Assembly (NCBI RefSeq): GCF_037126175.1 | Contig: NZ_CP146986.1 | Coordinates: 992,001-1,056,000 of the forward strand | Length of the DNA: 64,000 nucleotides | Source: Pseudomonas sp. RSB 5.4 | GTDB lineage: Bacteria; Pseudomonadota; Gammaproteobacteria; Pseudomonadales; Pseudomonadaceae | Direction: 5' to 3' | Shown here: positions 1 through 64,000 of the stretch, piece after piece | Position numbering within the stretch: position 1 is the stretch's first letter | Layout of the letters: every line of letters begins with the position of its first letter | Notes under the pieces: model-generated | Seen by the model: the letters and a program-made list of their open reading frames with translations, nothing else | Told to the model about the DNA's origin: nothing | The model's database searches: none | Program-made: the position numbers and the translations under genes

Positions 1-3000
1 GCATGTTCATCAATACCTTGCCGCTGCGGGTCAGCGTCGGCGCGACCGCGGTGAAGCAAGGCGTGCGCGCTACTCACGAACGTCTGGCGCAATTGCTGGC
101 ACATGAGCAGGCCTCACTGTCGCTGGCCCAGCGTTGCAGCGGTGTTGCCGCGTCGCTGCCGCTGTTCAGCAGCTTGCTCAACTATCGCCACAGTGCGGCG
201 GAACCGGCAGGCGTGACCTGGGACGGGATCGAGATTCTCAGCTCGCGCGAGCGCAGCAACTATCCGCTGGTGGTCAGCGTCGATGACCTCGGCGCAGGTT
301 TCCGCCTGAGCGTGCAGGCGGTGCCGCAAGTGGATGGCGCGCGGGTCTGCGATTACTTGCAGACCGCGCTGCACAACCTGCTGACCGCCCTCGAGCACAA
401 TCCGGCCACGCCGCTGCGGCAGATTTCGGTGATGTCGCCGAGCGAGCGGCAGCGGGTCCTGGTCGGGTTCAACATCACCGGTCGCGACTACCCGCCGGCG
501 CAGACCGTGCAGCGTTTGTTAGAGGCCCAGGCGGCCTCGCACCCCGAGGCATTGGCGGCGGTGCAAGGCACCCAGCAGTTGAGCTATGGCGAACTCAATC
601 AGCGGGCCAATCGCCTGGCGCATCACCTGATCGGCCTTGGCGTGCAGCCCGATGACCGGGTCGCCCTGTGTGCCCGGCGCAGCCCGGACATGCTGGTCGC
701 GCTGCTGGCGATCCTCAAGGCCGGCGCCGGTTATGTGCCGGTCGATCCGGCGTATCCGCCGGAACGCATCGCCTATCTGTTGCAGGACTGCGCCCCGGTG
801 GCCGTCGTGGCGCAGGCATCGACCCGCGATCTGCTCGGTGGCGTGCCGGTCATTGATCTGGACAACGACCTCTGGCAGCACCTGTCGGATGCCAATCCGC
901 AGGTGCTGGCATTGACGCCGAAGCATCTGGCTTACGTGATCTACACCTCCGGCTCCACTGGCCAACCGAAAGGGGTGATGGTCGAGCATGCGACCCTGGA
1001 AAACCTCGTGCACTGGCACGCTGAAGCCTTCGACTTGCAGGCCGGCAGCCAGACTGCGAGTGTCGCCGGCTTCGGGTTCGATGCGATGGCCTGGGAAGTC
1101 TGGCCAGCGCTGTGTGTCGGCGCCACTTTGCACCTGCCGCCGGCGTCGATCCGCAACGAGCACCTCGACGAGCTGCTCGACTGGTGGTGCGCGCAGCCGT
1201 TGCAGGTCAGCTTCTTGCCGACGCCGGTGGCCGAATACGCGTTCAGCCGGCAATTGCAGCACCCGACCTTGCGTACGCTGCTGATCGGTGGCGACCGACT
1301 GCGTCAGTTCAGTCGCCAGCAAACCTTCGCAGTGATCAACAACTATGGCCCGACCGAAGCGACGGTGGTCGCCACCTCGGGGCCGGTCGAGCTTGACCAG
1401 CCGTTGCATATCGGCCGCCCGATCGCCAATGCCAAAGTCTACGTGCTGGACGCTGAACAGCGCCCGGTGCCGGTGGGTGTGGCGGGCGAGTTGTATGTCG
1501 GCGGGGCGGGCGTCGCGCGCGGCTATTTGAATCGCCCCGAGCTGAGCGCTGCGCAGTTCCTCTTCGATCCGTTCAGCGACGAGCCGCAGGCACGCATGTA
1601 CCGCACCGGCGATCAGGCGCGTTGGCTGGCCGACGGCAACATCGAGTACCTGGGGCGCAACGACGATCAGGTCAAATTGCGTGGCGTGCGTATCGAACTC
1701 GGTGAAATCGAAGCCGCGCTCGGCAGCCACGCTGCGCTGCAGGAAGCGGTGGTGCTGGTCCGCGACGGGCGGCTGATTGCGTGGTTCACCGAGCGCACGG
1801 CGGTCGATATTCAACAGTTGCATACGCATTTACAGGCACGCTTGCCGGATGCGCTGCTGCCGGCGGCTTACGTGCGGCTGGACGCATTGCCGCTGACCGC
1901 CAACGGCAAGATCGACCGCAAGGCCTTGCCGGAACCGGAGCATGGCGCGTGGCTCAGTCGCGAGTATCAGGCCCCGCAAGGGCCGGTCGAGACGGCGCTG
2001 GCGCAGATCTGGATCGACGTACTGAAAGTCGAGCGCGTCGGGCGTCAGGATAATTTCTTCGAGCTGGGCGGGCATTCGCTGTTGGCGGTGAGCCTGATCG
2101 AACGCATGCGCCAGATCGACCTCGCGGCCGACGTGCGCGTGCTGTTCAATCAGCCGACTCTGGCCGCATTGGCGGCTGCCGTGGGCAGCGGTCGCGAAAT
2201 CGAGGTGCCGGCCAACCGCATTCCGCCGGGCTGCACGCACATCACCCCGGACATGCTCAGCCTGACTGAACTCGATCAGGCCAGCATCGAGCGCATCGTC
2301 GCCACCGTGCCGGGCGGGGCTGCCAACGTGCAGGACATCTATCCGCTGGCACCGTTGCAGGAAGGCATTCTTTACCACCACTTGAGCGCCGAACAGGGCG
2401 ATCCGTACTTGCTGCAATCGCGGCTGATCTTCGACAGCGTCGAGCGTCTGCGCACCTTCAGCCATGCCTTGCAGCAGGTCATCGAGCGCCACGACATTCT
2501 GCGCACCAGTGTGGTCTGGGAAGGGCTGGCGAGTCCGCAGCAAGTGGTCTGGCGTCAGGCGCCGCTGGTGGTGCAAGCGGTGCCGCTGGATCCGGCGCAG
2601 GGCGATGTTCTTGAGCAGTTGCACGCGCGGTTCGATGCCCGGCACAACCGCCTCGACCTGAGCCAGGCGCCGCTGATGCGCATCGTCTACGCCGAGGACC
2701 CGGCGCAGCAACGGGTGGTGGCGATCATCCTGTTCCAGCACTTGATTCTCGACCACACCGCCATGGAGGTGGTGGGCCAGGAAATGCGCGCGTTCATGTT
2801 CAATCAGGCCGACAGCCTCGGCACGCCGATGCCGTATCGCAACTACGTGGCGCAGGCGCGTCTGGGTGCCAGCGAGCAGGAGCACGAAACGTTCTTCCGC
2901 GACATGCTCGGCGATATCGATGAACCGACCCTGCCGTTCGGTCTGCACGACGTGCAAGGCGATGGCGGCGACATCGAGGAGGCGCAGCAAGCCGTGGATG

Positions 3001-6000
3001 CCGGGTTGACCCTGCGCCTGCGTGAACAGGCGCGGCAGCTGGGTGTCAGCCCGGCGAGCCTGATGCACCTGGCCTGGGCGCAGGTGTTGGGCGTGCTTGC
3101 CAATCGCCGCGATGTGGTGTTCGGCACGGTGCTGTTGGGTCGCTTGCAGGGCGGCGAGGGCGCGGATCGCACCCTTGGCGTGTTCATCAATACCTTGCCG
3201 CTGCGGGTGGATGTCAGCGAAGGCGTGCGCGCTGCGGTCAAGACCACCCATGCACGACTGACCGCGCTGCTCGCCCATGAACATGCGCCACTGGCGCTGG
3301 CCCAGCGCTGCAGCGCAGTATCCGGCGCGCCGCTGTTCAGCGCCTTGCTCAACTACCGGCATAGCGCCGCCGAGGCGCAGCCGCGTGACGGTCAGGGCAT
3401 CTGGGAAGGCGTGCAATTGCTCGGTGGCGAAGAGCGTAGCAACTATCCGCTGACCCTCAGCGTCGACGATCTCGGCGAAGCCTTTTCCCTGTCGGTGCTG
3501 GCGTTGGCGCAGATCGGTGCGCAACGGATCTGCGGCTACATGCACACCGCGCTGGAACATCTGGTGCACGCACTGGAGCAGACGCCACAGCGTGCGCTCA
3601 ACCGTTTGCCGATTCTTTCGGTGGAGGAATACGAGCGCTTGCTGGTCGGATTCAACCCGACCGCGGCGGCGTATCCGCGCGGTGCAACGATTCAGGCGCT
3701 GGTGCAAGCGCAGGCCGAGCAGCAGCCGCAGGCATTGGCGGTGGTGCAGGGCACGCAGCAACTGACCTATGCGCAGCTCAATCAGCAGGCCAATCGCCTG
3801 GCGCAGCACTTGCTCGGCCTCGGCGTGCAGCCGGACGACCGGATTGCCGTGTGCCTGCAACGCGGCCCGCAGATGCTGGTGGCGCTGCTGGCGATTCTCA
3901 AGGCCGGCGCCGGTTATGTGCCGGTCGATCCGGCGTACCCGACCGAACGCATCGCCTACCTGTTGCAGGACAGCGATCCGGTGGCGGTGCTGGCGCAGGG
4001 CTCGACCCGCGAGTTGCTGGGCCGGGTGCCGGTGATCGATCTGGACAACGCCCTCTGGCAACACCTGCCGGCTACCAATCCGCAACTGCCGACGCTGACT
4101 CCGGCGCATCTGGCCTACGTGATCTACACCTCAGGTTCGACCGGCCAGCCGAAAGGCGTGATGGTCGAACACGTGACCCTGGAAAACCTCGTGCACTGGC
4201 ATTGCGAGGCGTTCGACCTGCGTGCCGGCAGCCACACCGCCAGCGTCGCCGGTTGCGGTTTCGACGCGATGGCCTGGGAGGTCTGGCCGGCGCTGTGTGT
4301 CGGCGCGACCCTGCACCTGCCGCCGCCGTCGATCAGCAACGAACACCTGGATGAACTGCTCGACTGGTGGCGCGCGCAACCGTTGCAGGTGAGCTTCCTG
4401 CCGACGCCGATTGCCGAATACGCCTTCAGTCGTGAGTTGGGTCATCCGACTTTGCGCACGCTGCTGATCGGCGGCGACAAGTTGCGGCAGTTCTCGCGTG
4501 AGCAGACATTCGACGTCATCAACAACTACGGCCCGACCGAGGCCACGGTGGTCGCCACCTCCGGACAGGTCAATGTCGGGCAGTTGCTGCACATCGGCCG
4601 GCCCATCAGCAACGCCCGGATCTACCTGCTCGATGAACAGCAGCGTCCGGTGCCGGTTGGCGTGGCGGGTGAGTTGTACGTCGGTGGCGCGGGTGTCGCC
4701 CGTGGTTATCTGAACCGTCCCGAGCTGACCGCCGAACGCTTCCTCGAAGACCCGTTCAGTGACGAGCCACAGGCGCGCATGTACCGCACCGGCGACCTCG
4801 CGCGTTGGTTGGCCGACGGCAATATCGAGTACCTGGGGCGTAACGACGATCAGGTCAAACTACGCGGCGTGCGGGTGGAACTGGGTGAAATCGAAGCCGC
4901 GCTGTCCAGCCATCCGGCAGTGCAGGACGCGGTGGTGCTGGTGCGTGAGGCGCGGTTGATCGCCTGGTTTACTGCTCGCACAACAGTCGATATCGAGGAT
5001 CTTCGCGCGCATCTGCAAGCGCGCCTGCCGCAGGCACTGGTGCCGGCAGCCTACGTCCGGCTTGAGGCGCTGCCGCTGACCGCCAACGGCAAACTCGACC
5101 GCAAGGCCTTGCCCGAACCGGATCAGGACGCCTGGCTCAGCCGCGAATACGCCGCGCCGCAAGGGCCGGTGGAAACCGCGCTGGCGCAGGTCTGGGCCGA
5201 GGTGCTGCAAGTCGAACAGGTCGGGCGTCACGACAACTTCTTTGAACTGGGCGGGCATTCGCTGCTGGCGGTGACCCTGATCGAGCGCATGCGTCAGCTC
5301 GGCCTGAGCACCGACGTGCGCGTGCTGTTCAGCCAGCCGACCCTCGCCGCGCTGGCCGCCGCCGTCGGCAGCGGTCGCGAAGTCGCGGTGCCGGCCAACC
5401 TGATTGCGCCCGGTTGCACGCGCATTACCCCGGACCTGCTACCGCTGGTGGAGCTGGATCAGGCCAGCATCGAGCGTATCGTTGCAACGGTGCCGGGCGG
5501 TGCCGCCAACGTGCAGGACATCTATCCGCTGGCGCCGTTGCAGGAAGGCATTCTTTATCACCACCTGAGCGCCGAACAGGGCGATCCATACCTGCTGCAA
5601 TCGCGCCTGGCATTCGACAGCCTTGAACGCTTGCAGGCCTTTGCCGCCGCGTTGCGTCAGGTCATGACGCGTCACGACATTCTGCGCACCGGAGTGGTCT
5701 GGGAAGGGTTGGCGACGCCGGTGCAAGTGGTCTGGCGCGAAGCTCAACTGCCGCTGCAGGAAGTCGCACTCGACCCGGCCGCCGGTGACGTACTCGCGCA
5801 ATTGTTTGAGCGTTTTGACGCGCGGCATTTCCGCATCGACCTCAGTCAGGCGCCGCTGATTCGCCTGGTGTATGCGCAAGATCCGGCCAACGACCGGGTG
5901 GTTGCCATGCTGCTGTTCCATCACATCGCCATGGATCACACGGCGCTGGAAGTGGTGCAGCAAGAATTGCAGGCGCTGCTCTTTGGTCACGGCGAAGCCC

Positions 6001-8627
6001 TGATCCCCGCCGTGCCGTATCGCAATTACGTGGCGCAGACCCGGCTGGGTGTCAGCGAGCAGGAGCACGAAGCATTCTTCCGCGCGATGCTCGGCGAGAT
6101 CGACGAACCGACGCTGCCGTTCGGTCTGCTCGATGTGCATGGTGACGGCCATGACATCGAAGAAGTCCGGCAGCGGGTGCCCGACGACTTGGCGCGGCGC
6201 TTGCGCAGCCAGGCGCGGCAGATGGGCGTGAGTGTCGCGAGCCTGTTTCATCTGGCGTTTGCCCAAGTATTGGCGGCGACCTCCGGGCATGACCGCGTGG
6301 TATTCGGCACCGTGCTGCTGGGGCGGATGCAGGGCGGTACCGGCGCTGATCGCGGTCTGGGAATGTTCATCAACACGCTGCCGCTGCGGGTGGATCTGGG
6401 CGATGTTCCGGTGCGTGCCGGGGTGCGCGCCACCCATGCGCAACTGACCGCATTGCTCGGCCATGAACATGCGTCACTGGCATTGGCCCAGCGTTGCAGC
6501 GGGGTGGCGGCGCCGTCGCCGCTGTTCAGCGCCATGCTCAACTACCGGCACAGCGTCAGCGAAGAACAGTTGCAGGCCAATCGCCTGGCCTGGCAAGGCA
6601 TCGAAAACCTGTCCAGCGAGGAACGAACCAACTACCCGCTGAGCTTCAACGTCGATGACCTGGGTCAGGGCTTTGACCTCACGGCCATGACCCCTTCGCA
6701 GGTTGGCGCGGCGCGGGTGTGTGGCTACATGCAGCAGGCGTTGGCGGGGCTGGTCGAGGCGCTGGAGCAGGCACCGCAGCAGGCCTTGAACCGCCTGCCG
6801 GTGCTGGCGGATGCCGAGCGCCAGCAGTTGCTGTTCGGCCTGAATGCCACGCAGGTCGATTACAACCTCGATCAGACCATTCATGGCTTGTTCGAGGCGC
6901 AAGTGGCGCTTACGCCGCAGGCGCCCGCCGTGGTCGCGGGGGAGCAGCAACTGAGCTACGCCGAACTCAATGCCCGGGCCAATCAACTGGCGCGGCATCT
7001 GCGTGATTTGGGCGTAGGGCCGGATGCGCGGGTGGCGATCTGCGTCGAGCGCGGTCTGGACATGGTGGTCGGGCTGCTGGCGATCCTCAAGGCCGGCGGC
7101 GGTTATGTGCCACTGGACCCGGCGTATCCGCTGGAACGGCTGGCTTACATGCTTGAGGACAGCGCGCCGCTGGCGGTGCTGGTGCAGGGAACCACGCGTT
7201 CGTTACTCGGTGACGTTTCGGTGCCAGTGATCGACCTCGATCAGCCAAACTGGCAGTCGCTGCCAGAGGAAAACCTGCATGTCACTGAGCTGACCCCGAA
7301 TCACACCGCCTACGTGATCTACACCTCCGGTTCTACCGGCCAACCGAAAGGCGTGATCAACGAACATTGCGGGGTGGTCAACCGCTTGCTGTGGATGCAG
7401 GACGCCTATCAACTGACCTCCAGCGACACGGTGTTACAGAAAACCCCATTCAGCTTCGACGTCTCGGTCTGGGAGTTCTTCTGGCCGCTGATGACCGGCG
7501 CCCGGTTGGTCATGGCCCGGCCCGAGGGGCACAAGGATCCGCAATACCTCAGCGACATCATCGAACGCGAGCACATCACCACGCTGCACTTCGTACCGTC
7601 GATGCTCGACGTATTCCTCGCCCACGGTGACAGCGCACGTTGCAGCAGTCTGCGGCAAGTCATGTGCAGCGGCGAAGCATTGCCGGGCAGCGTGGTGCGG
7701 CGCTTCAAACAGCAACTGCCGGACAGCCAATTGCACAACCTCTACGGCCCGACCGAAGCCGCAGTGGACGTGACGGCGTGGAACTGCGCCGGCCCTCTGG
7801 AAAGCACCCCGGACAACACGCCAATCGGCAAACCGATCGCCAACACCCGGATGTACATCCTCGATGCCCAGCAACAACCGGTGCCGCACGGCGTGGTCGG
7901 CGAGTTGTACATCGGCGGCGTGCAGGTGGCGCGCGGTTATCTGAATCGTCCGGAGCTGAACGCCGAACGCTTCCTCAACGATCCGTTCCAGAGCAATGGG
8001 CGGATGTACCGCACCGGCGACGTCGCCCGCTATCTGCCGGACGGCAACATCGAATACCTGGGCCGCAACGACGATCAGGTGAAGATCCGTGGTTTGCGCA
8101 TCGAACTCGGCGAGATTCAGGCGCGCCTGACGCAGATCGACGGCATTCAGGAAGCCGCCGTGCTGGCCCGCGAAGATGCATCCGGCGACAAGCGTCTGGT
8201 GGCGTACTACACCGGGGCACGCCTGGAAATCGACGTGCTGCGCAGCCACTTGCTGGAGCATCTGCCGGACTACATGGTGCCCGCGCTGTTCGTGCATCTC
8301 GATGCATTGCCGCTGAGCCCCAACGGCAAACTCGACCGCAAGGCGCTGCCGGCCCCGGATCAGGCCGCATTGCCTGTGCGCGAATACGAAGCCCCGGTGG
8401 GCGAGGTGGAAATCACCCTCGCACGGCTCTGGGCCGAGTTGCTCAACGTCGAGCGGGTAGGGCGCCACGATCATTTCTTTGAACTGGGTGGTCACTCGCT
8501 GCTGGCGGTCAGTCTGATCGGCCGGCTGCGTCAGGAAGGCATGGAAGCCGATGTCAGGTCGCTGTTCGAACATCCGACCCTGGCCGGCTACGCCGCAATT
8601 ACCGAACGAATGGAGATCGTCCTGTGA
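1..8627 (+). CDS. arfB: Lipopeptide NRPS, 5'-truncated, three complete modules (Leu-Leu-Ser); ArfB-like
   Basis: Cytoplasmic assembly-line synthetase that enters the window already in frame, so its start lies upstream; 2874 residues are visible. Domains in visible numbering: end of a condensation domain (1-150), A (165-645), carrier T with phosphopantetheine Ser 692, C (775-1215), A (1225-1705), T Ser 1753, C (1835-2280), A (2295-2780), T Ser 2832. My Stachelhaus readings are DAWFLGNVVK (Leu), DAWFLGNVVK (Leu) and DVWHMSLVDK (Ser). The C domains carry the HHLxxxxGD motif of dual epimerization/condensation domains, so upstream residues are expected in D form; no separate E domain is present. 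The first His of the HHxxxD motif is Gln 912 in the second C domain. The order fits the last three of four modules of ArfB; the symbol is given by analogy. The stop overlaps the next start. Confidence 0.9.
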   Translation, partial: MFINTLPLRVSVGATAVKQGVRATHERLAQLLAHEQASLSLAQRCSGVAASLPLFSSLLNYRHSAAEPAGVTWDGIEILSSRERSNYPLVVSVDDLGAGFRLSVQAVPQVDGARVCDYLQTALHNLLTALEHNPATPLRQISVMSPSERQRVLVGFNITGRDYPPAQTVQRLLEAQAASHPEALAAVQGTQQLSYGELNQRANRLAHHLIGLGVQPDDRVALCARRSPDMLVALLAILKAGAGYVPVDPAYPPERIAYLLQDCAPVAVVAQASTRDLLGGVPVIDLDNDLWQHLSDANPQVLALTPKHLAYVIYTSGSTGQPKGVMVEHATLENLVHWHAEAFDLQAGSQTASVAGFGFDAMAWEVWPALCVGATLHLPPASIRNEHLDELLDWWCAQPLQVSFLPTPVAEYAFSRQLQHPTLRTLLIGGDRLRQFSRQQTFAVINNYGPTEATVVATSGPVELDQPLHIGRPIANAKVYVLDAEQRPVPVGVAGELYVGGAGVARGYLNRPELSAAQFLFDPFSDEPQARMYRTGDQARWLADGNIEYLGRNDDQVKLRGVRIELGEIEAALGSHAALQEAVVLVRDGRLIAWFTERTAVDIQQLHTHLQARLPDALLPAAYVRLDALPLTANGKIDRKALPEPEHGAWLSREYQAPQGPVETALAQIWIDVLKVERVGRQDNFFELGGHSLLAVSLIERMRQIDLAADVRVLFNQPTLAALAAAVGSGREIEVPANRIPPGCTHITPDMLSLTELDQASIERIVATVPGGAANVQDIYPLAPLQEGILYHHLSAEQGDPYLLQSRLIFDSVERLRTFSHALQQVIERHDILRTSVVWEGLASPQQVVWRQAPLVVQAVPLDPAQGDVLEQLHARFDARHNRLDLSQAPLMRIVYAEDPAQQRVVAIILFQHLILDHTAMEVVGQEMRAFMFNQADSLGTPMPYRNYVAQARLGASEQEHETFFRDMLGDIDEPTLPFGLHDVQGDGGDIEEAQQAVDAGLTLRLREQARQLGVSPASLMHLAWAQVLGVLANRRDVVFGTVLLGRLQGGEGADRTLGVFINTLPLRVDVSEGVRAAVKTTHARLTALLAHEHAPLALAQRCSAVSGAPLFSALLNYRHSAAEAQPRDGQGIWEGVQLLGGEERSNYPLTLSVDDLGEAFSLSVLALAQIGAQRICGYMHTALEHLVHALEQTPQRALNRLPILSVEEYERLLVGFNPTAAAYPRGATIQALVQAQAEQQPQALAVVQGTQQLTYAQLNQQANRLAQHLLGLGVQPDDRIAVCLQRGPQMLVALLAILKAGAGYVPVDPAYPTERIAYLLQDSDPVAVLAQGSTRELLGRVPVIDLDNALWQHLPATNPQLPTLTPAHLAYVIYTSGSTGQPKGVMVEHVTLENLVHWHCEAFDLRAGSHTASVAGCGFDAMAWEVWPALCVGATLHLPPPSISNEHLDELLDWWRAQPLQVSFLPTPIAEYAFSRELGHPTLRTLLIGGDKLRQFSREQTFDVINNYGPTEATVVATSGQVNVGQLLHIGRPISNARIYLLDEQQRPVPVGVAGELYVGGAGVARGYLNRPELTAERFLEDPFSDEPQARMYRTGDLARWLADGNIEYLGRNDDQVKLRGVRVELGEIEAALSSHPAVQDAVVLVREARLIAWFTARTTVDIEDLRAHLQARLPQALVPAAYVRLEALPLTANGKLDRKALPEPDQDAWLSREYAAPQGPVETALAQVWAEVLQVEQVGRHDNFFELGGHSLLAVTLIERMRQLGLSTDVRVLFSQPTLAALAAAVGSGREVAVPANLIAPGCTRITPDLLPLVELDQASIERIVATVPGGAANVQDIYPLAPLQEGILYHHLSAEQGDPYLLQSRLAFDSLERLQAFAAALRQVMTRHDILRTGVVWEGLATPVQVVWREAQLPLQEVALDPAAGDVLAQLFERFDARHFRIDLSQAPLIRLVYAQDPANDRVVAMLLFHHIAMDHTALEVVQQELQALLFGHGEALIPAVPYRNYVAQTRLGVSEQEHEAFFRAMLGEIDEPTLPFGLLDVHGDGHDIEEVRQRVPDDLARRLRSQARQMGVSVASLFHLAFAQVLAATSGHDRVVFGTVLLGRMQGGTGADRGLGMFINTLPLRVDLGDVPVRAGVRATHAQLTALLGHEHASLALAQRCSGVAAPSPLFSAMLNYRHSVSEEQLQANRLAWQGIENLSSEERTNYPLSFNVDDLGQGFDLTAMTPSQVGAARVCGYMQQALAGLVEALEQAPQQALNRLPVLADAERQQLLFGLNATQVDYNLDQTIHGLFEAQVALTPQAPAVVAGEQQLSYAELNARANQLARHLRDLGVGPDARVAICVERGLDMVVGLLAILKAGGGYVPLDPAYPLERLAYMLEDSAPLAVLVQGTTRSLLGDVSVPVIDLDQPNWQSLPEENLHVTELTPNHTAYVIYTSGSTGQPKGVINEHCGVVNRLLWMQDAYQLTSSDTVLQKTPFSFDVSVWEFFWPLMTGARLVMARPEGHKDPQYLSDIIEREHITTLHFVPSMLDVFLAHGDSARCSSLRQVMCSGEALPGSVVRRFKQQLPDSQLHNLYGPTEAAVDVTAWNCAGPLESTPDNTPIGKPIANTRMYILDAQQQPVPHGVVGELYIGGVQVARGYLNRPELNAERFLNDPFQSNGRMYRTGDVARYLPDGNIEYLGRNDDQVKIRGLRIELGEIQARLTQIDGIQEAAVLAREDASGDKRLVAYYTGARLEIDVLRSHLLEHLPDYMVPALFVHLDALPLSPNGKLDRKALPAPDQAALPVREYEAPVGEVEITLARLWAELLNVERVGRHDHFFELGGHSLLAVSLIGRLRQEGMEADVRSLFEHPTLAGYAAITERMEIVL

Positions 8628-11600
8628 ACGTGATCGAACTGTTGGCCACATTGAAGGCTAAAGATATTCAGCTGGCGGTCGCGGACGACCAATTGCGGGT
8701 CAACGGCAACAAGCAGGCGTTGAACGACCCGGCGTTGCTGGCGCTGTTGCGCGAACACAAACCGGCGCTGATCGAACTGATCAAGGCCGGGCAGTACTCG
8801 GCCAGCAAGCACGGCCAGGTCGAAGTGCCGGCCAACGGCATTGTTGCGGGTACCACGCGCATCACCCCGGCGATGCTGACGCTGGTCGAGCTCGATCAAA
8901 CCACCATCGACCACCTCGTCACACAAGTCCCCGGCGGCGCCGCCAACGTGCAGGACATCTACCCGCTGGCGCCGTTGCAGGAAGGCATCCTTTATCACCA
9001 CGTCAGTGGCGGAGAGGGCGATCCGTACGTCATGCAGTCGCACTTTGCCTTTGACAGCCGTGAGCGTTTTCAGGCGTTCGCCCAGGCCCTGCAAAGCGTG
9101 ATCGATCGCCATGACATTCTGCGCACCGCTGTTCATTGGGCGGGGCTGGACGCGCCGGTGCAGGTGGTCTGGCGTCGGGCCGAACTGCCGGTGGAAGAAG
9201 TGACGCTGCCAGGCACCGACAGTGACGTTTTGGTGTATCTGCACGAGCGCTTCGACGCCCGGCACTTCCGCCTCGACGTCACCCAGGCGCCGCTGATGCG
9301 TCTGGCCCACGCCTGGGATGAAGCCGGGCAACGGGTGATCGCCACGCTGTTGTTCCATCACATGGCGCTCGACCACTCGGCGCTCGACGTGGTGCGCCAC
9401 GAAATGCGCGCGTGCCTCACCGGGCAAAGTGAATTGCTCGGGCGCCCGGTGCCGTTTCGCAACTACGTGGCGCAGGCGCGTCTGGGCGTCAGCGAGGCCG
9501 AGCACGAGGCGTTTTTCCGCGAAATGCTCAGCGATATCGACGAGCCGACGCTGCCTTATGGTCTGCAGGATGTGCAGGGTGACGGCAGTGAAATCGTCGA
9601 ACTCAGCGTGCCGGTGCCAACGTTATTGGGCCAGCGTCTGCGGGCGCAGGCGCGAACCCTTGGCGTAAGTGTCGCGAGCCTGTTCCACCTCGGCTGGGCG
9701 CAGGTGCTGGCCGCGCTGACCGGCAAGCAGCAGGTGGTCTTCGGCACGGTGCTGATGGGTCGCATGCAGGGCGCCGAAGCGATTGACCGGGCGCTGGGGA
9801 TTTTCATCAACACCTTGCCCTTGCGGGTGAACATCGACGGGCAGGATGTGCGCGCGGCGGTCAACGCCACCCACGCACGGTTGACCACGCTGATGCGTCA
9901 CGAACACGCACCGCTGGCCCTGGCTCAGCGCTGCAGCCACGTGGTGGCGCCGACCCCGCTGTTCAGCACACTGCTCAATTATCGTCACAGCCACAACGTG
10001 GCCACTGCCAGCGCCGAAACCCTCGCGGCGTGGCAGGGCATCACCACCCTGCACTCAGAAGAGCGCACCAACTATCCGCTGACGATGAGTGTCGATGACC
10101 TCGGTGACGGTTTCAGCCTGACCCTGTTGGCCAGCACCCAGACCGATCCACAGCGCATCTGCGATTACCTGCACTGCGCGCTGGAAAACCTGCTGCTCGC
10201 TTTGGAGCAGGCGCCGCAGACACCGGTCAACCAACTACCGATCCTGCCAGCGGCGGAGCTTGCGCAGGTACTGCTCGACTTCAATGCCACTCAAGTGGAT
10301 TTCCCGGCTGCACAGACCATCCAGCAACGTTTCGAGGCGCAGGTGGCCGAACGGCCGGACGCGCTGGCGGCAGTGTTTGCCGATGCGCAATTGACTTACG
10401 CCGAACTCAATCAGCAGGCCAACGCCTTGGCGCAGCACCTGATCGGCTTGGGCGTGAAACCGGATGATCGCGTGGCGATCGTCGCCCGCCGCGGGCTGGA
10501 CACCCTGGTCGGGCTGGTGGCGATCCTCAAGGCCGGCGCCGGTTACGTGCCGATTGATCCGGCGCACCCGGCCGAGCGTTTGAACTACCTGCTCGACGAC
10601 AGCGCGCCAGTCGCCGTACTGACCCAAAGTCATCTGCGCGAGCGACTGCCGGCGCTAAGCGTGCCGGTGCTTGACCTCGACCGCCGCACTTGGCCGCTGA
10701 CTGCCACACAAAACCCGCAGGTAGCGGGCCTGAGCACCGCAAATCTGGCCTACGTGATCTACACCTCCGGCTCCACCGGCCTGCCCAAAGGGGTGATGGT
10801 CGAGCACCACACGCTGAGCAATCTGGTCGACTGGCACTGCACCGCGTTCGACCTGTGCGCCGGACGTCACACCTCAAGCCTCGCCGGTTTCGGCTTCGAT
10901 GCGATGGCTTGGGAGGTCTGGCCGGCGTTGTGTGCGGGCGCGACCCTGCATCTGGCGCCGACCCACGAGGGCGGCGAGGACATCGATGCCTTGCTCGCGT
11001 GGTGGTGCGCGCAGCCGCTGGACGTGAGCTTCCTGCCGACGCCGGTGGCCGAATACGCCTTCAGCCAGAACCTCGAACACCCGACCCTGCGCACGTTGCT
11101 GATCGGCGGCGACCGCTTGCGTCAGTTCAATCGCCACCAGCATTTCGACGTGATCAACAACTACGGGCCGACCGAGGCCACGGTGGTCGCGACTTCAGGT
11201 CTGGTGCAAAGCGGCGATGCGCTGCACATCGGTAAACCGGTAAGCAATGCCACGGTGTACCTGCTCGACGAACAGCAGCGCCCGGTGCCAATTGGCGTGG
11301 CGGGCGAGTTGTACGTTGGCGGTGCCGGGGTCGCCCGTGGCTACCTGAATCGCCCGGACATGACTGCCGAGCGCTTTCTGCGTGACCCGTTCAGCTGCGC
11401 GCCGAACGCGCGGATGTACCGCACCGGCGACCTTGCACGCTGGCGCGAGGACGGCAATATCGAGTACCTGGGGCGCAACGACGATCAGGTGAAAATCCGT
11501 GGCGTGCGCATCGAGCTGGGTGAGATCGAAACCTGCCTCAACCAGTTGCCGGGGATTCAGGAAGCGGTGCTGCTGGCCCGCGAAGATCAACCCGGCCAGC

Positions 11601-14600
11601 CGCGACTGGTGGCTTACTTCACCGAACAGCCGCAGGTCGAAGCGCTGCCGGTGGGCGAGTTGCGTGCGCAACTGCTCAGCCGTTTGCCGGAGTACATGGT
11701 GCCGACGGCGTTCGTCAAACTCGCCGCGCTGCCGCTGACCGCCAACGGCAAGGTCGACCGCAAGGCCTTGCCGGCGCCGGATCTGGCGGCGCTGTTCACT
11801 CGCGAGTACGCAGCGCCCGAAGGCGAGGTGGAAACCGCGCTGGCGCAGATCTGGGCCGACGTGCTGCAGATCGAGCGGGTCGGGCGGCAGGATCACTTTT
11901 TCGAACTCGGCGGGCATTCGTTGCTGGCGATGCGCATGGTCTCGCAAGTGCGCCAGCGCCTGGGTGTCGAGCTGGCGCTGAGCGATCTGTTCGCCAATGC
12001 CGAACTGGCGGCGGTCGCGTCAGTGCTCAGCGAGGCGGGGCGCTGTGCGCAACCACAGATCGTGCCGGTACCGCGTGACGGCGCGTTGCCGCTGTCGTTC
12101 GCCCAGCAACGCCTGTGGTTCCTCGCGCAAATGGAAGGCGCCAACACCGCCTACAACATTCCCGTGGCCCTGCGTCTGCGTGGCCGTCTCGACGACGCGG
12201 CGCTGCAACGCGCACTGGCGCGGATCGTTGCCCGCCACGAAACCCTGCGCAGCCGCTTCGCCCAATTCAACGACGAAGCGCAGGTGCTGATTGCCCCGGT
12301 GGACACCGGTCTGCTGCTGCGGGTCGAAGACCTGCGCCAGCACCCGCAACCTGACGAAACCCTGCAGGCGCTGATTCAGGGCGAAGCCTCCGGGCCGTTC
12401 GACTTGCAGGACGATCCGTTGATTCGCGGGCGACTGGTACGTCTGGCCGACGATCACCATGTGCTGTTGCTGACCCTGCACCACATCATCTCTGACGGCT
12501 GGTCGATGGGTGTTTTGACCCGCGAACTGATGGCGCTGTATCAGGCGTTCAGTCATGGCCAGCCGGATCCGTTGCCGCCCCTGGCGCTGCAATACACCGA
12601 CTACGCGGTGTGGCAACGGCGCTGGCTCAGCGGCGAGGTGCTGCAACGCCAGAGCGAGTACTGGCAACAGACCCTCGCGGGTGCCCCGGCGCTGTTGATG
12701 CTGCCGACCGATCGGCCGCGCCCGGCGCAGCAGGACTATGCCGGCAGCAGCGTTGCCGTCGTGCTCGACGAGCGCTTGAGCGCCGGGCTCAAAGCCTTGG
12801 GTCAGCGCCACGGCGTGACCCTGTACATGACGCTGATGAGTGCCTGGGCAATGCTGCTCAGTCGCTTGTCCGGGCAGGCTGAAGTAGTGATCGGTTCGCC
12901 GGTGGCCAACCGCACCCGCGCCGAAATCGAAGGCCTGATCGGCATGTTCGTCAACACCCTGGCGCTGCGCATCGACACCTCCGGCGAGCTGAGCGTCGAA
13001 GCACTGCTGGCGCGGGTCAAGGCGCAAACCCTGCAAGCGCAGGCGCATCAGGATCTGCCGTTCGAGCAAGTGGTGGAAATCACCCGGCCCGTGCGCAGCC
13101 TGGCGCACAGCCCGTTGTTCCAGACCTTGCTCAGTTGGGATGGCCTCGAAAGCCCGGCGCTGGCCCTCGGCGAACTGACGCTGGAGGGCGTGGCCGAGCC
13201 GAGCCACTTTGCCAAGTTCGACCTGTCGCTGAGCCTCAGTGAGTCCAACGGCATCATTCGCGGAGCGCTGGAATACGCCACGGCGTTGTTTGACCAGAGC
13301 ACGGTCGAGCGCTTCACCGGTTACTTCCTGCGCCTGTTGCAGGTGATGGTCACCAACGATCAGGCAGTGCTGGAACACGCGCCGCTGCTGGCGCAGGAAG
13401 AACAGCAGCGCTTGCTGGTCGAGTTCAATGACACGGCGGTCGAGTACAACCTCGATCAGACCATTCATGGCTTGTTTGAAGCGCAAGTGGCGCGTTCGCC
13501 GCAGGCCATCGCCCTGCAAAGTGAGGCGCAGCGCCTGAGCTTTGCCGAACTCAATGCCCGGGCCAATCAACTGGCGCGGCACCTGCGTGAATTGGGCGTA
13601 GGGCCGGATGCGCGGGTGGCGATCTGCGTCGAGCGTGGTCTGGACATGGTGGTCGGGCTGCTGGCGATCCTCAAGGCTGGCGGCGGTTATGTGCCGCTGG
13701 ACCCGGCGTATCCGCTGGAACGTCTGGCCTACATGCTCGAGGACAGCGCGCCGCTGGCGGTGCTGGTGCAGGGTTCGACGCGTTCGTTGCTCGGTGAACT
13801 CGCCGTGCCGGTGATCGATCTGGATCAGCCGCACTGGCAAGCGCTGCCAGCGGAAAACCTGCAGGCCACTGAGCTGACCCCGAATCACACCGCCTACGTG
13901 ATCTACACCTCCGGTTCCACTGGACAACCGAAAGGCGTAATCAATGAACACAGCGGGGTAGTCAATCGCTTGCTGTGGATGCAGGACACCTATCAGCTGA
14001 CGGCAGCCGACACGGTGTTGCAGAAAACCCCGTTCAGCTTCGACGTCTCGGTCTGGGAGTTCTTCTGGCCGCTGATGACCGGCGCCCGATTGGTCATGGC
14101 CCGACCTGAAGGGCACAAGGATCCGCAGTACCTCAGCGAAATCATCGAACGCGAACACATCACCACGCTGCACTTCGTACCGTCGATGCTCGATGTGTTC
14201 CTCGCCCACGCCGACACCGCACGTTGCAGCAGCCTGCGGCAAGTCATGTGCAGCGGCGAAGCCCTGCCGGGCAGCGTGGTACGGCGCTTCAAGCAGCAAG
14301 TGCCCGCCAGCCAATTGCATAACCTCTATGGCCCGACCGAAGCCGCGGTGGACGTGACCGCGTGGAATTGCGCCGGGCCGCTGGAGCAAACGCCGGACAA
14401 CACGCCGATCGGCAAACCGATCGCCAACACCCGGATGTACATCCTCGATGCCCAGCAACAACCGGTGCCGCACGGCGTGGTTGGCGAGTTGTACATCGGT
14501 GGCGTGCAGGTGGCGCGTGGTTATCTGAATCGCCCGGAACTGAATGCCGAGCGCTTCCTCACCGATCCGTTCCAGAGCAATGGGCGGATGTACCGCACCG

Positions 14601-17600
14601 GCGACGTCGCCCGCTATCTGCCGGACGGCAATATCGAATACCTCGGCCGTAACGACGACCAGGTGAAGATCCGTGGTTTGCGCATCGAACTCGGCGAGAT
14701 TCAGGCGCGTTTGACCCAGATCGACAGCATTCAGGAAGCCGCTGTACTGGCCCGCGAGGACGTGCCGGGCGACAAGCGTCTGGTCGCTTACTACACCGGC
14801 GCACCGCTGGAAATTGAAACACTGCGCGGCCACTTGTTGGAAAATCTGCCGGACTACATGGTGCCCGCCGTATTCGTGCATCTCGATGCACTGCCGCTCA
14901 GCCCCAACGGCAAACTCGACCGCAAGGCGCTGCCGGCCCCCGATCTGGCGGCGCAGACCGCCCGTAAATACGAAGCCCCGGTCGGCGAAGTGGAAATCGC
15001 GCTCGCGCAGCTCTGGGCGGAACTGCTCAAGGTTGAGCGGGTAGGGCGCCACGACCATTTCTTTGAACTCGGCGGCCACTCGCTGCTGGCGGTGAATCTG
15101 GTGGCACGGATGCGTCGTGCCGGCCTGACCGCCGACATTCGCGTGCTGTTCAACCAGCCAACCCTGGCTGCACTGGCCGCTGCCGTGGGTGGCGAGCCCG
15201 AGGCCGAAGTCGCGGCCAACCTGATCACTGCGGACTGCACGCGCATCACCCCCGAGCTGTTGCCACTGGTGACGCTCGACCAGCCAAGCATCGACCGCAT
15301 CGTCGCCAGCATCCCCGGCGGCGTGGCCAACGTGCAGGACATTTACCCACTGGCGCCGTTGCAGACCGGCATCCTCTTCCATCACCTGTCCGCCGCACAG
15401 GGCGATCCGTACGTGTTGCAGGCGCAGTTTGCATTTGCCGATGAACAACGCCTGAACTCCTTCACTCAAGCCTTGCAGAACGTAATCCAGCGCCACGACA
15501 TCCTGCGCACTTCGCTGTTCTGGGACGGACTGCAAGACCCGGTGCAAGTGGTCTGGCGTGAGGCGCCGCTGGCGTGCGAATGCCTGGAACTGCATGACGC
15601 GGACGGCGATGTACTGGAGAAGTTGCGCCAGCGCTTTGACGCCGCGCAGTACCGCATGGCCGTCAATCAGGCGCCGCTGATGCGCGTGGTACACGCGCGG
15701 GATGCAGCCAATCAACGTGTGGTGGCGTTGCTGCTGTTCCATCACCTGGTGATGGACCACGTGGCGCTGGAGGTGCTGCAACACGAAATGCAGGCGTTCC
15801 TCAGTGGCCAGCCGCAGCGTCTGGCGGAACCGGTGCCGTATCGCAATTACGTGGCGCACAGCCGTGGCGCAATCAGTGATCAGGCGCATGAAGCGTTCTT
15901 CCGCGAAATGCTCGGTGACGTCAGCGAACCGAGCGCGCCGTACGGCCAGCACAGCATTGCCGAGGGCCACGCCGCAGAAGCACGACGGGTACTCGATCTC
16001 GATCTGAGTCAGCGCGTCAGGGCCAAGGCCCGGCGTCTGGGGATCAGCGCCGCGAGCCTGATGCATCTGGCCTGGGCGCAGGTGCTGGGAAAACTCTCCG
16101 GGCGTGACGCGGTGGTGTTCGGCACCGTGTTGCTGGGGCGGTTGCAGGCGGGCGAGGGCGCCGAGCGCGCGCTGGGGGTGTTCATCAACACCTTGCCGCT
16201 GCGCGTCGATCTCGGGCAACGCTCGGCGCAGGAAGCCGCGCTCACCACCCACCAACAGTTGAACGCGCTGCTGCAACATGAGCATGCGCAATTGGCACTG
16301 GCCCAGCGTTGCAGTGGTATGCCCGCCGGCACGCCGTTGTTCAGCACGCTGTTCAACTATCGCCACAGCGCAACTGCCGGCACGCCTTCCCCGGAGGCGG
16401 CGAACGCGTGGCAAGGCATGCAGTTGCTCAATACCCAGGAGCACACCAATTACCAGTTGAGCGTGAGTGTCGATGACCTCGGCGAAGGTTTCGGCTTCAC
16501 CGCACTGGCTGCCCCCGGCATTGATCCCGCACGCATCTGCGAGTACCTGCAGCGAGCGGTGAGCAACCTGCTGCAGGCACTGGAACAGACACCGCAAGTG
16601 AGCGTTGACCAGGTGTCGATCCTGGCGCCGGACGAACGCCGGCAATTGCTGGTCGAGTTCAACACCACCGAGCGGGAATACCCGCGTGCGCTGACCGTGC
16701 ACGCATTGTTCGAAAGGCAAGTGGCGGCAGATCCGCACGCCATCGCTGTCGTGCATCGCGGGCAAACGTCGAGTTATGGCGATTTGAATGATCGGGCCAA
16801 CCGCTTGGCCCACTACCTGATCGCTCAAGGCGTACAGCCGGGCGCTCATGTGGCGATCCTGCTGCCGCGCTCGCGGGAGCTGTTGCTCGCGCAGTTGGCG
16901 ATTGCCAAGTGCGCAGCGGCCTATGTGCCGCTGGACATCAACGCGCCGAGCGAGCGCCAGGCGTTCATGCTCGAGGACAGCCGCGCCGTGGCGTTGCTGA
17001 CCCTGCGTGGCGAAAACATCGACTATCCACTGCAGCGCATCGATCTGGATGCCCTGACGCTGAATGACCAGCCTGCGCACAACCCGAATCTGGCGCAGTC
17101 TTCGGAGTCGCTGGCGTACATCATGTACACCTCCGGTTCTACTGGCACGCCGAAGGGTGTGATGGTGCCGCACCGTGGCATCGCTCGCCTGGTGCTGAAC
17201 AACGGTTATGCCGATTTCAACCCGCAGGATCGCGTGGCGTTTGCGTCCAACCCGGCGTTCGACGCCAGCACCATGGACATCTGGGGGCCACTGCTCAACG
17301 GCGGACGCGTGGTGGTGATCGATCACCAGACCCTGCTGGATCCGCACGCGCTCGCTCGTGAATTGAGCGCCAGCGGCGCGACAATCCTGTTTGTCACCAC
17401 GGCGCTGTTCAACCAGTACGTGCAACTGATTCCGCAGGCCTTGAAAGGCTTGCGCATGGTTCTGTGCGGCGGTGAGCGTGGCGATCCGGCAAGCTTCCGC
17501 CGCTTGCGGGCCGAGGCGCCGCAGTTACGCATCGTGCATTGCTACGGCCCGACTGAAACCACCACGTACGCCACCACGTTTGAAGTGCACGAGGTGGCGG

Positions 17601-20600
17601 AAAATGCCGAAAGCGTGCCGATTGGCGGGCCGATCTCCAACACTCAGGTGTACGTGCTCGATGCGCACCAGCAGCCGGTGCCGATGGGCGTGACCGGCGA
17701 GTTGTACATCGGCGGGCAGGGCGTGGCCCTCGGTTACTTGAACCGTGCCGATCTGACGGCGGAAAAATTCCTGCCCGATCCGTTCAGCGACCGTCCGGGC
17801 GCGTTGCTCTACCGGACTGGCGACCTCGTGCGCTGGCTGGCGCCGGGGCAGCTCGATTGCATCGGACGCAATGACGATCAAGTGAAAATCCGTGGTTTCC
17901 GCATCGAACTCGGCGAGATCGAAAATCGTCTGCTGGGCTATCCGGGGATCAACGAAGCGGTGGTGCTCGCCCGGCGCGATGCCCAGGAACCGCTGCGGCT
18001 GGTGGCCTACTACACCGCGCACGACGGCACGCTGGACCTCGCCGACTTGCGTGAGCATTTGCAGGCGCAGTTGCCGGAATACATGGTGCCGAGTGCCTGG
18101 GTGCAGCTCGATGCCTTGCCGCTGAACAACAACGGCAAGGTTGATCGCAAAGCCTTGCCCGAACCGGATGCTGCGGCGTTGTTCACCCGTGAATACGTTG
18201 CGCCGCAAGGTGAACTGGAAACCGCGCTGGCGCAGATCTGGGCCGAGACCCTGCAAGTCGAACAGATCGGCCGCCATGACCACTTCTTCGAACTCGGCGG
18301 GCATTCGTTGCTGGCGATGCGCATGCTGTCGCAGGTGCGTCAGCGTCTCGGCGTCGAACTGCCCCTGAGCGAGTTGTTTGCCGATCCGCATCTCAGCGCG
18401 GTGGCTGAGGTGCTGAACCGTGCCGGGCGCAGCACGCTGCCGGAGATCGTCGCAGCGGCGCCTGATCAAGCGCTGCCACTGTCCTTCGCCCAGCAGCGCC
18501 TGTGGTTCCTCGCGCAAATGGACGGCGGCAACTCGGCGTACAACATTCCGCTTGGCCTGCGCCTGCGCGGGCAACTCGATGGCGAAGCGCTGCAACGCGC
18601 ACTGGCGCAGATCGTTGCGCGGCACGCCACCCTGCGCAGCCGTTTCGTCAGCATCGACGATCAGGCGCAGGTGGTGATTGCCCCGGTCGATAGCGGTCTG
18701 CTGTTGCCGATTGAAGACCTGCGCCAGGACCCGCAGGCCGAAGTCAGCGTGCAGGCGCTGCTCGCGCAGGAAGCCGCGAAAGCCTTCGATCTACAAAGCG
18801 ATCCACTGATTCGCGGACGCCTGATACGTCTGGCCGACGAGCACCATGTGCTGTTGCTGACCGTGCATCACATCGTCGCCGACGGTTGGTCGATGGGCGT
18901 GCTGACCCGTGAGCTGATGGCGCTGTATCAGGCCTTCAGTCACGGTCAGCCGGATCCATTGCCGCCGTTGACGCTGCAATACGGCGACTACGCGGTGTGG
19001 CAACGGCGCTGGCTCAGCGGCGAGGTGCTGCAGCGGCAAAGCGATTACTGGCAGCAGACCCTCGACGGCGCGCCGGCCTTGCTGACCCTGCCCACCGACC
19101 GTCCGCGTCCGGCGCAGCAGGACTTTGCCGGCAGCAGCGTCGAAGTACGGCTGGATGAGCGTCTGAGCGCCGGGCTCAAAGCCTTGAGTCAGCGTCACGG
19201 CGTGACCCTGTTCATGACCCTGATGAGTGCCTGGTCGCTGTTGCTGAGTCGTTTGTCCGGGCAGTCCGACGTGGTGATCGGCTCGCCGGTGGCCAACCGC
19301 ACCCGCGCCGAGATCGAAGGCCTGATCGGCATGTTCGTCAACACCCTGGCGCTGCGCATCGACACCTCGGGTGAACCGAGCGTGGCCACGCTGTTGGCGC
19401 GGGTCAAGGCGCGCACGCTGGAGGCGCAGGCGCATCAGGATCTGCCGTTCGAGCAAGTGGTGGAAATCACCCGGCCGGCGCGCAGTCTGGCGCACAGCCC
19501 GTTGTTCCAGAGCACGCTGAGCTGGGACAGCAGCGTCGGGCCGAACCTGGCGCTGGGCGATCTGAGTCTTGAAGGGGTGGCCGCGCCGGGCCGAGTGGCC
19601 AAGTTCGACCTGACCCTGACCCTGGGTGAGGTCAACGGGGTGATTCGCGGTTCGCTGGAATACGCTACGGCGTTGTTCGATCAATCGACCGTCGAGCGTT
19701 ACGTCGGCTACTTGCAGCGCCTGCTGGCGGCGATGGTCAACGATGAGCAGACAGTCCTGGAGCGGGTGCCGTTACTCGCCGAGTCTGAGCGTCAGCGCTT
19801 GCTCTACGACTTCAACGCCACCGCACGCGAATACCCGCAAACGCTGACCGTGCACGGGATTTTCCAGCAGCAGGCAGCGGCGCATCCGAAGGCGGTGGCG
19901 GCGGTGCATGGCGAGCATTCGTTGAGCTACTTTGAGCTGAACGCCCAGGCCAACCGTCTGGCGCATCACTTGATCAGGCAAGGCGTACAGCCGGGCGATC
20001 ACGTGGCGATCCTGCTGCCACGCTCGCTGGAATTGCTGGTGGCGCAACTGGCGATTGCCAAGTGCGCGGCCGCCTACGTGCCGCTGGACATCAACGCGCC
20101 GAGCGAGCGTCAGGCGTTCATGGTCGAGGACTGTCACGCGGCGGCGTTGCTGACCCTCAGCCGTGAAGTCATCGACTACGCTGCACCACGCATCGACCTC
20201 GACCGCTTGACCCTCAGCGGTCAGCCGACGCACAACCCGAACCTGGCGCAGTCCTCGGAATCGCTGGCGTACATCATGTACACCTCCGGCTCCACCGGCA
20301 CCCCGAAAGGCGTGATGGTCCCGCACCGCGCCATCGGCCGCCTGGTGCTGAACAACGGCTACGCCGATTTCAATGCGCAGGACCGCGTGGTGTTCGCCTC
20401 CAACCCGGCGTTCGACGCCAGCACCATGGACATCTGGGGGCCGCTGCTCAACGGCGGGCGCGTGCTGGTGATCGATCATCAGACCCTGCTTGATCCGAGT
20501 GCTTTCGGTCGTGAATTGAGCGCCAGCGGGGCGACGATCCTGTTCGTCACCACCGCGCTGTTCAACCAGTACGTGCAACTGATTCCGCAGGCGCTCAAAG

Positions 20601-23600
20601 GCTTGCGCATTCTGCTGTGTGGCGGTGAGCGCGGCGACCCGGCGGCGTTCCGTCGACTGCTGGCTGAGGCGCCGGCGCTGCGCATCGTGCATTGCTACGG
20701 ACCGACCGAAACCACCACTTACGCCACGACATTTGAAGTGCGTGAAGTGGCGGAAAACGCCGAGAGCGTGCCGATTGGCGCGCCGATCTCCAACACCCAG
20801 GTGTATGTGCTCGACACGCATCAGCAACCGGTGCCGATGGGCGTGACCGGCGAGTTGTACATCGGCGGGCAGGGCGTGGCGCTGGGTTACCTGAACCGCG
20901 CCGATCTGACCGCCGAGAAGTTCCTGCGCGATCCGTTCAGCGAGCAGCCGGGCGCGCTGCTGTATCGCACGGGCGACCTCGCACGCTGGCTGGCGCCGGG
21001 GCAGCTCGATTGCATCGGGCGCAATGACGATCAGGTGAAGATTCGCGGTTTCCGTATCGAACTGGGCGAAATCGAAAACCGCCTGCTCAACTGTCAGGGG
21101 ATCAAGGAAGCCGTGGTGCTGGCGCGCCGCGATGGTCAAGACATCACGCGTCTGGTGGCGTATTACACCGCGCACGCCGGCCGCCTGGACAGCGCCGATC
21201 TGCATGCGCAGTTGCTGGCACGACTGCCGGAATACATGGTGCCGACCGCGTGGGTGCAACTGGATGGGTTGCCGTTGAACAACAACGGCAAGGTCGACCG
21301 CAAGGCACTGCCAGCGCCGACCCAGGCAGCGATGCTCAGTCGGGTGTATGTCGCGCCGATCTCGGCGCTGGAACAACATTTGGCGCGGATCTGGGCTGGC
21401 TTGTTGCAGCTCGAACAGGTCGGTCGTCACGACAACTTCTTCGAACTGGGCGGGCATTCGTTGCTGGCAATGCGCATGCTGTCGCAGGTACGCCAGCAGT
21501 TGGGCGTCGAGCTGACACTCGCCGAGTTGTTCGCCAACCCCGAGCTGGCCGCCGTCGCCGAGGTGTTGAGCCGGGCGGGGCGCAGCACCTTGCCGGAGAT
21601 TTTGCCGGCGCCCCGCGATCAGCTATTGCCGCTGTCTTTCGCTCAGCAACGCCTATGGTTCCTGGCGCAGATGGACGGCGGCAACAGCGCCTACAACATC
21701 CCGGTCGGTTTGCGCCTGCGCGGTCGACTGGATGAAGACGCGCTGCAACGGGCACTGGCACGCATCGTCGCGCGTCACGAAACCCTGCGCAGCCGCTTCA
21801 GCCAGATCGACGATCAGCCGCAGGTGCGGATTCTGCCGGCCGACACCGGTTTGTTGCTGCCGGTAGAAGACCTGCGCCGGCACCCGCAGGCTGACAACGC
21901 CTTGCGCGGCCTGATCGAGGAGCAGGCCTGCGCATCCTTCAATCTGCAGCACGATGCGCTGCTGCGCGGACGTCTGGTGCGTCTGGCGGATGATCATCAT
22001 GTGCTGTTGCTGACGCTGCACCACATCATCGCCGATGGTTGGTCGATGGGCGTGCTGACCCGCGAGCTGGCCGCGTTGTATCAAGCGTTCAGCCGTGGCG
22101 AAGACGATCCGCTGCCGCCGCTGGCGCTGCAATACACCGACTACGCGGTGTGGCAGCGGCGCTGGCTCAGTGGCGAGGTGCTGCAGCGCCAGAGCGATTA
22201 CTGGCAGCAGACCCTGGCCGGTGCGCCAGCCCTGCTGACCCTGCCCACCGACCGTCCGCGTCCGCCACAGCAGGACTATTCCGGCAGCCGCGTCGACATG
22301 CTGCTCGATGAACAGTTGAGCGCCGGTTTGAAAGCCTTGTGTCAGCGTCGCGCGGTGACGCCGTACATGGTGATCATGAGCGCATGGGCGATGTTGCTCA
22401 GCCGCTTGTCCGGGCAGAGCGACGTAGTGATTGGTTCGCCAGTGGCCAACCGCACCCGCGCCGAGATCGAAGGCCTGATCGGCATGTTCGTCAACACCCT
22501 GGCGCTGCGCATCGATACCTCGGGCGAGCCGAGCGGCGAGACGCTGCTGGCACTGGTCAAGGCGCAGACTTTGGACGCTCAGGCACATCAGGATCTGCCG
22601 TTCGAACAAGTGGTGGACATCAGCAAACCAGTCCGCAGTCTGTCGCACAGCGCGTTGTTCCAGACCATGCTCAGTTGGGACAACAACGACGGTCCTAGCC
22701 TGACCCTCGGCGACCTGACCCTGGAAGGCGTGGCCGGCGACAGCCACTTTGTGAAATTCGACCTGTCGCTGAGTCTTGGCGATTCGCACGACGGCATTCG
22801 CGGCTCGCTACGCTATGCCACGGCCTTGTTCGATGAGTCGACGGTGCAGCGTTTTGTCGGCTACTTCCAGCGGCTGCTGGCGGCGCTAATCAACGACGAT
22901 CAGGCCGTGCTTGCGCAAGTGCCGTTGCTGGACCGGCAGGAGCAGCAGCGCTTGCTCGTCGACTTCAATGCCAGTGAGGTCGATTGTCCGTTGGAGCAGC
23001 CGCTGCACGGCTTGTTTGAAGCGCAAGTGCGGCGCAAACCGGACGCCATCGCGCTGCAATCCGCGCAAGGCAACCTGACCTACCGCGAGCTCAATCAGCG
23101 CGCCAATCGCTTGGCCCAGCACCTGCGCGCGCAAGGTGTGCAGCCGGATGCGCGGGTGGCGATCTGCGTCGAGCGCGGGCTGGATCTGGTGGTCGGTCTG
23201 CTCGGCATCCTCAAGGCCGGTGGTGCGTATGTGCCGCTGGATCCGGGGTATCCGGCGGAGCGTCTGGCGTACATGCTCAAGGACAGCGCGCCGACTGCGG
23301 TGCTGGTGCAGACCGCTACTCGCGGGTTGTTCGATGACTCTGCCGTGACGCTGATCGACCTGAATCAGGACACTTGGCAACACCTGCCGGATCACGACTC
23401 GCCAGTGCCGGGTCTCAGCGCCTCGAACCTCGCGTACATGATCTACACCTCGGGCTCTACCGGGTTGCCGAAAGGCGTGATGATCGAGCATCGCAGCGCC
23501 TGCAACATGGTGCATTGGGGTTCGCAGATTTCGCCGCCGACCGAACACGGCGCGCTGCTGCAAAAAGCGCCGTTCAGCTTCGACAGTTCGGTGTGGGAGA

Positions 23601-26467
23601 TCTTCTGGCCGCTGTGTTCGGGGATGCGATTGGTACTGGCACGGCCGGACGGCAACCGCGATTCGGCCTATGTGGTGCAGACCATTCGCGAACAGCAGGT
23701 GACGGTGGTCAAGTTCGTTCCTGCGCTGCTGCAGCAGTTCATCGAACAGGATGGCGTCGAGCAGTGCACCAGCCTGACCGATGTACTTAACGGTGGTGGC
23801 GAACTCAGTGCAGCGCTGGCGCGTCAGGTGCGCGATCGCCTGCCGTGGGTGCGTTTGCACAATGTTTACGGCCCAACTGAAACCACGGTGGACAGCACGG
23901 GCTGGACGCTGGAACCGGACATGCCAGTGCCGGATAGCGTGGTGCCAATCGGCACAGCCTTGAGCAACACGCGGTTGTACGTGCTCGATGCGTATGGTCA
24001 ACCGGTGCCGCAAGGCGTCAGCGGTGAGTTGCACATCGGCGGCGTCGGCGTGGCGCGCGGTTATCACGGTTTGCCGGAAATGCAGGCCGAGCGCTTCATC
24101 GACAGCCCGTTTGTGGCGGGTGATCGCCTGTACCGCACGGGAGATCTGGCGCGCTACAACAATCACGGCGAGCTGGAATTCCTCGGCCGCAACGACTTCC
24201 AGATCAAGCTGCGTGGCTTGCGCCTGGAGCCGGGGGAAATCGAGGCACGGCTGATCGAACATCCGGCGATTCGCCAAGCGGTGGTGATGGTGCGTGATGA
24301 GCGTCTGGTGGCCTGGTACACCGTGCGTTCCGGCGTGGAAGCACCCAGTCTGGAGGCCTTGCGCGCGCATGTGCTGGAGCGCCTGCCGGAATACATGGTG
24401 CCCGGCGCGTTTGTGCGGCTCGACGCTTTGCCACTGACGCCGAACGACAAGATCGACCGTAAAGCCCTGCCGGAACCGGGAGCGGACGCCGTGATCAACC
24501 GCCCATACGTGGCGCCACAGGGTGAAGTCGAAACCGCGCTGGCGCAGATCTGGGGTGAAGTCCTCGGCGTCGAACAGGTCGGTCGCCATGACAACTTCTT
24601 CGAACTGGGCGGGCATTCGTTGCTGGCGGTGAAGCTGGTCAATCTGCTGCAACGGGCCGGGCTGCCACTGTCGCTGGCCGAACTGTTCCAGCATCCGAGC
24701 GTCGAGTCTGCCGCTGCGCTGCTCAGTCAGGGCGAGGCGGTGAGTCAGCCTGAAGGGCTGGTCGTGGTGCGTGCCGGGACGCACGGCACGCCGCTGTTCC
24801 TGATGCACGAATTCAGCGGCCGCGACGTGTATTTCCCGACGCTGGCCCAGCACATCGGTGGCGAGTTCCCGATTTACGGCCTGCCCGGCGTGCCGTTGGG
24901 GCAAGCGCAATTGCGCACGCTGGAGTGCATGGCGCAGCGCATGGTCGGGATCATCCGCGCCGTGCAGGCACATGGGCCGTATCGATTGGCAGGCTGGTCG
25001 TTCGGCGGGGTGCTGGCGCATGAGGTCGCGCAGCAATTGCTCGGCCTCGATGAGCCGGTGGAATTCATCGGCATGCTCGACAGCTACGCGCCAAACCCGC
25101 TCGCCCAGGACAAGGCGCTGTGGAGCGGCGAGGGCCTCGACAAGCGCCAGTTGCTTGGCCATTGCCGTGGCCGTTCGCTGATGCTCGGTGCCGAAAGCGA
25201 GGCAGCACTGGCGGCGGTGCAAGCGCTGGAAGCGCAAGTCGAACAACTGGATTTCCCCGAGCTGTTCAAGCGCTGCCAGGCACAGCAACTGACCGATCCG
25301 GAACTGGCGACGGTCAGCGCGACGGACGCCTGGCATTACTTTGATCGCGAAGCGGCGCATCGCCTGGCGCTGGCGCATTACCGGGTCAGTCCGGCGAGCC
25401 AGACGATCCATCTGTTCCGTGCACAGGAGTTGATGGACGGCCAGTCGCTGCCGAGTCCGACGCGCGGCTGGGAGGAGCGCTTCGATATTGGTTTGCTGCA
25501 CTGCATCGACATCCCCGGCGATCACCGGACCATGATGAAGCACCCGCACATCCAGGCACTCGGCCAGGCCATTACCCAGGCGCTGGAAACCCTGGTGACG
25601 CCGGAGCCGACGCTGTATCAACCGCTGCTGACGATTCAGACCGGGCAGCCGGGGCATGCGCCGATTTTCTGTGTGCCGGGGGCGGGTGACAGTGTCACCG
25701 GGTTCATTCACCTGACCGAGGCCATCGGCCCGGAATGGCCGATCATCGGTCTGCAACCTCGCGGGCTGGACGGCGTCAGTGTGCCGCACAGCGCGGTCGA
25801 AGCCGCTGCCGCGTTCTACCTGCAGGCCATCGAGCAGATTCACCCGCAAGGGCCGTTGCACCTGATCGGCCATTCGTTCGGCGGCTGGGTGGCGCACGCC
25901 ATGGCCGCGCAGTTGCAGATGGCCGGGCGCGAGGTGGCATCGCTGACGTTGATCGACAGCGAGGCACCCGGTGGTGACGGCACGGCGGGCAAGCCGTACA
26001 CGGCCACTGCCGCGCTGCAACGGCTGATCGACACCCTGCAACTGTCCTGTGGCAAATCGCTGGGCATCGATCCTGCGACCTTCGCCAACGCCGATGACAG
26101 CACGCAACTGCGCCTGCTGCACGAAGGCATGGTGCGCGCCGGGGTGTTGTCGGAGCGGGCGGCGCCGAATGCGATGCACGGCCCGGTGCGGACCTTCGCC
26201 AGCGCCTTGCGCACGGTCTATCAACCGCGCCTGGCCTACACCGGGCCGGTGCGGCTGGTGCTGGTCGATGACCCGACGCTGGACGAGTGGGGCAATCAGC
26301 GCGAACAGGCCGCGGTGCTTGCAGGCTGGCAGCGGCAGGTCAGCGATCTGGCGGTGTGGTACGGGCCGGGCAACCACTTCACGATTCTCAAGGCGCCCAA
26401 CGTCTTCAGTTTCGCCGCGTGGTGGCATGACGGTCTGTCGCTGGCGGTCGGCGAAGTGCTGTCCTGA
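8624..26467 (+). CDS. arfC: Terminal lipopeptide NRPS, five modules plus tandem thioesterases; ArfC-like
   Basis: 5947-residue terminal synthetase. The GTG start overlaps the arfB stop (GTGA), with GGAG 8 nt upstream. Residues 1-50 resemble a TubC-type N-terminal docking domain. Five C-A-T modules follow, with carrier serines at 1099, 2153, 3228, 4279 and 5332. My pocket readings are DAWFLGNVVK (Leu), DVWHMSLVDK (Ser), DAMFLGCTYK twice (branched-chain, Ile/Val-like) and DSWKLGVVDK (acidic or amide, uncertain). C domains 1 and 3 are dual E/C type (HHxxxxxGD near the start, HHxxxDH core). Domains 2, 4 and 5 are LCL type (LPLSFAQQRLWF, HHIxxDGWSMG). This predicts D-Ser6, L-Leu7, D-Ser8, L-9 and L-10, the arthrofactin pattern. 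Two thioesterases end the protein, with GWSFGG (Ser 5459) and GHSFGG (Ser 5751); they should release and cyclise the peptide. Length and architecture agree with ArfC. Confidence 0.93.
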   Translation: MNVIELLATLKAKDIQLAVADDQLRVNGNKQALNDPALLALLREHKPALIELIKAGQYSASKHGQVEVPANGIVAGTTRITPAMLTLVELDQTTIDHLVTQVPGGAANVQDIYPLAPLQEGILYHHVSGGEGDPYVMQSHFAFDSRERFQAFAQALQSVIDRHDILRTAVHWAGLDAPVQVVWRRAELPVEEVTLPGTDSDVLVYLHERFDARHFRLDVTQAPLMRLAHAWDEAGQRVIATLLFHHMALDHSALDVVRHEMRACLTGQSELLGRPVPFRNYVAQARLGVSEAEHEAFFREMLSDIDEPTLPYGLQDVQGDGSEIVELSVPVPTLLGQRLRAQARTLGVSVASLFHLGWAQVLAALTGKQQVVFGTVLMGRMQGAEAIDRALGIFINTLPLRVNIDGQDVRAAVNATHARLTTLMRHEHAPLALAQRCSHVVAPTPLFSTLLNYRHSHNVATASAETLAAWQGITTLHSEERTNYPLTMSVDDLGDGFSLTLLASTQTDPQRICDYLHCALENLLLALEQAPQTPVNQLPILPAAELAQVLLDFNATQVDFPAAQTIQQRFEAQVAERPDALAAVFADAQLTYAELNQQANALAQHLIGLGVKPDDRVAIVARRGLDTLVGLVAILKAGAGYVPIDPAHPAERLNYLLDDSAPVAVLTQSHLRERLPALSVPVLDLDRRTWPLTATQNPQVAGLSTANLAYVIYTSGSTGLPKGVMVEHHTLSNLVDWHCTAFDLCAGRHTSSLAGFGFDAMAWEVWPALCAGATLHLAPTHEGGEDIDALLAWWCAQPLDVSFLPTPVAEYAFSQNLEHPTLRTLLIGGDRLRQFNRHQHFDVINNYGPTEATVVATSGLVQSGDALHIGKPVSNATVYLLDEQQRPVPIGVAGELYVGGAGVARGYLNRPDMTAERFLRDPFSCAPNARMYRTGDLARWREDGNIEYLGRNDDQVKIRGVRIELGEIETCLNQLPGIQEAVLLAREDQPGQPRLVAYFTEQPQVEALPVGELRAQLLSRLPEYMVPTAFVKLAALPLTANGKVDRKALPAPDLAALFTREYAAPEGEVETALAQIWADVLQIERVGRQDHFFELGGHSLLAMRMVSQVRQRLGVELALSDLFANAELAAVASVLSEAGRCAQPQIVPVPRDGALPLSFAQQRLWFLAQMEGANTAYNIPVALRLRGRLDDAALQRALARIVARHETLRSRFAQFNDEAQVLIAPVDTGLLLRVEDLRQHPQPDETLQALIQGEASGPFDLQDDPLIRGRLVRLADDHHVLLLTLHHIISDGWSMGVLTRELMALYQAFSHGQPDPLPPLALQYTDYAVWQRRWLSGEVLQRQSEYWQQTLAGAPALLMLPTDRPRPAQQDYAGSSVAVVLDERLSAGLKALGQRHGVTLYMTLMSAWAMLLSRLSGQAEVVIGSPVANRTRAEIEGLIGMFVNTLALRIDTSGELSVEALLARVKAQTLQAQAHQDLPFEQVVEITRPVRSLAHSPLFQTLLSWDGLESPALALGELTLEGVAEPSHFAKFDLSLSLSESNGIIRGALEYATALFDQSTVERFTGYFLRLLQVMVTNDQAVLEHAPLLAQEEQQRLLVEFNDTAVEYNLDQTIHGLFEAQVARSPQAIALQSEAQRLSFAELNARANQLARHLRELGVGPDARVAICVERGLDMVVGLLAILKAGGGYVPLDPAYPLERLAYMLEDSAPLAVLVQGSTRSLLGELAVPVIDLDQPHWQALPAENLQATELTPNHTAYVIYTSGSTGQPKGVINEHSGVVNRLLWMQDTYQLTAADTVLQKTPFSFDVSVWEFFWPLMTGARLVMARPEGHKDPQYLSEIIEREHITTLHFVPSMLDVFLAHADTARCSSLRQVMCSGEALPGSVVRRFKQQVPASQLHNLYGPTEAAVDVTAWNCAGPLEQTPDNTPIGKPIANTRMYILDAQQQPVPHGVVGELYIGGVQVARGYLNRPELNAERFLTDPFQSNGRMYRTGDVARYLPDGNIEYLGRNDDQVKIRGLRIELGEIQARLTQIDSIQEAAVLAREDVPGDKRLVAYYTGAPLEIETLRGHLLENLPDYMVPAVFVHLDALPLSPNGKLDRKALPAPDLAAQTARKYEAPVGEVEIALAQLWAELLKVERVGRHDHFFELGGHSLLAVNLVARMRRAGLTADIRVLFNQPTLAALAAAVGGEPEAEVAANLITADCTRITPELLPLVTLDQPSIDRIVASIPGGVANVQDIYPLAPLQTGILFHHLSAAQGDPYVLQAQFAFADEQRLNSFTQALQNVIQRHDILRTSLFWDGLQDPVQVVWREAPLACECLELHDADGDVLEKLRQRFDAAQYRMAVNQAPLMRVVHARDAANQRVVALLLFHHLVMDHVALEVLQHEMQAFLSGQPQRLAEPVPYRNYVAHSRGAISDQAHEAFFREMLGDVSEPSAPYGQHSIAEGHAAEARRVLDLDLSQRVRAKARRLGISAASLMHLAWAQVLGKLSGRDAVVFGTVLLGRLQAGEGAERALGVFINTLPLRVDLGQRSAQEAALTTHQQLNALLQHEHAQLALAQRCSGMPAGTPLFSTLFNYRHSATAGTPSPEAANAWQGMQLLNTQEHTNYQLSVSVDDLGEGFGFTALAAPGIDPARICEYLQRAVSNLLQALEQTPQVSVDQVSILAPDERRQLLVEFNTTEREYPRALTVHALFERQVAADPHAIAVVHRGQTSSYGDLNDRANRLAHYLIAQGVQPGAHVAILLPRSRELLLAQLAIAKCAAAYVPLDINAPSERQAFMLEDSRAVALLTLRGENIDYPLQRIDLDALTLNDQPAHNPNLAQSSESLAYIMYTSGSTGTPKGVMVPHRGIARLVLNNGYADFNPQDRVAFASNPAFDASTMDIWGPLLNGGRVVVIDHQTLLDPHALARELSASGATILFVTTALFNQYVQLIPQALKGLRMVLCGGERGDPASFRRLRAEAPQLRIVHCYGPTETTTYATTFEVHEVAENAESVPIGGPISNTQVYVLDAHQQPVPMGVTGELYIGGQGVALGYLNRADLTAEKFLPDPFSDRPGALLYRTGDLVRWLAPGQLDCIGRNDDQVKIRGFRIELGEIENRLLGYPGINEAVVLARRDAQEPLRLVAYYTAHDGTLDLADLREHLQAQLPEYMVPSAWVQLDALPLNNNGKVDRKALPEPDAAALFTREYVAPQGELETALAQIWAETLQVEQIGRHDHFFELGGHSLLAMRMLSQVRQRLGVELPLSELFADPHLSAVAEVLNRAGRSTLPEIVAAAPDQALPLSFAQQRLWFLAQMDGGNSAYNIPLGLRLRGQLDGEALQRALAQIVARHATLRSRFVSIDDQAQVVIAPVDSGLLLPIEDLRQDPQAEVSVQALLAQEAAKAFDLQSDPLIRGRLIRLADEHHVLLLTVHHIVADGWSMGVLTRELMALYQAFSHGQPDPLPPLTLQYGDYAVWQRRWLSGEVLQRQSDYWQQTLDGAPALLTLPTDRPRPAQQDFAGSSVEVRLDERLSAGLKALSQRHGVTLFMTLMSAWSLLLSRLSGQSDVVIGSPVANRTRAEIEGLIGMFVNTLALRIDTSGEPSVATLLARVKARTLEAQAHQDLPFEQVVEITRPARSLAHSPLFQSTLSWDSSVGPNLALGDLSLEGVAAPGRVAKFDLTLTLGEVNGVIRGSLEYATALFDQSTVERYVGYLQRLLAAMVNDEQTVLERVPLLAESERQRLLYDFNATAREYPQTLTVHGIFQQQAAAHPKAVAAVHGEHSLSYFELNAQANRLAHHLIRQGVQPGDHVAILLPRSLELLVAQLAIAKCAAAYVPLDINAPSERQAFMVEDCHAAALLTLSREVIDYAAPRIDLDRLTLSGQPTHNPNLAQSSESLAYIMYTSGSTGTPKGVMVPHRAIGRLVLNNGYADFNAQDRVVFASNPAFDASTMDIWGPLLNGGRVLVIDHQTLLDPSAFGRELSASGATILFVTTALFNQYVQLIPQALKGLRILLCGGERGDPAAFRRLLAEAPALRIVHCYGPTETTTYATTFEVREVAENAESVPIGAPISNTQVYVLDTHQQPVPMGVTGELYIGGQGVALGYLNRADLTAEKFLRDPFSEQPGALLYRTGDLARWLAPGQLDCIGRNDDQVKIRGFRIELGEIENRLLNCQGIKEAVVLARRDGQDITRLVAYYTAHAGRLDSADLHAQLLARLPEYMVPTAWVQLDGLPLNNNGKVDRKALPAPTQAAMLSRVYVAPISALEQHLARIWAGLLQLEQVGRHDNFFELGGHSLLAMRMLSQVRQQLGVELTLAELFANPELAAVAEVLSRAGRSTLPEILPAPRDQLLPLSFAQQRLWFLAQMDGGNSAYNIPVGLRLRGRLDEDALQRALARIVARHETLRSRFSQIDDQPQVRILPADTGLLLPVEDLRRHPQADNALRGLIEEQACASFNLQHDALLRGRLVRLADDHHVLLLTLHHIIADGWSMGVLTRELAALYQAFSRGEDDPLPPLALQYTDYAVWQRRWLSGEVLQRQSDYWQQTLAGAPALLTLPTDRPRPPQQDYSGSRVDMLLDEQLSAGLKALCQRRAVTPYMVIMSAWAMLLSRLSGQSDVVIGSPVANRTRAEIEGLIGMFVNTLALRIDTSGEPSGETLLALVKAQTLDAQAHQDLPFEQVVDISKPVRSLSHSALFQTMLSWDNNDGPSLTLGDLTLEGVAGDSHFVKFDLSLSLGDSHDGIRGSLRYATALFDESTVQRFVGYFQRLLAALINDDQAVLAQVPLLDRQEQQRLLVDFNASEVDCPLEQPLHGLFEAQVRRKPDAIALQSAQGNLTYRELNQRANRLAQHLRAQGVQPDARVAICVERGLDLVVGLLGILKAGGAYVPLDPGYPAERLAYMLKDSAPTAVLVQTATRGLFDDSAVTLIDLNQDTWQHLPDHDSPVPGLSASNLAYMIYTSGSTGLPKGVMIEHRSACNMVHWGSQISPPTEHGALLQKAPFSFDSSVWEIFWPLCSGMRLVLARPDGNRDSAYVVQTIREQQVTVVKFVPALLQQFIEQDGVEQCTSLTDVLNGGGELSAALARQVRDRLPWVRLHNVYGPTETTVDSTGWTLEPDMPVPDSVVPIGTALSNTRLYVLDAYGQPVPQGVSGELHIGGVGVARGYHGLPEMQAERFIDSPFVAGDRLYRTGDLARYNNHGELEFLGRNDFQIKLRGLRLEPGEIEARLIEHPAIRQAVVMVRDERLVAWYTVRSGVEAPSLEALRAHVLERLPEYMVPGAFVRLDALPLTPNDKIDRKALPEPGADAVINRPYVAPQGEVETALAQIWGEVLGVEQVGRHDNFFELGGHSLLAVKLVNLLQRAGLPLSLAELFQHPSVESAAALLSQGEAVSQPEGLVVVRAGTHGTPLFLMHEFSGRDVYFPTLAQHIGGEFPIYGLPGVPLGQAQLRTLECMAQRMVGIIRAVQAHGPYRLAGWSFGGVLAHEVAQQLLGLDEPVEFIGMLDSYAPNPLAQDKALWSGEGLDKRQLLGHCRGRSLMLGAESEAALAAVQALEAQVEQLDFPELFKRCQAQQLTDPELATVSATDAWHYFDREAAHRLALAHYRVSPASQTIHLFRAQELMDGQSLPSPTRGWEERFDIGLLHCIDIPGDHRTMMKHPHIQALGQAITQALETLVTPEPTLYQPLLTIQTGQPGHAPIFCVPGAGDSVTGFIHLTEAIGPEWPIIGLQPRGLDGVSVPHSAVEAAAAFYLQAIEQIHPQGPLHLIGHSFGGWVAHAMAAQLQMAGREVASLTLIDSEAPGGDGTAGKPYTATAALQRLIDTLQLSCGKSLGIDPATFANADDSTQLRLLHEGMVRAGVLSERAAPNAMHGPVRTFASALRTVYQPRLAYTGPVRLVLVDDPTLDEWGNQREQAAVLAGWQRQVSDLAVWYGPGNHFTILKAPNVFSFAAWWHDGLSLAVGEVLS

Positions 26468-26486
26468 GTGTTGTTTCTCTATCAAG

Positions 26487-26505
26487 ACCCGGCCACTGGC
26501 CGGGT
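26487..26505 (+). other. Intergenic hairpin between NRPS and exporter genes
   Basis: ACCCGGCCA and TGGCCGGGT form a near-continuous GC palindrome in the 66-bp gap between the arfC stop and the arfD start. There is no T-run after it, so it is more likely an mRNA-stability or partial-attenuation hairpin than a full terminator. Confidence 0.45.
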
Positions 26506-26533
26506 TCATCCCTGAACGGACTTGTGGTTATTT

Positions 26534-27682
26534 ATGGAAAAGTCGAAGTTGCGCAAAGTCGGTATGGGGTTGGCGTTGGCGGCGGTGGTCGGGTTGGTGC
26601 TGTACACGGTGCAGGCACCCGCCGAAGCGCCGAAATACCAGACGGCACCGGTTGAACGCTCGGATATCGAAAACACCGTGCTTGCCACCGGTTTGCTCGA
26701 AGGCGTCAAGCAGGTGGACGTCGGCGCTCAGGTGTCGGGGCAGTTGAAGTCGCTCAAGGTCAAGGTCGGCGACAAGGTGAAGAAGGGCCAGTGGCTGGCC
26801 GAAATTGATCCGCTGGTGCTGCAGAACACCCTGCGTCAGGCGCAGGTCGATGAGGAAAACCTGCAGGCGCAAAAGCGTGCCACGCAAGCCCAGCTCAAGC
26901 AGACCAAAGCGATTTACGAGCGTTATCAGAATCTGCAGGAAGACGCCTCGATCTCGCGTCAGGATTTCGAGACCGCGCAATCGAACTACGAGGTGCAGCA
27001 GGCCAATCTGCTGTCGCTGGACGCGCAGATCAAAAGCGCGCACATCCAGATCGATACCGCCAAGGTCAACCTCGCGTATACGCGGATCGTCGCGCCGATC
27101 GACGGCGATGTGGTCGGCATCGTCACCCAGGAAGGCCAGACCGTGATTGCCAATCAGCTGGCACCCGTGCTGCTGAAACTGGCGGATCTGGACACTATGA
27201 CCATCAAGGCCCAAGTGTCGGAAGCCGACGTGATTCACATTGCGCCGGGGCAGGAGGTGTATTTCACCATTCTCGGCGAGGACAAACGCTATTACGGCAA
27301 GCTGCGCGGCACCGAGCCGGCACCGCAGAACTTCCTCGAAACGCCGCCGGCCGGTACGCCGAAACAAAACACCGCGGTGTTCTACAACGCGCTGTTCGAG
27401 GTGCCCAACCCCGACCACCGCTTGCGTATCTCGATGACCGCGCAGGTGCGCATCGTCCTCGATACCGCGCAATCGGTGCTGACCGTGCCGGTGGCCGCGC
27501 TCGGGCCGCGCAACGCCGATGGCAGCTTTCCGGTGCGGGTGCTCGACGCCAAGGGCCAGGCGCAGTCGCGCAACGTACAGACCGGGATCAACAACAACGT
27601 CAAAGTGCAGATCAATCAGGGCCTCAGCGAAGGCGAGCGGGTGGTGATCGGTGATCCGTTGCCCGCCGTGGCGGGGGCTTGA
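26534..27682 (+). CDS. arfD: MacA-like periplasmic adaptor for lipopeptide export (ArfD-like)
   Basis: Membrane-fusion protein of the MacA/HlyD family, 382 residues from the ATG at 26534; an upstream in-frame TTG at 26522 looks less likely. Residues about 8-24 form an N-terminal inner-membrane anchor. The lipoyl/barrel half begins near VERSDIENTVLATG. A coiled-coil hairpin rich in Gln and Lys follows at about 95-170, then the second lipoyl half (VAPIDGDVVGIVTQEGQTV), beta-barrel and membrane-proximal domains. It should link the MacB-like ATPase next door to an outer-membrane TolC-type channel not seen in this window. Its place directly after the terminal NRPS is the conserved arrangement in Pseudomonas lipopeptide clusters, where the pair contributes to secretion of the peptide. 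Function in this strain is inferred from context. Confidence 0.92.
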   Translation: MEKSKLRKVGMGLALAAVVGLVLYTVQAPAEAPKYQTAPVERSDIENTVLATGLLEGVKQVDVGAQVSGQLKSLKVKVGDKVKKGQWLAEIDPLVLQNTLRQAQVDEENLQAQKRATQAQLKQTKAIYERYQNLQEDASISRQDFETAQSNYEVQQANLLSLDAQIKSAHIQIDTAKVNLAYTRIVAPIDGDVVGIVTQEGQTVIANQLAPVLLKLADLDTMTIKAQVSEADVIHIAPGQEVYFTILGEDKRYYGKLRGTEPAPQNFLETPPAGTPKQNTAVFYNALFEVPNPDHRLRISMTAQVRIVLDTAQSVLTVPVAALGPRNADGSFPVRVLDAKGQAQSRNVQTGINNNVKVQINQGLSEGERVVIGDPLPAVAGA

Positions 27683-27684
27683 GC

Positions 27685-29640
27685 ATGACGCAGCCGTTAC
27701 TGCAACTGACTGGCATCACCCGCAGTTTTACCGCCGGCGACCGTGAATTTCTCGCGCTGAAGGACATCAACCTGACGATCAATGCCGGAGAAATGGTGGC
27801 GATCATCGGCGCCTCCGGCTCCGGCAAATCAACCCTGATGAACATCCTCGGCTGCCTCGATTACGCCACCGCCGGCAGCTACAGGATCAACGGCCAGGAG
27901 ACCCGCGACCTCGATGATCAGGCGCTGGCTGAGCTGCGCCGCGATTACTTCGGTTTCATCTTCCAGCGCTATCACTTGCTGCCGCATTTGAGCGCGATGC
28001 ACAACGTCGAGATGCCGGCGATTTACGCTGGCATCCCCGCGCCGCAACGCCACGCCCGCGCCCGGGAATTGCTGGCGCGGCTGGGCCTTGATGGGCACCT
28101 GACTCACCGCCCGAGCCAGCTCTCCGGCGGTCAGCAGCAACGGGTGAGTATCGCCCGGGCCTTGATGAATGGCGGGGAAGTGATCCTCGCCGACGAACCC
28201 ACCGGCGCCCTCGACACCGCCAGCGGCAAGGAAGTGATGCGCATCCTGCTGGAGCTGCACGCGGCCGGGCACACGGTGATTCTGGTGACCCACGACCCGA
28301 AAGTCGCGGCCAACGCCGAGCGCATCATCGAAGTCAGCGACGGTGAAATCCTCAGCGACCGCCGCAACCAGCGCGATACCGGGCAACTGCCGGGTGAAGA
28401 CGTGCCGCCAAAACCCCCGGCGACCCGCCGCCTGGTGGCCAGCCTCGGGCTGTTCAAGGAAGCCTTCAACATGGCCTGGGTGGCGCTGATTTCACACCGC
28501 ATGCGCACCTTGCTGACCATGCTCGGGATCGTCATCGGCATCACTTCGGTGGTGTCGATTTCGGCGATCGGCGAGGGCGCGAAAAACTACGTGCTCAAGG
28601 ATATTTCGGCGATCGGCAGCAACACCATCGACATCTATTCCGGAACCAGTTTCGGCGACAAGCGCGCCGCCTCGATCGAGACACTGGTGCCGGCGGATGT
28701 CACCGCGCTGAATCAACTGTATTACGTCGACAGCGCCACCCCGGTGGTCGGCCGCAGCATGCTCCTGCGCTATCGCAACATCGACCTCGACGCGCAGATC
28801 AACGGCGTCAGCGAGCAGTATTTTCAGGTGCGCGGAATCAAACTGGAGGCGGGCATCACCTTCAGCGAGAGTGATGCACGGCGCCAGGCGCAGGTGGTGG
28901 TGATCGACTACAACACCCGGCATCGGCTGTTCGCCGAGGGCGTCGATCCGCTGGGCCAGGTGATCCTGATCGGCAACCTGCCGTGCACGGTGATCGGCGT
29001 GGCAGCCGAGAACAAAAACCTGTTTGCCTCAGGCAAGACCCTCAACGTCTGGGTGCCGTACGAAACCGCTGCCGGGCGCCTGCTCGGCCAGCGCTTCCTC
29101 GACAGCATCAGCGTGCGGATCAAGGACGGCCAGTCGAGCAAAGTCGTGGAAAATCACGTCACCCAATTGATGCTGCAACGCCACGGCATCAAGGACTTCT
29201 ACACCAACAACCTCGACAGCGTGATGCAGACCGTGCAGAAAACCAGCCGCTCGCTGGCCTTGCTGCTGTCGCTGATCGCGGTGATTTCGCTGGTGGTCGG
29301 CGGCATCGGCGTGATGAACATCATGCTGGTGTCGGTCACTGAGCGCACGCGCGAGATCGGCATTCGCATGGCGGTCGGCGCACGGCAGTCGGACATTCGT
29401 CAGCAGTTTCTGGTGGAGGCGGTGATGGTCTGCCTGCTCGGCGGGGCCATCGGCATTTCCCTGTCGTATGCCATCGGCCATCTGTTTTCGCTGTTCATCA
29501 AGGAGTGGGAGATGGTCTTCTCCATGGCCTCGGTGGTGACGGCGGTGATCTGCTCGACGCTGATCGGCATCGTCTTCGGCTTCGTCCCCGCGCGTAATGC
29601 ATCGCGCCTGGACCCGATCGAGGCGCTGGCGCGGGACTGA
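27685..29640 (+). CDS. arfE: MacB-like ABC transporter, ATPase-permease fusion (ArfE-like)
   Basis: Inner-membrane exporter of the MacB family, 651 residues. I chose the ATG at 27685, 2 nt after the arfD stop and behind the purine-rich GGCGGGGG; the TTG 6 nt earlier is weaker. The N-terminal ATPase shows Walker A GASGSGKST, signature LSGGQQQRVSIARAL, Walker B VILADEPTGALD and switch His in VTHD. It is followed by a first membrane segment near HRMRTLLTMLGIVIGITSV, a large periplasmic domain (about 290-525) and three C-terminal FtsX-type membrane segments, including LALLLSLIAVISLVVGGIGVMNI. Works as a dimer with the adaptor encoded just upstream to move substrate from periplasm to an outer-membrane channel. 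Last gene of the operon: a strong terminator lies 50 bp downstream. Confidence 0.93.
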   Translation: MTQPLLQLTGITRSFTAGDREFLALKDINLTINAGEMVAIIGASGSGKSTLMNILGCLDYATAGSYRINGQETRDLDDQALAELRRDYFGFIFQRYHLLPHLSAMHNVEMPAIYAGIPAPQRHARARELLARLGLDGHLTHRPSQLSGGQQQRVSIARALMNGGEVILADEPTGALDTASGKEVMRILLELHAAGHTVILVTHDPKVAANAERIIEVSDGEILSDRRNQRDTGQLPGEDVPPKPPATRRLVASLGLFKEAFNMAWVALISHRMRTLLTMLGIVIGITSVVSISAIGEGAKNYVLKDISAIGSNTIDIYSGTSFGDKRAASIETLVPADVTALNQLYYVDSATPVVGRSMLLRYRNIDLDAQINGVSEQYFQVRGIKLEAGITFSESDARRQAQVVVIDYNTRHRLFAEGVDPLGQVILIGNLPCTVIGVAAENKNLFASGKTLNVWVPYETAAGRLLGQRFLDSISVRIKDGQSSKVVENHVTQLMLQRHGIKDFYTNNLDSVMQTVQKTSRSLALLLSLIAVISLVVGGIGVMNIMLVSVTERTREIGIRMAVGARQSDIRQQFLVEAVMVCLLGGAIGISLSYAIGHLFSLFIKEWEMVFSMASVVTAVICSTLIGIVFGFVPARNASRLDPIEALARD

Positions 29641-29689
29641 TTGCCGAAGCTGATTGGCCGGGCTCGTGCCTGAAGTGCACAAATCGAAA

Positions 29690-29720
29690 GGGACGGGTGA
29701 TGAACCCGTCCCTGTTTTTC
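29690..29720 (+). terminator. Rho-independent terminator of the lipopeptide operon
   Basis: Perfect 9-bp stem GGGACGGGT / ACCCGTCCC with loop GATGA, followed immediately by TGTTTTT. It lies 50 bp after the arfE stop, in the right orientation to end the NRPS-exporter transcript. Confidence 0.9.
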
Positions 29721-29730
29721 GCTTTCCAAC

Positions 29731-30270
29731 TGTGGGAGCTGGCTTGCCAGCGATGGCGGTCTACCAGCCGACCAACCTCCCACCTGAATGCACGCATTCC
29801 AACTGTGGGAGCGAGCCTGCTCGCGAAAGCGGCCTCACAGTCGACCAGTCCCTGACTGAATGCACTCGATCAAATGGTGGGAGCTGGCTTGCCAGCGATG
29901 GCGGCCTCCCAGCCGACCAACCTCCCACCTGAATGCGCGCATTCCAACTGTGGGAGCGAGCCTGCTCGCGAAAGCGGCCTCACAGCTGACCAATCCCCAA
30001 CTGAATACACTCGGTCAAATGGTGGGAGCTGGCTTGCCAGCGATGACGGCTCACAAGCCGACCAACCTCCCACCTGAATGCACGCATTCCAACTGTGGGA
30101 GCGAGCTTGCTCGCGAAAGCGGCCTCACAGTCGACCAATCCTTGACTGAATGCACTCGGTCAGATGGTGGGAGCTGGCTTGCCAGCGATGACGGCCTACC
30201 AGCCGACCAATTCCCACCTGAATGCACTCAATCCAACTGTGGGAGCGAGCTTGCTCGCGAAAGCGGTCTG
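29731..30270. repeat. Tandem REP array, four copies of a 145-bp unit carrying two REP types
   Basis: REP type 1 (GTGGGAGCTGGCTTGCCAGC) starts at 29732, 29877, 30022 and 30167, exactly 145 bp apart. REP type 2 (GTGGGAGCGAGCYTGCTCGC) starts at 29805, 29950, 30095 and 30239. Each REP is an imperfect palindrome, and both types face the same way. The spacers (around CACCTGAATGCACGCATTCC and CTCACAGTCGACCA) are also conserved, so whole 145-bp units have been amplified in tandem. Open frames through this array are REP translations, not genes. No REP-associated tyrosine transposase is present in the window. Confidence 0.93.
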
Positions 30271-30455
30271 CCAGACGACATCAAAACTACAGGAGCAATC
30301 CCGGTTCTCCACACACACCATAAACGCATCTCTGCAGCCACGTTTAAAGTACACGAACCGTTACGCCATACAGGCTACAACGCCTTGCGCCGTTACCTAC
30401 GCGTACGCCAGAATCCGCCGGCTTACACGACTATGGGTCGGGCTATATCGTTTCC

Positions 30456-30685
30456 CTGTCACTGAAAATCAGTGATCGGGTTTGGTAGCCCGTTTCTAAG
30501 TGTGATGGCGACACCGTGTGCAGTCCCTTTTCAGGGGCTCGATTTTATGGTGGCCATGCGTGGGGCTCCTTCGGGAGCGCCGGGTTTTCCTGCTTAGACC
30601 GGTCTACCAACCCGCGTATGGCCACCACCCTCGTTTGGTAGCGAGAGTGATGGCTCCTTACTTTTGCTAAGCAGGAGCTTCATCC
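30456..30685 (+). ncRNA. Candidate structured cis-regulatory leader RNA of the DUF6124-type gene
   Basis: The 230 nt before the gene at 30686 are densely structured. An opening hairpin pairs 30460-30465 with 30469-30474. Two short hairpins have different stems but the same loop TTTGGTAG: CGGG/CCCG at 30477-30492 and CTCG/CGAG at 30630-30645. Each is followed by GTGATGGC. Between them a 16-bp helix (30549-30564 with 30611-30626, two G-U pairs) encloses a GCTCC-TTCG-GGAGC hairpin. The enclosed loop also carries CTACCAA (30604-30610), complementary to both TTTGGTAG loops, and TCCTGCTTAG (30588-30597), a perfect complement of CTAAGCAGGA (30667-30676) that contains the AGGAG ribosome-binding site. 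This suggests a pseudoknot or switch controlling translation. A weak promoter (TTACAC, then CTATAT near 30443) could start it near 30456. I could not name a known RNA family. Confidence 0.75.
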
Positions 30686-31057
30686 ATGTTCAAAGCCACA
30701 CCCAACCCCCCAGACACCTCGATCCCATACGACCCAGCCCTCGACCCGCAGAAGATAAAAGCGGCAACTGACCGTGCCATCAACTTCTACCTCAACCCCG
30801 GCGCCCTGAAGATCTCGATCCCTTCAACCTCGTCATGCAAGGCGAACAGAATCTTCCTCATCGACCCCACCGTGGACGAAGAAACCTTGCTCGTCGAAGC
30901 CTGCGAGTCATTAGCCGCCGCCAGTGACATGGCCCGTGATATCGGCGACACCGTCGACCACTCGCAACGCCGGGCCATGCTGATGCTGCATCAGGTGATC
31001 ATGCTCAGTGAACTGATGGTCAACCGGGTACTGGACGGCCGCCGCGTGCCGAGCTAA
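30686..31057 (+). CDS. DUF6124-type hypothetical protein (first copy)
   Basis: Small cytoplasmic protein of 123 residues with no signal peptide or membrane segment. It resembles the DUF6124 (formerly DUF3077-like) family common in fluorescent pseudomonads, whose role is unknown. The N-terminus is Pro-rich (residues 1-25). It is followed by a helix (KIKAATDRAINFYL), a variable linker and a helical C-terminal half with the pattern TLLVEACESLAAASDMARDI...AMLMLHQVIMLSELMVNRVLD, which it shares with the next gene. AGGAG sits 8 nt before the ATG but is complementary to a loop of the leader RNA, so translation may be switched. A long inverted repeat follows the stop. I cannot assign a function; the shared helices suggest a small oligomeric or partner-binding protein. 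Confidence 0.85.
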   Translation: MFKATPNPPDTSIPYDPALDPQKIKAATDRAINFYLNPGALKISIPSTSSCKANRIFLIDPTVDEETLLVEACESLAAASDMARDIGDTVDHSQRRAMLMLHQVIMLSELMVNRVLDGRRVPS

Positions 31058-31069
31058 CTGCCCGGTCCC

Positions 31070-31156
31070 CTGTAGGAGCTGCCGAAGGCTGCGATCTTTT
31101 GATTTTGTTTTTCAAGATCAAGATCAAAAGATCGCAGCCTGCGGCAGCTCCTACAG
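31070..31156. repeat. Long inverted repeat (CTGTAGGAGCTGCCG family), probable bidirectional terminator
   Basis: Arms begin CTGTAGGAGCTGCCG and end CGGCAGCTCCTACAG; the inner parts GGCTGCGATCTTTTGAT and its complement extend the pairing to about 30 bp per arm with few mismatches. This is a REP class distinct from the GTGGGAGC type elsewhere in the window. It separates the two DUF6124-type genes and probably stops or protects the upstream transcript. Confidence 0.85.
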
Positions 31157-31197
31157 GTCATCATTCATTCAAAGTACGTCGATCGGAGTTCCATCTG

Positions 31198-31557
31198 ATG
31201 CCCGAACCCAAGCCCAATCCGCCGGCCACAGACTCGGTATCACCCTACGAATCCCTCAACTCCAGAAAACTCCACGAAGCCGCCGAACGCGCCCTCGACC
31301 ATTACCTCGCACCCGCGCAAATCATGGCAACGCCATACACCCCCAGCAGCATGTTCCTCGTCAATCCACAAACCGACACCGAATCCCTGCTGGCCAACGC
31401 TTGCGAATCTCTGGCGTCGGCCACGGTCATGCTCGGCGATTTCGCCGGGACGCTGGAGGGGCCGAGTCGTAATACGGTGTTGGGCATTGCGCAGGTAGTG
31501 ATGCTGGGGGAGTTGGCGGTGAATCAGGCGCTGGATAATGTTGTGCCCAAGGAATAG
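31198..31557 (+). CDS. DUF6124-type hypothetical protein (second copy)
   Basis: A paralogue of the protein encoded just upstream, 119 residues from the ATG at 31198, with GGAG 9 nt before it. An upstream extension of the frame runs through the inverted repeat and is unlikely to be translated. It has the same layout: Pro-rich start, helix (KLHEAAERALDHYL), a FLVNPQTDTESLLANACESLASATVM core and C-terminal helix (IAQVVMLGELAVNQALD). Unlike its neighbour it lacks the elaborate leader RNA, so the two copies are probably regulated differently. Function unknown. No membrane segment or secretion signal is seen. A REP pair follows the stop. Confidence 0.82.
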   Translation: MPEPKPNPPATDSVSPYESLNSRKLHEAAERALDHYLAPAQIMATPYTPSSMFLVNPQTDTESLLANACESLASATVMLGDFAGTLEGPSRNTVLGIAQVVMLGELAVNQALDNVVPKE

Positions 31558-31572
31558 GCGCTGACAGTTCTG

Positions 31573-31674
31573 GCCTCTTCGCGAGCAAGCCCGCTCCCAC
31601 AGTGGATTTGCGTTGGTCACATGTTATGTGCCCGGTAACAATCCCTTGCAGGTGTGAGCCTGCTCGCGATTGTC
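31573..31674. repeat. REP pair downstream of the second DUF6124-type gene
   Basis: An inverted-orientation REP (GCGAGCAAGCCCGCTCCCAC, 31581-31600) and a degenerate forward REP (GTGTGAGCCTGCTCGCGA, from 31652) form a REPIN-like pair. The rest of the gap up to 31760 holds a weak inverted repeat (AGGCGCCTACCC / GGGAGAGGCGCT) and no gene that I can support. Confidence 0.75.
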
Positions 31675-31760
31675 ATTAAATAAATCCTTCTCTGAGCCCC
31701 GTTATCCAGGCGCCTACCCATCAGGGAGAGGCGCTTGGTGTGGCTTGCGGTTTTTTCGTT

Positions 31761-34706
31761 TCAAACAAATCGCAGTTCGAAAGTACCGTACACCTCGGTA
31801 GGGTTCCCGTCGGGGTAGACAACGAAAGTATAAATATTTCGGGAGTTAATCCTGACGGCAGGATGATCGGTTGGACCGACAGTCAATGGTTTCCCTGCGG
31901 TGACTGGTCTCCATATAAAAGAGTAAGTGTTATTGGGACCGCCAGCCCCCCGCATTAATATAAAATTTACTCTTCGTATCGATTTAGAGAAGGTTGTGAC
32001 GATAGAAATCGTTTTGTCACGATAAGCCTCAAAGCTCAAGGTTGCGCCGGATGTGTGCTGTTGCCGGTCCGTTCCGTCGAGCCGCTGTGTGTACAGCGCG
32101 TGGGAAAGAATCACGCTTGTGGATTTGATCGTGTAGGTGCGCACAGGGAAGGCCACCGCCTCATTCTCATTCGTGCTCTTGCCGAACGCCGCCTTGAATT
32201 CCATCGTCAGCGTGCTGCCATCCTTGAGGTTTCTCAAGCCTGCAAGGGCGATGCTCCGCTCGTAATAACCTTGATCGAGCCACTTGTCGCTGACCATTGA
32301 GGCCGGTGCCGTATGGATCTGCAGGTTGTAGTCGCTGCCATCAGCGTTCGTCCCTTTCAGGCGCAGCCAGACATATTGGCCTGTGGCAATCAACGGCCAG
32401 ACGCCCATGCGATAGGTGGCATTGGCGGTCAGATTCCCTACGTTGAACTCCGGGCCCTCGCCATTATCGTCGGCGTCCTTGATGATCGGTTTGAGCAGTT
32501 CATTCTGCGGCATGCTCAACACAGTCAAATCAAAGACGAGGGACGGCAGAGGCTTGCCGTCGCGGATGACGACGTAGGACACCTTCACATCTTTGTTCAG
32601 GTTGAACGCGACCACGCTATTTGGAATCACAAACTCCCGGTTGCTGCCCAGCGGCCGAGGATCAGAGGTGTGCGAACCGCCTGCGGGCGTACCCTGTGCG
32701 CCAGTCCAGGTGGCGATGATTTCATCAGTTGGCCGCAACGCGCTGTTGTCCGGCACCACGATGGTCAAGGTGTCCCTGACCAGCAGCGGGTTGAGTGTGC
32801 TGTCGCCGTTGTTCTCCTTGATCGAGGGGGCGAGCAGTTCCAGCGCGACGCCCACGGTGAACACCAATGGATTCGAAAGGCTGGTCTCATCTGTGGCATG
32901 GCGCCAGAGCTGGTAGCGGACGGTGATCTTGCTGCCGCGGTTCGGTTCGATGTGTTGGGCGACGAAGGCGGCGTCCAGGTTGATGACCCAGTCTTGCTGG
33001 GCGGTTACGGCATTGAATGTGCGGGACCCGGATTCCTCGCCGGAGATGTCGCCCACCCACTTCCAGGTGGCCTCGTCGTTGGCTACCCATGGCTTCACCA
33101 CAGGCCTGGGGATGGTCAGTCTACTGGTACCGCCGGGCAGTGTGGCCGGGTCGAGGAAGCCGTTCTGCACTCCGAGGACAATCGGGGCGTCCAGCTCGAA
33201 TTTCGGTTCACCCACATTGAGCAATTTCGTGTGCAGCGACTCGCGTCTGAGGATCTCGTCGCCCTCGGCTATCAGCAGGTCGTACCACCCCTTCAGGGTT
33301 CCGCCGTCAAGGAGCTTGAGGTTGTAGTCAGCGACGGTGATGACAAAACCTTCGGGATTCTCGACTTCATCCTCCTCCGGAATGTGCCACTCCAACTCAG
33401 GCAGGAAGGTGCTGCCGTCCGGGCGTTTACCCAGCAGGAACAGCTCAATGCCCATGCCGTACTTGATGGCCGGATCGAACGGAATGCGGACGTTGATGGG
33501 TGTCTTCGTGGGATCGATGAAGTCTCCCTCGGCTTCCTCGATGATCGGTGCGGCCAGGCGGTGGGCTGCGCCGGTGACGTGTACAAACTGCCCTTTTGAG
33601 CGTAACGGGTCACTGCTGCCGCTGCGTTCCAGCCGATAGAAGAAACTGACCTGGGTATTGACCAGTTTACGCACGGCCGCAATGGACAGCTTGAACTCGT
33701 AGTTATGCGGGATATTGTCGACGGTCTGGGGCAGGGCGGTGACTTCGACTTTTTCGCCCTCCGTGGTGGTGCCGAGCATGGTCAAATGAATGATGTCATC
33801 CATCTCGAAGTCTGGCCGGGTGGCCGTGACATGCACCGTGATGTCGTTATCGCCCTGTTTATCGGCGTCGAGCTTGTTGTTGACGGCTTCTTGAACAATC
33901 GGTGCGGCCAGCAGGTCGATGCCGGTGGTGACGACGATGCGGGTTTCCTTGCACCAGTCTTCCGATTCATTGCCGACGATGTCGCGCACCTTGAAGGTGA
34001 CCGCCAGACCGGCGAGGTCGGTATCACCAGCCCGTTCAATAGTGGCTTTGGAGACCGTGATTAATATCGGGTTTGCCGCTGGATCGTCGATCTGCGCCTG
34101 GGTCACCGGTGTGGAATACTCAAAAAAGCCACCCCAACTGAGATGAATGACGTCGCCCTCCGCGATGTCGGGGTAAGGCAAGCCGCTGCCGGACTCGGAC
34201 CTGATGACAATCGGCACTCCCGCTTCGGCAACGTCTTTGTCCACACCGCCGTTGACGATTTCCGGGGGAATGTACATGTACAGGTTGGAGTGACCAGGGC
34301 CCGGGTCGATGTCCTGGCCACCGGGGAGTTCCAGTTTGACGAAGAGGTTGAGGGGCTTGTCCGGACGCTCTTCTTTTTGATTGGGCTGTTTGATTTCGTA
34401 GGTGAGTTCGTAAGAACCGGTCTGCAGATGACGGGGAGCCACCCACAAGAGGGTCGGTTGCTTGAGCTCGGCCTCGTCAATGATGGGACGCCCGTCGACC
34501 TCACGGCCATTGAGCAGCAGCTTGACGGAATCTCCGACAGCCTTGCTGGCCCAGACGGGGATGACGACAAGCAGGCCGAGGTCGGGAAAAGTGAACACCG
34601 CCGCCCGGTTGATTCCCCACTGGCCGGAAGGCAGGAGGCGTCCGAGCACTATCGGGTCCAGCAATGAATGGGGGGCAGAGATTTTCATCCTGGGCTGAAC
34701 GAGCAT
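31761..34706 (-). CDS. Large Ig-like repeat protein of unknown function
   Basis: 981 residues from the ATG at 34706, with GGAG 8 nt upstream on the minus strand; a TTG 33 nt earlier extends the frame but has no clear ribosome-binding site. The protein has an N-terminal unit (residues 1-170) and then several beta-rich Ig-like repeats. Repeat starts share the pattern [A/K]PxIxxAxxxxLDP: APIVQEAVNNKLD, APIIEEAEGDFIDP, APIVLGVQNGFLDP, APSIKENNGDSTLNP and KPIIKDADDNG. The C-terminal part is different (ILSHALYTQRLDGTDR to FELRFV). No Sec signal, lipobox or membrane segment is visible, so it is cytoplasmic or leaves by a route not read from its N-terminus. An adhesin, effector or scaffold would all fit; I do not recognise a characterised homologue. 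It stands alone between REP-rich gaps, which suggests accessory DNA. Confidence 0.85.
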   Translation of the reverse strand: MLVQPRMKISAPHSLLDPIVLGRLLPSGQWGINRAAVFTFPDLGLLVVIPVWASKAVGDSVKLLLNGREVDGRPIIDEAELKQPTLLWVAPRHLQTGSYELTYEIKQPNQKEERPDKPLNLFVKLELPGGQDIDPGPGHSNLYMYIPPEIVNGGVDKDVAEAGVPIVIRSESGSGLPYPDIAEGDVIHLSWGGFFEYSTPVTQAQIDDPAANPILITVSKATIERAGDTDLAGLAVTFKVRDIVGNESEDWCKETRIVVTTGIDLLAAPIVQEAVNNKLDADKQGDNDITVHVTATRPDFEMDDIIHLTMLGTTTEGEKVEVTALPQTVDNIPHNYEFKLSIAAVRKLVNTQVSFFYRLERSGSSDPLRSKGQFVHVTGAAHRLAAPIIEEAEGDFIDPTKTPINVRIPFDPAIKYGMGIELFLLGKRPDGSTFLPELEWHIPEEDEVENPEGFVITVADYNLKLLDGGTLKGWYDLLIAEGDEILRRESLHTKLLNVGEPKFELDAPIVLGVQNGFLDPATLPGGTSRLTIPRPVVKPWVANDEATWKWVGDISGEESGSRTFNAVTAQQDWVINLDAAFVAQHIEPNRGSKITVRYQLWRHATDETSLSNPLVFTVGVALELLAPSIKENNGDSTLNPLLVRDTLTIVVPDNSALRPTDEIIATWTGAQGTPAGGSHTSDPRPLGSNREFVIPNSVVAFNLNKDVKVSYVVIRDGKPLPSLVFDLTVLSMPQNELLKPIIKDADDNGEGPEFNVGNLTANATYRMGVWPLIATGQYVWLRLKGTNADGSDYNLQIHTAPASMVSDKWLDQGYYERSIALAGLRNLKDGSTLTMEFKAAFGKSTNENEAVAFPVRTYTIKSTSVILSHALYTQRLDGTDRQQHTSGATLSFEAYRDKTISIVTTFSKSIRRVNFILMRGAGGPNNTYSFIWRPVTAGKPLTVGPTDHPAVRINSRNIYTFVVYPDGNPTEVYGTFELRFV

Positions 34707-34935
34707 GGTCGGAACTCCAAGCGAACTGTCGGGAGACAAAGGGCGTGGAGTTATTCAGCGCTGAAGATAACGTCTCTGGCTACTGTCAGAAATTACAGGT
34801 ACGAGGCCTTTTCGGATGAGCGGTAAGACACGGCCCGACGGATAAAAAAGACGCTGCCCGGCATCCCTTGGCGCCTTCTGTGCCCGTCGCGGGCAGTGCC
34901 TGCAGGGCTTGAATGAGAGGGTTGCCAGCCGTACC

Positions 34936-35171
34936 GGCCTCTTCGCGAGCAAGCCCGCTCCCACAGTTTTAGCCGGGTGTTGCCGTAACCATTGGCTCAG
35001 CGCATACCAATGTGGGAGCGGGCTTGCTCGCGAATGCGGTGTGCCAGCCAACACCTTAAGTGCCTGATACGGCCTCTTCGCGAGCAAGCCCGCTCCCACA
35101 GTTTTAACCGGGTGTTGCTGTAACCATCGGCTCAGCGCATTTCGATGTGGGAGCGGGCTTGCTCGCAGCGG
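34936..35171. repeat. Two tandem REPINs (about 135-bp period)
   Basis: Inverted REPs (GCGAGCAAGCCCGCTCCCACA) end at about 34966 and 35100, and forward REPs (GTGGGAGCGGGCTTGCTCGC) start at about 35012 and 35147. They form two REPINs whose inner spacers (CCGGGTGTTGCYGTAACC...GGCTCAGCGCAT) are nearly identical, so the second arose by duplication of the first. It lies between the Ig-repeat gene and the LuxR-type gene. Reading frames through it are not genes. Confidence 0.9.
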
Positions 35172-35194
35172 CAGTTCCTGCAGATCGGGCACCA

Positions 35195-35962
35195 TCAAGC
35201 GGCGTGGGGTGAGCCGGGCAGGGTGGCGGTATGTTCAGGCGAATACATCCAGCGCATCAGTGAATGCCGGCCGCTGATCCCCAGTTTGATCGCCGCGCGC
35301 TTGAGATAGCTTTCCACCGTGTTGACCTTCAACTGCAACTGCTCGGCCAGCTCCGGCGCGGTACGCCCGGCGAGCAGGCCGATGCACACTTCGGTTTCGC
35401 GACTGGACAGGCTCAGGCCCAGTTGCTGTAAACGCTCGTTGAAACGCAGCCGCAGGTTTTCCAGGCCCTGTTGCGCGCCATCAGCGCTGGGCAACGGGTC
35501 TTCGGTGTTGGTCTGCTGGGGTTGCAGGGCGTGAATGTGTTTTTCCACCATCGGCAACAGCACCGGAGATATGTCCTGCAACAAACTCTGCTCCTGAGCC
35601 GAGAACCGTTGCGACTGGTCGTTGCGATACACCGAAATCACGTAGCGGTAGCCGTCCTTGCGCCGGGTCAGGTGCAATTGTGAGGCGTCGGCGCTGGCCG
35701 TGGCTGGCGGGTCCATTGGCTCGCTCGAGCGTGCGGCAATCTGTTCGCAGAATACCGTTTCAGCCTGCTGGGCCGAGTCTTTGCCGGTTTCCGGCGGGTG
35801 GCGATGGGCGGGGCGGCCCACCGGCTCGACGCGCATCTGGCGAATGTGTGTGGCGTCCACCGCCAGTTGAGTCTGGATCAGGTCATGCAGCATCCGCGGA
35901 AAGTGCCGGCTGCCGGTGCTGGCGATGACTTTACCGATGTGGGGAAACAGGTGTGAGTTCAT
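35195..35962 (-). CDS. LuxR-type (GerE/HTH) transcriptional regulator
   Basis: DNA-binding regulator of 255 residues from the ATG at 35962, preceded 8 nt upstream by GGA; two in-frame ATGs just upstream sit on that site. The N-terminal 170 residues form a sensory-like region I cannot classify, with a GAF/PAS-like stretch around YRYVISVYRNDQSQRFSAQEQSLL. The C-terminus is a typical GerE helix-turn-helix: LSSRETEVCIGLLAGRTAPELAEQLQLKVNTVESYLKRA. No autoinducer-binding signature is evident. Lipopeptide clusters in Pseudomonas are usually flanked by LuxR-type genes without acyl-homoserine-lactone domains. This one is 5.5 kb past the exporter genes and divergent from ycaC, so either target is possible. 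Regulation of the lipopeptide operon is inference only. Confidence 0.88.
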   Translation of the reverse strand: MNSHLFPHIGKVIASTGSRHFPRMLHDLIQTQLAVDATHIRQMRVEPVGRPAHRHPPETGKDSAQQAETVFCEQIAARSSEPMDPPATASADASQLHLTRRKDGYRYVISVYRNDQSQRFSAQEQSLLQDISPVLLPMVEKHIHALQPQQTNTEDPLPSADGAQQGLENLRLRFNERLQQLGLSLSSRETEVCIGLLAGRTAPELAEQLQLKVNTVESYLKRAAIKLGISGRHSLMRWMYSPEHTATLPGSPHAA

Positions 35963-36161
35963 AAACATCATCCATGAGTTGCAGGTGAAACAGTCCCATT
36001 CCTGACCTGCGTCGCGCATGTTCCCTGGTCGGCGCAATGTCAGGATGTGGATCCTATCCTAGTACAACGTTTGAAAGACGGTTTAATGAAGGTGTTATTA
36101 GCTCATAACTTCATCCACAGGATTGTGAGGTGAACCCAGAATGGCGGCCTGTCGAGATCCA

Positions 36162-36257
36162 GTGTGGGAGCGGGCTTGCTCGCGAAAGCGGTGTGTCAGC
36201 CATTTGAGATGTTGCCTGGAATGAACCCTTCGCGGGCAAGCCCGCTCCCACAGGGTT
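36162..36257. repeat. REPIN in the luxR-ycaC intergenic region
   Basis: Forward REP GTGGGAGCGGGCTTGCTCGC (from 36163) and inverted REP GCGGGCAAGCCCGCTCCCAC (to about 36251) flank a 40-nt spacer. The remaining parts of the 569-bp gap (35963-36161 and 36258-36422) hold no gene that I can support. Confidence 0.88.
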
Positions 36258-36422
36258 ATGGGGCACCGCCTACCCGTAAGGCCTCAACTTGATTGGCGCA
36301 ACGGTGGAGAGGGTCCTGAACCGGGCACCGTACAGTTTGATGATCGCCAAACCAATTCCCGAGACGGATTGAGTTGGAGGCTGGCAAGCCTGTGTTGTGT
36401 CGCCAGGATTGTCCGCTTCAAG

Positions 36423-36458
36423 TTGACAGTGAAACCCTTTTCAACCGATTTATCGGTT
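36423..36458 (+). promoter_or_regulatory. Candidate promoter and palindromic operator upstream of ycaC
   Basis: A consensus -35 hexamer TTGACA (36423-36428) is followed 14 nt later by a perfect palindrome AACCGA-TTTA-TCGGTT (36443-36458) sitting where the -10 region should be. No good -10 box is readable, which would fit an activated or repressed promoter. The palindrome is a plausible operator for an unidentified dimeric regulator. Confidence 0.4.
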
Positions 36459-36531
36459 CCGGTTGTGTCAGTAATCTGTGCCCATGTTCAACGCAACGCC
36501 CACTACCTCAACCAAGAAAAGGGATTCAAAC

Positions 36532-37164
36532 ATGAGCACTGCAACCTACAACCGCCTCAACAAAGACGACGCCGTAGTCCTGCTGGTCGACCACCAGACC
36601 GGTCTGATTTCTCTGGTTCAGGACTTCTCGCCCAACGAGTTCAAGAACAATGTCCTGGCGCTGGCCGACCTGGCGAAATTCTTCAACCTGCCGACCATCC
36701 TCACCACCAGTTTCGAACAAGGCCCCAACGGCCCGCTGGTTCCGGAACTGAAAGAAATGTTCCCCGACGCGCCGTACATTGCCCGCCCGGGCCAGATCAA
36801 CGCCTGGGACAACGAAGACTTCGTCAAGGCGATCAAGGCCACCGGCCGCAAGCAGATCATCATCGCCGGTGTCGTGACCGACGTCTGCGTCGCTTTCCCG
36901 ACCCTGTCGGCACTGGCCGAAGGCTTCGATGTGTTCGTCGTCACCGACGCCTCCGGCACCTTCAACACCACCGTCCAGCAAGCCGCCTGGAGCCGCATGA
37001 CCCAGGCCGGCGCACAAATGATGAACTGGTTCTCGGTCGCCTGTGAGCTGCACCGCGACTGGCGCAACGATATCGAAGGGCTGGGCAATCTGTTGTCGCA
37101 GCGGATTCCGAACTACCGGAACCTGATGAACAGTTACTCGGCATTGACCGCGCAGCAGAAGTGA
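36532..37164 (+). CDS. ycaC: YcaC-like isochorismatase-family hydrolase
   Basis: Cysteine hydrolase of 210 residues, cytoplasmic. Start ATG 36532 with GGG 8 nt upstream; the frame extends further 5' but without a better site. The catalytic Asp 20 lies in LLVDHQTGL and the nucleophile Cys 119 in VVTDVCVAF. The stretches ARPGQINAWDNEDF, VVTDASGTFN and ACELHRDWRNDIEGL match Pseudomonas and E. coli YcaC proteins closely. YcaC is an oligomeric hydrolase of uncertain physiological substrate. It is a single-gene transcript: own promoter region upstream and a terminator just downstream. Confidence 0.9.
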   Translation: MSTATYNRLNKDDAVVLLVDHQTGLISLVQDFSPNEFKNNVLALADLAKFFNLPTILTTSFEQGPNGPLVPELKEMFPDAPYIARPGQINAWDNEDFVKAIKATGRKQIIIAGVVTDVCVAFPTLSALAEGFDVFVVTDASGTFNTTVQQAAWSRMTQAGAQMMNWFSVACELHRDWRNDIEGLGNLLSQRIPNYRNLMNSYSALTAQQK

Positions 37165-37186
37165 CTGCAGCGTTGTTAACGTGAAG

Positions 37187-37216
37187 GCCTGCCCTGAAAA
37201 GCAGGCTTTCTTTGTT
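37187..37216 (+). terminator. Rho-independent terminator after ycaC
   Basis: Stem GCCTGC / GCAGGC with an 8-nt loop, followed by TTTCTTTGTTT, 22 bp after the stop codon. Confidence 0.75.
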
Positions 37217-37365
37217 TGCGCCGCTGCATCAGCGTTGCTAACCGTTGCAGTGAACCGAGCGCTGGCTTCTGCGGTTTTTTGATCAGACTCAGCTGGGTAT
37301 TCCCTGACGTTTACGGCTAATCTGCGCACTCGCTGACGACAACAAGACAAAAACAGGAGTCACTG

Positions 37366-38301
37366 ATGCAACCGATCCGTCTCGGTCTGGTGGGCTACGG
37401 CAAGATTGCCCAGGATCAACATGTGCCGGCGATCAACGCCAATCCCGGGTTTCACCTGGTGGCGGTCGCCACGCAAGGTAAACCCTGTGTCGGGGTGGAG
37501 AACTTTCACTCGTTGAGCGAGTTGCTGGAACACGGCCCCGAGGTGGATGCGATTGCGTTTTGTACGCCGCCGCAAGGTCGGTTCGCACTGGTGCAGCAGG
37601 CGCTGGCCGCCGGCAAACATGTGTTGGTGGAAAAACCGCCGTGCGCCACTCTGGGCGAGGCGCTGGCCCTGGTCAGTCAGGCGCAGCAACAGGGTGTCAG
37701 TGCGTTGTTCGCTTGGCATTCGCGCTACGCCCCCGGCATTGAAGCCGCCCGCGACTGGCTCGCCGGCCGCACGTTGCAAAGCGTGCAGATCGACTGGAAG
37801 GAAGACGTGCGCAAGTGGCATCCCGGTCAGACGTGGATCTGGCAACCCGGTGGTCTGGGCGTTTTCGATCCGGGCATCAATGCCTTGTCGATTGTCACCC
37901 GTTTGCTGGCGCAGCCATTGTTTGTCGAAGCCGCCGAACTGCGCGTACCGGACAACTGCCAGTCGCCGATTGCCGCGTCGATCAAGATGTCCGACGCGAA
38001 CCGGCTCGACGTGCAGGCGGAGTTCGATTTCGACCACGGTCACGACGAACTCTGGAGCATCGAGATGCGCTGCGCCGAAGGGCTGCTGCGCCTGGACAAC
38101 GGCGGGGCGCTGCTGAGCATCGACGGCGTGCGCCAGGCGGTGTCGGAAGAGGGCGAGTACACGGCGGTGTATCGACACTTTCAGCAACTGATTGGCGATC
38201 GTGCCAGCGACGTCGATCTGCAGCCGCTGCGGCTGGTGGCTGACAGTTTCTTCGTCGGCAGCCGAGTGGCAGTCGAGCCGTTTTATGACCCGGCACGTTG
38301 A
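37366..38301 (+). CDS. gal: D-galactose 1-dehydrogenase (Gfo/Idh/MocA family)
   Basis: NAD(P)-dependent oxidoreductase of 311 residues that oxidises D-galactose (also L-arabinose in characterised pseudomonad enzymes) to the lactone, first step of the De Ley-Doudoroff route. The N-terminal Rossmann motif is GLVGYGKIAQ (residues 7-16). The family EKP motif appears as VEKPPCAT near residue 90, and the C-terminal domain contains WKEDVRKWHPGQTW and GVFDPGINALSI. From memory of the P. fluorescens galactose dehydrogenase the similarity is very high across the whole length. AGGAG lies 6 nt before the ATG. It stands alone, but the ribose-type sugar ABC importer 3.6 kb downstream could supply substrate. 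Confidence 0.88.
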   Translation: MQPIRLGLVGYGKIAQDQHVPAINANPGFHLVAVATQGKPCVGVENFHSLSELLEHGPEVDAIAFCTPPQGRFALVQQALAAGKHVLVEKPPCATLGEALALVSQAQQQGVSALFAWHSRYAPGIEAARDWLAGRTLQSVQIDWKEDVRKWHPGQTWIWQPGGLGVFDPGINALSIVTRLLAQPLFVEAAELRVPDNCQSPIAASIKMSDANRLDVQAEFDFDHGHDELWSIEMRCAEGLLRLDNGGALLSIDGVRQAVSEEGEYTAVYRHFQQLIGDRASDVDLQPLRLVADSFFVGSRVAVEPFYDPAR

Positions 38302-38380
38302 TCAGTTGAAGCGGGAGAGCTGTTGCGCGATGACTGCGAACCTGAGCGTCAGGCCTAAGCTAATGCAAAAAGGGTATTTG

Positions 38381-38421
38381 TTCGTCGTTTTTAAGATCGT
38401 TTAGTTTTGTCTCACGACGAA
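38381..38421. promoter_or_regulatory. Inverted repeat upstream of the oxygenase/ABC operon
   Basis: Perfect 8-bp arms TTCGTCGT (38381-38388) and ACGACGAA (38414-38421) separated by 25 bp, about 95 bp before the first gene of the operon. Possible operator or leader hairpin; no promoter hexamers are clear. Confidence 0.35.
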
Positions 38422-38516
38422 TCAAACGCATCAAACCGATAGACCCCCGATTGCCATGACGGCACACGCTGAATCGATCAAAGGCTCTTCAGGTTTGGTT
38501 CACACGGGAGTGAATC

Positions 38517-39569
38517 ATGCCGCATACCCTCGATATCACTACGCTGCCGACGCTGGATCTTTCGTTGTTCGAAGGCACCGCGCAACAGCGTTATGCATTT
38601 CTTGAAAACCTGCGTCACGCCGCGCGTGACGTCGGCTTTTTCTATCTCACCGGCCATGGCATCGACAGCCAACTGCTCAAGCAGGTGCAAGATCACGCCC
38701 GGCAGTTTTTCGGCTTGTCCGAGCAGGAAAAGGCCGCCGTCGGCATGATCAATTCGCCGCACTTTCGCGGGTACAACCGTGCCGCTTCCGAGATCACCCG
38801 TGGTCAACCCGACTGGCGTGAACAGTTCGATCTCGGCGCCGAGCGTGAAGCGTTGCCGCTGGACGCGGACAGCCCGTTGTGGGCGCGCTTGCAGGGGCCC
38901 AACCAATGGCCGGCGGCGCTGCCAGAACTAAAACCGCTACTGCTCGAATGGCAACAGGCGATGACGCGTATGGCGTTGCGTCTGCTGCGTGCCTTTGCCC
39001 AGGCGCTGTCGCTGCGGGCGGACGCGTTCGATCAGTTGTACGGCGACAAGCCCAACGAACACATCAAGTTGATGCGCTATCCAGGCCAGGCCGCCAACGC
39101 GAGCCAGCAAGGCGTCGGCGCGCACAAGGATTCGGGGTTCCTGAGCTTTCTGCTGCAAGACCAGCAGGCCGGTCTGCAAGTGGAGGTCGAGGAAGGGCAC
39201 TGGATCGATGCGCTGCCCCGCGACAACACGCTGGTGGTGAACATCGGCGAACTGCTGGAGCTGGCCACCAACGGTTATCTGCGCGCCACAGTGCATCGGG
39301 TGGTGTCGCCGCCCGCAGGCAGCGAACGCTTGTCCATCGCCTTCTTCCTCGGCGCGCAACTCGATGCCGTGGTGCCGCTGTATCCGTTGCCCACCGTGCT
39401 GTTGCGTGAAGCGCGTGGCCCGGCGAGTGATCCGCTCAATCCGTTATTTCGCGATGTCGGCTGGAACTACCTCAAGGGTCGGTTGCGTTCGCACCCCGAC
39501 GTCGCCCGGCGCTTCTATGCCGATGCGCTGATGCCCGCCGCACCGGCTCGCAAGACCGCCAACGCCTGA
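38517..39569 (+). CDS. Isopenicillin N synthase-like 2-oxoglutarate/Fe(II) oxygenase
   Basis: Cytoplasmic non-heme iron oxygenase of 350 residues with the DIOX_N half (PTLDLSLFEG, VGFFYLTGHGID) and the 2OG-FeII_Oxy half. The iron-binding facial triad is visible: His 203 and Asp 205 in GAHKDSGF and His 260 in ATVHRVV. The co-substrate Arg 271 follows in ERLSIAF. GGGAG lies 6 nt before the ATG. It is the first gene of an operon with a methionine-type importer, a ribose-type importer and a sulfite-oxidase-like enzyme, all in the same direction with tiny gaps or overlaps. This suggests oxidation of an imported, possibly sulfur-bearing, compound. The substrate is not predictable from sequence. Confidence 0.9.
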   Translation: MPHTLDITTLPTLDLSLFEGTAQQRYAFLENLRHAARDVGFFYLTGHGIDSQLLKQVQDHARQFFGLSEQEKAAVGMINSPHFRGYNRAASEITRGQPDWREQFDLGAEREALPLDADSPLWARLQGPNQWPAALPELKPLLLEWQQAMTRMALRLLRAFAQALSLRADAFDQLYGDKPNEHIKLMRYPGQAANASQQGVGAHKDSGFLSFLLQDQQAGLQVEVEEGHWIDALPRDNTLVVNIGELLELATNGYLRATVHRVVSPPAGSERLSIAFFLGAQLDAVVPLYPLPTVLLREARGPASDPLNPLFRDVGWNYLKGRLRSHPDVARRFYADALMPAAPARKTANA

Positions 39570-39596
39570 TTCATCACTCGCTCAAGGACTCCGCTC

Positions 39597-40406
39597 ATGT
39601 TGAAGAAAGCAGGTTTGACCCTGGCCGTGCTCGGCGCGCTGGTGACTTCGTTCGGCGCTCAGGCACTCGAGCCGTTGCGGGTGGCTGCCGACCCGGTGCC
39701 GCACGCGCAGATTCTCGCGTACATCCAGACAATCGATCCGCAACTCAAGCTCAAGGTCATCGAGATTCCCAACGGCGTGAACTCCAACGAACTGCTGGTG
39801 CATGGCGATGTCGATGCCAATTACTTCCAGCATCTGCCGTATCTGAAATCCCAGGAGCAAGCGCTGGGGCAGAAACTCGCGGTGGCCGCCACGGTGCATA
39901 TCGAGCCGCTGGGCATCTATTCGCGCCGGCACAAAAGCTTCGCCGACGTGCCGGAAAAAGGCACCGTGGCGGTTCCCAACAACGTCACCAACCTGAGCCG
40001 TGCGCTGTACCTGTTACAGGACAACGGGTTGATCAAACTCAAGCCCGGTTTCAACGATCCGGCGGCCGATCAGGCCACGCCCAAGGACATCGCCGAGAAC
40101 CCGAAACAGCTGAAGATCCTCGAAATCGAATCGCCCCAACTTCCCCGGGCGCTGGACGACGTCGATCTGGCGGTGATCAACGGCAACTACGCACTGGAAG
40201 CCGGACTGGTGCCGGCCAAGGACGCGCTGGGTCTGGAGAAGGCCGAGCACAATCCGTACGCCAACATTCTGGTGACCACGCCGAAACTGCAGAACGATCC
40301 GCGCATCGCGCAACTGGCCAAGGACCTGACCTCGCCGCAAGTGGCGAAATACATCACCGATAACTTCAAGGGTTCGGTGATCCCCGTGGTGGATGCCAAA
40401 CCATGA
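39597..40406 (+). CDS. MetQ/NlpA-family substrate-binding protein
   Basis: Periplasmic solute-binding protein of 269 residues for a methionine-type ABC importer. The Sec signal [23 protein letters not shown] ends in an AQA cleavage site; there is no lipobox cysteine, unlike many MetQ lipoproteins. Family features include [24 protein letters not shown] and [14 protein letters not shown]. Spacing to the oxygenase gene is 27 bp, and its TGA overlaps the next ATG by 4 bp. Ligand may be methionine, methionine sulfoxide or another organosulfur compound; nothing in the sequence decides this. Confidence 0.9.
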
Positions 40407-41203
40407 TCGTCGTCGAGCAGGTCAGCAAGACCTACCCGTCGGCGCCGACGCCGGCACTGGATCAGGTGTCGCTGAGCATTCCCGATGGTGCGATCTACGG
40501 CATCCTCGGGCGCAGCGGGGCGGGCAAGTCGACCCTGTTGCGCTGTCTCAATCTGCTCGAACGCCCGGACAGCGGGCGGATCCTGATCGACGGCGTGGAC
40601 CTGCTGACGCTGTCTGCCAGCGACCTGCGCCGCCAGCGTCAGCGCATCGGCATGATCTTCCAGGGCTTCAATCTGCTGCACTCGCGCACCGTGTTCGACA
40701 ACATCGCCGTGCCGCTGGAAATCGCCAACGTCGGTAAACCGTGGCGCCATGTGCGGGTGCGCGAGCTGCTGGAACTGGTCGGCTTGACTGAGAAGGCGCA
40801 AGCCTTTCCCTCGCAGTTGTCCGGTGGGCAAAAACAACGGGTGGGGATTGCCCGCGCCCTGGCCGCCGAGCCGGCGTATTTGCTGTCGGACGAAGCCACC
40901 AGCGCGCTCGATCCGGAAACCACCGCGTCGATTCTCGACCTGCTGCGCGATATCAATCGGCAACTGGGCGTGACCATCGTGCTGATCACCCATGAGCTGG
41001 AGGTGGTCAAGTCGATCTGCGATCACGCGGCGTGCATGGCTGACGGGCGTCTGGTCGAGTCCGGGCCGGTGCCGCGATTGCTCGCCGATCCGCAATCGAG
41101 TCTCGGCACTTCGTTGCGTCCCACCTGCGGCCTGCCGCTGGGCCACGACATTCCCGGTCTCAGCTTCCTCAAGCAATACGGCGTACGGGCGGCGCAGCCA
41201 TGA
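40403..41203 (+). CDS. MetN-like ABC importer ATPase lacking the regulatory NIL domain
   Basis: Cytoplasmic ATPase of 266 residues. Walker [11 protein letters not shown]-loop [10 protein letters not shown], signature [15 protein letters not shown], degenerate Walker [13 protein letters not shown] and His switch in LITHELEVV are all present. Canonical MetN proteins have about 340 residues, with a C-terminal NIL (ACT-like) domain that binds methionine and inhibits transport. Here the chain stops about 40 residues after the ATPase core, so that trans-inhibition domain is absent. Start and stop each overlap the neighbours by 4 bp (ATGA), indicating translational coupling. Confidence 0.9.
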
Positions 41204-41871
41204 ACCGCAGCATCGACTGGAATGAAATCCTGCAACTGGTGTTCAACGCCACCGGCGAAACCCTGTACATGATCTTGCTCGCCGGGCTGTTCACGTTGCT
41301 GATCGGTTTGCCGCTCGGGGTGTTGCTGTTTGTCAGTCGGCGCGACGGACTGTGGCCGCTGCCACGCCTCAATGCCGCGCTGGGTTCGCTGGTCAATCTT
41401 GGGCGCTCGCTGCCCTTTGTGGTGATGTTGATTGCCCTGATTCCGCTGACGCGTCTGCTGGTCGGCACCACCCTCGGCAGCACCGCGGCGGTGGTGCCGA
41501 TCACCATTGGCGCGTTTCCGTTTTTTGCGCGAATCGTTGAGAACGCGCTGGACGAAGTCGACAAGGGCCGGATCGAAGCGATCCTCGCCATGGGCGGCGA
41601 CATCCGCCATGTGATTTTCAAAGTGCTGTTGCCCGAAGCGCTGCCCGCGTTGCTGGCGGGGATCACTCTGACGCTGGTGATGCTGATCGGTTTTTCTTCC
41701 ATGGCCGGGGTGATTGGCGGTGGCGGCCTCGGTGATCTGGCGATCCGTTACGGCTATCAGCGTTTCAACAATGAAGTGATGGTCGCCACTGTGGTGGTGC
41801 TGGTCATTCTGGTGCAGGGCGTGCAGAGCCTGGGCGACCGGCTGGTACGTTCGCTGGCCCATCGACGTTAA
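41200..41871 (+). CDS. MetI-like ABC importer permease
   Basis: Inner-membrane permease of 223 residues with about five hydrophobic segments: [35 protein letters not shown] and further C-terminal segments. The cytoplasmic EAA loop [20 protein letters not shown] contacts the ATPase. It overlaps the metN-like gene by 4 bp and is followed 8 bp later by the ribose-type ATPase gene. Works with the two preceding gene products to import a small, perhaps organosulfur, solute. Confidence 0.9.
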
Positions 41872-41879
41872 GGAATTTT

Positions 41880-43430
41880 ATGAGTGTCGTCGTGGCCCGC
41901 GCGCCGCTGATTCAGGTGCGCGAACTAAGCAAAACTTTTGGCTCGAACCGCGCACTGGATCGCGTCAGCCTGCAGATTCATCCCGCCGAAGTGGTGGCGT
42001 TGCTCGGTGCCAACGGTGCCGGCAAATCGACGCTGGTGAAGATACTCGCCGGCAGCCAGCGCGGCGATGGCGGCGAGATTTATGTCGACGGCCAGCCCCG
42101 GCAATTCAGCTCGCCGCTGTCGGCACGTCGGGTCGGGATTGTCGCGGTGCATCAGCAGATCAACGAGGGCATTGCGCCCGGTTTGAGCGTGGCGGAAAAC
42201 CTGTTGCTCGATGAGTTGTGCAAGCCTGACGCGGACTTCTGGCTCAATCGCAAACGCTTGCTCGAACGCGCCGCGAGTATCGCGGCCGGGCTGGGTCTGG
42301 TGTTGCCGCTGGAGCAGCCGATTGAACACCTGGGTCAGGCCGAACGGCAATTGGTGGTGCTGGCGCGGGCCTTTGCCTTGCAGCCGCGTCTGCTGATTCT
42401 CGATGAACCGACGGCGGCGTTGTCGGATGCCGAGGCGCAGCGTCTGTTTGATCTGATCGATATCTTGCGCAGCCGTGGCGTGGCGATTGTTTACATCTCT
42501 CATCGCTTGTCCGATCTGCAACGGGTGGCGAATCGCGCCATTGTCTTGCGCGATGGGCGACTGGCCGGAGAATTCAGCGCGCGGCAGTTGCCCGAAGCGG
42601 TGCAGGCGATGCTCGGGCAGGCGCTGGACGGGCATGTCTACACGCCCGGCAGCGTGGGCCGAAAAGTCCTTGGTGTGCGCGGTTTGCAGATTTTGCCGCG
42701 CTCCAGGCGTTTCGATTTCGACCTGCACCAAGGCGAAGTGGTGGTGCTGACCGGGCTGCTCGGCGCCGGCAAAAGCGAGATCGCCGAAGTGCTGTTCGGC
42801 TTGCGCAAAGCCGTGGCCGGTAGCCTGCAACTCGATGGCGTGGAATGGCTGCCGGGTTCGCCAAGGGCGGCGATTCGCAGCGGTGTGTTTCTCGCAGCGG
42901 AGGATCGCGCCAGTCAGTCGCTGGTGCCGGATTTCTCCCTGCGCCGTACCCTGACGCTGCCGTTTCTGGAGCGCTTCACCCGTGCCGGTTTCATTCGCAA
43001 CCGCGCCGAAGCCGCAGCGGTCGAGGCGCAAGTCGCGGCGCTGGGGATCAAGACCGCCGGCATCGAGGTGCCGATGAGCGCGCTGTCCGGCGGCAATCAA
43101 CAGAAGGTCGTGCTTGGCCGCTGGCTGCTCGGAGAAGGGCGGGTGTTGATCCTCGACGAGCCGTTTCAGGGCGTCGACGTGCGCGCCCGCCGCGAGATCG
43201 GCCAACTGCTGCGCGACAGTGCCGGCGGCCGCGCGACCCTGGTGATTTGCGCCGATGTCGACGAAGCCCTGGAAATCGCCGACCGGATTCTGTTGGTGCG
43301 CGATCACGCGGTGGTCGCCGAATACCCGCGCGCCGGCCTTGAACACGCGACCCTGGTCGCCGCGCTGGCCGGCAGCGACGGTAGCGAAAATCCCTTTCAC
43401 GCCACGCCAAGGAGCAGAGCGAGTGCCTGA
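41880..43430 (+). CDS. Ribose-type sugar ABC importer ATPase (RbsA/XylG-like)
   Basis: Double-ATPase subunit of 516 residues. The first domain has Walker A GANGAGKST and a weak signature (LGQAERQLVVLARA) with Walker B LLILDEPTAAL. The second has a modified P-loop GLLGAGKSE and a good signature SGGNQQKVVLGRWL with LILDEPFQGVD. This asymmetry is normal for the CUT2 family. The ATG has AGGA 5 nt upstream and starts 8 bp after metI. Energises uptake of a sugar or sugar-like compound together with the permease and binding protein that follow. Confidence 0.92.
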   Translation: MSVVVARAPLIQVRELSKTFGSNRALDRVSLQIHPAEVVALLGANGAGKSTLVKILAGSQRGDGGEIYVDGQPRQFSSPLSARRVGIVAVHQQINEGIAPGLSVAENLLLDELCKPDADFWLNRKRLLERAASIAAGLGLVLPLEQPIEHLGQAERQLVVLARAFALQPRLLILDEPTAALSDAEAQRLFDLIDILRSRGVAIVYISHRLSDLQRVANRAIVLRDGRLAGEFSARQLPEAVQAMLGQALDGHVYTPGSVGRKVLGVRGLQILPRSRRFDFDLHQGEVVVLTGLLGAGKSEIAEVLFGLRKAVAGSLQLDGVEWLPGSPRAAIRSGVFLAAEDRASQSLVPDFSLRRTLTLPFLERFTRAGFIRNRAEAAAVEAQVAALGIKTAGIEVPMSALSGGNQQKVVLGRWLLGEGRVLILDEPFQGVDVRARREIGQLLRDSAGGRATLVICADVDEALEIADRILLVRDHAVVAEYPRAGLEHATLVAALAGSDGSENPFHATPRSRASA

Positions 43431-44448
43431 TTCGAGTTCATTGTTGTCGTCCGCTACGGCACCCGCCGAGCGCCTGTTGCACGCGCTGATCCGCTACGGC
43501 CTGTTGTGGCTGCTGGCGCTGATCGTGGTGTTTTTCAGCGTTGCGGAACCGGCGTTTTTGCGCGTCGGCAATCTGTTCAGCATCTTGCAATCGGTGTCGA
43601 TCGTCGCGCTGCTGGCCCTCGGTGTGACGCTGACCATGGCCGTCGGCGGACTTGATCTGTCGATCGGTGCGGTGGCAGCGATGAGCCTGATGATCGCCAG
43701 TTACGTGATGGTGGTGCTCGGCTGGGGCGCGGTGCCGGCGGTGCTGATCAGTCTGGCCGGTGGCGCACTGGTCGGGCTGCTGAATGGCTGGCTGATCGTC
43801 AAGCTGCGGGTGCCGGATATTCTCGCGACGCTGGGCAGCATGTTTCTGGTGATCGGCGTGCAACTGATTCCCACCGGTGGGCGCTCGATTGCGGTGGGCA
43901 TGACCTTGCCCAGTGGCGTGGAAACCGAGGGCTCGTTCAGTACGGCGTTTCTCGCCCTCGGCCGCGGTCGCTTGTGGGACGTGGTGCCGGTGCCGGTATT
44001 GATCACTGCGTTGGTGGCGCTGGCGGTGTGGCTGTTTCTCGAGCGTACGCGCGTCGGCCGATTGTTTTATGCGATTGGCGGTAACGAGCAGGCGGCACGA
44101 TTGGCAGGCGCGCCGGTGCTGCGCTTCAAGCTGCTCGCGTATGTGCTCTCGGCATTGCTTGCCTCGCTTGGCGGATTGCTGTTGGCGGCGCGCCTGGGTC
44201 GGGGTGATGTCAGCTCCGGCAATGGTCTGGTGCTGGACGCCCTCGGCGCGGCGCTGATCGGTTTTGCCGTGCTCGGCGCGAAGAAGCCCAATGCCTTCGG
44301 CACGTTGGTCGGCGCACTGCTGGTGGCGTCGCTGCTCAATGGCCTGACCATGCTCAACGCGCCGTATTACGCGCAGGATTTCGTCAAGGGACTGGTGCTG
44401 GTGCTGGCCCTGATGTTCACCTTCGGCCTCGCGCATCGGGCGCGCTGA
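43423..44448 (+). CDS. Ribose-type ABC importer permease (RbsC-like)
   Basis: Inner-membrane permease of 341 residues (BPD_transp_2 family, about 8-10 membrane segments). I chose the GTG at 43423: AAGGAG lies 8 nt upstream and the predicted start overlaps the ATPase stop by 8 bp. A longer frame begins far inside the ATPase gene and is not credible. Characteristic stretches are ALGVTLTMAVGGLDLSIGAV, VPDILATLGSMFLVIGVQLIPT and YAIGGNEQAARLAGAPV. One subunit type presumably forms a homodimer with the double ATPase. Confidence 0.92.
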   Translation: MPDSSSLLSSATAPAERLLHALIRYGLLWLLALIVVFFSVAEPAFLRVGNLFSILQSVSIVALLALGVTLTMAVGGLDLSIGAVAAMSLMIASYVMVVLGWGAVPAVLISLAGGALVGLLNGWLIVKLRVPDILATLGSMFLVIGVQLIPTGGRSIAVGMTLPSGVETEGSFSTAFLALGRGRLWDVVPVPVLITALVALAVWLFLERTRVGRLFYAIGGNEQAARLAGAPVLRFKLLAYVLSALLASLGGLLLAARLGRGDVSSGNGLVLDALGAALIGFAVLGAKKPNAFGTLVGALLVASLLNGLTMLNAPYYAQDFVKGLVLVLALMFTFGLAHRAR

Positions 44449-44479
44449 GCCGGTTCATTTGTCGCTGCAAGGAAGATGT

Positions 44480-45535
44480 ATGCACGGTTCAATCAAGCAG
44501 TTCGCACGCCATTGCCTCGCCGGCGCGGTGCTCTCGGCATTGGCGTTGAGCGCTCAGGCCAAGGCATTGCCGGGTGCTCCGGCGCCGTTCGACAAGGGTC
44601 AGGTGCAGATCGCGCTGGTCGGTTATCTGTTTTCCGGGGACTTTCCCGAGGCCTATCTGCGCGGCGTGGAAAAACAGACCGAGGCGCTCGGGGCCAATCT
44701 ACGAGTGTTCGATGCGCGGCAGCAGGCGGCGAGTCAGGGCGAGATGATCGATCAGGCGATCGACCTCGGCGTGGACGGGATCATCGTGCAACTGGGCCTG
44801 GCGGAAACCCTCAAGGGACCGATTGACCGGGCGATCGCCAAAGGCATCAAGGTGGTGGCGTTCGACGTCGATCTGAACAGCCCGCAAGTGACCCAGGTCG
44901 AGCAGGATCACCATGCACTGGCGCGACTGGCGCTGGATCAGGCGGTGAAGGACAACGGCACGCGGTTCGATGCCGGTTACGTGTACATCAGCGGCTTTAC
45001 GCCGATGGAGCGCCGCGACGAGATCTGGAGTCAGGTTAAAAAAGCCAATCCGGGCATCATCGAGAAGGCGCGTTTCGGCACGCTCAACCCGCCGATTGCC
45101 AACTCGGTCGCGGATCAGGCCAGCGCGGTGTTGCGGGCCAATCCGGATATCAGCGTGATCTTCGCGCCATTCGACGAGTTCGCCAAAGGCGCGAAAATCG
45201 CTGTCGACGAGGCCGGGCTGGGGCGCAAGGTGAAGATCTACAGCGCCGACATTTCCACCGCCGACATTCAGATCATGAAAGAACCGGACAGCGCCTGGGC
45301 GGCGACCGCAGCGGTCAATCCGCAAGTGGCGGGGGCGATCAGCGTGCGCAGTCTGGCGATGTTGATTGCGGGCGAAAATCCTGGGCATCAAGTGCTGGTT
45401 CCACCGACCCTGATCACCCGTCAGCAGTTGCTCGATCTGGACGTGAAAAACGTCCGCGACCTAGCGCAGAAACTCCCGGCGTTCGGCGATACCGCCAATG
45501 TGGCGCGGGCCGAGTGGATTCCTGTGGCGAACTGA
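44480..45535 (+). CDS. Sugar-type periplasmic binding protein (Peripla_BP_4)
   Basis: Secreted solute-binding protein of 351 residues from the ATG at 44480, behind AAGGAAG. The signal peptide ends at SAQA before KALPG. The fold is that of ribose/galactose-binding proteins, recognisable by AYLRGVEKQTEALGANLRVFDARQQ, IDQAIDLGVDGIIVQLG and GIKVVAFDVDL. Binds the ligand delivered to the preceding permease. The ligand is unknown; neighbours with methionine-type uptake, a dioxygenase and a molybdoenzyme argue against a plain hexose. Confidence 0.9.
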   Translation: MHGSIKQFARHCLAGAVLSALALSAQAKALPGAPAPFDKGQVQIALVGYLFSGDFPEAYLRGVEKQTEALGANLRVFDARQQAASQGEMIDQAIDLGVDGIIVQLGLAETLKGPIDRAIAKGIKVVAFDVDLNSPQVTQVEQDHHALARLALDQAVKDNGTRFDAGYVYISGFTPMERRDEIWSQVKKANPGIIEKARFGTLNPPIANSVADQASAVLRANPDISVIFAPFDEFAKGAKIAVDEAGLGRKVKIYSADISTADIQIMKEPDSAWAATAAVNPQVAGAISVRSLAMLIAGENPGHQVLVPPTLITRQQLLDLDVKNVRDLAQKLPAFGDTANVARAEWIPVAN

Positions 45536-45575
45536 ATGCAGCCGTTATCACCGGGTGACGCGTTTGGGAGTGAAT

Positions 45576-46241
45576 ATGCACAACAAAGCCATGCGCTTGC
45601 GCAACAGCCGCGCACCCAAGGCTGACCCGGCGCTTGGTCAACGCTTGCCGCCGGGGCAGGTGTTGACGGAGCGCTTCCCGATTCTCCACGAAGGCACGGT
45701 GCCGGAGTATGAATTGGCAACCTGGTCACTGCGCCTGTTCGGCAAGGTCGGACGTGTCGTCGAGTTGAGTTTTGCTGACCTGCAAAGGTTGCCGCAGCGC
45801 GAGCTGCAATGTGACATTCATTGCGTGACACGCTGGTCGAAGTTCGACACGCAATGGAGCGGGGTGCATCTGCAGGATCTGCTGAGCGAGTTCGGGATCC
45901 AGCCCGCTTCACGTTTTGTCATGGCCCACGCCGATCACGATTACCAGACCAACCTGTTGCTGGACGACCTGCTGCACCCGGACAGCCTGCTCGCCACCCA
46001 CTACGCCGGCCAACCCTTGACCGCCCAGCACGGCTGGCCGCTGCGACTGGTGGTCGCCGGGCGCTACTTCTGGAAAAGTGCCAAATGGCTGCGCGGTCTG
46101 GAGTTTGTCGACGAAGAACAACCCGGGTTTTGGGAGCGCAACGGCTTTCACCTGCACGCTGATCCGTTTGCGGAACAACGCTTCAGTGCGCAGGCCCTGG
46201 ACATCGCCGCGGATGCCTGGCTGGAAAAGGAATTCGACTGA
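45576..46241 (+). CDS. Sulfite-oxidase-like molybdopterin oxidoreductase
   Basis: Molybdenum-cofactor enzyme of 221 residues, the size of the YuiH-type single-domain members of the sulfite oxidase family. The molybdenum-ligand Cys 83 is in DIHCVTRWSKFDTQWSGV. Other family marks are HADHDYQTNLLLDDLL, HGWPLRLVVAGRYFWKSAKWLRG and FWERNGFH. There is no signal peptide or dimerisation domain, so it is probably cytoplasmic. The ATG at 45576 has GGGAG 5 nt upstream; the frame extends further back through the upstream gene. It is the last gene of the operon, 40 bp after the binding-protein gene. It may handle a sulfite or N/S-oxide product of the pathway; this is inference. Confidence 0.88.
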   Translation: MHNKAMRLRNSRAPKADPALGQRLPPGQVLTERFPILHEGTVPEYELATWSLRLFGKVGRVVELSFADLQRLPQRELQCDIHCVTRWSKFDTQWSGVHLQDLLSEFGIQPASRFVMAHADHDYQTNLLLDDLLHPDSLLATHYAGQPLTAQHGWPLRLVVAGRYFWKSAKWLRGLEFVDEEQPGFWERNGFHLHADPFAEQRFSAQALDIAADAWLEKEFD

Positions 46242-46288
46242 GGTTTTGTGCTTGTCTGCAGGCAACATCTCGAGTGATTGGACTGGCC

Positions 46289-46452
46289 TCTTCGCGAGCA
46301 AGCCCGCTCCCACATTGGATCTGCGGTGGATGAAAGCAATGCGTTCACCCCGATCAACCTGTGGGAGCGGGCTTGCTCGCGAAGGGGCCAGCCCAGTCGA
46401 TATTTTCGGCGACTGAACGATAGCTTTCGCGAGCAAGCCCGCTCCCACAAGG
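46289..46452. repeat. Three REP elements downstream of the molybdoenzyme gene
   Basis: Inverted REP (GCGAGCAAGCCCGCTCCCAC) ending at about 46315, forward REP (GTGGGAGCGGGCTTGCTCGC) from 46362, and a second inverted REP ending at about 46449. Adjacent pairs can fold as REPINs and probably protect or end the upstream transcript. Confidence 0.9.
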
Positions 46453-46777
46453 TGCAACATTCATGCTTGAGTTAGTTGCTGCTTAGTTGAGCTACTGTTG
46501 TTCTGGCAACACTTGTGTTGGACTAAATACAGTTAATCAGCCCGATCTAACCTAAGTGTTATTGGTTCTTTTACGGCAAGCCTCAGCCCGTCTAGCATCG
46601 GTGTTCAAGGGGAAATAACTAACTTTGGGGATTCTGCGCTTAACCAACTCAAAACGTTTAACCAGCCTTCACCGCCTTCCTGATTTCTAAAACTACAGCA
46701 GACATTGCCGTGCATTGATTGCCGAACCCTTATTGTCGGCGACGGCCGGGTATTAGCTGCGATAAAGGAGCTGTCCC
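46453..46777 (+). other. Leader region of the TonB-dependent receptor gene, no gene seen
   Basis: 325 bp, more AT-rich than the surroundings. It must contain the receptor promoter and ends with AAAGGAG 7 nt before the start codon. I do not see a convincing Fur box, terminator or structured riboswitch. Confidence 0.5.
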
Positions 46778-49165
46778 ATGTATCAGCGTTCCCGTTCATT
46801 ACTGGCCATCGCGGTGGTCGGTGCGATCTGGCAACTTCCGGCGCAAGCCGAAGACGCTTCCTCACGCGTTGACGATGACACACGGTTGGGTACCGTGCTG
46901 GTCACCGGCACCCGTGGCACTGCTCGCACGGTGCTGGATTCTCCGGTGCCGGTTGACGTGTTGACCGCCGCCGACCTCAAGTCCACCGGCGCGGCCGACG
47001 GTGAGTTGGGTCAGGCGCTGCAAACGTTGCTGCCATCGTTCAGCATGCCGCGTCAGTCCAACTCCGGTGGAGCCGACCATGTGCGCGCCGCACAGTTGCG
47101 CGGCATGAGTCCGGACCAGGTGCTGGTGCTGGTCAACGGCAAGCGTCGCCACACTTCAGCGGTGGTCAACGACTCGTCGAAAATCGGTCGCGGCACGGCA
47201 CCAGTGGACTTCAACTCGATCCCCATCAGTGCGATCAAACGCATCGAAGTGCTGCGCGATGGCGCCGGCGCGCAATACGGTTCCGACGCGATTGCCGGGG
47301 TGATCAACATCATCCTCGACGACGCGCCCGAGGGCGGCGAAGTGTCCACCAGCTACGGCGCGTTTCACACCCATCAGGACGCCATCGGCAGAACCACCAC
47401 CGACGGCCAGAACAGCGTGACCACTGCCAAGATCGGCACGCGCCTGGGCGAAGAGGGCGGGTTCATTCGTGGCGGCACCGAGTACAAAAATCGCAACCCG
47501 ACCAACCGCGCCGGTTTCGATGGCTTTGCCGATACCCCCGACCAGCGCAACTATGTGATGGGCGATGGCTTGGCGCGGGACGTCAATCTGTGGTTCAACA
47601 GCGAGCTGCCGCTGGCCGGCGGCAAAGCCTACAGCTTCGGCACTTACAACCAGCGCCACACCACTGGCGCCGAGTTCTATCGCTACCCCTACGAGCAACC
47701 GCAGTTCTACCCCAACGGCTACCTGCCGCAGTCGCTGGGCGACAACAAGGACATTTCCGCCACCGCCGGCTTCAAAGGAATGATCGGCGAAGACTGGGAC
47801 TTCGACAGCAGCGTTACCCATGGCCGTAACCGCTTCGACGGATCCACCCGCCGCACCCTCAACGTCAGCCTCGGCGAGGACTCGCCGACCAAGTTCGACA
47901 CCGGCGATTACGAGCTGCGCCAGACCACCACCAACCTCGATTTCAGCCGCGAGCTGCGCTTGGGCGGACGCTCGTTCGTGCTGGCGCTGGGCGGCGAATA
48001 TCGCTACGAAAACTACCTGACCTACGCGGGTGACGAGGCCTCCTACATTGGCTCCGGCGCTGATGGCGCCAACGGTCTGCGCCCCAGCGAAGAGTCGGAC
48101 CTGGACCGCAACGTGTTCGCGACTTACGCCGAGTTGTCGGGCGATCTCACCGAGCGCTTCTTCGTCGACGCCGCCACCCGCTGGGAACATTACGACGATG
48201 CCGGCAGCAAACTCACCGGCAAGCTCAGTGGTCGCTACAAACTGACCGAGCAGTGGGCGCTGCGCGGTGCGGTGTCGAACAACTTCCGCGCGCCGTCGCT
48301 GGCGCAGAGCGGGTTCCAGAACACCACCAGCAACTTTGGCGAAGGCGGCACGCTCACCGATATTCGCGTGCTTTCGGTCAACGACCCGATCGCGCGTGCG
48401 CTGGGTGCGCAAAAGCTCGATCCGGAAACCTCGAAGAACTTCAGCCTCGGCCTGACCTTTCAGCTCAACGAACGCTTCGATGCCTCGCTCGATGTGTTCC
48501 GCATCGACGTCAAGGACCGCATCACCCTGTCGCAGCGCATCGGCAGCGACGCCATGGAGCAATACATCAACGACAACTTCGGCGTGGCCGGAGTGCATGA
48601 CGTGAACTTCTTCACCAACGCCGCTGACACCAGCACCCACGGCGCCGAACTGGTGCTCAACTATCACCAGCCACTGTATGAAGGGACGTTGGGCCTGACC
48701 ACCGCGTACACCTACAACCACACCAAAGTCACCAGTACCAAAGGCACGCCATCGCAACTGACGGCGTTGGGTATCGGCAACGATGCACTGGTCGGCGTTG
48801 AAGAAACCAACACCCTGACCGATGCCGCACCCAAGGATCGTTTCGTGTTTTCCGCCAACTGGGCCAGCGAACATTGGGGTCTGCTCGGGCGTCTGACCCG
48901 TCAGGGCGAAACTACTCGGGTGTTCGATTTCGGCGACTCGCAACCGGAGCAGACCTACGGCGCGGTGTGGCAACTGGACGCCGAGGTGACCTACAAATTC
49001 ACCCCGAAATTCAGCGTCGCCCTGGGCGGCAACAACCTCACCGACAATTACCCGGAACGCTCCGGCTCGGCGATCAACTACGGCGGCAACCTGCCGTATG
49101 ACGTGCTGTCGCCGATCGGCACCAACGGCGCGTACTACTACGCCAGCGCCACCTACGGCTTCTGA
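46778..49165 (+). CDS. TonB-dependent outer-membrane receptor
   Basis: 795-residue outer-membrane transporter. The Sec signal (MYQRSRSLLAIAVVGAIWQLPAQA) is followed by a possible TonB-box region (GTVLVTGTR). Next come a plug domain (VNGKRRHTSAVVND; RIEVLRDGAGAQYGSDAIAGVINI, about 60-185) and a long beta-barrel ending in the aromatic-terminated strand YYYASATYGF. AAAGGAG is 7 nt before the ATG. There is no N-terminal signalling extension. The next gene is an amino-acid-type permease only 41 bp downstream, suggesting joint uptake of an amino acid or peptide-like compound rather than a classical siderophore. The ligand is not predictable from sequence. Confidence 0.92.
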   Translation: MYQRSRSLLAIAVVGAIWQLPAQAEDASSRVDDDTRLGTVLVTGTRGTARTVLDSPVPVDVLTAADLKSTGAADGELGQALQTLLPSFSMPRQSNSGGADHVRAAQLRGMSPDQVLVLVNGKRRHTSAVVNDSSKIGRGTAPVDFNSIPISAIKRIEVLRDGAGAQYGSDAIAGVINIILDDAPEGGEVSTSYGAFHTHQDAIGRTTTDGQNSVTTAKIGTRLGEEGGFIRGGTEYKNRNPTNRAGFDGFADTPDQRNYVMGDGLARDVNLWFNSELPLAGGKAYSFGTYNQRHTTGAEFYRYPYEQPQFYPNGYLPQSLGDNKDISATAGFKGMIGEDWDFDSSVTHGRNRFDGSTRRTLNVSLGEDSPTKFDTGDYELRQTTTNLDFSRELRLGGRSFVLALGGEYRYENYLTYAGDEASYIGSGADGANGLRPSEESDLDRNVFATYAELSGDLTERFFVDAATRWEHYDDAGSKLTGKLSGRYKLTEQWALRGAVSNNFRAPSLAQSGFQNTTSNFGEGGTLTDIRVLSVNDPIARALGAQKLDPETSKNFSLGLTFQLNERFDASLDVFRIDVKDRITLSQRIGSDAMEQYINDNFGVAGVHDVNFFTNAADTSTHGAELVLNYHQPLYEGTLGLTTAYTYNHTKVTSTKGTPSQLTALGIGNDALVGVEETNTLTDAAPKDRFVFSANWASEHWGLLGRLTRQGETTRVFDFGDSQPEQTYGAVWQLDAEVTYKFTPKFSVALGGNNLTDNYPERSGSAINYGGNLPYDVLSPIGTNGAYYYASATYGF

Positions 49166-49206
49166 GCCGATCCGCCACGGATGGCGGACTTTTTGCGGAA
49201 CTCTCC

Positions 49207-50571
49207 ATGAATCACTCCAACGGCCCCAAGCGCCATCTGCCGGTGCTGCAGGCGTTGCTGATCACGCTGGGCATGGTGATCACCACCGACATCCTGAAAA
49301 CCGCGCCGACCGTGGCGCTGAACGTCGGGCCGGAATATTTCTATTGGGTCTGGGTGCTCGGCGGTCTCGCGTCGATGAGCGGGGCCTTGTGTTTCGCCGA
49401 AATGGCCAGCGCATTTCCGCACCCGGGCGGCGACTATCACTTTCTGCGCACGGCCTATGGCGAGCGCATGGGCTTCCTGTTTGCCTGGTCGCGCTTCTCG
49501 GTGATGCATACCGGCTGGATCGCCTTGTCGGCGTTCATGTTTGCCGATTACGTCAACGCCGTGGTGCCGCTCGGTCGATACGGCTCGGGGCTGTTTGCCG
49601 GCGGGGTGATCGCCGCGCTGGTGCTGCTCAATCTCACCGGCAAGCACATCGGTTTCATCACTCAGACCTTATTGGTGGGCCTGTTGGCGCTGGGCTTTTT
49701 GAGCATTGCCAGCGCCGGTGTGTGGCTGGCGTGGCAGGGGATTGAAGCACCGCCACCGAGCGTTTCGGTCACGCCGGAAAACACCGGTATGGCCGGATTT
49801 TCCGCAGCGATGATTTTCGTGTTTCTGGCGTTCGGCGGCTGGAGCGATGCGGCGACCTTGTCGGCGGAAGTGCGCGATGGTCGACGTGGAATATTCATCG
49901 CCATGCTCGGTGCGCTGACGCTGCTGATGGCGATTTATCTGGCGCTGAACTGGGCGTTCGTTCGAGGCCTGGGTTTCGCTGGACTGGCAGCGAGCAACGC
50001 ACCGGCCGTGGAACTGTTGAACCGTGCATTCGGTGCGCCGGGGGTGCTGCTGATTCTGCTGATGGTCGGCATCGCGGCCATCGCCAGCATCAACTCGACC
50101 TTGCTGGTCGGCGCGCGCACCACTTACGCCGCGGCCCGCGATGTGCCGCAGTTGCGTCGTTTCGGCGAGTGGGACGAACGCGACGGCGTGCCGCGCAAGG
50201 CCTTGCTGGCGGAGGGCGCGGTGGCATTGTTGCTGGTGCTGTTCGGCAGTTTCACCCAGAGCGGCTTCAACACCATGGTCGAGTACCTGACCCCGGTGTA
50301 CTGGCTGTTTCTGAGCTTCAGCAGCCTGGCGTTGATCATCCTGCGCCGGCGCTTTCCCAAGGTGCCGAGGCCGGTGAAGGTGCCGTTGTATCCGCTGTTG
50401 CCGCTGCTGTTTTTCGGGCTGTGCCTGTACATGCTCTATTCGAGCGTGACGGTGGTGGGGTGGGGCGCATTTCTGGGGATTGGCGTGTTGCTGGTCGGCG
50501 CGCTGCTGCTGGCGGGATCGAGCCGCCTGGCGTCGACGCCTCGGCAAGCTCTCGGACAGATGAACGATTAG
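49207..50571 (+). CDS. APC-family amino acid permease
   Basis: Inner-membrane transporter of 454 residues with about 12 hydrophobic segments. Family marks are the early unwound-helix region (ITLGMVITTDILKTAPTVALNVG), EMASAFPHPGGDYHFLRTAYG and SINSTLLVGARTTYAAARD. The start has GGAA 8-9 nt upstream and follows the receptor gene by 41 bp, so the two are probably co-transcribed. The stop overlaps by 4 bp the end of the convergent lipoprotein gene. Substrate unknown. Confidence 0.9.
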   Translation: MNHSNGPKRHLPVLQALLITLGMVITTDILKTAPTVALNVGPEYFYWVWVLGGLASMSGALCFAEMASAFPHPGGDYHFLRTAYGERMGFLFAWSRFSVMHTGWIALSAFMFADYVNAVVPLGRYGSGLFAGGVIAALVLLNLTGKHIGFITQTLLVGLLALGFLSIASAGVWLAWQGIEAPPPSVSVTPENTGMAGFSAAMIFVFLAFGGWSDAATLSAEVRDGRRGIFIAMLGALTLLMAIYLALNWAFVRGLGFAGLAASNAPAVELLNRAFGAPGVLLILLMVGIAAIASINSTLLVGARTTYAAARDVPQLRRFGEWDERDGVPRKALLAEGAVALLLVLFGSFTQSGFNTMVEYLTPVYWLFLSFSSLALIILRRRFPKVPRPVKVPLYPLLPLLFFGLCLYMLYSSVTVVGWGAFLGIGVLLVGALLLAGSSRLASTPRQALGQMND

Positions 50572-51029
50572 AACGATATGTCGGCCGGTTGCGACAGACG
50601 CAGCACCGACAGATCCCCGGTAATGCGTTTGTACGCCAGACGAATCGCCTCGATGTTACCGGCGTTCTGCGGATTGTTCTCGTGCAGGATCACGATCACC
50701 TTGGTGCTCAGCCGCTCAGGCTCTTTCGCCCCATGATCACGCCACTGTCCGTAGGCATCGAACACGGTGAAACCGTCGGGAAACCGCGACGTCACTTCCG
50801 TGTCGAGAAACTCGCGCCAGCGCGCCGGGCTGACTGCGCCTTCCTTGCCATCCACGGTGCCCACCGAGAAGTACAGCTCGGTGCGGATCCACTGCGCCTG
50901 CGCCGGTCGTGTGGCATCGCCTAGCAGGGTCGAACTGGCGGGGTCTTTGGTATGCACCGAAACAGCAGGAGGACTGGCGCACCCGGCGACAGCGACAAAC
51001 AGTGCAGCCAGTAAAAGGCGTCTTTGCAT
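50568..51029 (-). CDS. DUF3574 lipoprotein
   Basis: 153-residue predicted lipoprotein. The signal MQRRLLLAALFVAVAGC ends in the lipobox VAGC, with Cys 17 as the lipidation site. The rest matches the DUF3574 pattern: WIRTELYFSVGTVDGKEGAVSPARWREFLDTEVTSRFPDGFTVFDAYGQW, then ERLSTKVIVILHE. Function unknown. Residue +2 after Cys is Ala, so sorting to the outer membrane is expected. The gene is convergent with the permease gene and overlaps its end by 4 bp. Confidence 0.9.
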   Translation of the reverse strand: MQRRLLLAALFVAVAGCASPPAVSVHTKDPASSTLLGDATRPAQAQWIRTELYFSVGTVDGKEGAVSPARWREFLDTEVTSRFPDGFTVFDAYGQWRDHGAKEPERLSTKVIVILHENNPQNAGNIEAIRLAYKRITGDLSVLRLSQPADISF

Positions 51030-51159
51030 GGAACATCCCTTTTTATGAGTTAAGTGCAGACGCGCAATTATAAGGGGCGAGCTTAATAGCGATAAAAGAT
51101 TAAAAAGTGGTTTGTTGGTTGATTAATGGAATAAGAAACCAACGAGTCCTGGATGCTCA

Positions 51160-51857
51160 ATGTACCGCCGCCTTCGCGGGCAAGCCCGGCTCCCACAGGT
51201 TTTGCGGTGTAAACAGATCCGCTGATCGACACCATCCACTGTGGGAGCGGGCTTGCCCGCGAAAGCGCCGGTTCAGTCAACAAAGATGTTGGATCTACCA
51301 ACGCCATCGCTGGCAGGCCAGCTCCCACAGGTTTTTGCGCTGTGCACAGATCCGTTGATCGACACCATCCACTGTGGGAGCGGGCTTGCCCGCGAAAGCG
51401 CCGGTTCAGTCAATGAAGATGTTGGATCTACCAACGTCATCGCTGGCAAGCCAGCTCCCACAGGTTTTTGCGGTGTGCACAAATCCGCTGATCGACACCA
51501 TCCACTGTGGGAGCGGGCTTGCCCGCGAAAGCGCCGGTTCAGTCGATAAAGACGTTGGATGTACCAACGCCATCGCTGGCAAGCCAGCTCCCACAGGTTT
51601 TTGCGGTGTGCACAGATCCGCTGATCGACACCATCCACTGTGGGAGCGGGCTTGCCCGCGAAAGCGCCGGTTCAGTCAACGAAGATGTTGGATGTACCAA
51701 CGTCATCGCTGGCAAGCCAGCTCCCACAGGTTTTGCGGTGTGCACAGATCCGCTGATCGACACCATCCACTGTGGGAGCGGGCTTGCCCGCGAAAGCGCC
51801 GGTTCAGTCAACGAAGATGTTGGATGTACCAACGTCATCGCTGGCAAGCCAGCTTGT
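51160..51857. repeat. Tandem REPIN array, 133-bp period, interrupted by the IS110 element
   Basis: GTGGGAGCGGGCTTGCCCGC recurs at 51241, 51374, 51507, 51640 and 51772 (spacings 133, 133, 133, 132). Each unit pairs this REP with a different inverted REP (CGCTGGCAAGCCAGCTCCCAC) across a conserved spacer with GTTGGATSTACCAACG, itself a small palindrome. An inverted REP near 51175-51198 opens the array. The last unit breaks at CAAGCCAGCT, where the IS110 element enters; the missing part resumes at 53030. Frames through the array are not genes. Confidence 0.93.
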
Positions 51858-52040
51858 ATGCTGGGACTTGAAGGGAGGAGGAGGGACAAAGCCAGATTCT
51901 GACTGTTGACGCAGTACAGATCCGTGGGAGATTTCGCTCCTCCTCCTTTCACCCAAGCGCCGATAAAGAATGCTTCTGGCTAGACCGACGATAGGAACAA
52001 GCCTGCGCCCCTGGGTGATCCCTTCAAGTGTTCAAAACCA
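51855..52040 (+). ncRNA. Candidate IS110 bridge RNA with readable target and donor guides
   Basis: Two stem-loops fill the left non-coding end. Stem 1 pairs 51871-51883 with 51937-51949 (13 bp, one G-U). Its loop contains AAGCCAG (51889-51895), identical to the left target flank, and GTGGGAG (51924-51930), the reverse complement of the CT core plus right flank CTCCCAC. Stem 2 pairs TCACCCA (51949-51955) with TGGGTGA (52012-52018), plus GCGC with GCGC. Its loop contains AAAGAAT (51965-51971), 6 of 7 matching the element's right end ATAGAAT, and ACAAG (51997-52001), complement of the core plus left end CTTGT. This is the expected target-loop and donor-loop layout of bridge RNAs. Exact RNA ends are not determined. 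Confidence 0.82.
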
Positions 52041-52058
52041 TATCTCGGGGGGTGTTCA

Positions 52059-53006
52059 ATGGCAATGTCGGTTTCTGTTTCCAAGCCAATCGTGGGCGTG
52101 GATGTCGCCAAGAATGAGCTGGTCATCTATCAGGCCGAGCTGGATCTGTTCGAGACTATTTCCAATGACAAGGCAGCGATAGAGAAATGGCTGAAAGCCT
52201 TGCCTGCACCGGTTGATCTGGCCATCGAATCGACCAATATCTATCACTTGGCGTTCGCCGATCTGGCCCATGAAGCCGGGTGCACGATTTACATGGTCGG
52301 TGGCTACGAGCTGAGTCATTACCGCAAAGGAGTGAATGTTCGCGCTAAAACCGACGCGCTGGACGCAAAACTGCTCGCCCGTTATCTGAAAAATGAATAC
52401 GAAGAACTGCATCCCTGGATTCCGCCATCGCCGCTGTATCGCGGACTCTTGAGCCTTTTTCGTCGTCGCGCAGCGCTGGTTCAGGCGCGCGTTGGCTTGG
52501 TGCAAAGTTGGAAAAATGAGCCGCTGCTTAAAAGCGCGTTTGCCGAGCAAGTGGCCTCAATGCAGAGGCTTGAGACATTGGTCGAGAAGATGATCAACGA
52601 GCAGTTGAAAGAAGCCGGTTTGCTTGCCCAACTGAAGCGATGCACGAAAGTCGAAGGCGTTGGTTTTCTGACTGGAGCCCGTTTGATTGTTGCGTTTCAA
52701 CGGGGTGATTTCAGGAATGCAGATGCATTCATCGCGTTTTTGGGGATGGATTTGCGAGTGTCACAGTCGGGGCAGAAGGATGGTCGCCGAAGCCTGACCA
52801 AGCGTGGAGATCCGGAAGCTCGTCGACTGCTGCATAACGCAGCCATGTCGGCCAGTCGTACGCCAGCCTGGAAAGGCTTCTACGAGGAGCAAAGAGCCCG
52901 AGGCTTCAGCACGACACAGGCACTGGTGATACTGGCTCGAAAGCTTGCGCGGGTGGTATTCGCTCTGCTCAAGGGGCAAAGCGAATATCAACCGAAGGCC
53001 GGTTGA
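52059..53006 (+). CDS. IS110-family DEDD transposase/recombinase
   Basis: 315-residue recombinase that appears intact. The N-terminal RuvC-like DEDD domain shows Asp in VGVDVAKNELVIY, Glu in LAIESTNIYH and the paired Asp residues in KTDALDAKLLARYL. The C-terminal Tnp_20 domain shows VEGVGFLTGARLIVAF and SQSGQKDGRRSLTKRGDPEA, with the conserved catalytic Ser region before KRGD. The ATG at 52059 has a G-rich site (52047-52052) 6 nt upstream; a second in-frame ATG is 6 nt later. In this family the protein excises the element as a circle and inserts it at sites chosen by a bridge RNA made from the left end. Confidence 0.95.
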   Translation: MAMSVSVSKPIVGVDVAKNELVIYQAELDLFETISNDKAAIEKWLKALPAPVDLAIESTNIYHLAFADLAHEAGCTIYMVGGYELSHYRKGVNVRAKTDALDAKLLARYLKNEYEELHPWIPPSPLYRGLLSLFRRRAALVQARVGLVQSWKNEPLLKSAFAEQVASMQRLETLVEKMINEQLKEAGLLAQLKRCTKVEGVGFLTGARLIVAFQRGDFRNADAFIAFLGMDLRVSQSGQKDGRRSLTKRGDPEARRLLHNAAMSASRTPAWKGFYEEQRARGFSTTQALVILARKLARVVFALLKGQSEYQPKAG

Positions 53007-53022
53007 GGGCTATCCCTCAACC
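53001..53022 (+). other. Perfect hairpin at the right end of the IS110 element
   Basis: Arms GGTTGAGGG and CCCTCAACC with loop CTAT; the transposase stop TGA (53004-53006) is inside the first arm. No T-run follows, so it may be a transposase mRNA stabiliser or part of the right-end recognition. A TAGAAT (53024-53029) just after it could serve as a -10 box reading into the bridge RNA when the ends are joined in a circle, with TTGAGG 15 bp upstream. Confidence 0.6.
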
Positions 53023-53029
53023 ATAGAAT

Positions 53030-53070
53030 CTCCCACAGGTTTGGTGGCGTGCACTGATCCCTTGATCGAC
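53030..53070. repeat. Right-hand remnant of the REP unit split by IS110
   Basis: CTCCCACAGGTTTGGTGGCG, then GTGCACTGATC and TTGATCGAC, continue the unit broken at 51854, with small differences from the other copies. Confidence 0.85.
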
Positions 53071-53110
53071 TCTGAAAAACGCGCCATCAAGGCATAAATA
53101 AATATGCCGC

Positions 53111-54022
53111 TCAGCGCCCTTCATGCTGCTTGCGATAAGCTCCCGGTTGCACCCCCACCGACTTGGCAAACGCCCGGGTAAACGCGGCGATCGACTGATA
53201 GCCCACCGCCGCGCACACCTGCTCCACCGTGTGATTGGCCCGTAGCAACTGGCAGGCATGCCGCATGCGCAACGCCAGCAGCACTTGCCCCGGCGACTGC
53301 CCGGCCAGCTCATTGAAGCGTTTGAAAAACGCCGAGCGCGACAGGCCGATACTCGCCGCCATGCTCTCCAGCGACCACGGCAATTGCGGTTGTTCGATCA
53401 ACTGATCCAGCAACGGCGCGAACTGCGGATTGCGCGCCAATGCCACCAGGCCGCCGAGGCTCTGGTTGTCGGCCATCTGCTGGCGCAACACGTACAAAAA
53501 CAGCAGATGACTCAGGCGTTCGAGCAGCGCCGAGGAGGGCGCCGGCAGGCGTTCGCACTCTTGCAGGATCAACTCGAACAAGGCTCGCGCCGCGCTCGAA
53601 GAAGGATCGCCCGCGCGCAGGATGATCCAGTCCGGCAAGCCTTCGATGATCAGCGATGACAATCCCGACTTGAAATGAAAGAACCCGCAAACCAGCCCGA
53701 CACCGTCCTGCGCCTGACTGTCGAGCGCGGTCATGGCCATGCGCGGCAGCGTCTGGGCGATGCTCGCCTCTTCGGCGCTGGAGAGGCGGTAATTCAGATC
53801 CCGCAGCAGGAACACTGCATCCCCGGTGTTCAGCGGAATTGGCTGCTCCTGCCCGTCAATGTGCAGCCAGCAGCGGCCCTGCACGATCAAGTGAAAACTT
53901 GCGCGCGCCAGCCCATGGGTGCTGGCGTGCCAACCACCGCAATAGCGGCCGACGTGAAACAGACTGGCGTCGAGTTCGAGGCTTTCTAATAACCAATCAA
54001 CCAGTGGGCTGGACGAAATCAT
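53111..54022 (-). CDS. AraC-family transcriptional regulator (cupin-type)
   Basis: 303-residue regulator. The N-terminal half (about 1-185) is a cupin-like ligand domain of the Cupin_6 type (GWHASTHGLARASFHLIVQGRCWLHIDG, PIPLNTGDAVFLLRD). The C-terminal half holds two helix-turn-helix motifs (SMAASIGLSRSAFFKRFNELAGQSPGQVL and VEQVCAAVGYQSIAAFTRAFAKSVGVQPGAYRK). It is divergent from the AhpD-like gene with only 103 bp between the starts, so it very probably controls that operon. No clear ribosome-binding site precedes its ATG. Confidence 0.93.
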   Translation of the reverse strand: MISSSPLVDWLLESLELDASLFHVGRYCGGWHASTHGLARASFHLIVQGRCWLHIDGQEQPIPLNTGDAVFLLRDLNYRLSSAEEASIAQTLPRMAMTALDSQAQDGVGLVCGFFHFKSGLSSLIIEGLPDWIILRAGDPSSSAARALFELILQECERLPAPSSALLERLSHLLFLYVLRQQMADNQSLGGLVALARNPQFAPLLDQLIEQPQLPWSLESMAASIGLSRSAFFKRFNELAGQSPGQVLLALRMRHACQLLRANHTVEQVCAAVGYQSIAAFTRAFAKSVGVQPGAYRKQHEGR

Positions 54023-54125
54023 CTAATGGAAACACTCAGGAGCAAGTAATCGCTACTTTAGAATATGGAACGAAATTTTTATAACCAACAGACTGGCCGG
54101 ACACTCAACAGCAGGAGTCCACTCC

Positions 54126-54671
54126 ATGTCGCGTCTTACTCTACACACCGTGCAAAGCGCTCCCGAAGCCGCTAAACCGTTTCTGGAAAATGCGCAGAAA
54201 AACTCCGGATTCATTCCGAACCTGCTGGCCGTGCTGGCCAATGCCCCGGCCGCGCTGGAAACCTACGTTACGGTATCGGCGCTCAATGGCAAGTCCGAAC
54301 TCAGCCTCGCCGAGCGCGAAGTGGTGCAACTGATTGCGGCGACCCACCATGGTTGCGATTTCTGTGTCGCAGGTCATACCGCTGTCGCGCTGAATAAGGC
54401 AAAACTGCCGCCGGAAGTGGTCAGTGCGCTGCGTGAAAAAGCCACTGTCCCCGTGGAAAAACTGGAAACCCTGGCCGCGTTTGCCCGCGAAGTGATTGCC
54501 ACCCGGGGCAAGGTCAGCGATCAGACCTTCAACCAGTTCAAGGCCGCGGGCTACACCGAAGGCAATGCGCTGGAAGTGATTCTCGGCATCAGCCTGGCGA
54601 CCCTGTGCAACTTCGCCAACGTATTCGCCGACACGCCGCTCAACCCCGAGCTGGCCCCATATCGCGCGTAA
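54126..54671 (+). CDS. AhpD/carboxymuconolactone decarboxylase-family protein
   Basis: 181-residue protein with the peroxidase-type active site HHGCDFCVAGH: redox cysteines 77 and 80 and nearby histidines. Such proteins are alkylhydroperoxidase-like disulfide enzymes. Start ATG at 54126 with AGGAG upstream. It is the first gene of an operon whose next member is an acyl-CoA-dehydrogenase-like flavoprotein, followed by an SsuABC/TauABC-like importer. It may detoxify a peroxide or handle an intermediate made by that flavoprotein. Control by the divergent AraC regulator is likely. Confidence 0.92.
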   Translation: MSRLTLHTVQSAPEAAKPFLENAQKNSGFIPNLLAVLANAPAALETYVTVSALNGKSELSLAEREVVQLIAATHHGCDFCVAGHTAVALNKAKLPPEVVSALREKATVPVEKLETLAAFAREVIATRGKVSDQTFNQFKAAGYTEGNALEVILGISLATLCNFANVFADTPLNPELAPYRA

Positions 54672-54736
54672 TCGGCCAGCGGTTCCGGCAGCGTCGTCTA
54701 TGGTTGATGCGGCTGCGTAAAAAGGAGAAAAACGAC

Positions 54737-55807
54737 ATGCTCAATCCGGCATTGATTCAATGGCTGGAACACAACGCCCAGGCACTGGATGTGGGCGACG
54801 GCGATCCGCAGCAGGTGCTGACGCAATTGGCGCAGGCTCAGGTGCTGCGCGTCGGCATCAACCCGGCGCTGGGCGGCAGCGGCGGTCACGTCAGTGATGC
54901 CGTGGAAACCCTGGCCGCTGTCGCCAGCCATTCACTGGCGGCGGCGTTTGTGTTCTGGGGCCAACGGGCCTTTATCGAATACCTGCTGCACAGTCCCAAC
55001 GCTGCGCTGAGGGAAAAACTGCTGCCGTCACTGCTCAGTGGAGAGCTGGCCGGAGCCACCGGTTTGTCCAACGCGATGAAGTACCTGTCCGGCATCGAGG
55101 CATTGCAAGTGCGCGCCGCCCACACCGCAGACGGCTGGACCTTGAACGGGCGCCTGCACTGGGTCACCAATCTGCGCAAAAGCGGTTTTGTGGTGGCAGC
55201 GGCAATCGAGCACGAGGAGGGCGGCTCGCCGTTCGTGCTGGCGATTGCGGATGACGCTGCTGGTGTGCAACGTTCCGCCGACCTGCAACTGATGGGGCTG
55301 CAATCGAGTAACACGGCTGCGATCGATTTCGCGCAAGTGGCGGTCGGACGCGAATGGTTGCTGCATGAAGATGCACGCAAGTTTCTGCCGGCGGTACGCC
55401 CGGCGTTTCTCGGTCTGCAATGCGGTATGGCGATCGGTCTGGCGCGACGGGCACTGACCGAGGTCGAAGGACATTTGCAGGACGGGCGCTCGATCCTGCT
55501 GGAGCCGTTGCAGGAACAACGCGAGCTACTGGCGCAGACCGTCGATGCGCTCAAGCAGGGCCTGCACGACGGACGTTTCCTGACCCAGCCGGGTGCGTTA
55601 TTCCAGATCCGCATCGCGCTGGCCGAATCCGCCGCCAACGCCGTGCAACTGGAACTGCAATCCAGCGGCGGCAAAGCCTATCTGACCGAGCACGGCAGCG
55701 GTTTCGCCCGGCGCTGGCGCGAGTCGGCGTTCGTGCCGATTGTCACCCCAAGCCTGGTGCAACTGCGCGCCGAATTGCAGCGGCAGAAACGGGAAGCGAC
55801 GGCATGA
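54737..55807 (+). CDS. Acyl-CoA dehydrogenase-family flavoprotein
   Basis: 356 residues from the ATG at 54737, with AAAGGAG 9 nt upstream; an earlier in-frame start lies inside the previous gene and is rejected. Layout is that of the acyl-CoA dehydrogenase superfamily: helical N-terminus, a middle beta domain (AGATGLSNAMKYLSGIEALQV to LNGRLHWVTNLRKSGFVVAA) and a helical C-terminal domain. It is shorter than typical fatty-acyl dehydrogenases (about 380-400). Its position between an AhpD-like gene and a sulfonate-type importer resembles SfnC/DszC-like flavin monooxygenase loci, so it may desulfurise or oxidise an imported compound. That role is inference. The stop overlaps the next ATG by 4 bp. 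Confidence 0.88.
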   Translation: MLNPALIQWLEHNAQALDVGDGDPQQVLTQLAQAQVLRVGINPALGGSGGHVSDAVETLAAVASHSLAAAFVFWGQRAFIEYLLHSPNAALREKLLPSLLSGELAGATGLSNAMKYLSGIEALQVRAAHTADGWTLNGRLHWVTNLRKSGFVVAAAIEHEEGGSPFVLAIADDAAGVQRSADLQLMGLQSSNTAAIDFAQVAVGREWLLHEDARKFLPAVRPAFLGLQCGMAIGLARRALTEVEGHLQDGRSILLEPLQEQRELLAQTVDALKQGLHDGRFLTQPGALFQIRIALAESAANAVQLELQSSGGKAYLTEHGSGFARRWRESAFVPIVTPSLVQLRAELQRQKREATA

Positions 55808-56646
55808 CTGCGCCGCTGCTGGAGGCGCACGGCATCAGCCTCGGCTACCCGCGAGAGCAGGACTGGCACACCGTGCTGGAACACTTCGACCTGCAATTGC
55901 AGCCCGGTGAAGTGGTGACCATTCTCGGCCCCAGCGGTGTCGGCAAATCCAGTCTGCTGCGAGTGCTGGCGGGTTTGCAGGCGCCGCAACAGGGCCGGGT
56001 GAGCCTGCTTGGCGAGCCACTGACCGGCGCGCATCCACGGGTGGCGGTGGCGTTTCAGGACCCGAGCCTGTTGCCGTGGCTGACTCTGGAAAAGAACGTC
56101 GCCTTCGGCCTCGACTTCGCCCGCCAGCCGCACCTGACGGCCGAGCAGCGCAAGGCGCGGATCGACCACGCAATTGCCGCGGTTGGCCTAGAACATGCGC
56201 GGTCGCAGCACCCGGCGCAGTTGTCCGGCGGCATGGCCCAACGCACCGCGTTGGCCCGCTGTCTGGCGCGGCAGCCGCAGGTGCTGTTGCTCGATGAACC
56301 GTTCGGCGCGCTGGATGAAATCACCCGCGCTGACATGCAGCAGTTGCTCCTGCAACTGATTGCCGAGCACCACACCGCAGCCGTGTTGATCACCCACGAC
56401 ATCGACGAAGCCCTGCTGCTTTCCGAGCGGATTCTGCTACTGGGTAACAGCCCGGCGCACATCCTCGGCGAGTGGCGCATCGACCTGCCTCAGCCGCGTG
56501 CCGAGCTGGTCGAAGAACTGGGCGCGCTGCGCATCGACATCCTCAAAACCCTTCGGCGGGCGAGCCGCAACTCCCTCACTCAACCTGTGCCCGCTACGTC
56601 GGAGATTGACCATGTGCCTGGACGACTTCACTCACACACGTCGTGA
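55804..56646 (+). CDS. SsuB/TauB-like ABC importer ATPase
   Basis: 280-residue ATPase of the nitrate/sulfonate/taurine type. Walker A GPSGVGKSS, Q-loop VAFQDPSLLPWL, signature LSGGMAQRTALARCLARQP, Walker B VLLLDEPFGALDE and His switch LITHDIDEAL. The ATG overlaps the flavoprotein stop (ATGA). Its 3' end overlaps the start of the binding-protein gene by 35 bp. Energises the permease encoded two genes downstream. Confidence 0.92.
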   Translation: MTAPLLEAHGISLGYPREQDWHTVLEHFDLQLQPGEVVTILGPSGVGKSSLLRVLAGLQAPQQGRVSLLGEPLTGAHPRVAVAFQDPSLLPWLTLEKNVAFGLDFARQPHLTAEQRKARIDHAIAAVGLEHARSQHPAQLSGGMAQRTALARCLARQPQVLLLDEPFGALDEITRADMQQLLLQLIAEHHTAAVLITHDIDEALLLSERILLLGNSPAHILGEWRIDLPQPRAELVEELGALRIDILKTLRRASRNSLTQPVPATSEIDHVPGRLHSHTS

Positions 56647-57811
56647 CTTCCTCAAACTCAGCGCGCTGCTGACTGCCGGCGGTGCGTTGCCGCTGCTCAA
56701 CAGCCTCAGCGCGCGCGCCGCTGCCGAGCCGAACGCGCCAGTGCGCATCGGTTATCTGCCGATCACCGACGCCACGCCGTTGCTGGTCGCACACAACAAT
56801 GGCCTGTTCGAGGCCGAAGGTATTCAGGCTGAACGCCCGGTGCTGCTGCGCAGTTGGGCGCAGGTGATCGAGGCGTTCATTTCCGGACAGGTCAACGTGA
56901 TTCACCTGCTGTCGCCGATGACGGTGTGGGCGCGCTACGGCAGCAAGGTGCCGGCCAAGGTCGTGGCGTGGAACCACGTTGGTGGCTCGGGTCTGACCGT
57001 GGCGCCGGGCATCACCGAGGTCAAGCAACTCGGTGGGCAATCGGTGGCGATACCGTTCTGGTACTCGATTCATAACGTGGTGGTGCAGCAACTGTTCCGC
57101 GACCACGGACTGGTGCCGGTGAGCAAATCGGCGAGCGCCGCGCTGGCGCCGAACGAAGTCAATCTGCTGGTGCTGCCGCCGTCGGATATGCCGCCGGCCC
57201 TGGCGAGCAAACGCATCGCCGGCTACATCGTCGCCGAGCCGTTCAACGCCCTGGCCGAGGAGCTCAAGGTCGGCCGCGTGCAGCGCTTTACCGGCGACGT
57301 CTGGCGCAATCACGCCTGCTGCGTGGTGTTCATGCATGAGCAGGATCTGAACAACCGTCCCGAGTGGTCGCAGAAAGTGGTCAACGCGATCGTCAAGGCG
57401 CAGGTCTGGACCCGCGACAACCGCGCCGAGGCGGCGAAACTACTGTCCAAGGACGGCGCCAATCGCTACACCCCGCACGCGCAACCGGTGCTCGACCGGG
57501 TGCTGTCGCCGGCCACCAGCGACCGCGAGCAATACCTGGCCAGCGGCGCGATCCAGCACAGCCAGTGGGACGAGCAGCGCATCGACTTTCAGCCGTACCC
57601 GTTCCCCAGCTACACCGAAGAACTGGTCAAACGTCTGAAGGACACCTTGATCGAGGGTGATAAAGGCTTCCTCGCCAGCCTTGATCCGCAGCAAACCGCT
57701 AAAGATCTGGTGGACGATCGCTTTGTGCGCAACGCCATTGCGGCGGTGGGTGGCATGCAGACCTTCGGCCTGCCGGAAAGCTTCGAACGCAGCGAGGAGT
57801 TCAGCCTCTGA
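56612..57811 (+). CDS. NrtA/SsuA-like substrate-binding protein with Tat-type signal
   Basis: 399-residue periplasmic binding protein. The N-terminus MCLDDFTHTRRDFLKLSALLTAGGALPLL has a twin-arginine RRDFLK motif, so export is probably by the Tat pathway. The fold (VRIGYLPITDATPLLVAHNNGLFEAEGI, then LLSPMTVWARYGSKVPAKVVAW) is that of nitrate/sulfonate/taurine-binding proteins. Start ATG at 56612 with CGGAG 7 nt upstream; the gene begins inside the ATPase gene. The stop overlaps the permease start by 1 bp. Ligand unknown. Confidence 0.9.
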   Translation: MCLDDFTHTRRDFLKLSALLTAGGALPLLNSLSARAAAEPNAPVRIGYLPITDATPLLVAHNNGLFEAEGIQAERPVLLRSWAQVIEAFISGQVNVIHLLSPMTVWARYGSKVPAKVVAWNHVGGSGLTVAPGITEVKQLGGQSVAIPFWYSIHNVVVQQLFRDHGLVPVSKSASAALAPNEVNLLVLPPSDMPPALASKRIAGYIVAEPFNALAEELKVGRVQRFTGDVWRNHACCVVFMHEQDLNNRPEWSQKVVNAIVKAQVWTRDNRAEAAKLLSKDGANRYTPHAQPVLDRVLSPATSDREQYLASGAIQHSQWDEQRIDFQPYPFPSYTEELVKRLKDTLIEGDKGFLASLDPQQTAKDLVDDRFVRNAIAAVGGMQTFGLPESFERSEEFSL

Positions 57812-58575
57812 TGCGTCAACGATCTTCATCGACCGTGCACGGTTTGTTGGGCGTAGCAGGGCTGTTGTGCCTGTTGCTGCTGTGGTGGCTGGGCGTGCAT
57901 CTGCTCGGTGGCAACGACAGCCTGGCGCTGCGCTTTTCACCCGAGGCGACGCTGGCCAGCCTCGGCGAACTGCTGCTGCGCCCGGAGCTGTACGAGCATG
58001 TGCTGGTCAGCCTGAAACGGATTGTGGTCGGCCTGCTGCTGGCGTTGCTGATCGGCGTGCCGCTGGGCCTGATGATCGGCAGCTACCGACATCTGGAGGC
58101 GGCGACCACGCCGGCGTTTCAGTTTCTGCGGATGATCTCACCGTTGTCGTGGATGCCGGTGGTGGTGATGCTGCTGGGCGTCGGTGATCAGCCGATCTAC
58201 TTCCTGCTGACCTTCGCTGCGGTATGGCCGATCCTGCTCAACACCGTGGCCGGCGTGCGCCAGCTCGACCCGCGCTGGCTGCAACTCAGTCGCAGCCTCA
58301 GCGCCACTCGTTGGGAAACCCTGCGCAAAGTGATCCTGCCCGGCGTACTCGGCCATGTGCTGACCGGAGTGCGGCTGTCGATCGGCATTCTGTGGATCGT
58401 GCTGGTGCCGTGCGAAATGCTCGGAGTCAGCGCGGGGTTGGGCTACTTCATTCTCGATACGCGAGATCGACTGGCGTATTCGGAGTTGATGGCGATGGTG
58501 CTGCTGATTGGCGTGCTGGGCTTTGCCCTGGATGCGTTTGCGCGGTGGCTACATCGGCGCTGGGCGCCGGCCTGA
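57811..58575 (+). CDS. SsuC/TauC-like ABC importer permease
   Basis: 254-residue inner-membrane permease with about six hydrophobic segments, beginning GLLGVAGLLCLLLLWWLGVHL. The EAA loop is QLSRSLSATRWETLRKVILPGVLGHVLTG. Start overlaps the previous stop by 1 bp, with GAGGAG 11 nt upstream. It is the last gene of the five-gene operon, and its end overlaps the convergent LysR gene by 27 bp. Confidence 0.92.
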   Translation: MRQRSSSTVHGLLGVAGLLCLLLLWWLGVHLLGGNDSLALRFSPEATLASLGELLLRPELYEHVLVSLKRIVVGLLLALLIGVPLGLMIGSYRHLEAATTPAFQFLRMISPLSWMPVVVMLLGVGDQPIYFLLTFAAVWPILLNTVAGVRQLDPRWLQLSRSLSATRWETLRKVILPGVLGHVLTGVRLSIGILWIVLVPCEMLGVSAGLGYFILDTRDRLAYSELMAMVLLIGVLGFALDAFARWLHRRWAPA

Positions 58576-59454
58576 GGCGCTGAATGCAGCGAGCAAATAG
58601 TCACGCACGTAAAGCAGGCTCGGGCTTTTCATCACGCTTTTGCTCCACACCAGATAGAGCACATTGACCGGTGCCTCGCTGGGCGGTGTCGGTGAAATCA
58701 GCCGACCGTCAGCGATGGCGTCGGCGCACTGGTAGTCCGGCAGCACGCTCCAGCCGTGGCCGCCGAGCACCAGCTCCTTGATGATCCGCAGGTCGGGAAT
58801 CGTCAGCGCCGCTTGCAGTTGCGGAGCGACCTGAAACATTGAAGTCCACAGTGGCCGAACCAGCGCCAGATCCTCATCGAAAGCGATCAGCGGGACTTGC
58901 TTGAGTTGTGCTTGATTCGGGTCTTTGCCGAGGCGATCCAGGAGGCTCGGTGCATACACCAGCAACAGGCGTTCGGTGAGCAAATGGGCGTAACCGTGGG
59001 ATTGTTCGTTGGGCATGGAGGCCGTGATCGCGAAGTCGGTCTGCTTCGCTTCGAGCATCTCGTAAATGCGCTTTTTGGCACCGGTGTGAAAACGCAGGGT
59101 GAAGCCTTCGTCCATCAGCGGTGCGAGGCGAGCGGCGACTAGCGCATGGAGGAAGTCGGAGGGGCCGACCAGATGCACTGTGCCGCCCTTGATCAGGCCC
59201 GGACGCAGCGACGCGATCTTGTTTTCCAGACCATCGAGAAACGGTGCCACCGAACGCGCCAGTTCATCCGCCGCTTCGGTGGGTTCCACCCCCCGAGGCA
59301 AACGCTGAAACAGCGGTTTGCCGACCAGCGCCTCCAGCGCCTGCACATGCATCGACGCCGCCGGTTGGGTGATGCCCAAATGGTCCGCCGCCCTGGAGAA
59401 CGACTTGGTGCGGTACGCTTCGAGGAATGTGCGCAGGTGGGTGAGGTGGCTCAT
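58549..59454 (-). CDS. LysR-family transcriptional regulator
   Basis: 301 residues. The N-terminal helix-turn-helix is MSHLTHLRTFLEAYRTKSFSRAADHLGITQPAASMHVQALEALVGKPLFQR. The inducer-binding domain follows (TVHLVGPSDFLHALVAARL, AFDEDLALVRPLW). It lies 33 bp downstream of the MFS gene on the same strand, so the two may be co-transcribed and functionally linked. It is convergent with the ABC operon and overlaps its last gene. Confidence 0.93.
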   Translation of the reverse strand: MSHLTHLRTFLEAYRTKSFSRAADHLGITQPAASMHVQALEALVGKPLFQRLPRGVEPTEAADELARSVAPFLDGLENKIASLRPGLIKGGTVHLVGPSDFLHALVAARLAPLMDEGFTLRFHTGAKKRIYEMLEAKQTDFAITASMPNEQSHGYAHLLTERLLLVYAPSLLDRLGKDPNQAQLKQVPLIAFDEDLALVRPLWTSMFQVAPQLQAALTIPDLRIIKELVLGGHGWSVLPDYQCADAIADGRLISPTPPSEAPVNVLYLVWSKSVMKSPSLLYVRDYLLAAFSASGRRPAPM

Positions 59455-59487
59455 GGTGCTTCGGCGCCCGTGAAAATGTAGGTTGGC

Positions 59488-60669
59488 TTACAGATTATCA
59501 GCCGTGCGATAGCGCGGCGTAGCGAACATTTGACTTAACACCAGAAGCAGCCCCAGCGCCGAGACTGCCGCACCTGTCAGCCCGACATGACTGAGGCCCA
59601 CCTGGCTGATCGTCACGCCACCTAGCACCGAACCCAGCGCGATCCCCGAGTTGAACCCGGCAATGTTCAGCCCGGCCGCAACGCCATGTGCGTGCGGCGC
59701 ATGTCGTTCGGCGATTCCCAGCAGCCGGGCCTGCAAGGCCGGCACTGCAGCAAAGCTGAACATCCCCAACAAGCCGACGAGCAAGCCCATCATCCACGGC
59801 GAACCGGAAAAGCCCCACATGCCCGCTGTCACCCCTACGATCCCGGCAATCAATGTGGCGCTGGCGCGATCCACTCCCCAGGCATCGGTCAGTTTGCCGC
59901 CCAGTACATTGCCGATGGCTGCCATCGCGCCGTACAACAACATGAACACGCCGACAGTGGCGGCCGTGGTATGAGTGACTTCAGTCAGCATTGGCGCGAT
60001 GTAGGTGTAGGCGACGAACGAACCGGCGTAGCCGAGCACAGTGACCAAGGCGCCGGCCAGCAACTTGCCGTTGAGCAGCGCTTTAAGGCTGTGTAACGCC
60101 GAGCTGCCGTCGGAAGCAGTCGGTAGCGGATCGCGCATGCCGAACAGCAAACCGAAGAAACCTATCGCTCCGAACACGGCAATCGCCGCCAGCACCACGC
60201 GCCACGACATTACGCCACCCAGATAGGTGCTGACAGGCACGCCAATCGCCATCGCCAGGGTAAACCCGCCAAACACCACTGCCACTGCGCTCCCTGCGCG
60301 ACCCGGCCCGGCCAGACGCGCCGCGGTGCTTGAAGCCACCGCCAGGAACAGGCCATGTCCCATGCCGGCGATGAATCGCGCTACCAGCATCAAGGTCAGC
60401 GAGGTTGCAAACGCCGCGGCGAGACTGCCGACGGTGAATACCAGAGCGGTCACCAGCATTACGTTCTTGCGCGACCAACTTGCGGTCAATGCACTGAAGA
60501 CCGGTGCTGAGAAAGTGGCGCCCAAGGCATACGCAGTGATGGTTGCCCCGGTCGCCTCGACGTCGACGCCGAGACTGCGAGCCATGACGTCGGTGAGGCC
60601 GATCGGAACGAATTCGGCCAGACCCAAGGCAAAGGCGCTGAGGGTAAAGATGTAGATGACAAAGGGCAT
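59488..60669 (-). CDS. MFS drug/sugar efflux transporter (DHA1 type)
   Basis: 393-residue major-facilitator transporter with about 12 hydrophobic segments. I chose the ATG at 60669 (MPFVIYIFTLSAFALGLAEFVPIG), with GAGG just upstream on the minus strand; the frame extends 104 codons further 5' without credible coding. Family marks are FVPIGLTDVMARSLGV, GHGLFLAVASSTAARL and VFGGFTLAMAIGVPVSTYLGG, as in AraJ/YdhP-like exporters. Substrate unknown. It is followed by the LysR gene. Confidence 0.92.
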   Translation of the reverse strand: MPFVIYIFTLSAFALGLAEFVPIGLTDVMARSLGVDVEATGATITAYALGATFSAPVFSALTASWSRKNVMLVTALVFTVGSLAAAFATSLTLMLVARFIAGMGHGLFLAVASSTAARLAGPGRAGSAVAVVFGGFTLAMAIGVPVSTYLGGVMSWRVVLAAIAVFGAIGFFGLLFGMRDPLPTASDGSSALHSLKALLNGKLLAGALVTVLGYAGSFVAYTYIAPMLTEVTHTTAATVGVFMLLYGAMAAIGNVLGGKLTDAWGVDRASATLIAGIVGVTAGMWGFSGSPWMMGLLVGLLGMFSFAAVPALQARLLGIAERHAPHAHGVAAGLNIAGFNSGIALGSVLGGVTISQVGLSHVGLTGAAVSALGLLLVLSQMFATPRYRTADNL

Positions 60670-60823
60670 GGGAGCCTCGCTCAAGAAGGAATTTGGCGAG
60701 AGGCTAGGGATTGGTGACGCATAAGTGAAATTGGCGATTTCGCGTACTGGCATAAATAAATTCATACCTTGCCAGAATCCATATGCGGCACAAAAGCCTG
60801 CAGGCTCAGTCGATTGCAACGAG

Positions 60824-60890
60824 GCTGTGATCTTTTGATGTTTGGATTCAAGATCGACAGATCGCAGCGTGCCGCAACTCTTGCAAGGAG
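60824..60890. repeat. Degenerate copy of the CTGTAGGAGCTGCCG-class inverted repeat
   Basis: GCTGTGATCTTTTGAT and GATCGCAGC (to 60868) form imperfect arms, followed by GTGCCGCAACTCTTGCAAGG, a decayed form of the outer arm seen at 31070-31156. It lies in the 223-bp gap between the mscS-type and MFS genes. Confidence 0.65.
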
Positions 60891-60892
60891 GA

Positions 60893-63271
60893 TTACGTCG
60901 CTGACGGTTTCGCCAACGCAATCCCCGCATCCCCCAACCGCTTGAGTATCTCGAACAACAGATCACTCTTGGTCCCGCCAACTATCCGCGGGCTGCCGAC
61001 GTAGCCTGTTACCGTCAAGGTGATGCCATCCGGCGAGAGTTTGCTGAAGCGCACGTACGACGCCGGTTTGTCGAGGATGTTTTCGTTTTCGCGGTAGGTG
61101 TTCAGCAGCAGTTCCTTGACCTGTTCGGGGTCGATGTCCAGCGGGAACATCAGCTCCAGGCTTGCCACCCCTTGGGCGCTGCCGCCGAGGGTGACGTTGC
61201 GCAGGTTCTGCGAGATCAGTTGCGAGTTGGGCACGATGACGATGGAGCGGTCGCTGAGTTGGATTTCCGTGGCGCGCACATTGATTCGGCGGATGTCGCC
61301 TTCGACGCCGCTGATGCTGATCAGGTCGCCGACCTTCACCGGGCGCTCGGTGAGCAGGATCAGCCCGGAAACGAAGTTCTTGACGATCTCCTGCAGGCCG
61401 AAGCCGATCCCCACCGACAGCGCACTGACGATCCACGCCAGATTGGTCCAGCGCACGCCCAGCGACGACAGCGTCAGGAGGATGACCGTGGCATAACCGA
61501 TGTTGGAAAACAGCGTACTCAGCGACGCGCACATGCCCGGGTCCATGTCGGTCTTGGGCAGGAATTCGTTGTCGAGCCAGCGGCGCAGGGCGCGGATCAG
61601 GTAGATGCCGATCAGCAGTGCCAGCACCGCATTGATCAAATGCGCGGGGACGATGTTCAGCTTGCGCAACCCGGCGCCGCCAAGGATGCCGAGGACATTG
61701 CTGGTCAACTGCCCAAACGTGGTGCCGATGCCGCCGACGAAGAGGGTAATCACCGCCAGCAACAGCAGCCCGGCGCGGCTGGCACCGGACAGCACAATCG
61801 AAATCTGCTCCAGCCGCCGGTCGCCCAAGCCCAGGGTCTGCTTGATGGTCTTGCCGGCCGAGTAGCGTGGCGAGAACAGATATTCGCAGGCGTCCTTGAC
61901 CACCTGCACCAGCAAATAGAACCCGGCCAACACGATATAGGCCCAGACCAATTCATAGGTGACGAAACGAGCCAGCGACACATAGCCGGTGAGCAGAGCC
62001 AGCGCCGACACGCACATGCACACCGTGGCGATGCTGTAGATCGCCCCGGCAAATGTGCTGCCGGCCTCCGGTTCATTGGCGCTGATCAACGCCTTGCGCA
62101 CTCTGCCGACGCGCAACAGCAGCGGCACCAGAATCACGATCACCACGATGGCAATCACCCCACGTTGAGCGATCACGATCTGGCTGCTCATACCGGTGGC
62201 ATTGCTGACCTGCACCAGCGTCACCAACACTAGGAGGATGGCCGCGAGAATCCTTGGATAGGGTCTCAGGGCCAGCGCCACCGGGTCGGCAATCGCCGGC
62301 AGCCGCCACGAGGGATGTTTGGTCGACAGCAGTGCGCGGCTCAACGCGGTGATCAGGACGCAGGCATAGACTGCTTTTTCGAATTCCTCGGAAAAAGTCT
62401 GCAGCACCGGCGTCAGCGGTTCGTGGCGGGTGCAGGCGTAAAACAGCAGGTGCAGGGCGATGGCCGTGGTGCCAAGGGTCGCCAGCGCCGAAGCGAACGC
62501 CAGCGCGCTGCGGCGCAGGCGCCCCTCCGGCATGCGGTGGATGCACAGCCAGGTCAGGCCGCGCTCGGCGAGTCGGCGGCCGAGCGTCCAGAAAGCCAGC
62601 GCCAGCAGCACCAGCACACAGGTGAAAAACCGCTGGCCGGGCGCCCAGACCGTGGCCCAGGTGAGGTTCACCTGATTGATGAAAAAATTCAGGCGCTGAC
62701 GGTCATCCGGCTCTGGCGACACCAATGGCGACCAGAAGTCCGGGCTCAGTATGCTGTCGGTGCGCAGGGTCAATTCGCTTTCAAGCAGCGTGCGGCGGAT
62801 GCCGGCGATTTGCGTGATCAGATCAGCCGCGCTTTGTTTGAGCGCGGCAAGGCTTTTGAGCGTGGCGTCGACCTTGTTTTTCTGTTCGCTGAGCATCGCC
62901 CGTTGTGCGGCGATTTCCGCTTGTTCGGCGGCGATCTGCGTATCCGGCGCTGCGCCGAGCACCCCCAGTTGCACCGTCAATTGAGCTTGCTGCGGCAACA
63001 ACGCCGCCGATAACCGATCAATGTCCAGAATGAACGTCTGTACCCGGTCTTGCGGGCCTTCGAGCTGGTTGTAGTTGTTGGCGGCGGAAATCTGCTGCTT
63101 CAGCCCGTCGAGGCGCATTTGCAGGGCTTGCAGATCACTTTGTGAGACTTCCACCAGCGGTGCCGCAGTGGTCGCTGTGGGCGCCGGTAAATCCGCCGCC
63201 CACAGCGCCGAACCGCCCGGAACAAGCACGGTCAGCGCGACAAAAAACAATGACTTCAATGTGTTGCGCAT
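60893..63271 (-). CDS. DUF3772-containing MscS-family mechanosensitive channel
   Basis: 792 residues from the ATG at 63271; an upstream TTG at 63301 is less likely because it would precede the signal peptide (MRNTLKSLFFVALTVLVPGGSALWA). A periplasmic DUF3772 region with coiled-coil character (about 50-190; AEQAEIAAQRAMLSEQKNKVDATLKSL) is followed by many membrane segments. The C-terminal MscS core has pore helix and beta domain GIGFGLQEIVKNFVSGLILLTERPVKVGDLISISGVEGDIRRINVRATEIQ. It resembles MscK/YbdG-type large channels that release solutes on osmotic downshock. Apparently monocistronic and divergent from the last gene of the window. Confidence 0.92.
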   Translation of the reverse strand: MRNTLKSLFFVALTVLVPGGSALWAADLPAPTATTAAPLVEVSQSDLQALQMRLDGLKQQISAANNYNQLEGPQDRVQTFILDIDRLSAALLPQQAQLTVQLGVLGAAPDTQIAAEQAEIAAQRAMLSEQKNKVDATLKSLAALKQSAADLITQIAGIRRTLLESELTLRTDSILSPDFWSPLVSPEPDDRQRLNFFINQVNLTWATVWAPGQRFFTCVLVLLALAFWTLGRRLAERGLTWLCIHRMPEGRLRRSALAFASALATLGTTAIALHLLFYACTRHEPLTPVLQTFSEEFEKAVYACVLITALSRALLSTKHPSWRLPAIADPVALALRPYPRILAAILLVLVTLVQVSNATGMSSQIVIAQRGVIAIVVIVILVPLLLRVGRVRKALISANEPEAGSTFAGAIYSIATVCMCVSALALLTGYVSLARFVTYELVWAYIVLAGFYLLVQVVKDACEYLFSPRYSAGKTIKQTLGLGDRRLEQISIVLSGASRAGLLLLAVITLFVGGIGTTFGQLTSNVLGILGGAGLRKLNIVPAHLINAVLALLIGIYLIRALRRWLDNEFLPKTDMDPGMCASLSTLFSNIGYATVILLTLSSLGVRWTNLAWIVSALSVGIGFGLQEIVKNFVSGLILLTERPVKVGDLISISGVEGDIRRINVRATEIQLSDRSIVIVPNSQLISQNLRNVTLGGSAQGVASLELMFPLDIDPEQVKELLLNTYRENENILDKPASYVRFSKLSPDGITLTVTGYVGSPRIVGGTKSDLLFEILKRLGDAGIALAKPSAT

Positions 63272-63465
63272 GAGAGGGGCCGGTTCTCGTTGATCACACA
63301 ATCTATGAGGTTAGGTGATCGAACCGGGCACGGCGGAAAATTTCCGGGGAGCAGGGCGGGCCGGTGAATCGGTCGCGTCGTGTACACCCTCAGTCTCAGC
63401 TAAGTATTGGCTCGTATCTTCCCCTCAGCGCAAGTTCGGCGCTGGACAGGAGAGGCGATCCACAC

Positions 63466-64000
63466 ATGAATCCCGCTAAAGCCGGATGGCTTAATAAAGT
63501 CCCCGAAGTGACACTGGCCTTCTGGGTGATCAAGATTCTCTCGACGACCGTGGGGGAAACCGGCGCCGACTTCCTTGCGGTGGATGCCGGTTTCGGCGCT
63601 GGCTGGACCAGCATCGGCATGGCGCTGTTACTCGGGTGCGCGCTGTTCTTTCAAATGCGTAAAACCGCGTATACGCCCTGGATCTACTGGTTGACCGTGG
63701 TGCTGGTGAGCATCGTCGGCACGCAGATCACCGACATCATGACCGACATGCTCGACATCAGCCTGTACGTCAGCACCGCGGTGTTCTCGGTGTTGCTGGC
63801 CGTGAATTTCCTGATCTGGTTTACGGTGGAGGACAACCTGTCGATCCGCGAAATCAACACACCGCGGCGCGAGCTTTTTTACTGGTCCACGGTGTTGTGC
63901 ACCTTCGCCCTGGGCACTGCCGCCGGGGACTTGGCAACGGAAGCGCTGGGGCTGGGCTTCACCGTCGGTGCGGTGATATTCGGCGCGCTGATTGCGGCGA
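63466..64000 (+). CDS. COG4705-type integral membrane protein, 3'-truncated
   Basis: Open to the window edge; 178 residues visible from the ATG at 63466, with AGGAGAGG about 10-13 nt upstream. It begins MNPAKAGWLNKVPEVTLAFW and contains the internal repeat VGETGADFLA / TAAGDLATEALGLG, with acidic residues inside hydrophobic segments (for example IVGTQITDIMTDML). This is the pattern of the COG4705 family of multi-pass membrane proteins. About six hydrophobic segments are visible. Function is uncertain; acidic residues in the membrane suggest ion handling, which is inference. Confidence 0.85.
   Translation, partial: MNPAKAGWLNKVPEVTLAFWVIKILSTTVGETGADFLAVDAGFGAGWTSIGMALLLGCALFFQMRKTAYTPWIYWLTVVLVSIVGTQITDIMTDMLDISLYVSTAVFSVLLAVNFLIWFTVEDNLSIREINTPRRELFYWSTVLCTFALGTAAGDLATEALGLGFTVGAVIFGALIAA

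Follow-up and report, generated by a model that had tools for sequence, protein, structure and literature searches.

The leader of a DUF6124 gene in Pseudomonas sp. RSB 5.4 carries an antisense RNA cassette of the C4 family, which very probably controls translation of this gene through a released C4 RNA that would pair with two leader sites, a2 and b2, and which is part of a set of 28 cassettes in the same genome. The window, i.e. the whole stretch of DNA analysed, is 64,000 nt long and comes from a genome of 6.24 Mb in one contig (G000, the own genome below).

We found that the leader RNA matches two Rfam families, C4 antisense RNA (RF01695) and c4-a1b1 (RF03163), with scores (Table 1) above the gathering scores of 45 and 46.7, respectively; hence, the view of a preceding sequence-only reading, that this RNA is not of a described family, was given up. 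These are the only gathering-level matches in a scan of the whole window, and both lie in the leader. No riboswitch family is among them, so that the scan gave no support to a metabolite riboswitch. The elements of the sequence-only reading map onto the C4 scheme, with the first hairpin as a1, the second hairpin as a2, CTACCAA as a', TCCTGCTTAG as b' and the ribosome-binding region as b2. In agreement with membership in RF01695, a' complements a2 over 7 nt and b' complements b2 over 10 nt, both perfectly. RF03163 has 26 matches in the own genome, 9 of them above cutoff.

Table 1. Features of the C4 cassette and its neighbourhood (positions in the window).
Feature	Position	Strand	Basis or remark
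Putative promoter, TTACAC-N17-TATCGT	30423..30451	+	17-nt reading by eye; scoring picked CTTACA-16-TATATC, one base off
c4-a1b1 element RF03163, 5' hairpin and a1 hairpin	30445..30496	+	Rfam, 51.5 bits
a1 hairpin, loop TTTGGTAG at 30481-30488, complements a'	30477..30492	+	letter check
b1, TCTAAG, complements b' in part	30495..30500	+	sequence pairing
C4 antisense RNA RF01695	30543..30632	+	Rfam, 82.4 bits; model R1, alignment A2
b' loop of C4, perfect complement of b2	30588..30597	+	letter check
a' segment of C4, complements a1 and a2 loops	30604..30610	+	letter check
a2 hairpin, loop TTTGGTAG at 30634-30641	30630..30645	+	letter check
b2, overlapping Shine-Dalgarno sequence	30667..30676	+	letter check
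DUF6124 gene, 123 aa, presumed target	30686..31057	+	PF19619, 6.2e-18, 64.9 bits, cut-off 27
Second DUF6124 gene, without own C4	31198..31557	+	Pfam, 80.8 bits

The pairings that had been read from the letters were all recovered. A letter-by-letter check found the loop of the same-loop hairpin pair, TTTGGTAG, twice in the window, and likewise GTGATGGC, the repeat after the hairpins (starts 30502 and 30647). The long helix joins 30549-30564 to 30611-30626 by 16 bp (14 Watson-Crick and 2 G-U), CTACCAA, which is complementary to the loops of both hairpins, occurs four times in the window as a 7-mer, and the sequence of the first hairpin (30477-30488) is able to pair with 30604-30614. The anti-ribosome-binding segment is indeed a perfect complement of b2, and the wider pairing of 30588-30599 with 30660-30680 was calculated at -17.2 kcal/mol. 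Two elements are additional to the sequence-only reading: b1, with which b' can also pair, and a short stem, GGCTCC/GGAGC, that partly masks the Shine-Dalgarno sequence in some cassettes.

The fold of the leader (30445-30700) beats 200 of 200 dinucleotide shuffles (z -5.99). Its minimum-energy form contains the C4 stem and lacks the 30588-30597/30667-30676 pairing. Co-folding of C4 with the start of the mRNA gained only ~0.6 kcal/mol over the separate folds and gave no a or b pairing, because nested co-fold programs allow no kissing loops.

Among related loci, the pairings are kept while their letters vary, i.e. they covary. Hence, translational control is the best reading: the structure exists, it extends to the ribosome-binding site of the DUF6124 gene, and its pairings survive changes of letters. 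This part of the earlier proposal, a translational switch ending at the ribosome-binding site, stands; its purely cis-acting form is less likely, and analogy with the family points to a released antisense RNA as the probable agent.

Linkage of C4 to DUF6124 was evaluated with loci collected by protein without use of C4 (the best 80 of 192 DUF6124 matches, from named genomes). We found a C4 in the same orientation at 79 of these 80 loci, 46-98 nt ahead of the matched stretch; L154, with none there, is the sole exception. The own genome has 28 C4 matches above cutoff, ahead of DUF6124 (22), DUF3077 (2) or other small ORFs (4), and the 24 domain matches to DUF6124 and DUF3077 lie 87-226 nt from C4 on the same strand. 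At loci L012, L036, L037 and L038, the ORF after C4 is 95-106 aa long and matches no Pfam family at a meaningful score. Of the 28 DUF6124 matches in the own genome, six lack a C4 directly upstream, and four of these six are the second gene of a pair, as in the window.

Many copies per chromosome are common in the genus. C4 is present in 54 of 59 Pseudomonas genomes (53 above cutoff), with a median of 17 and a maximum of 54 per genome, and 37 of the 59 have at least 10 copies. DUF6124 is found in 47 and DUF3077 in 45 of these genomes, and the C4 count follows the combined count of the two gene types with a Spearman coefficient of 0.93 (59 related genomes, so the P-value is not literal). Some genomes combine many C4 with few such genes, e.g. 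G009 (38 C4, 2 DUF6124 and 8 DUF3077). In the wider phylum, C4 occurs in 35 of 249 genomes, with up to 16 candidates scored per genome; a more distant member has three tandem C4 matches ~700 nt apart (G111:C237:13851-15365).

The gene at 30686 was correctly assigned as DUF6124-type (Table 1). Comparison with 26 relatives gave dN/dS values of 0.10 to 0.24, and comparison with three own paralogs gave 0.11 to 0.19. Hence, 30686-31057 is a real gene under purifying selection. The predicted structure of the protein (pLDDT 72.8, pTM 0.46) is confident in the C-terminal helical hairpin and poor in the N-terminal half; Foldseek with this model gave no PDB match at E <= 0.001 (best 1.5), and the protein of the second window DUF6124 gene has no sequence match in PDB. 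Profile comparisons were too weak to establish homology between DUF6124 and DUF3077 (E 0.047, probability 1.1), between DUF6124 and the group of four other small cassette proteins (E 0.0071, probability 5.5), or between DUF3077 and that group (E 0.011). One own protein without C4 upstream (G000:C1:653216-653416) matches the Pfam models of both DUF6124 and DUF3077. Among 76 predicted cassette proteins from two genomes, a sample that includes some wrong-frame picks, 51 have a PxPP motif within their first 14 residues. Between the two DUF6124 genes lies a long palindrome, REP-like by eye (31067-31159); MIR matches at 31068-31158 derive from it, are below Rfam gathering scores and were dismissed. 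Upstream of the cassette (29800-30280), repeated GTGGGAGCGAGC and GGGAGCTGGCTTGCC units are also REP-like by eye.

In the own genome, the address of each C4 points mainly to the gene that it belongs to and has two parts, ~7 nt of a and ~6 to 10 nt of b. Cognate b'/b2 pairs averaged -11.67 kcal/mol and non-cognate ones -7.26 kcal/mol (0 of 10000 permutations), and the cognate b2 was the best partner of b' in 16 of 28 cassettes; b'-b1, a'-a1 and a'-a2 were likewise better in cognate than in non-cognate combinations. With a alone, the cognate leader was best for a'-a2 in only 3 of 28 own cassettes, because a codes are common to several cassettes.

The two parts together identify the partner. Using exact complementary runs on model-aligned loops in four genomes, we found that the cognate C4 ranks alone at the top of the a+b matches to its leader for 25 of 28 cassettes in G000, 46 of 52 in G049 (47 with slightly different a' borders), 33 of 41 in G036 and 36 of 41 in G019, or 140 of 162 pooled, with 156 of 162 best or tied. 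Cognate pairing exceeded permuted labels in 20000 of 20000 permutations in each genome; the four may share cassettes and are thus not independent. Runs of a >= 6 and b >= 7 were found in 19, 33, 27 and 28 cognate pairs of G000, G049, G036 and G019, versus 0 of 756, 0 of 2652, 5 of 1640 and 3 of 1640 non-cognate pairs, respectively. Nearly every b loop is distinct (28/28, 52/52, 40/41 and 41/41 in the same order). In 25 of the 28 own cassettes, b' and b2 of the same cassette are complementary over 6 nt or more; pairing of b is weak or absent (<6 nt) in 3 of 28 own cassettes, 9 of the 79 protein-collected loci and 10 of 52 in G049. Corroborating the code, the 79 loci, reduced to 37 distinct b loops, have a mean cognate run of 7.16 versus 3.95 (0 of 20000 permutations).

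The codes differ even between close copies. Four near-identical own paralogs with a common a code (L014, which is the window locus, L016, L020 and L026) are 93-96% identical in the a1 hairpin region, C4 body, a2 region and gene start, versus 42% in b1, 64% in b' and 46% in b2; the linker from b1 to C4 is also divergent (65%). For non-cognate pairs of the own genome with the same a, b matches fell below permuted labels (1 of 20000). The direction was the same and not significant in G049 (2130), G036 (2380) and G019 (1541 of 20000 each), so there is a sign of selection against cross-talk that is significant in the own genome only. Low cross-talk alone does not show selection, because divergent random loops also rarely cross-match. 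We hold as tentative, with the scales tipping slightly against it, the fuller picture of tens of mutually insulated C4 switches per Pseudomonas chromosome with private two-part addresses that selection keeps distinct after duplication. If true, this would be one of the largest natural orthogonal antisense RNA sets, guarding a DUF6124/DUF3077 multigene family whose members could be released one by one.

Code and coding sequence have had separate histories. When 27 coding sequences were placed on a tree, species labels formed clusters (15 changes versus 20.84 when shuffled, 0 of 200), in contrast to b types (18 versus 18.07). Gene conversion or module exchange would fit this pattern. The own locus L016 and the syntenic locus of P. 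parakoreensis (L138) have a common b type, and syntenic P. koreensis L140 carries another. Hence, codes are also replaced in place, and the idea that a locus keeps its code found mixed support.

By the mechanism that we favour, a single transcript would start at a promoter near 30423-30451 and span a1-b1, C4, a2-b2 and the gene. The C4 segment would be cut out of the leader, probably by RNase P as in P1/P7; pairing of a' with the a2 loop, and of b' with b2, would then cover the Shine-Dalgarno sequence and block initiation of the DUF6124 gene at 30686 in the P1/P7 manner. Each cassette presumably has its own promoter just upstream, and the spacing of the best-scoring -35/-10 pair is 17 nt in 23, 16 nt in 4 and 18 nt in 1 of the 28 own cassettes (counts without a shuffled control). 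A purely cis-acting switch, in which a1, a2, b1, b2 and the C4 segment rearrange within one transcript and no RNA is released, would account for all pairings lying in one transcript region, for the pairing of a1 and b1 with C4, and for the intrinsic Shine-Dalgarno stem of at least 5 bp in part of the cassettes (own genome 14 of 28, 778 of 20000 permutations; G049 30 of 52, 35 of 20000). We consider it unlikely, since the C4 fold itself is conserved to family level and C4 is reported, in the available text of PMC5320573, to arise by processing of a longer RNA in P1/P7 and in A. baumannii. Own C4s begin with ATGG in 27 of 28 cases and end with GCCACC in 24 of 28, which fits a processed RNA without proving it. 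The cassette also resembles a type I toxin-antitoxin module, with a small protein that would harm the cell, an antisense RNA over the start site that would hold it off, and many dispersed copies. Known type I toxins are mostly hydrophobic peptides shorter than 60 aa. The protein here is 123 aa long, with a predicted helical hairpin and a disordered N-terminal part, and PADLOC gave no match for either window DUF6124 protein; such a module is thus quite improbable.

Phage-type and satellite-type C4 cassettes bear on the other two explanations. In G049, which also has DUF6124 cassettes, C4 lies upstream of Bro-N antirepressor-like genes at L327 and L356. These differ from the DUF6124 cassettes in their phage-type target and make up 2 of 52 cassettes by Pfam, with the other 50 scanned in part. 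The L356 protein (G049:C1:6040387-6041376) starts DUF6124-like (MIKVTPNPPE) and continues with a Bro-N domain, as a chimera of chromosomal and phage-type target. At L043, L048, L054 and L068 there are satellite-like operons, in which C4 is followed by ORFs of 52-54 aa and 94-95 aa, DUF3077 and a primase-like protein. The chromosomal set is likely derived from phage or satellite C4 operons. That the set is an immunity library, directed at phages or satellites that carry matching a2-b2 sites, DUF6124 genes being secondary, would suit these cassettes and the role of C4 as the immunity RNA of P1/P7 (PMC12197685, available part), and phage targeting is one option proposed for A. baumannii C4s in the accessible portion of PMC5320573. 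It is nevertheless very unlikely: own C4s match their own gene, and the a codes of viral and chromosomal C4s gave it no support. Specifically, a' is TCGCCAACC in 55 of 90 viral-contig C4s, a biased sample picked by exact arm sequences, and C4s beginning with TCGCCAAC number 0 of 28 in the own genome, 0 of the 79 DUF6124-linked and 3 of 52 in G049. The same phage-type and satellite-like loci in other Pseudomonas genomes could also mark the cassettes as decaying prophage or satellite remnants without present function, which we regard as highly implausible given intact ORFs under purifying selection, a and b complementarity kept in most cassettes, and few or no hits among phage or plasmid records. 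By tblastn, the second window DUF6124 hit 1 of 50,697 phage records, at the record end beside prtR, and 0 of 72,556 plasmid records. Among viral contigs, 36 loci encode a relative; 28 of these are within 3 kb of a contig end and may be host flank.

As far as literature searches tell, the DUF6124-linked, many-copy, individually addressed C4 set is new, the RNA family itself being known. These searches, mostly without subscription journals, returned no paper on DUF6124, no paper titled on Pseudomonas C4, and a single paper for DUF3077. C4, known as a phage immunity RNA, would here act from the chromosome, in many copies, as a layer of control whose address code can be read, and this code makes concrete predictions of which C4 silences which gene. 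It would also give a first handle on the regulation of DUF6124 and DUF3077, and the cassette set, with its many ready-made antisense pairs, allows a test of how duplicated antisense RNAs avoid cross-talk.

Compared with the C4 scheme and RNase P processing of P1/P7, as given in the available parts of PMC5320573 and PMC12197685, the window cassette has the same fold, the same order (a1-b1, C4, a2-b2, gene) and a b' that covers the ribosome-binding region. In P1/P7, C4 is released by RNase P as a small RNA of ~77 nt and its target is repressed in trans. The target there is the phage antirepressor operon in the phage genome, whereas here it is a DUF6124 gene, and C4s of the window type occur as dozens of dispersed copies per genome with differing codes. 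The closest precedent, on the accessible text of PMC5320573, is A. baumannii AB5075, whose group 1 comprises 21 similar C4-like sRNAs in one genome that differ in the pairing loop and are apparently processed from longer transcripts. That text leaves their targets open and assigns them no downstream target of their own, whereas here each C4 has a partner in the leader of the gene that follows, a candidate answer to the role of many-copy C4 RNAs.
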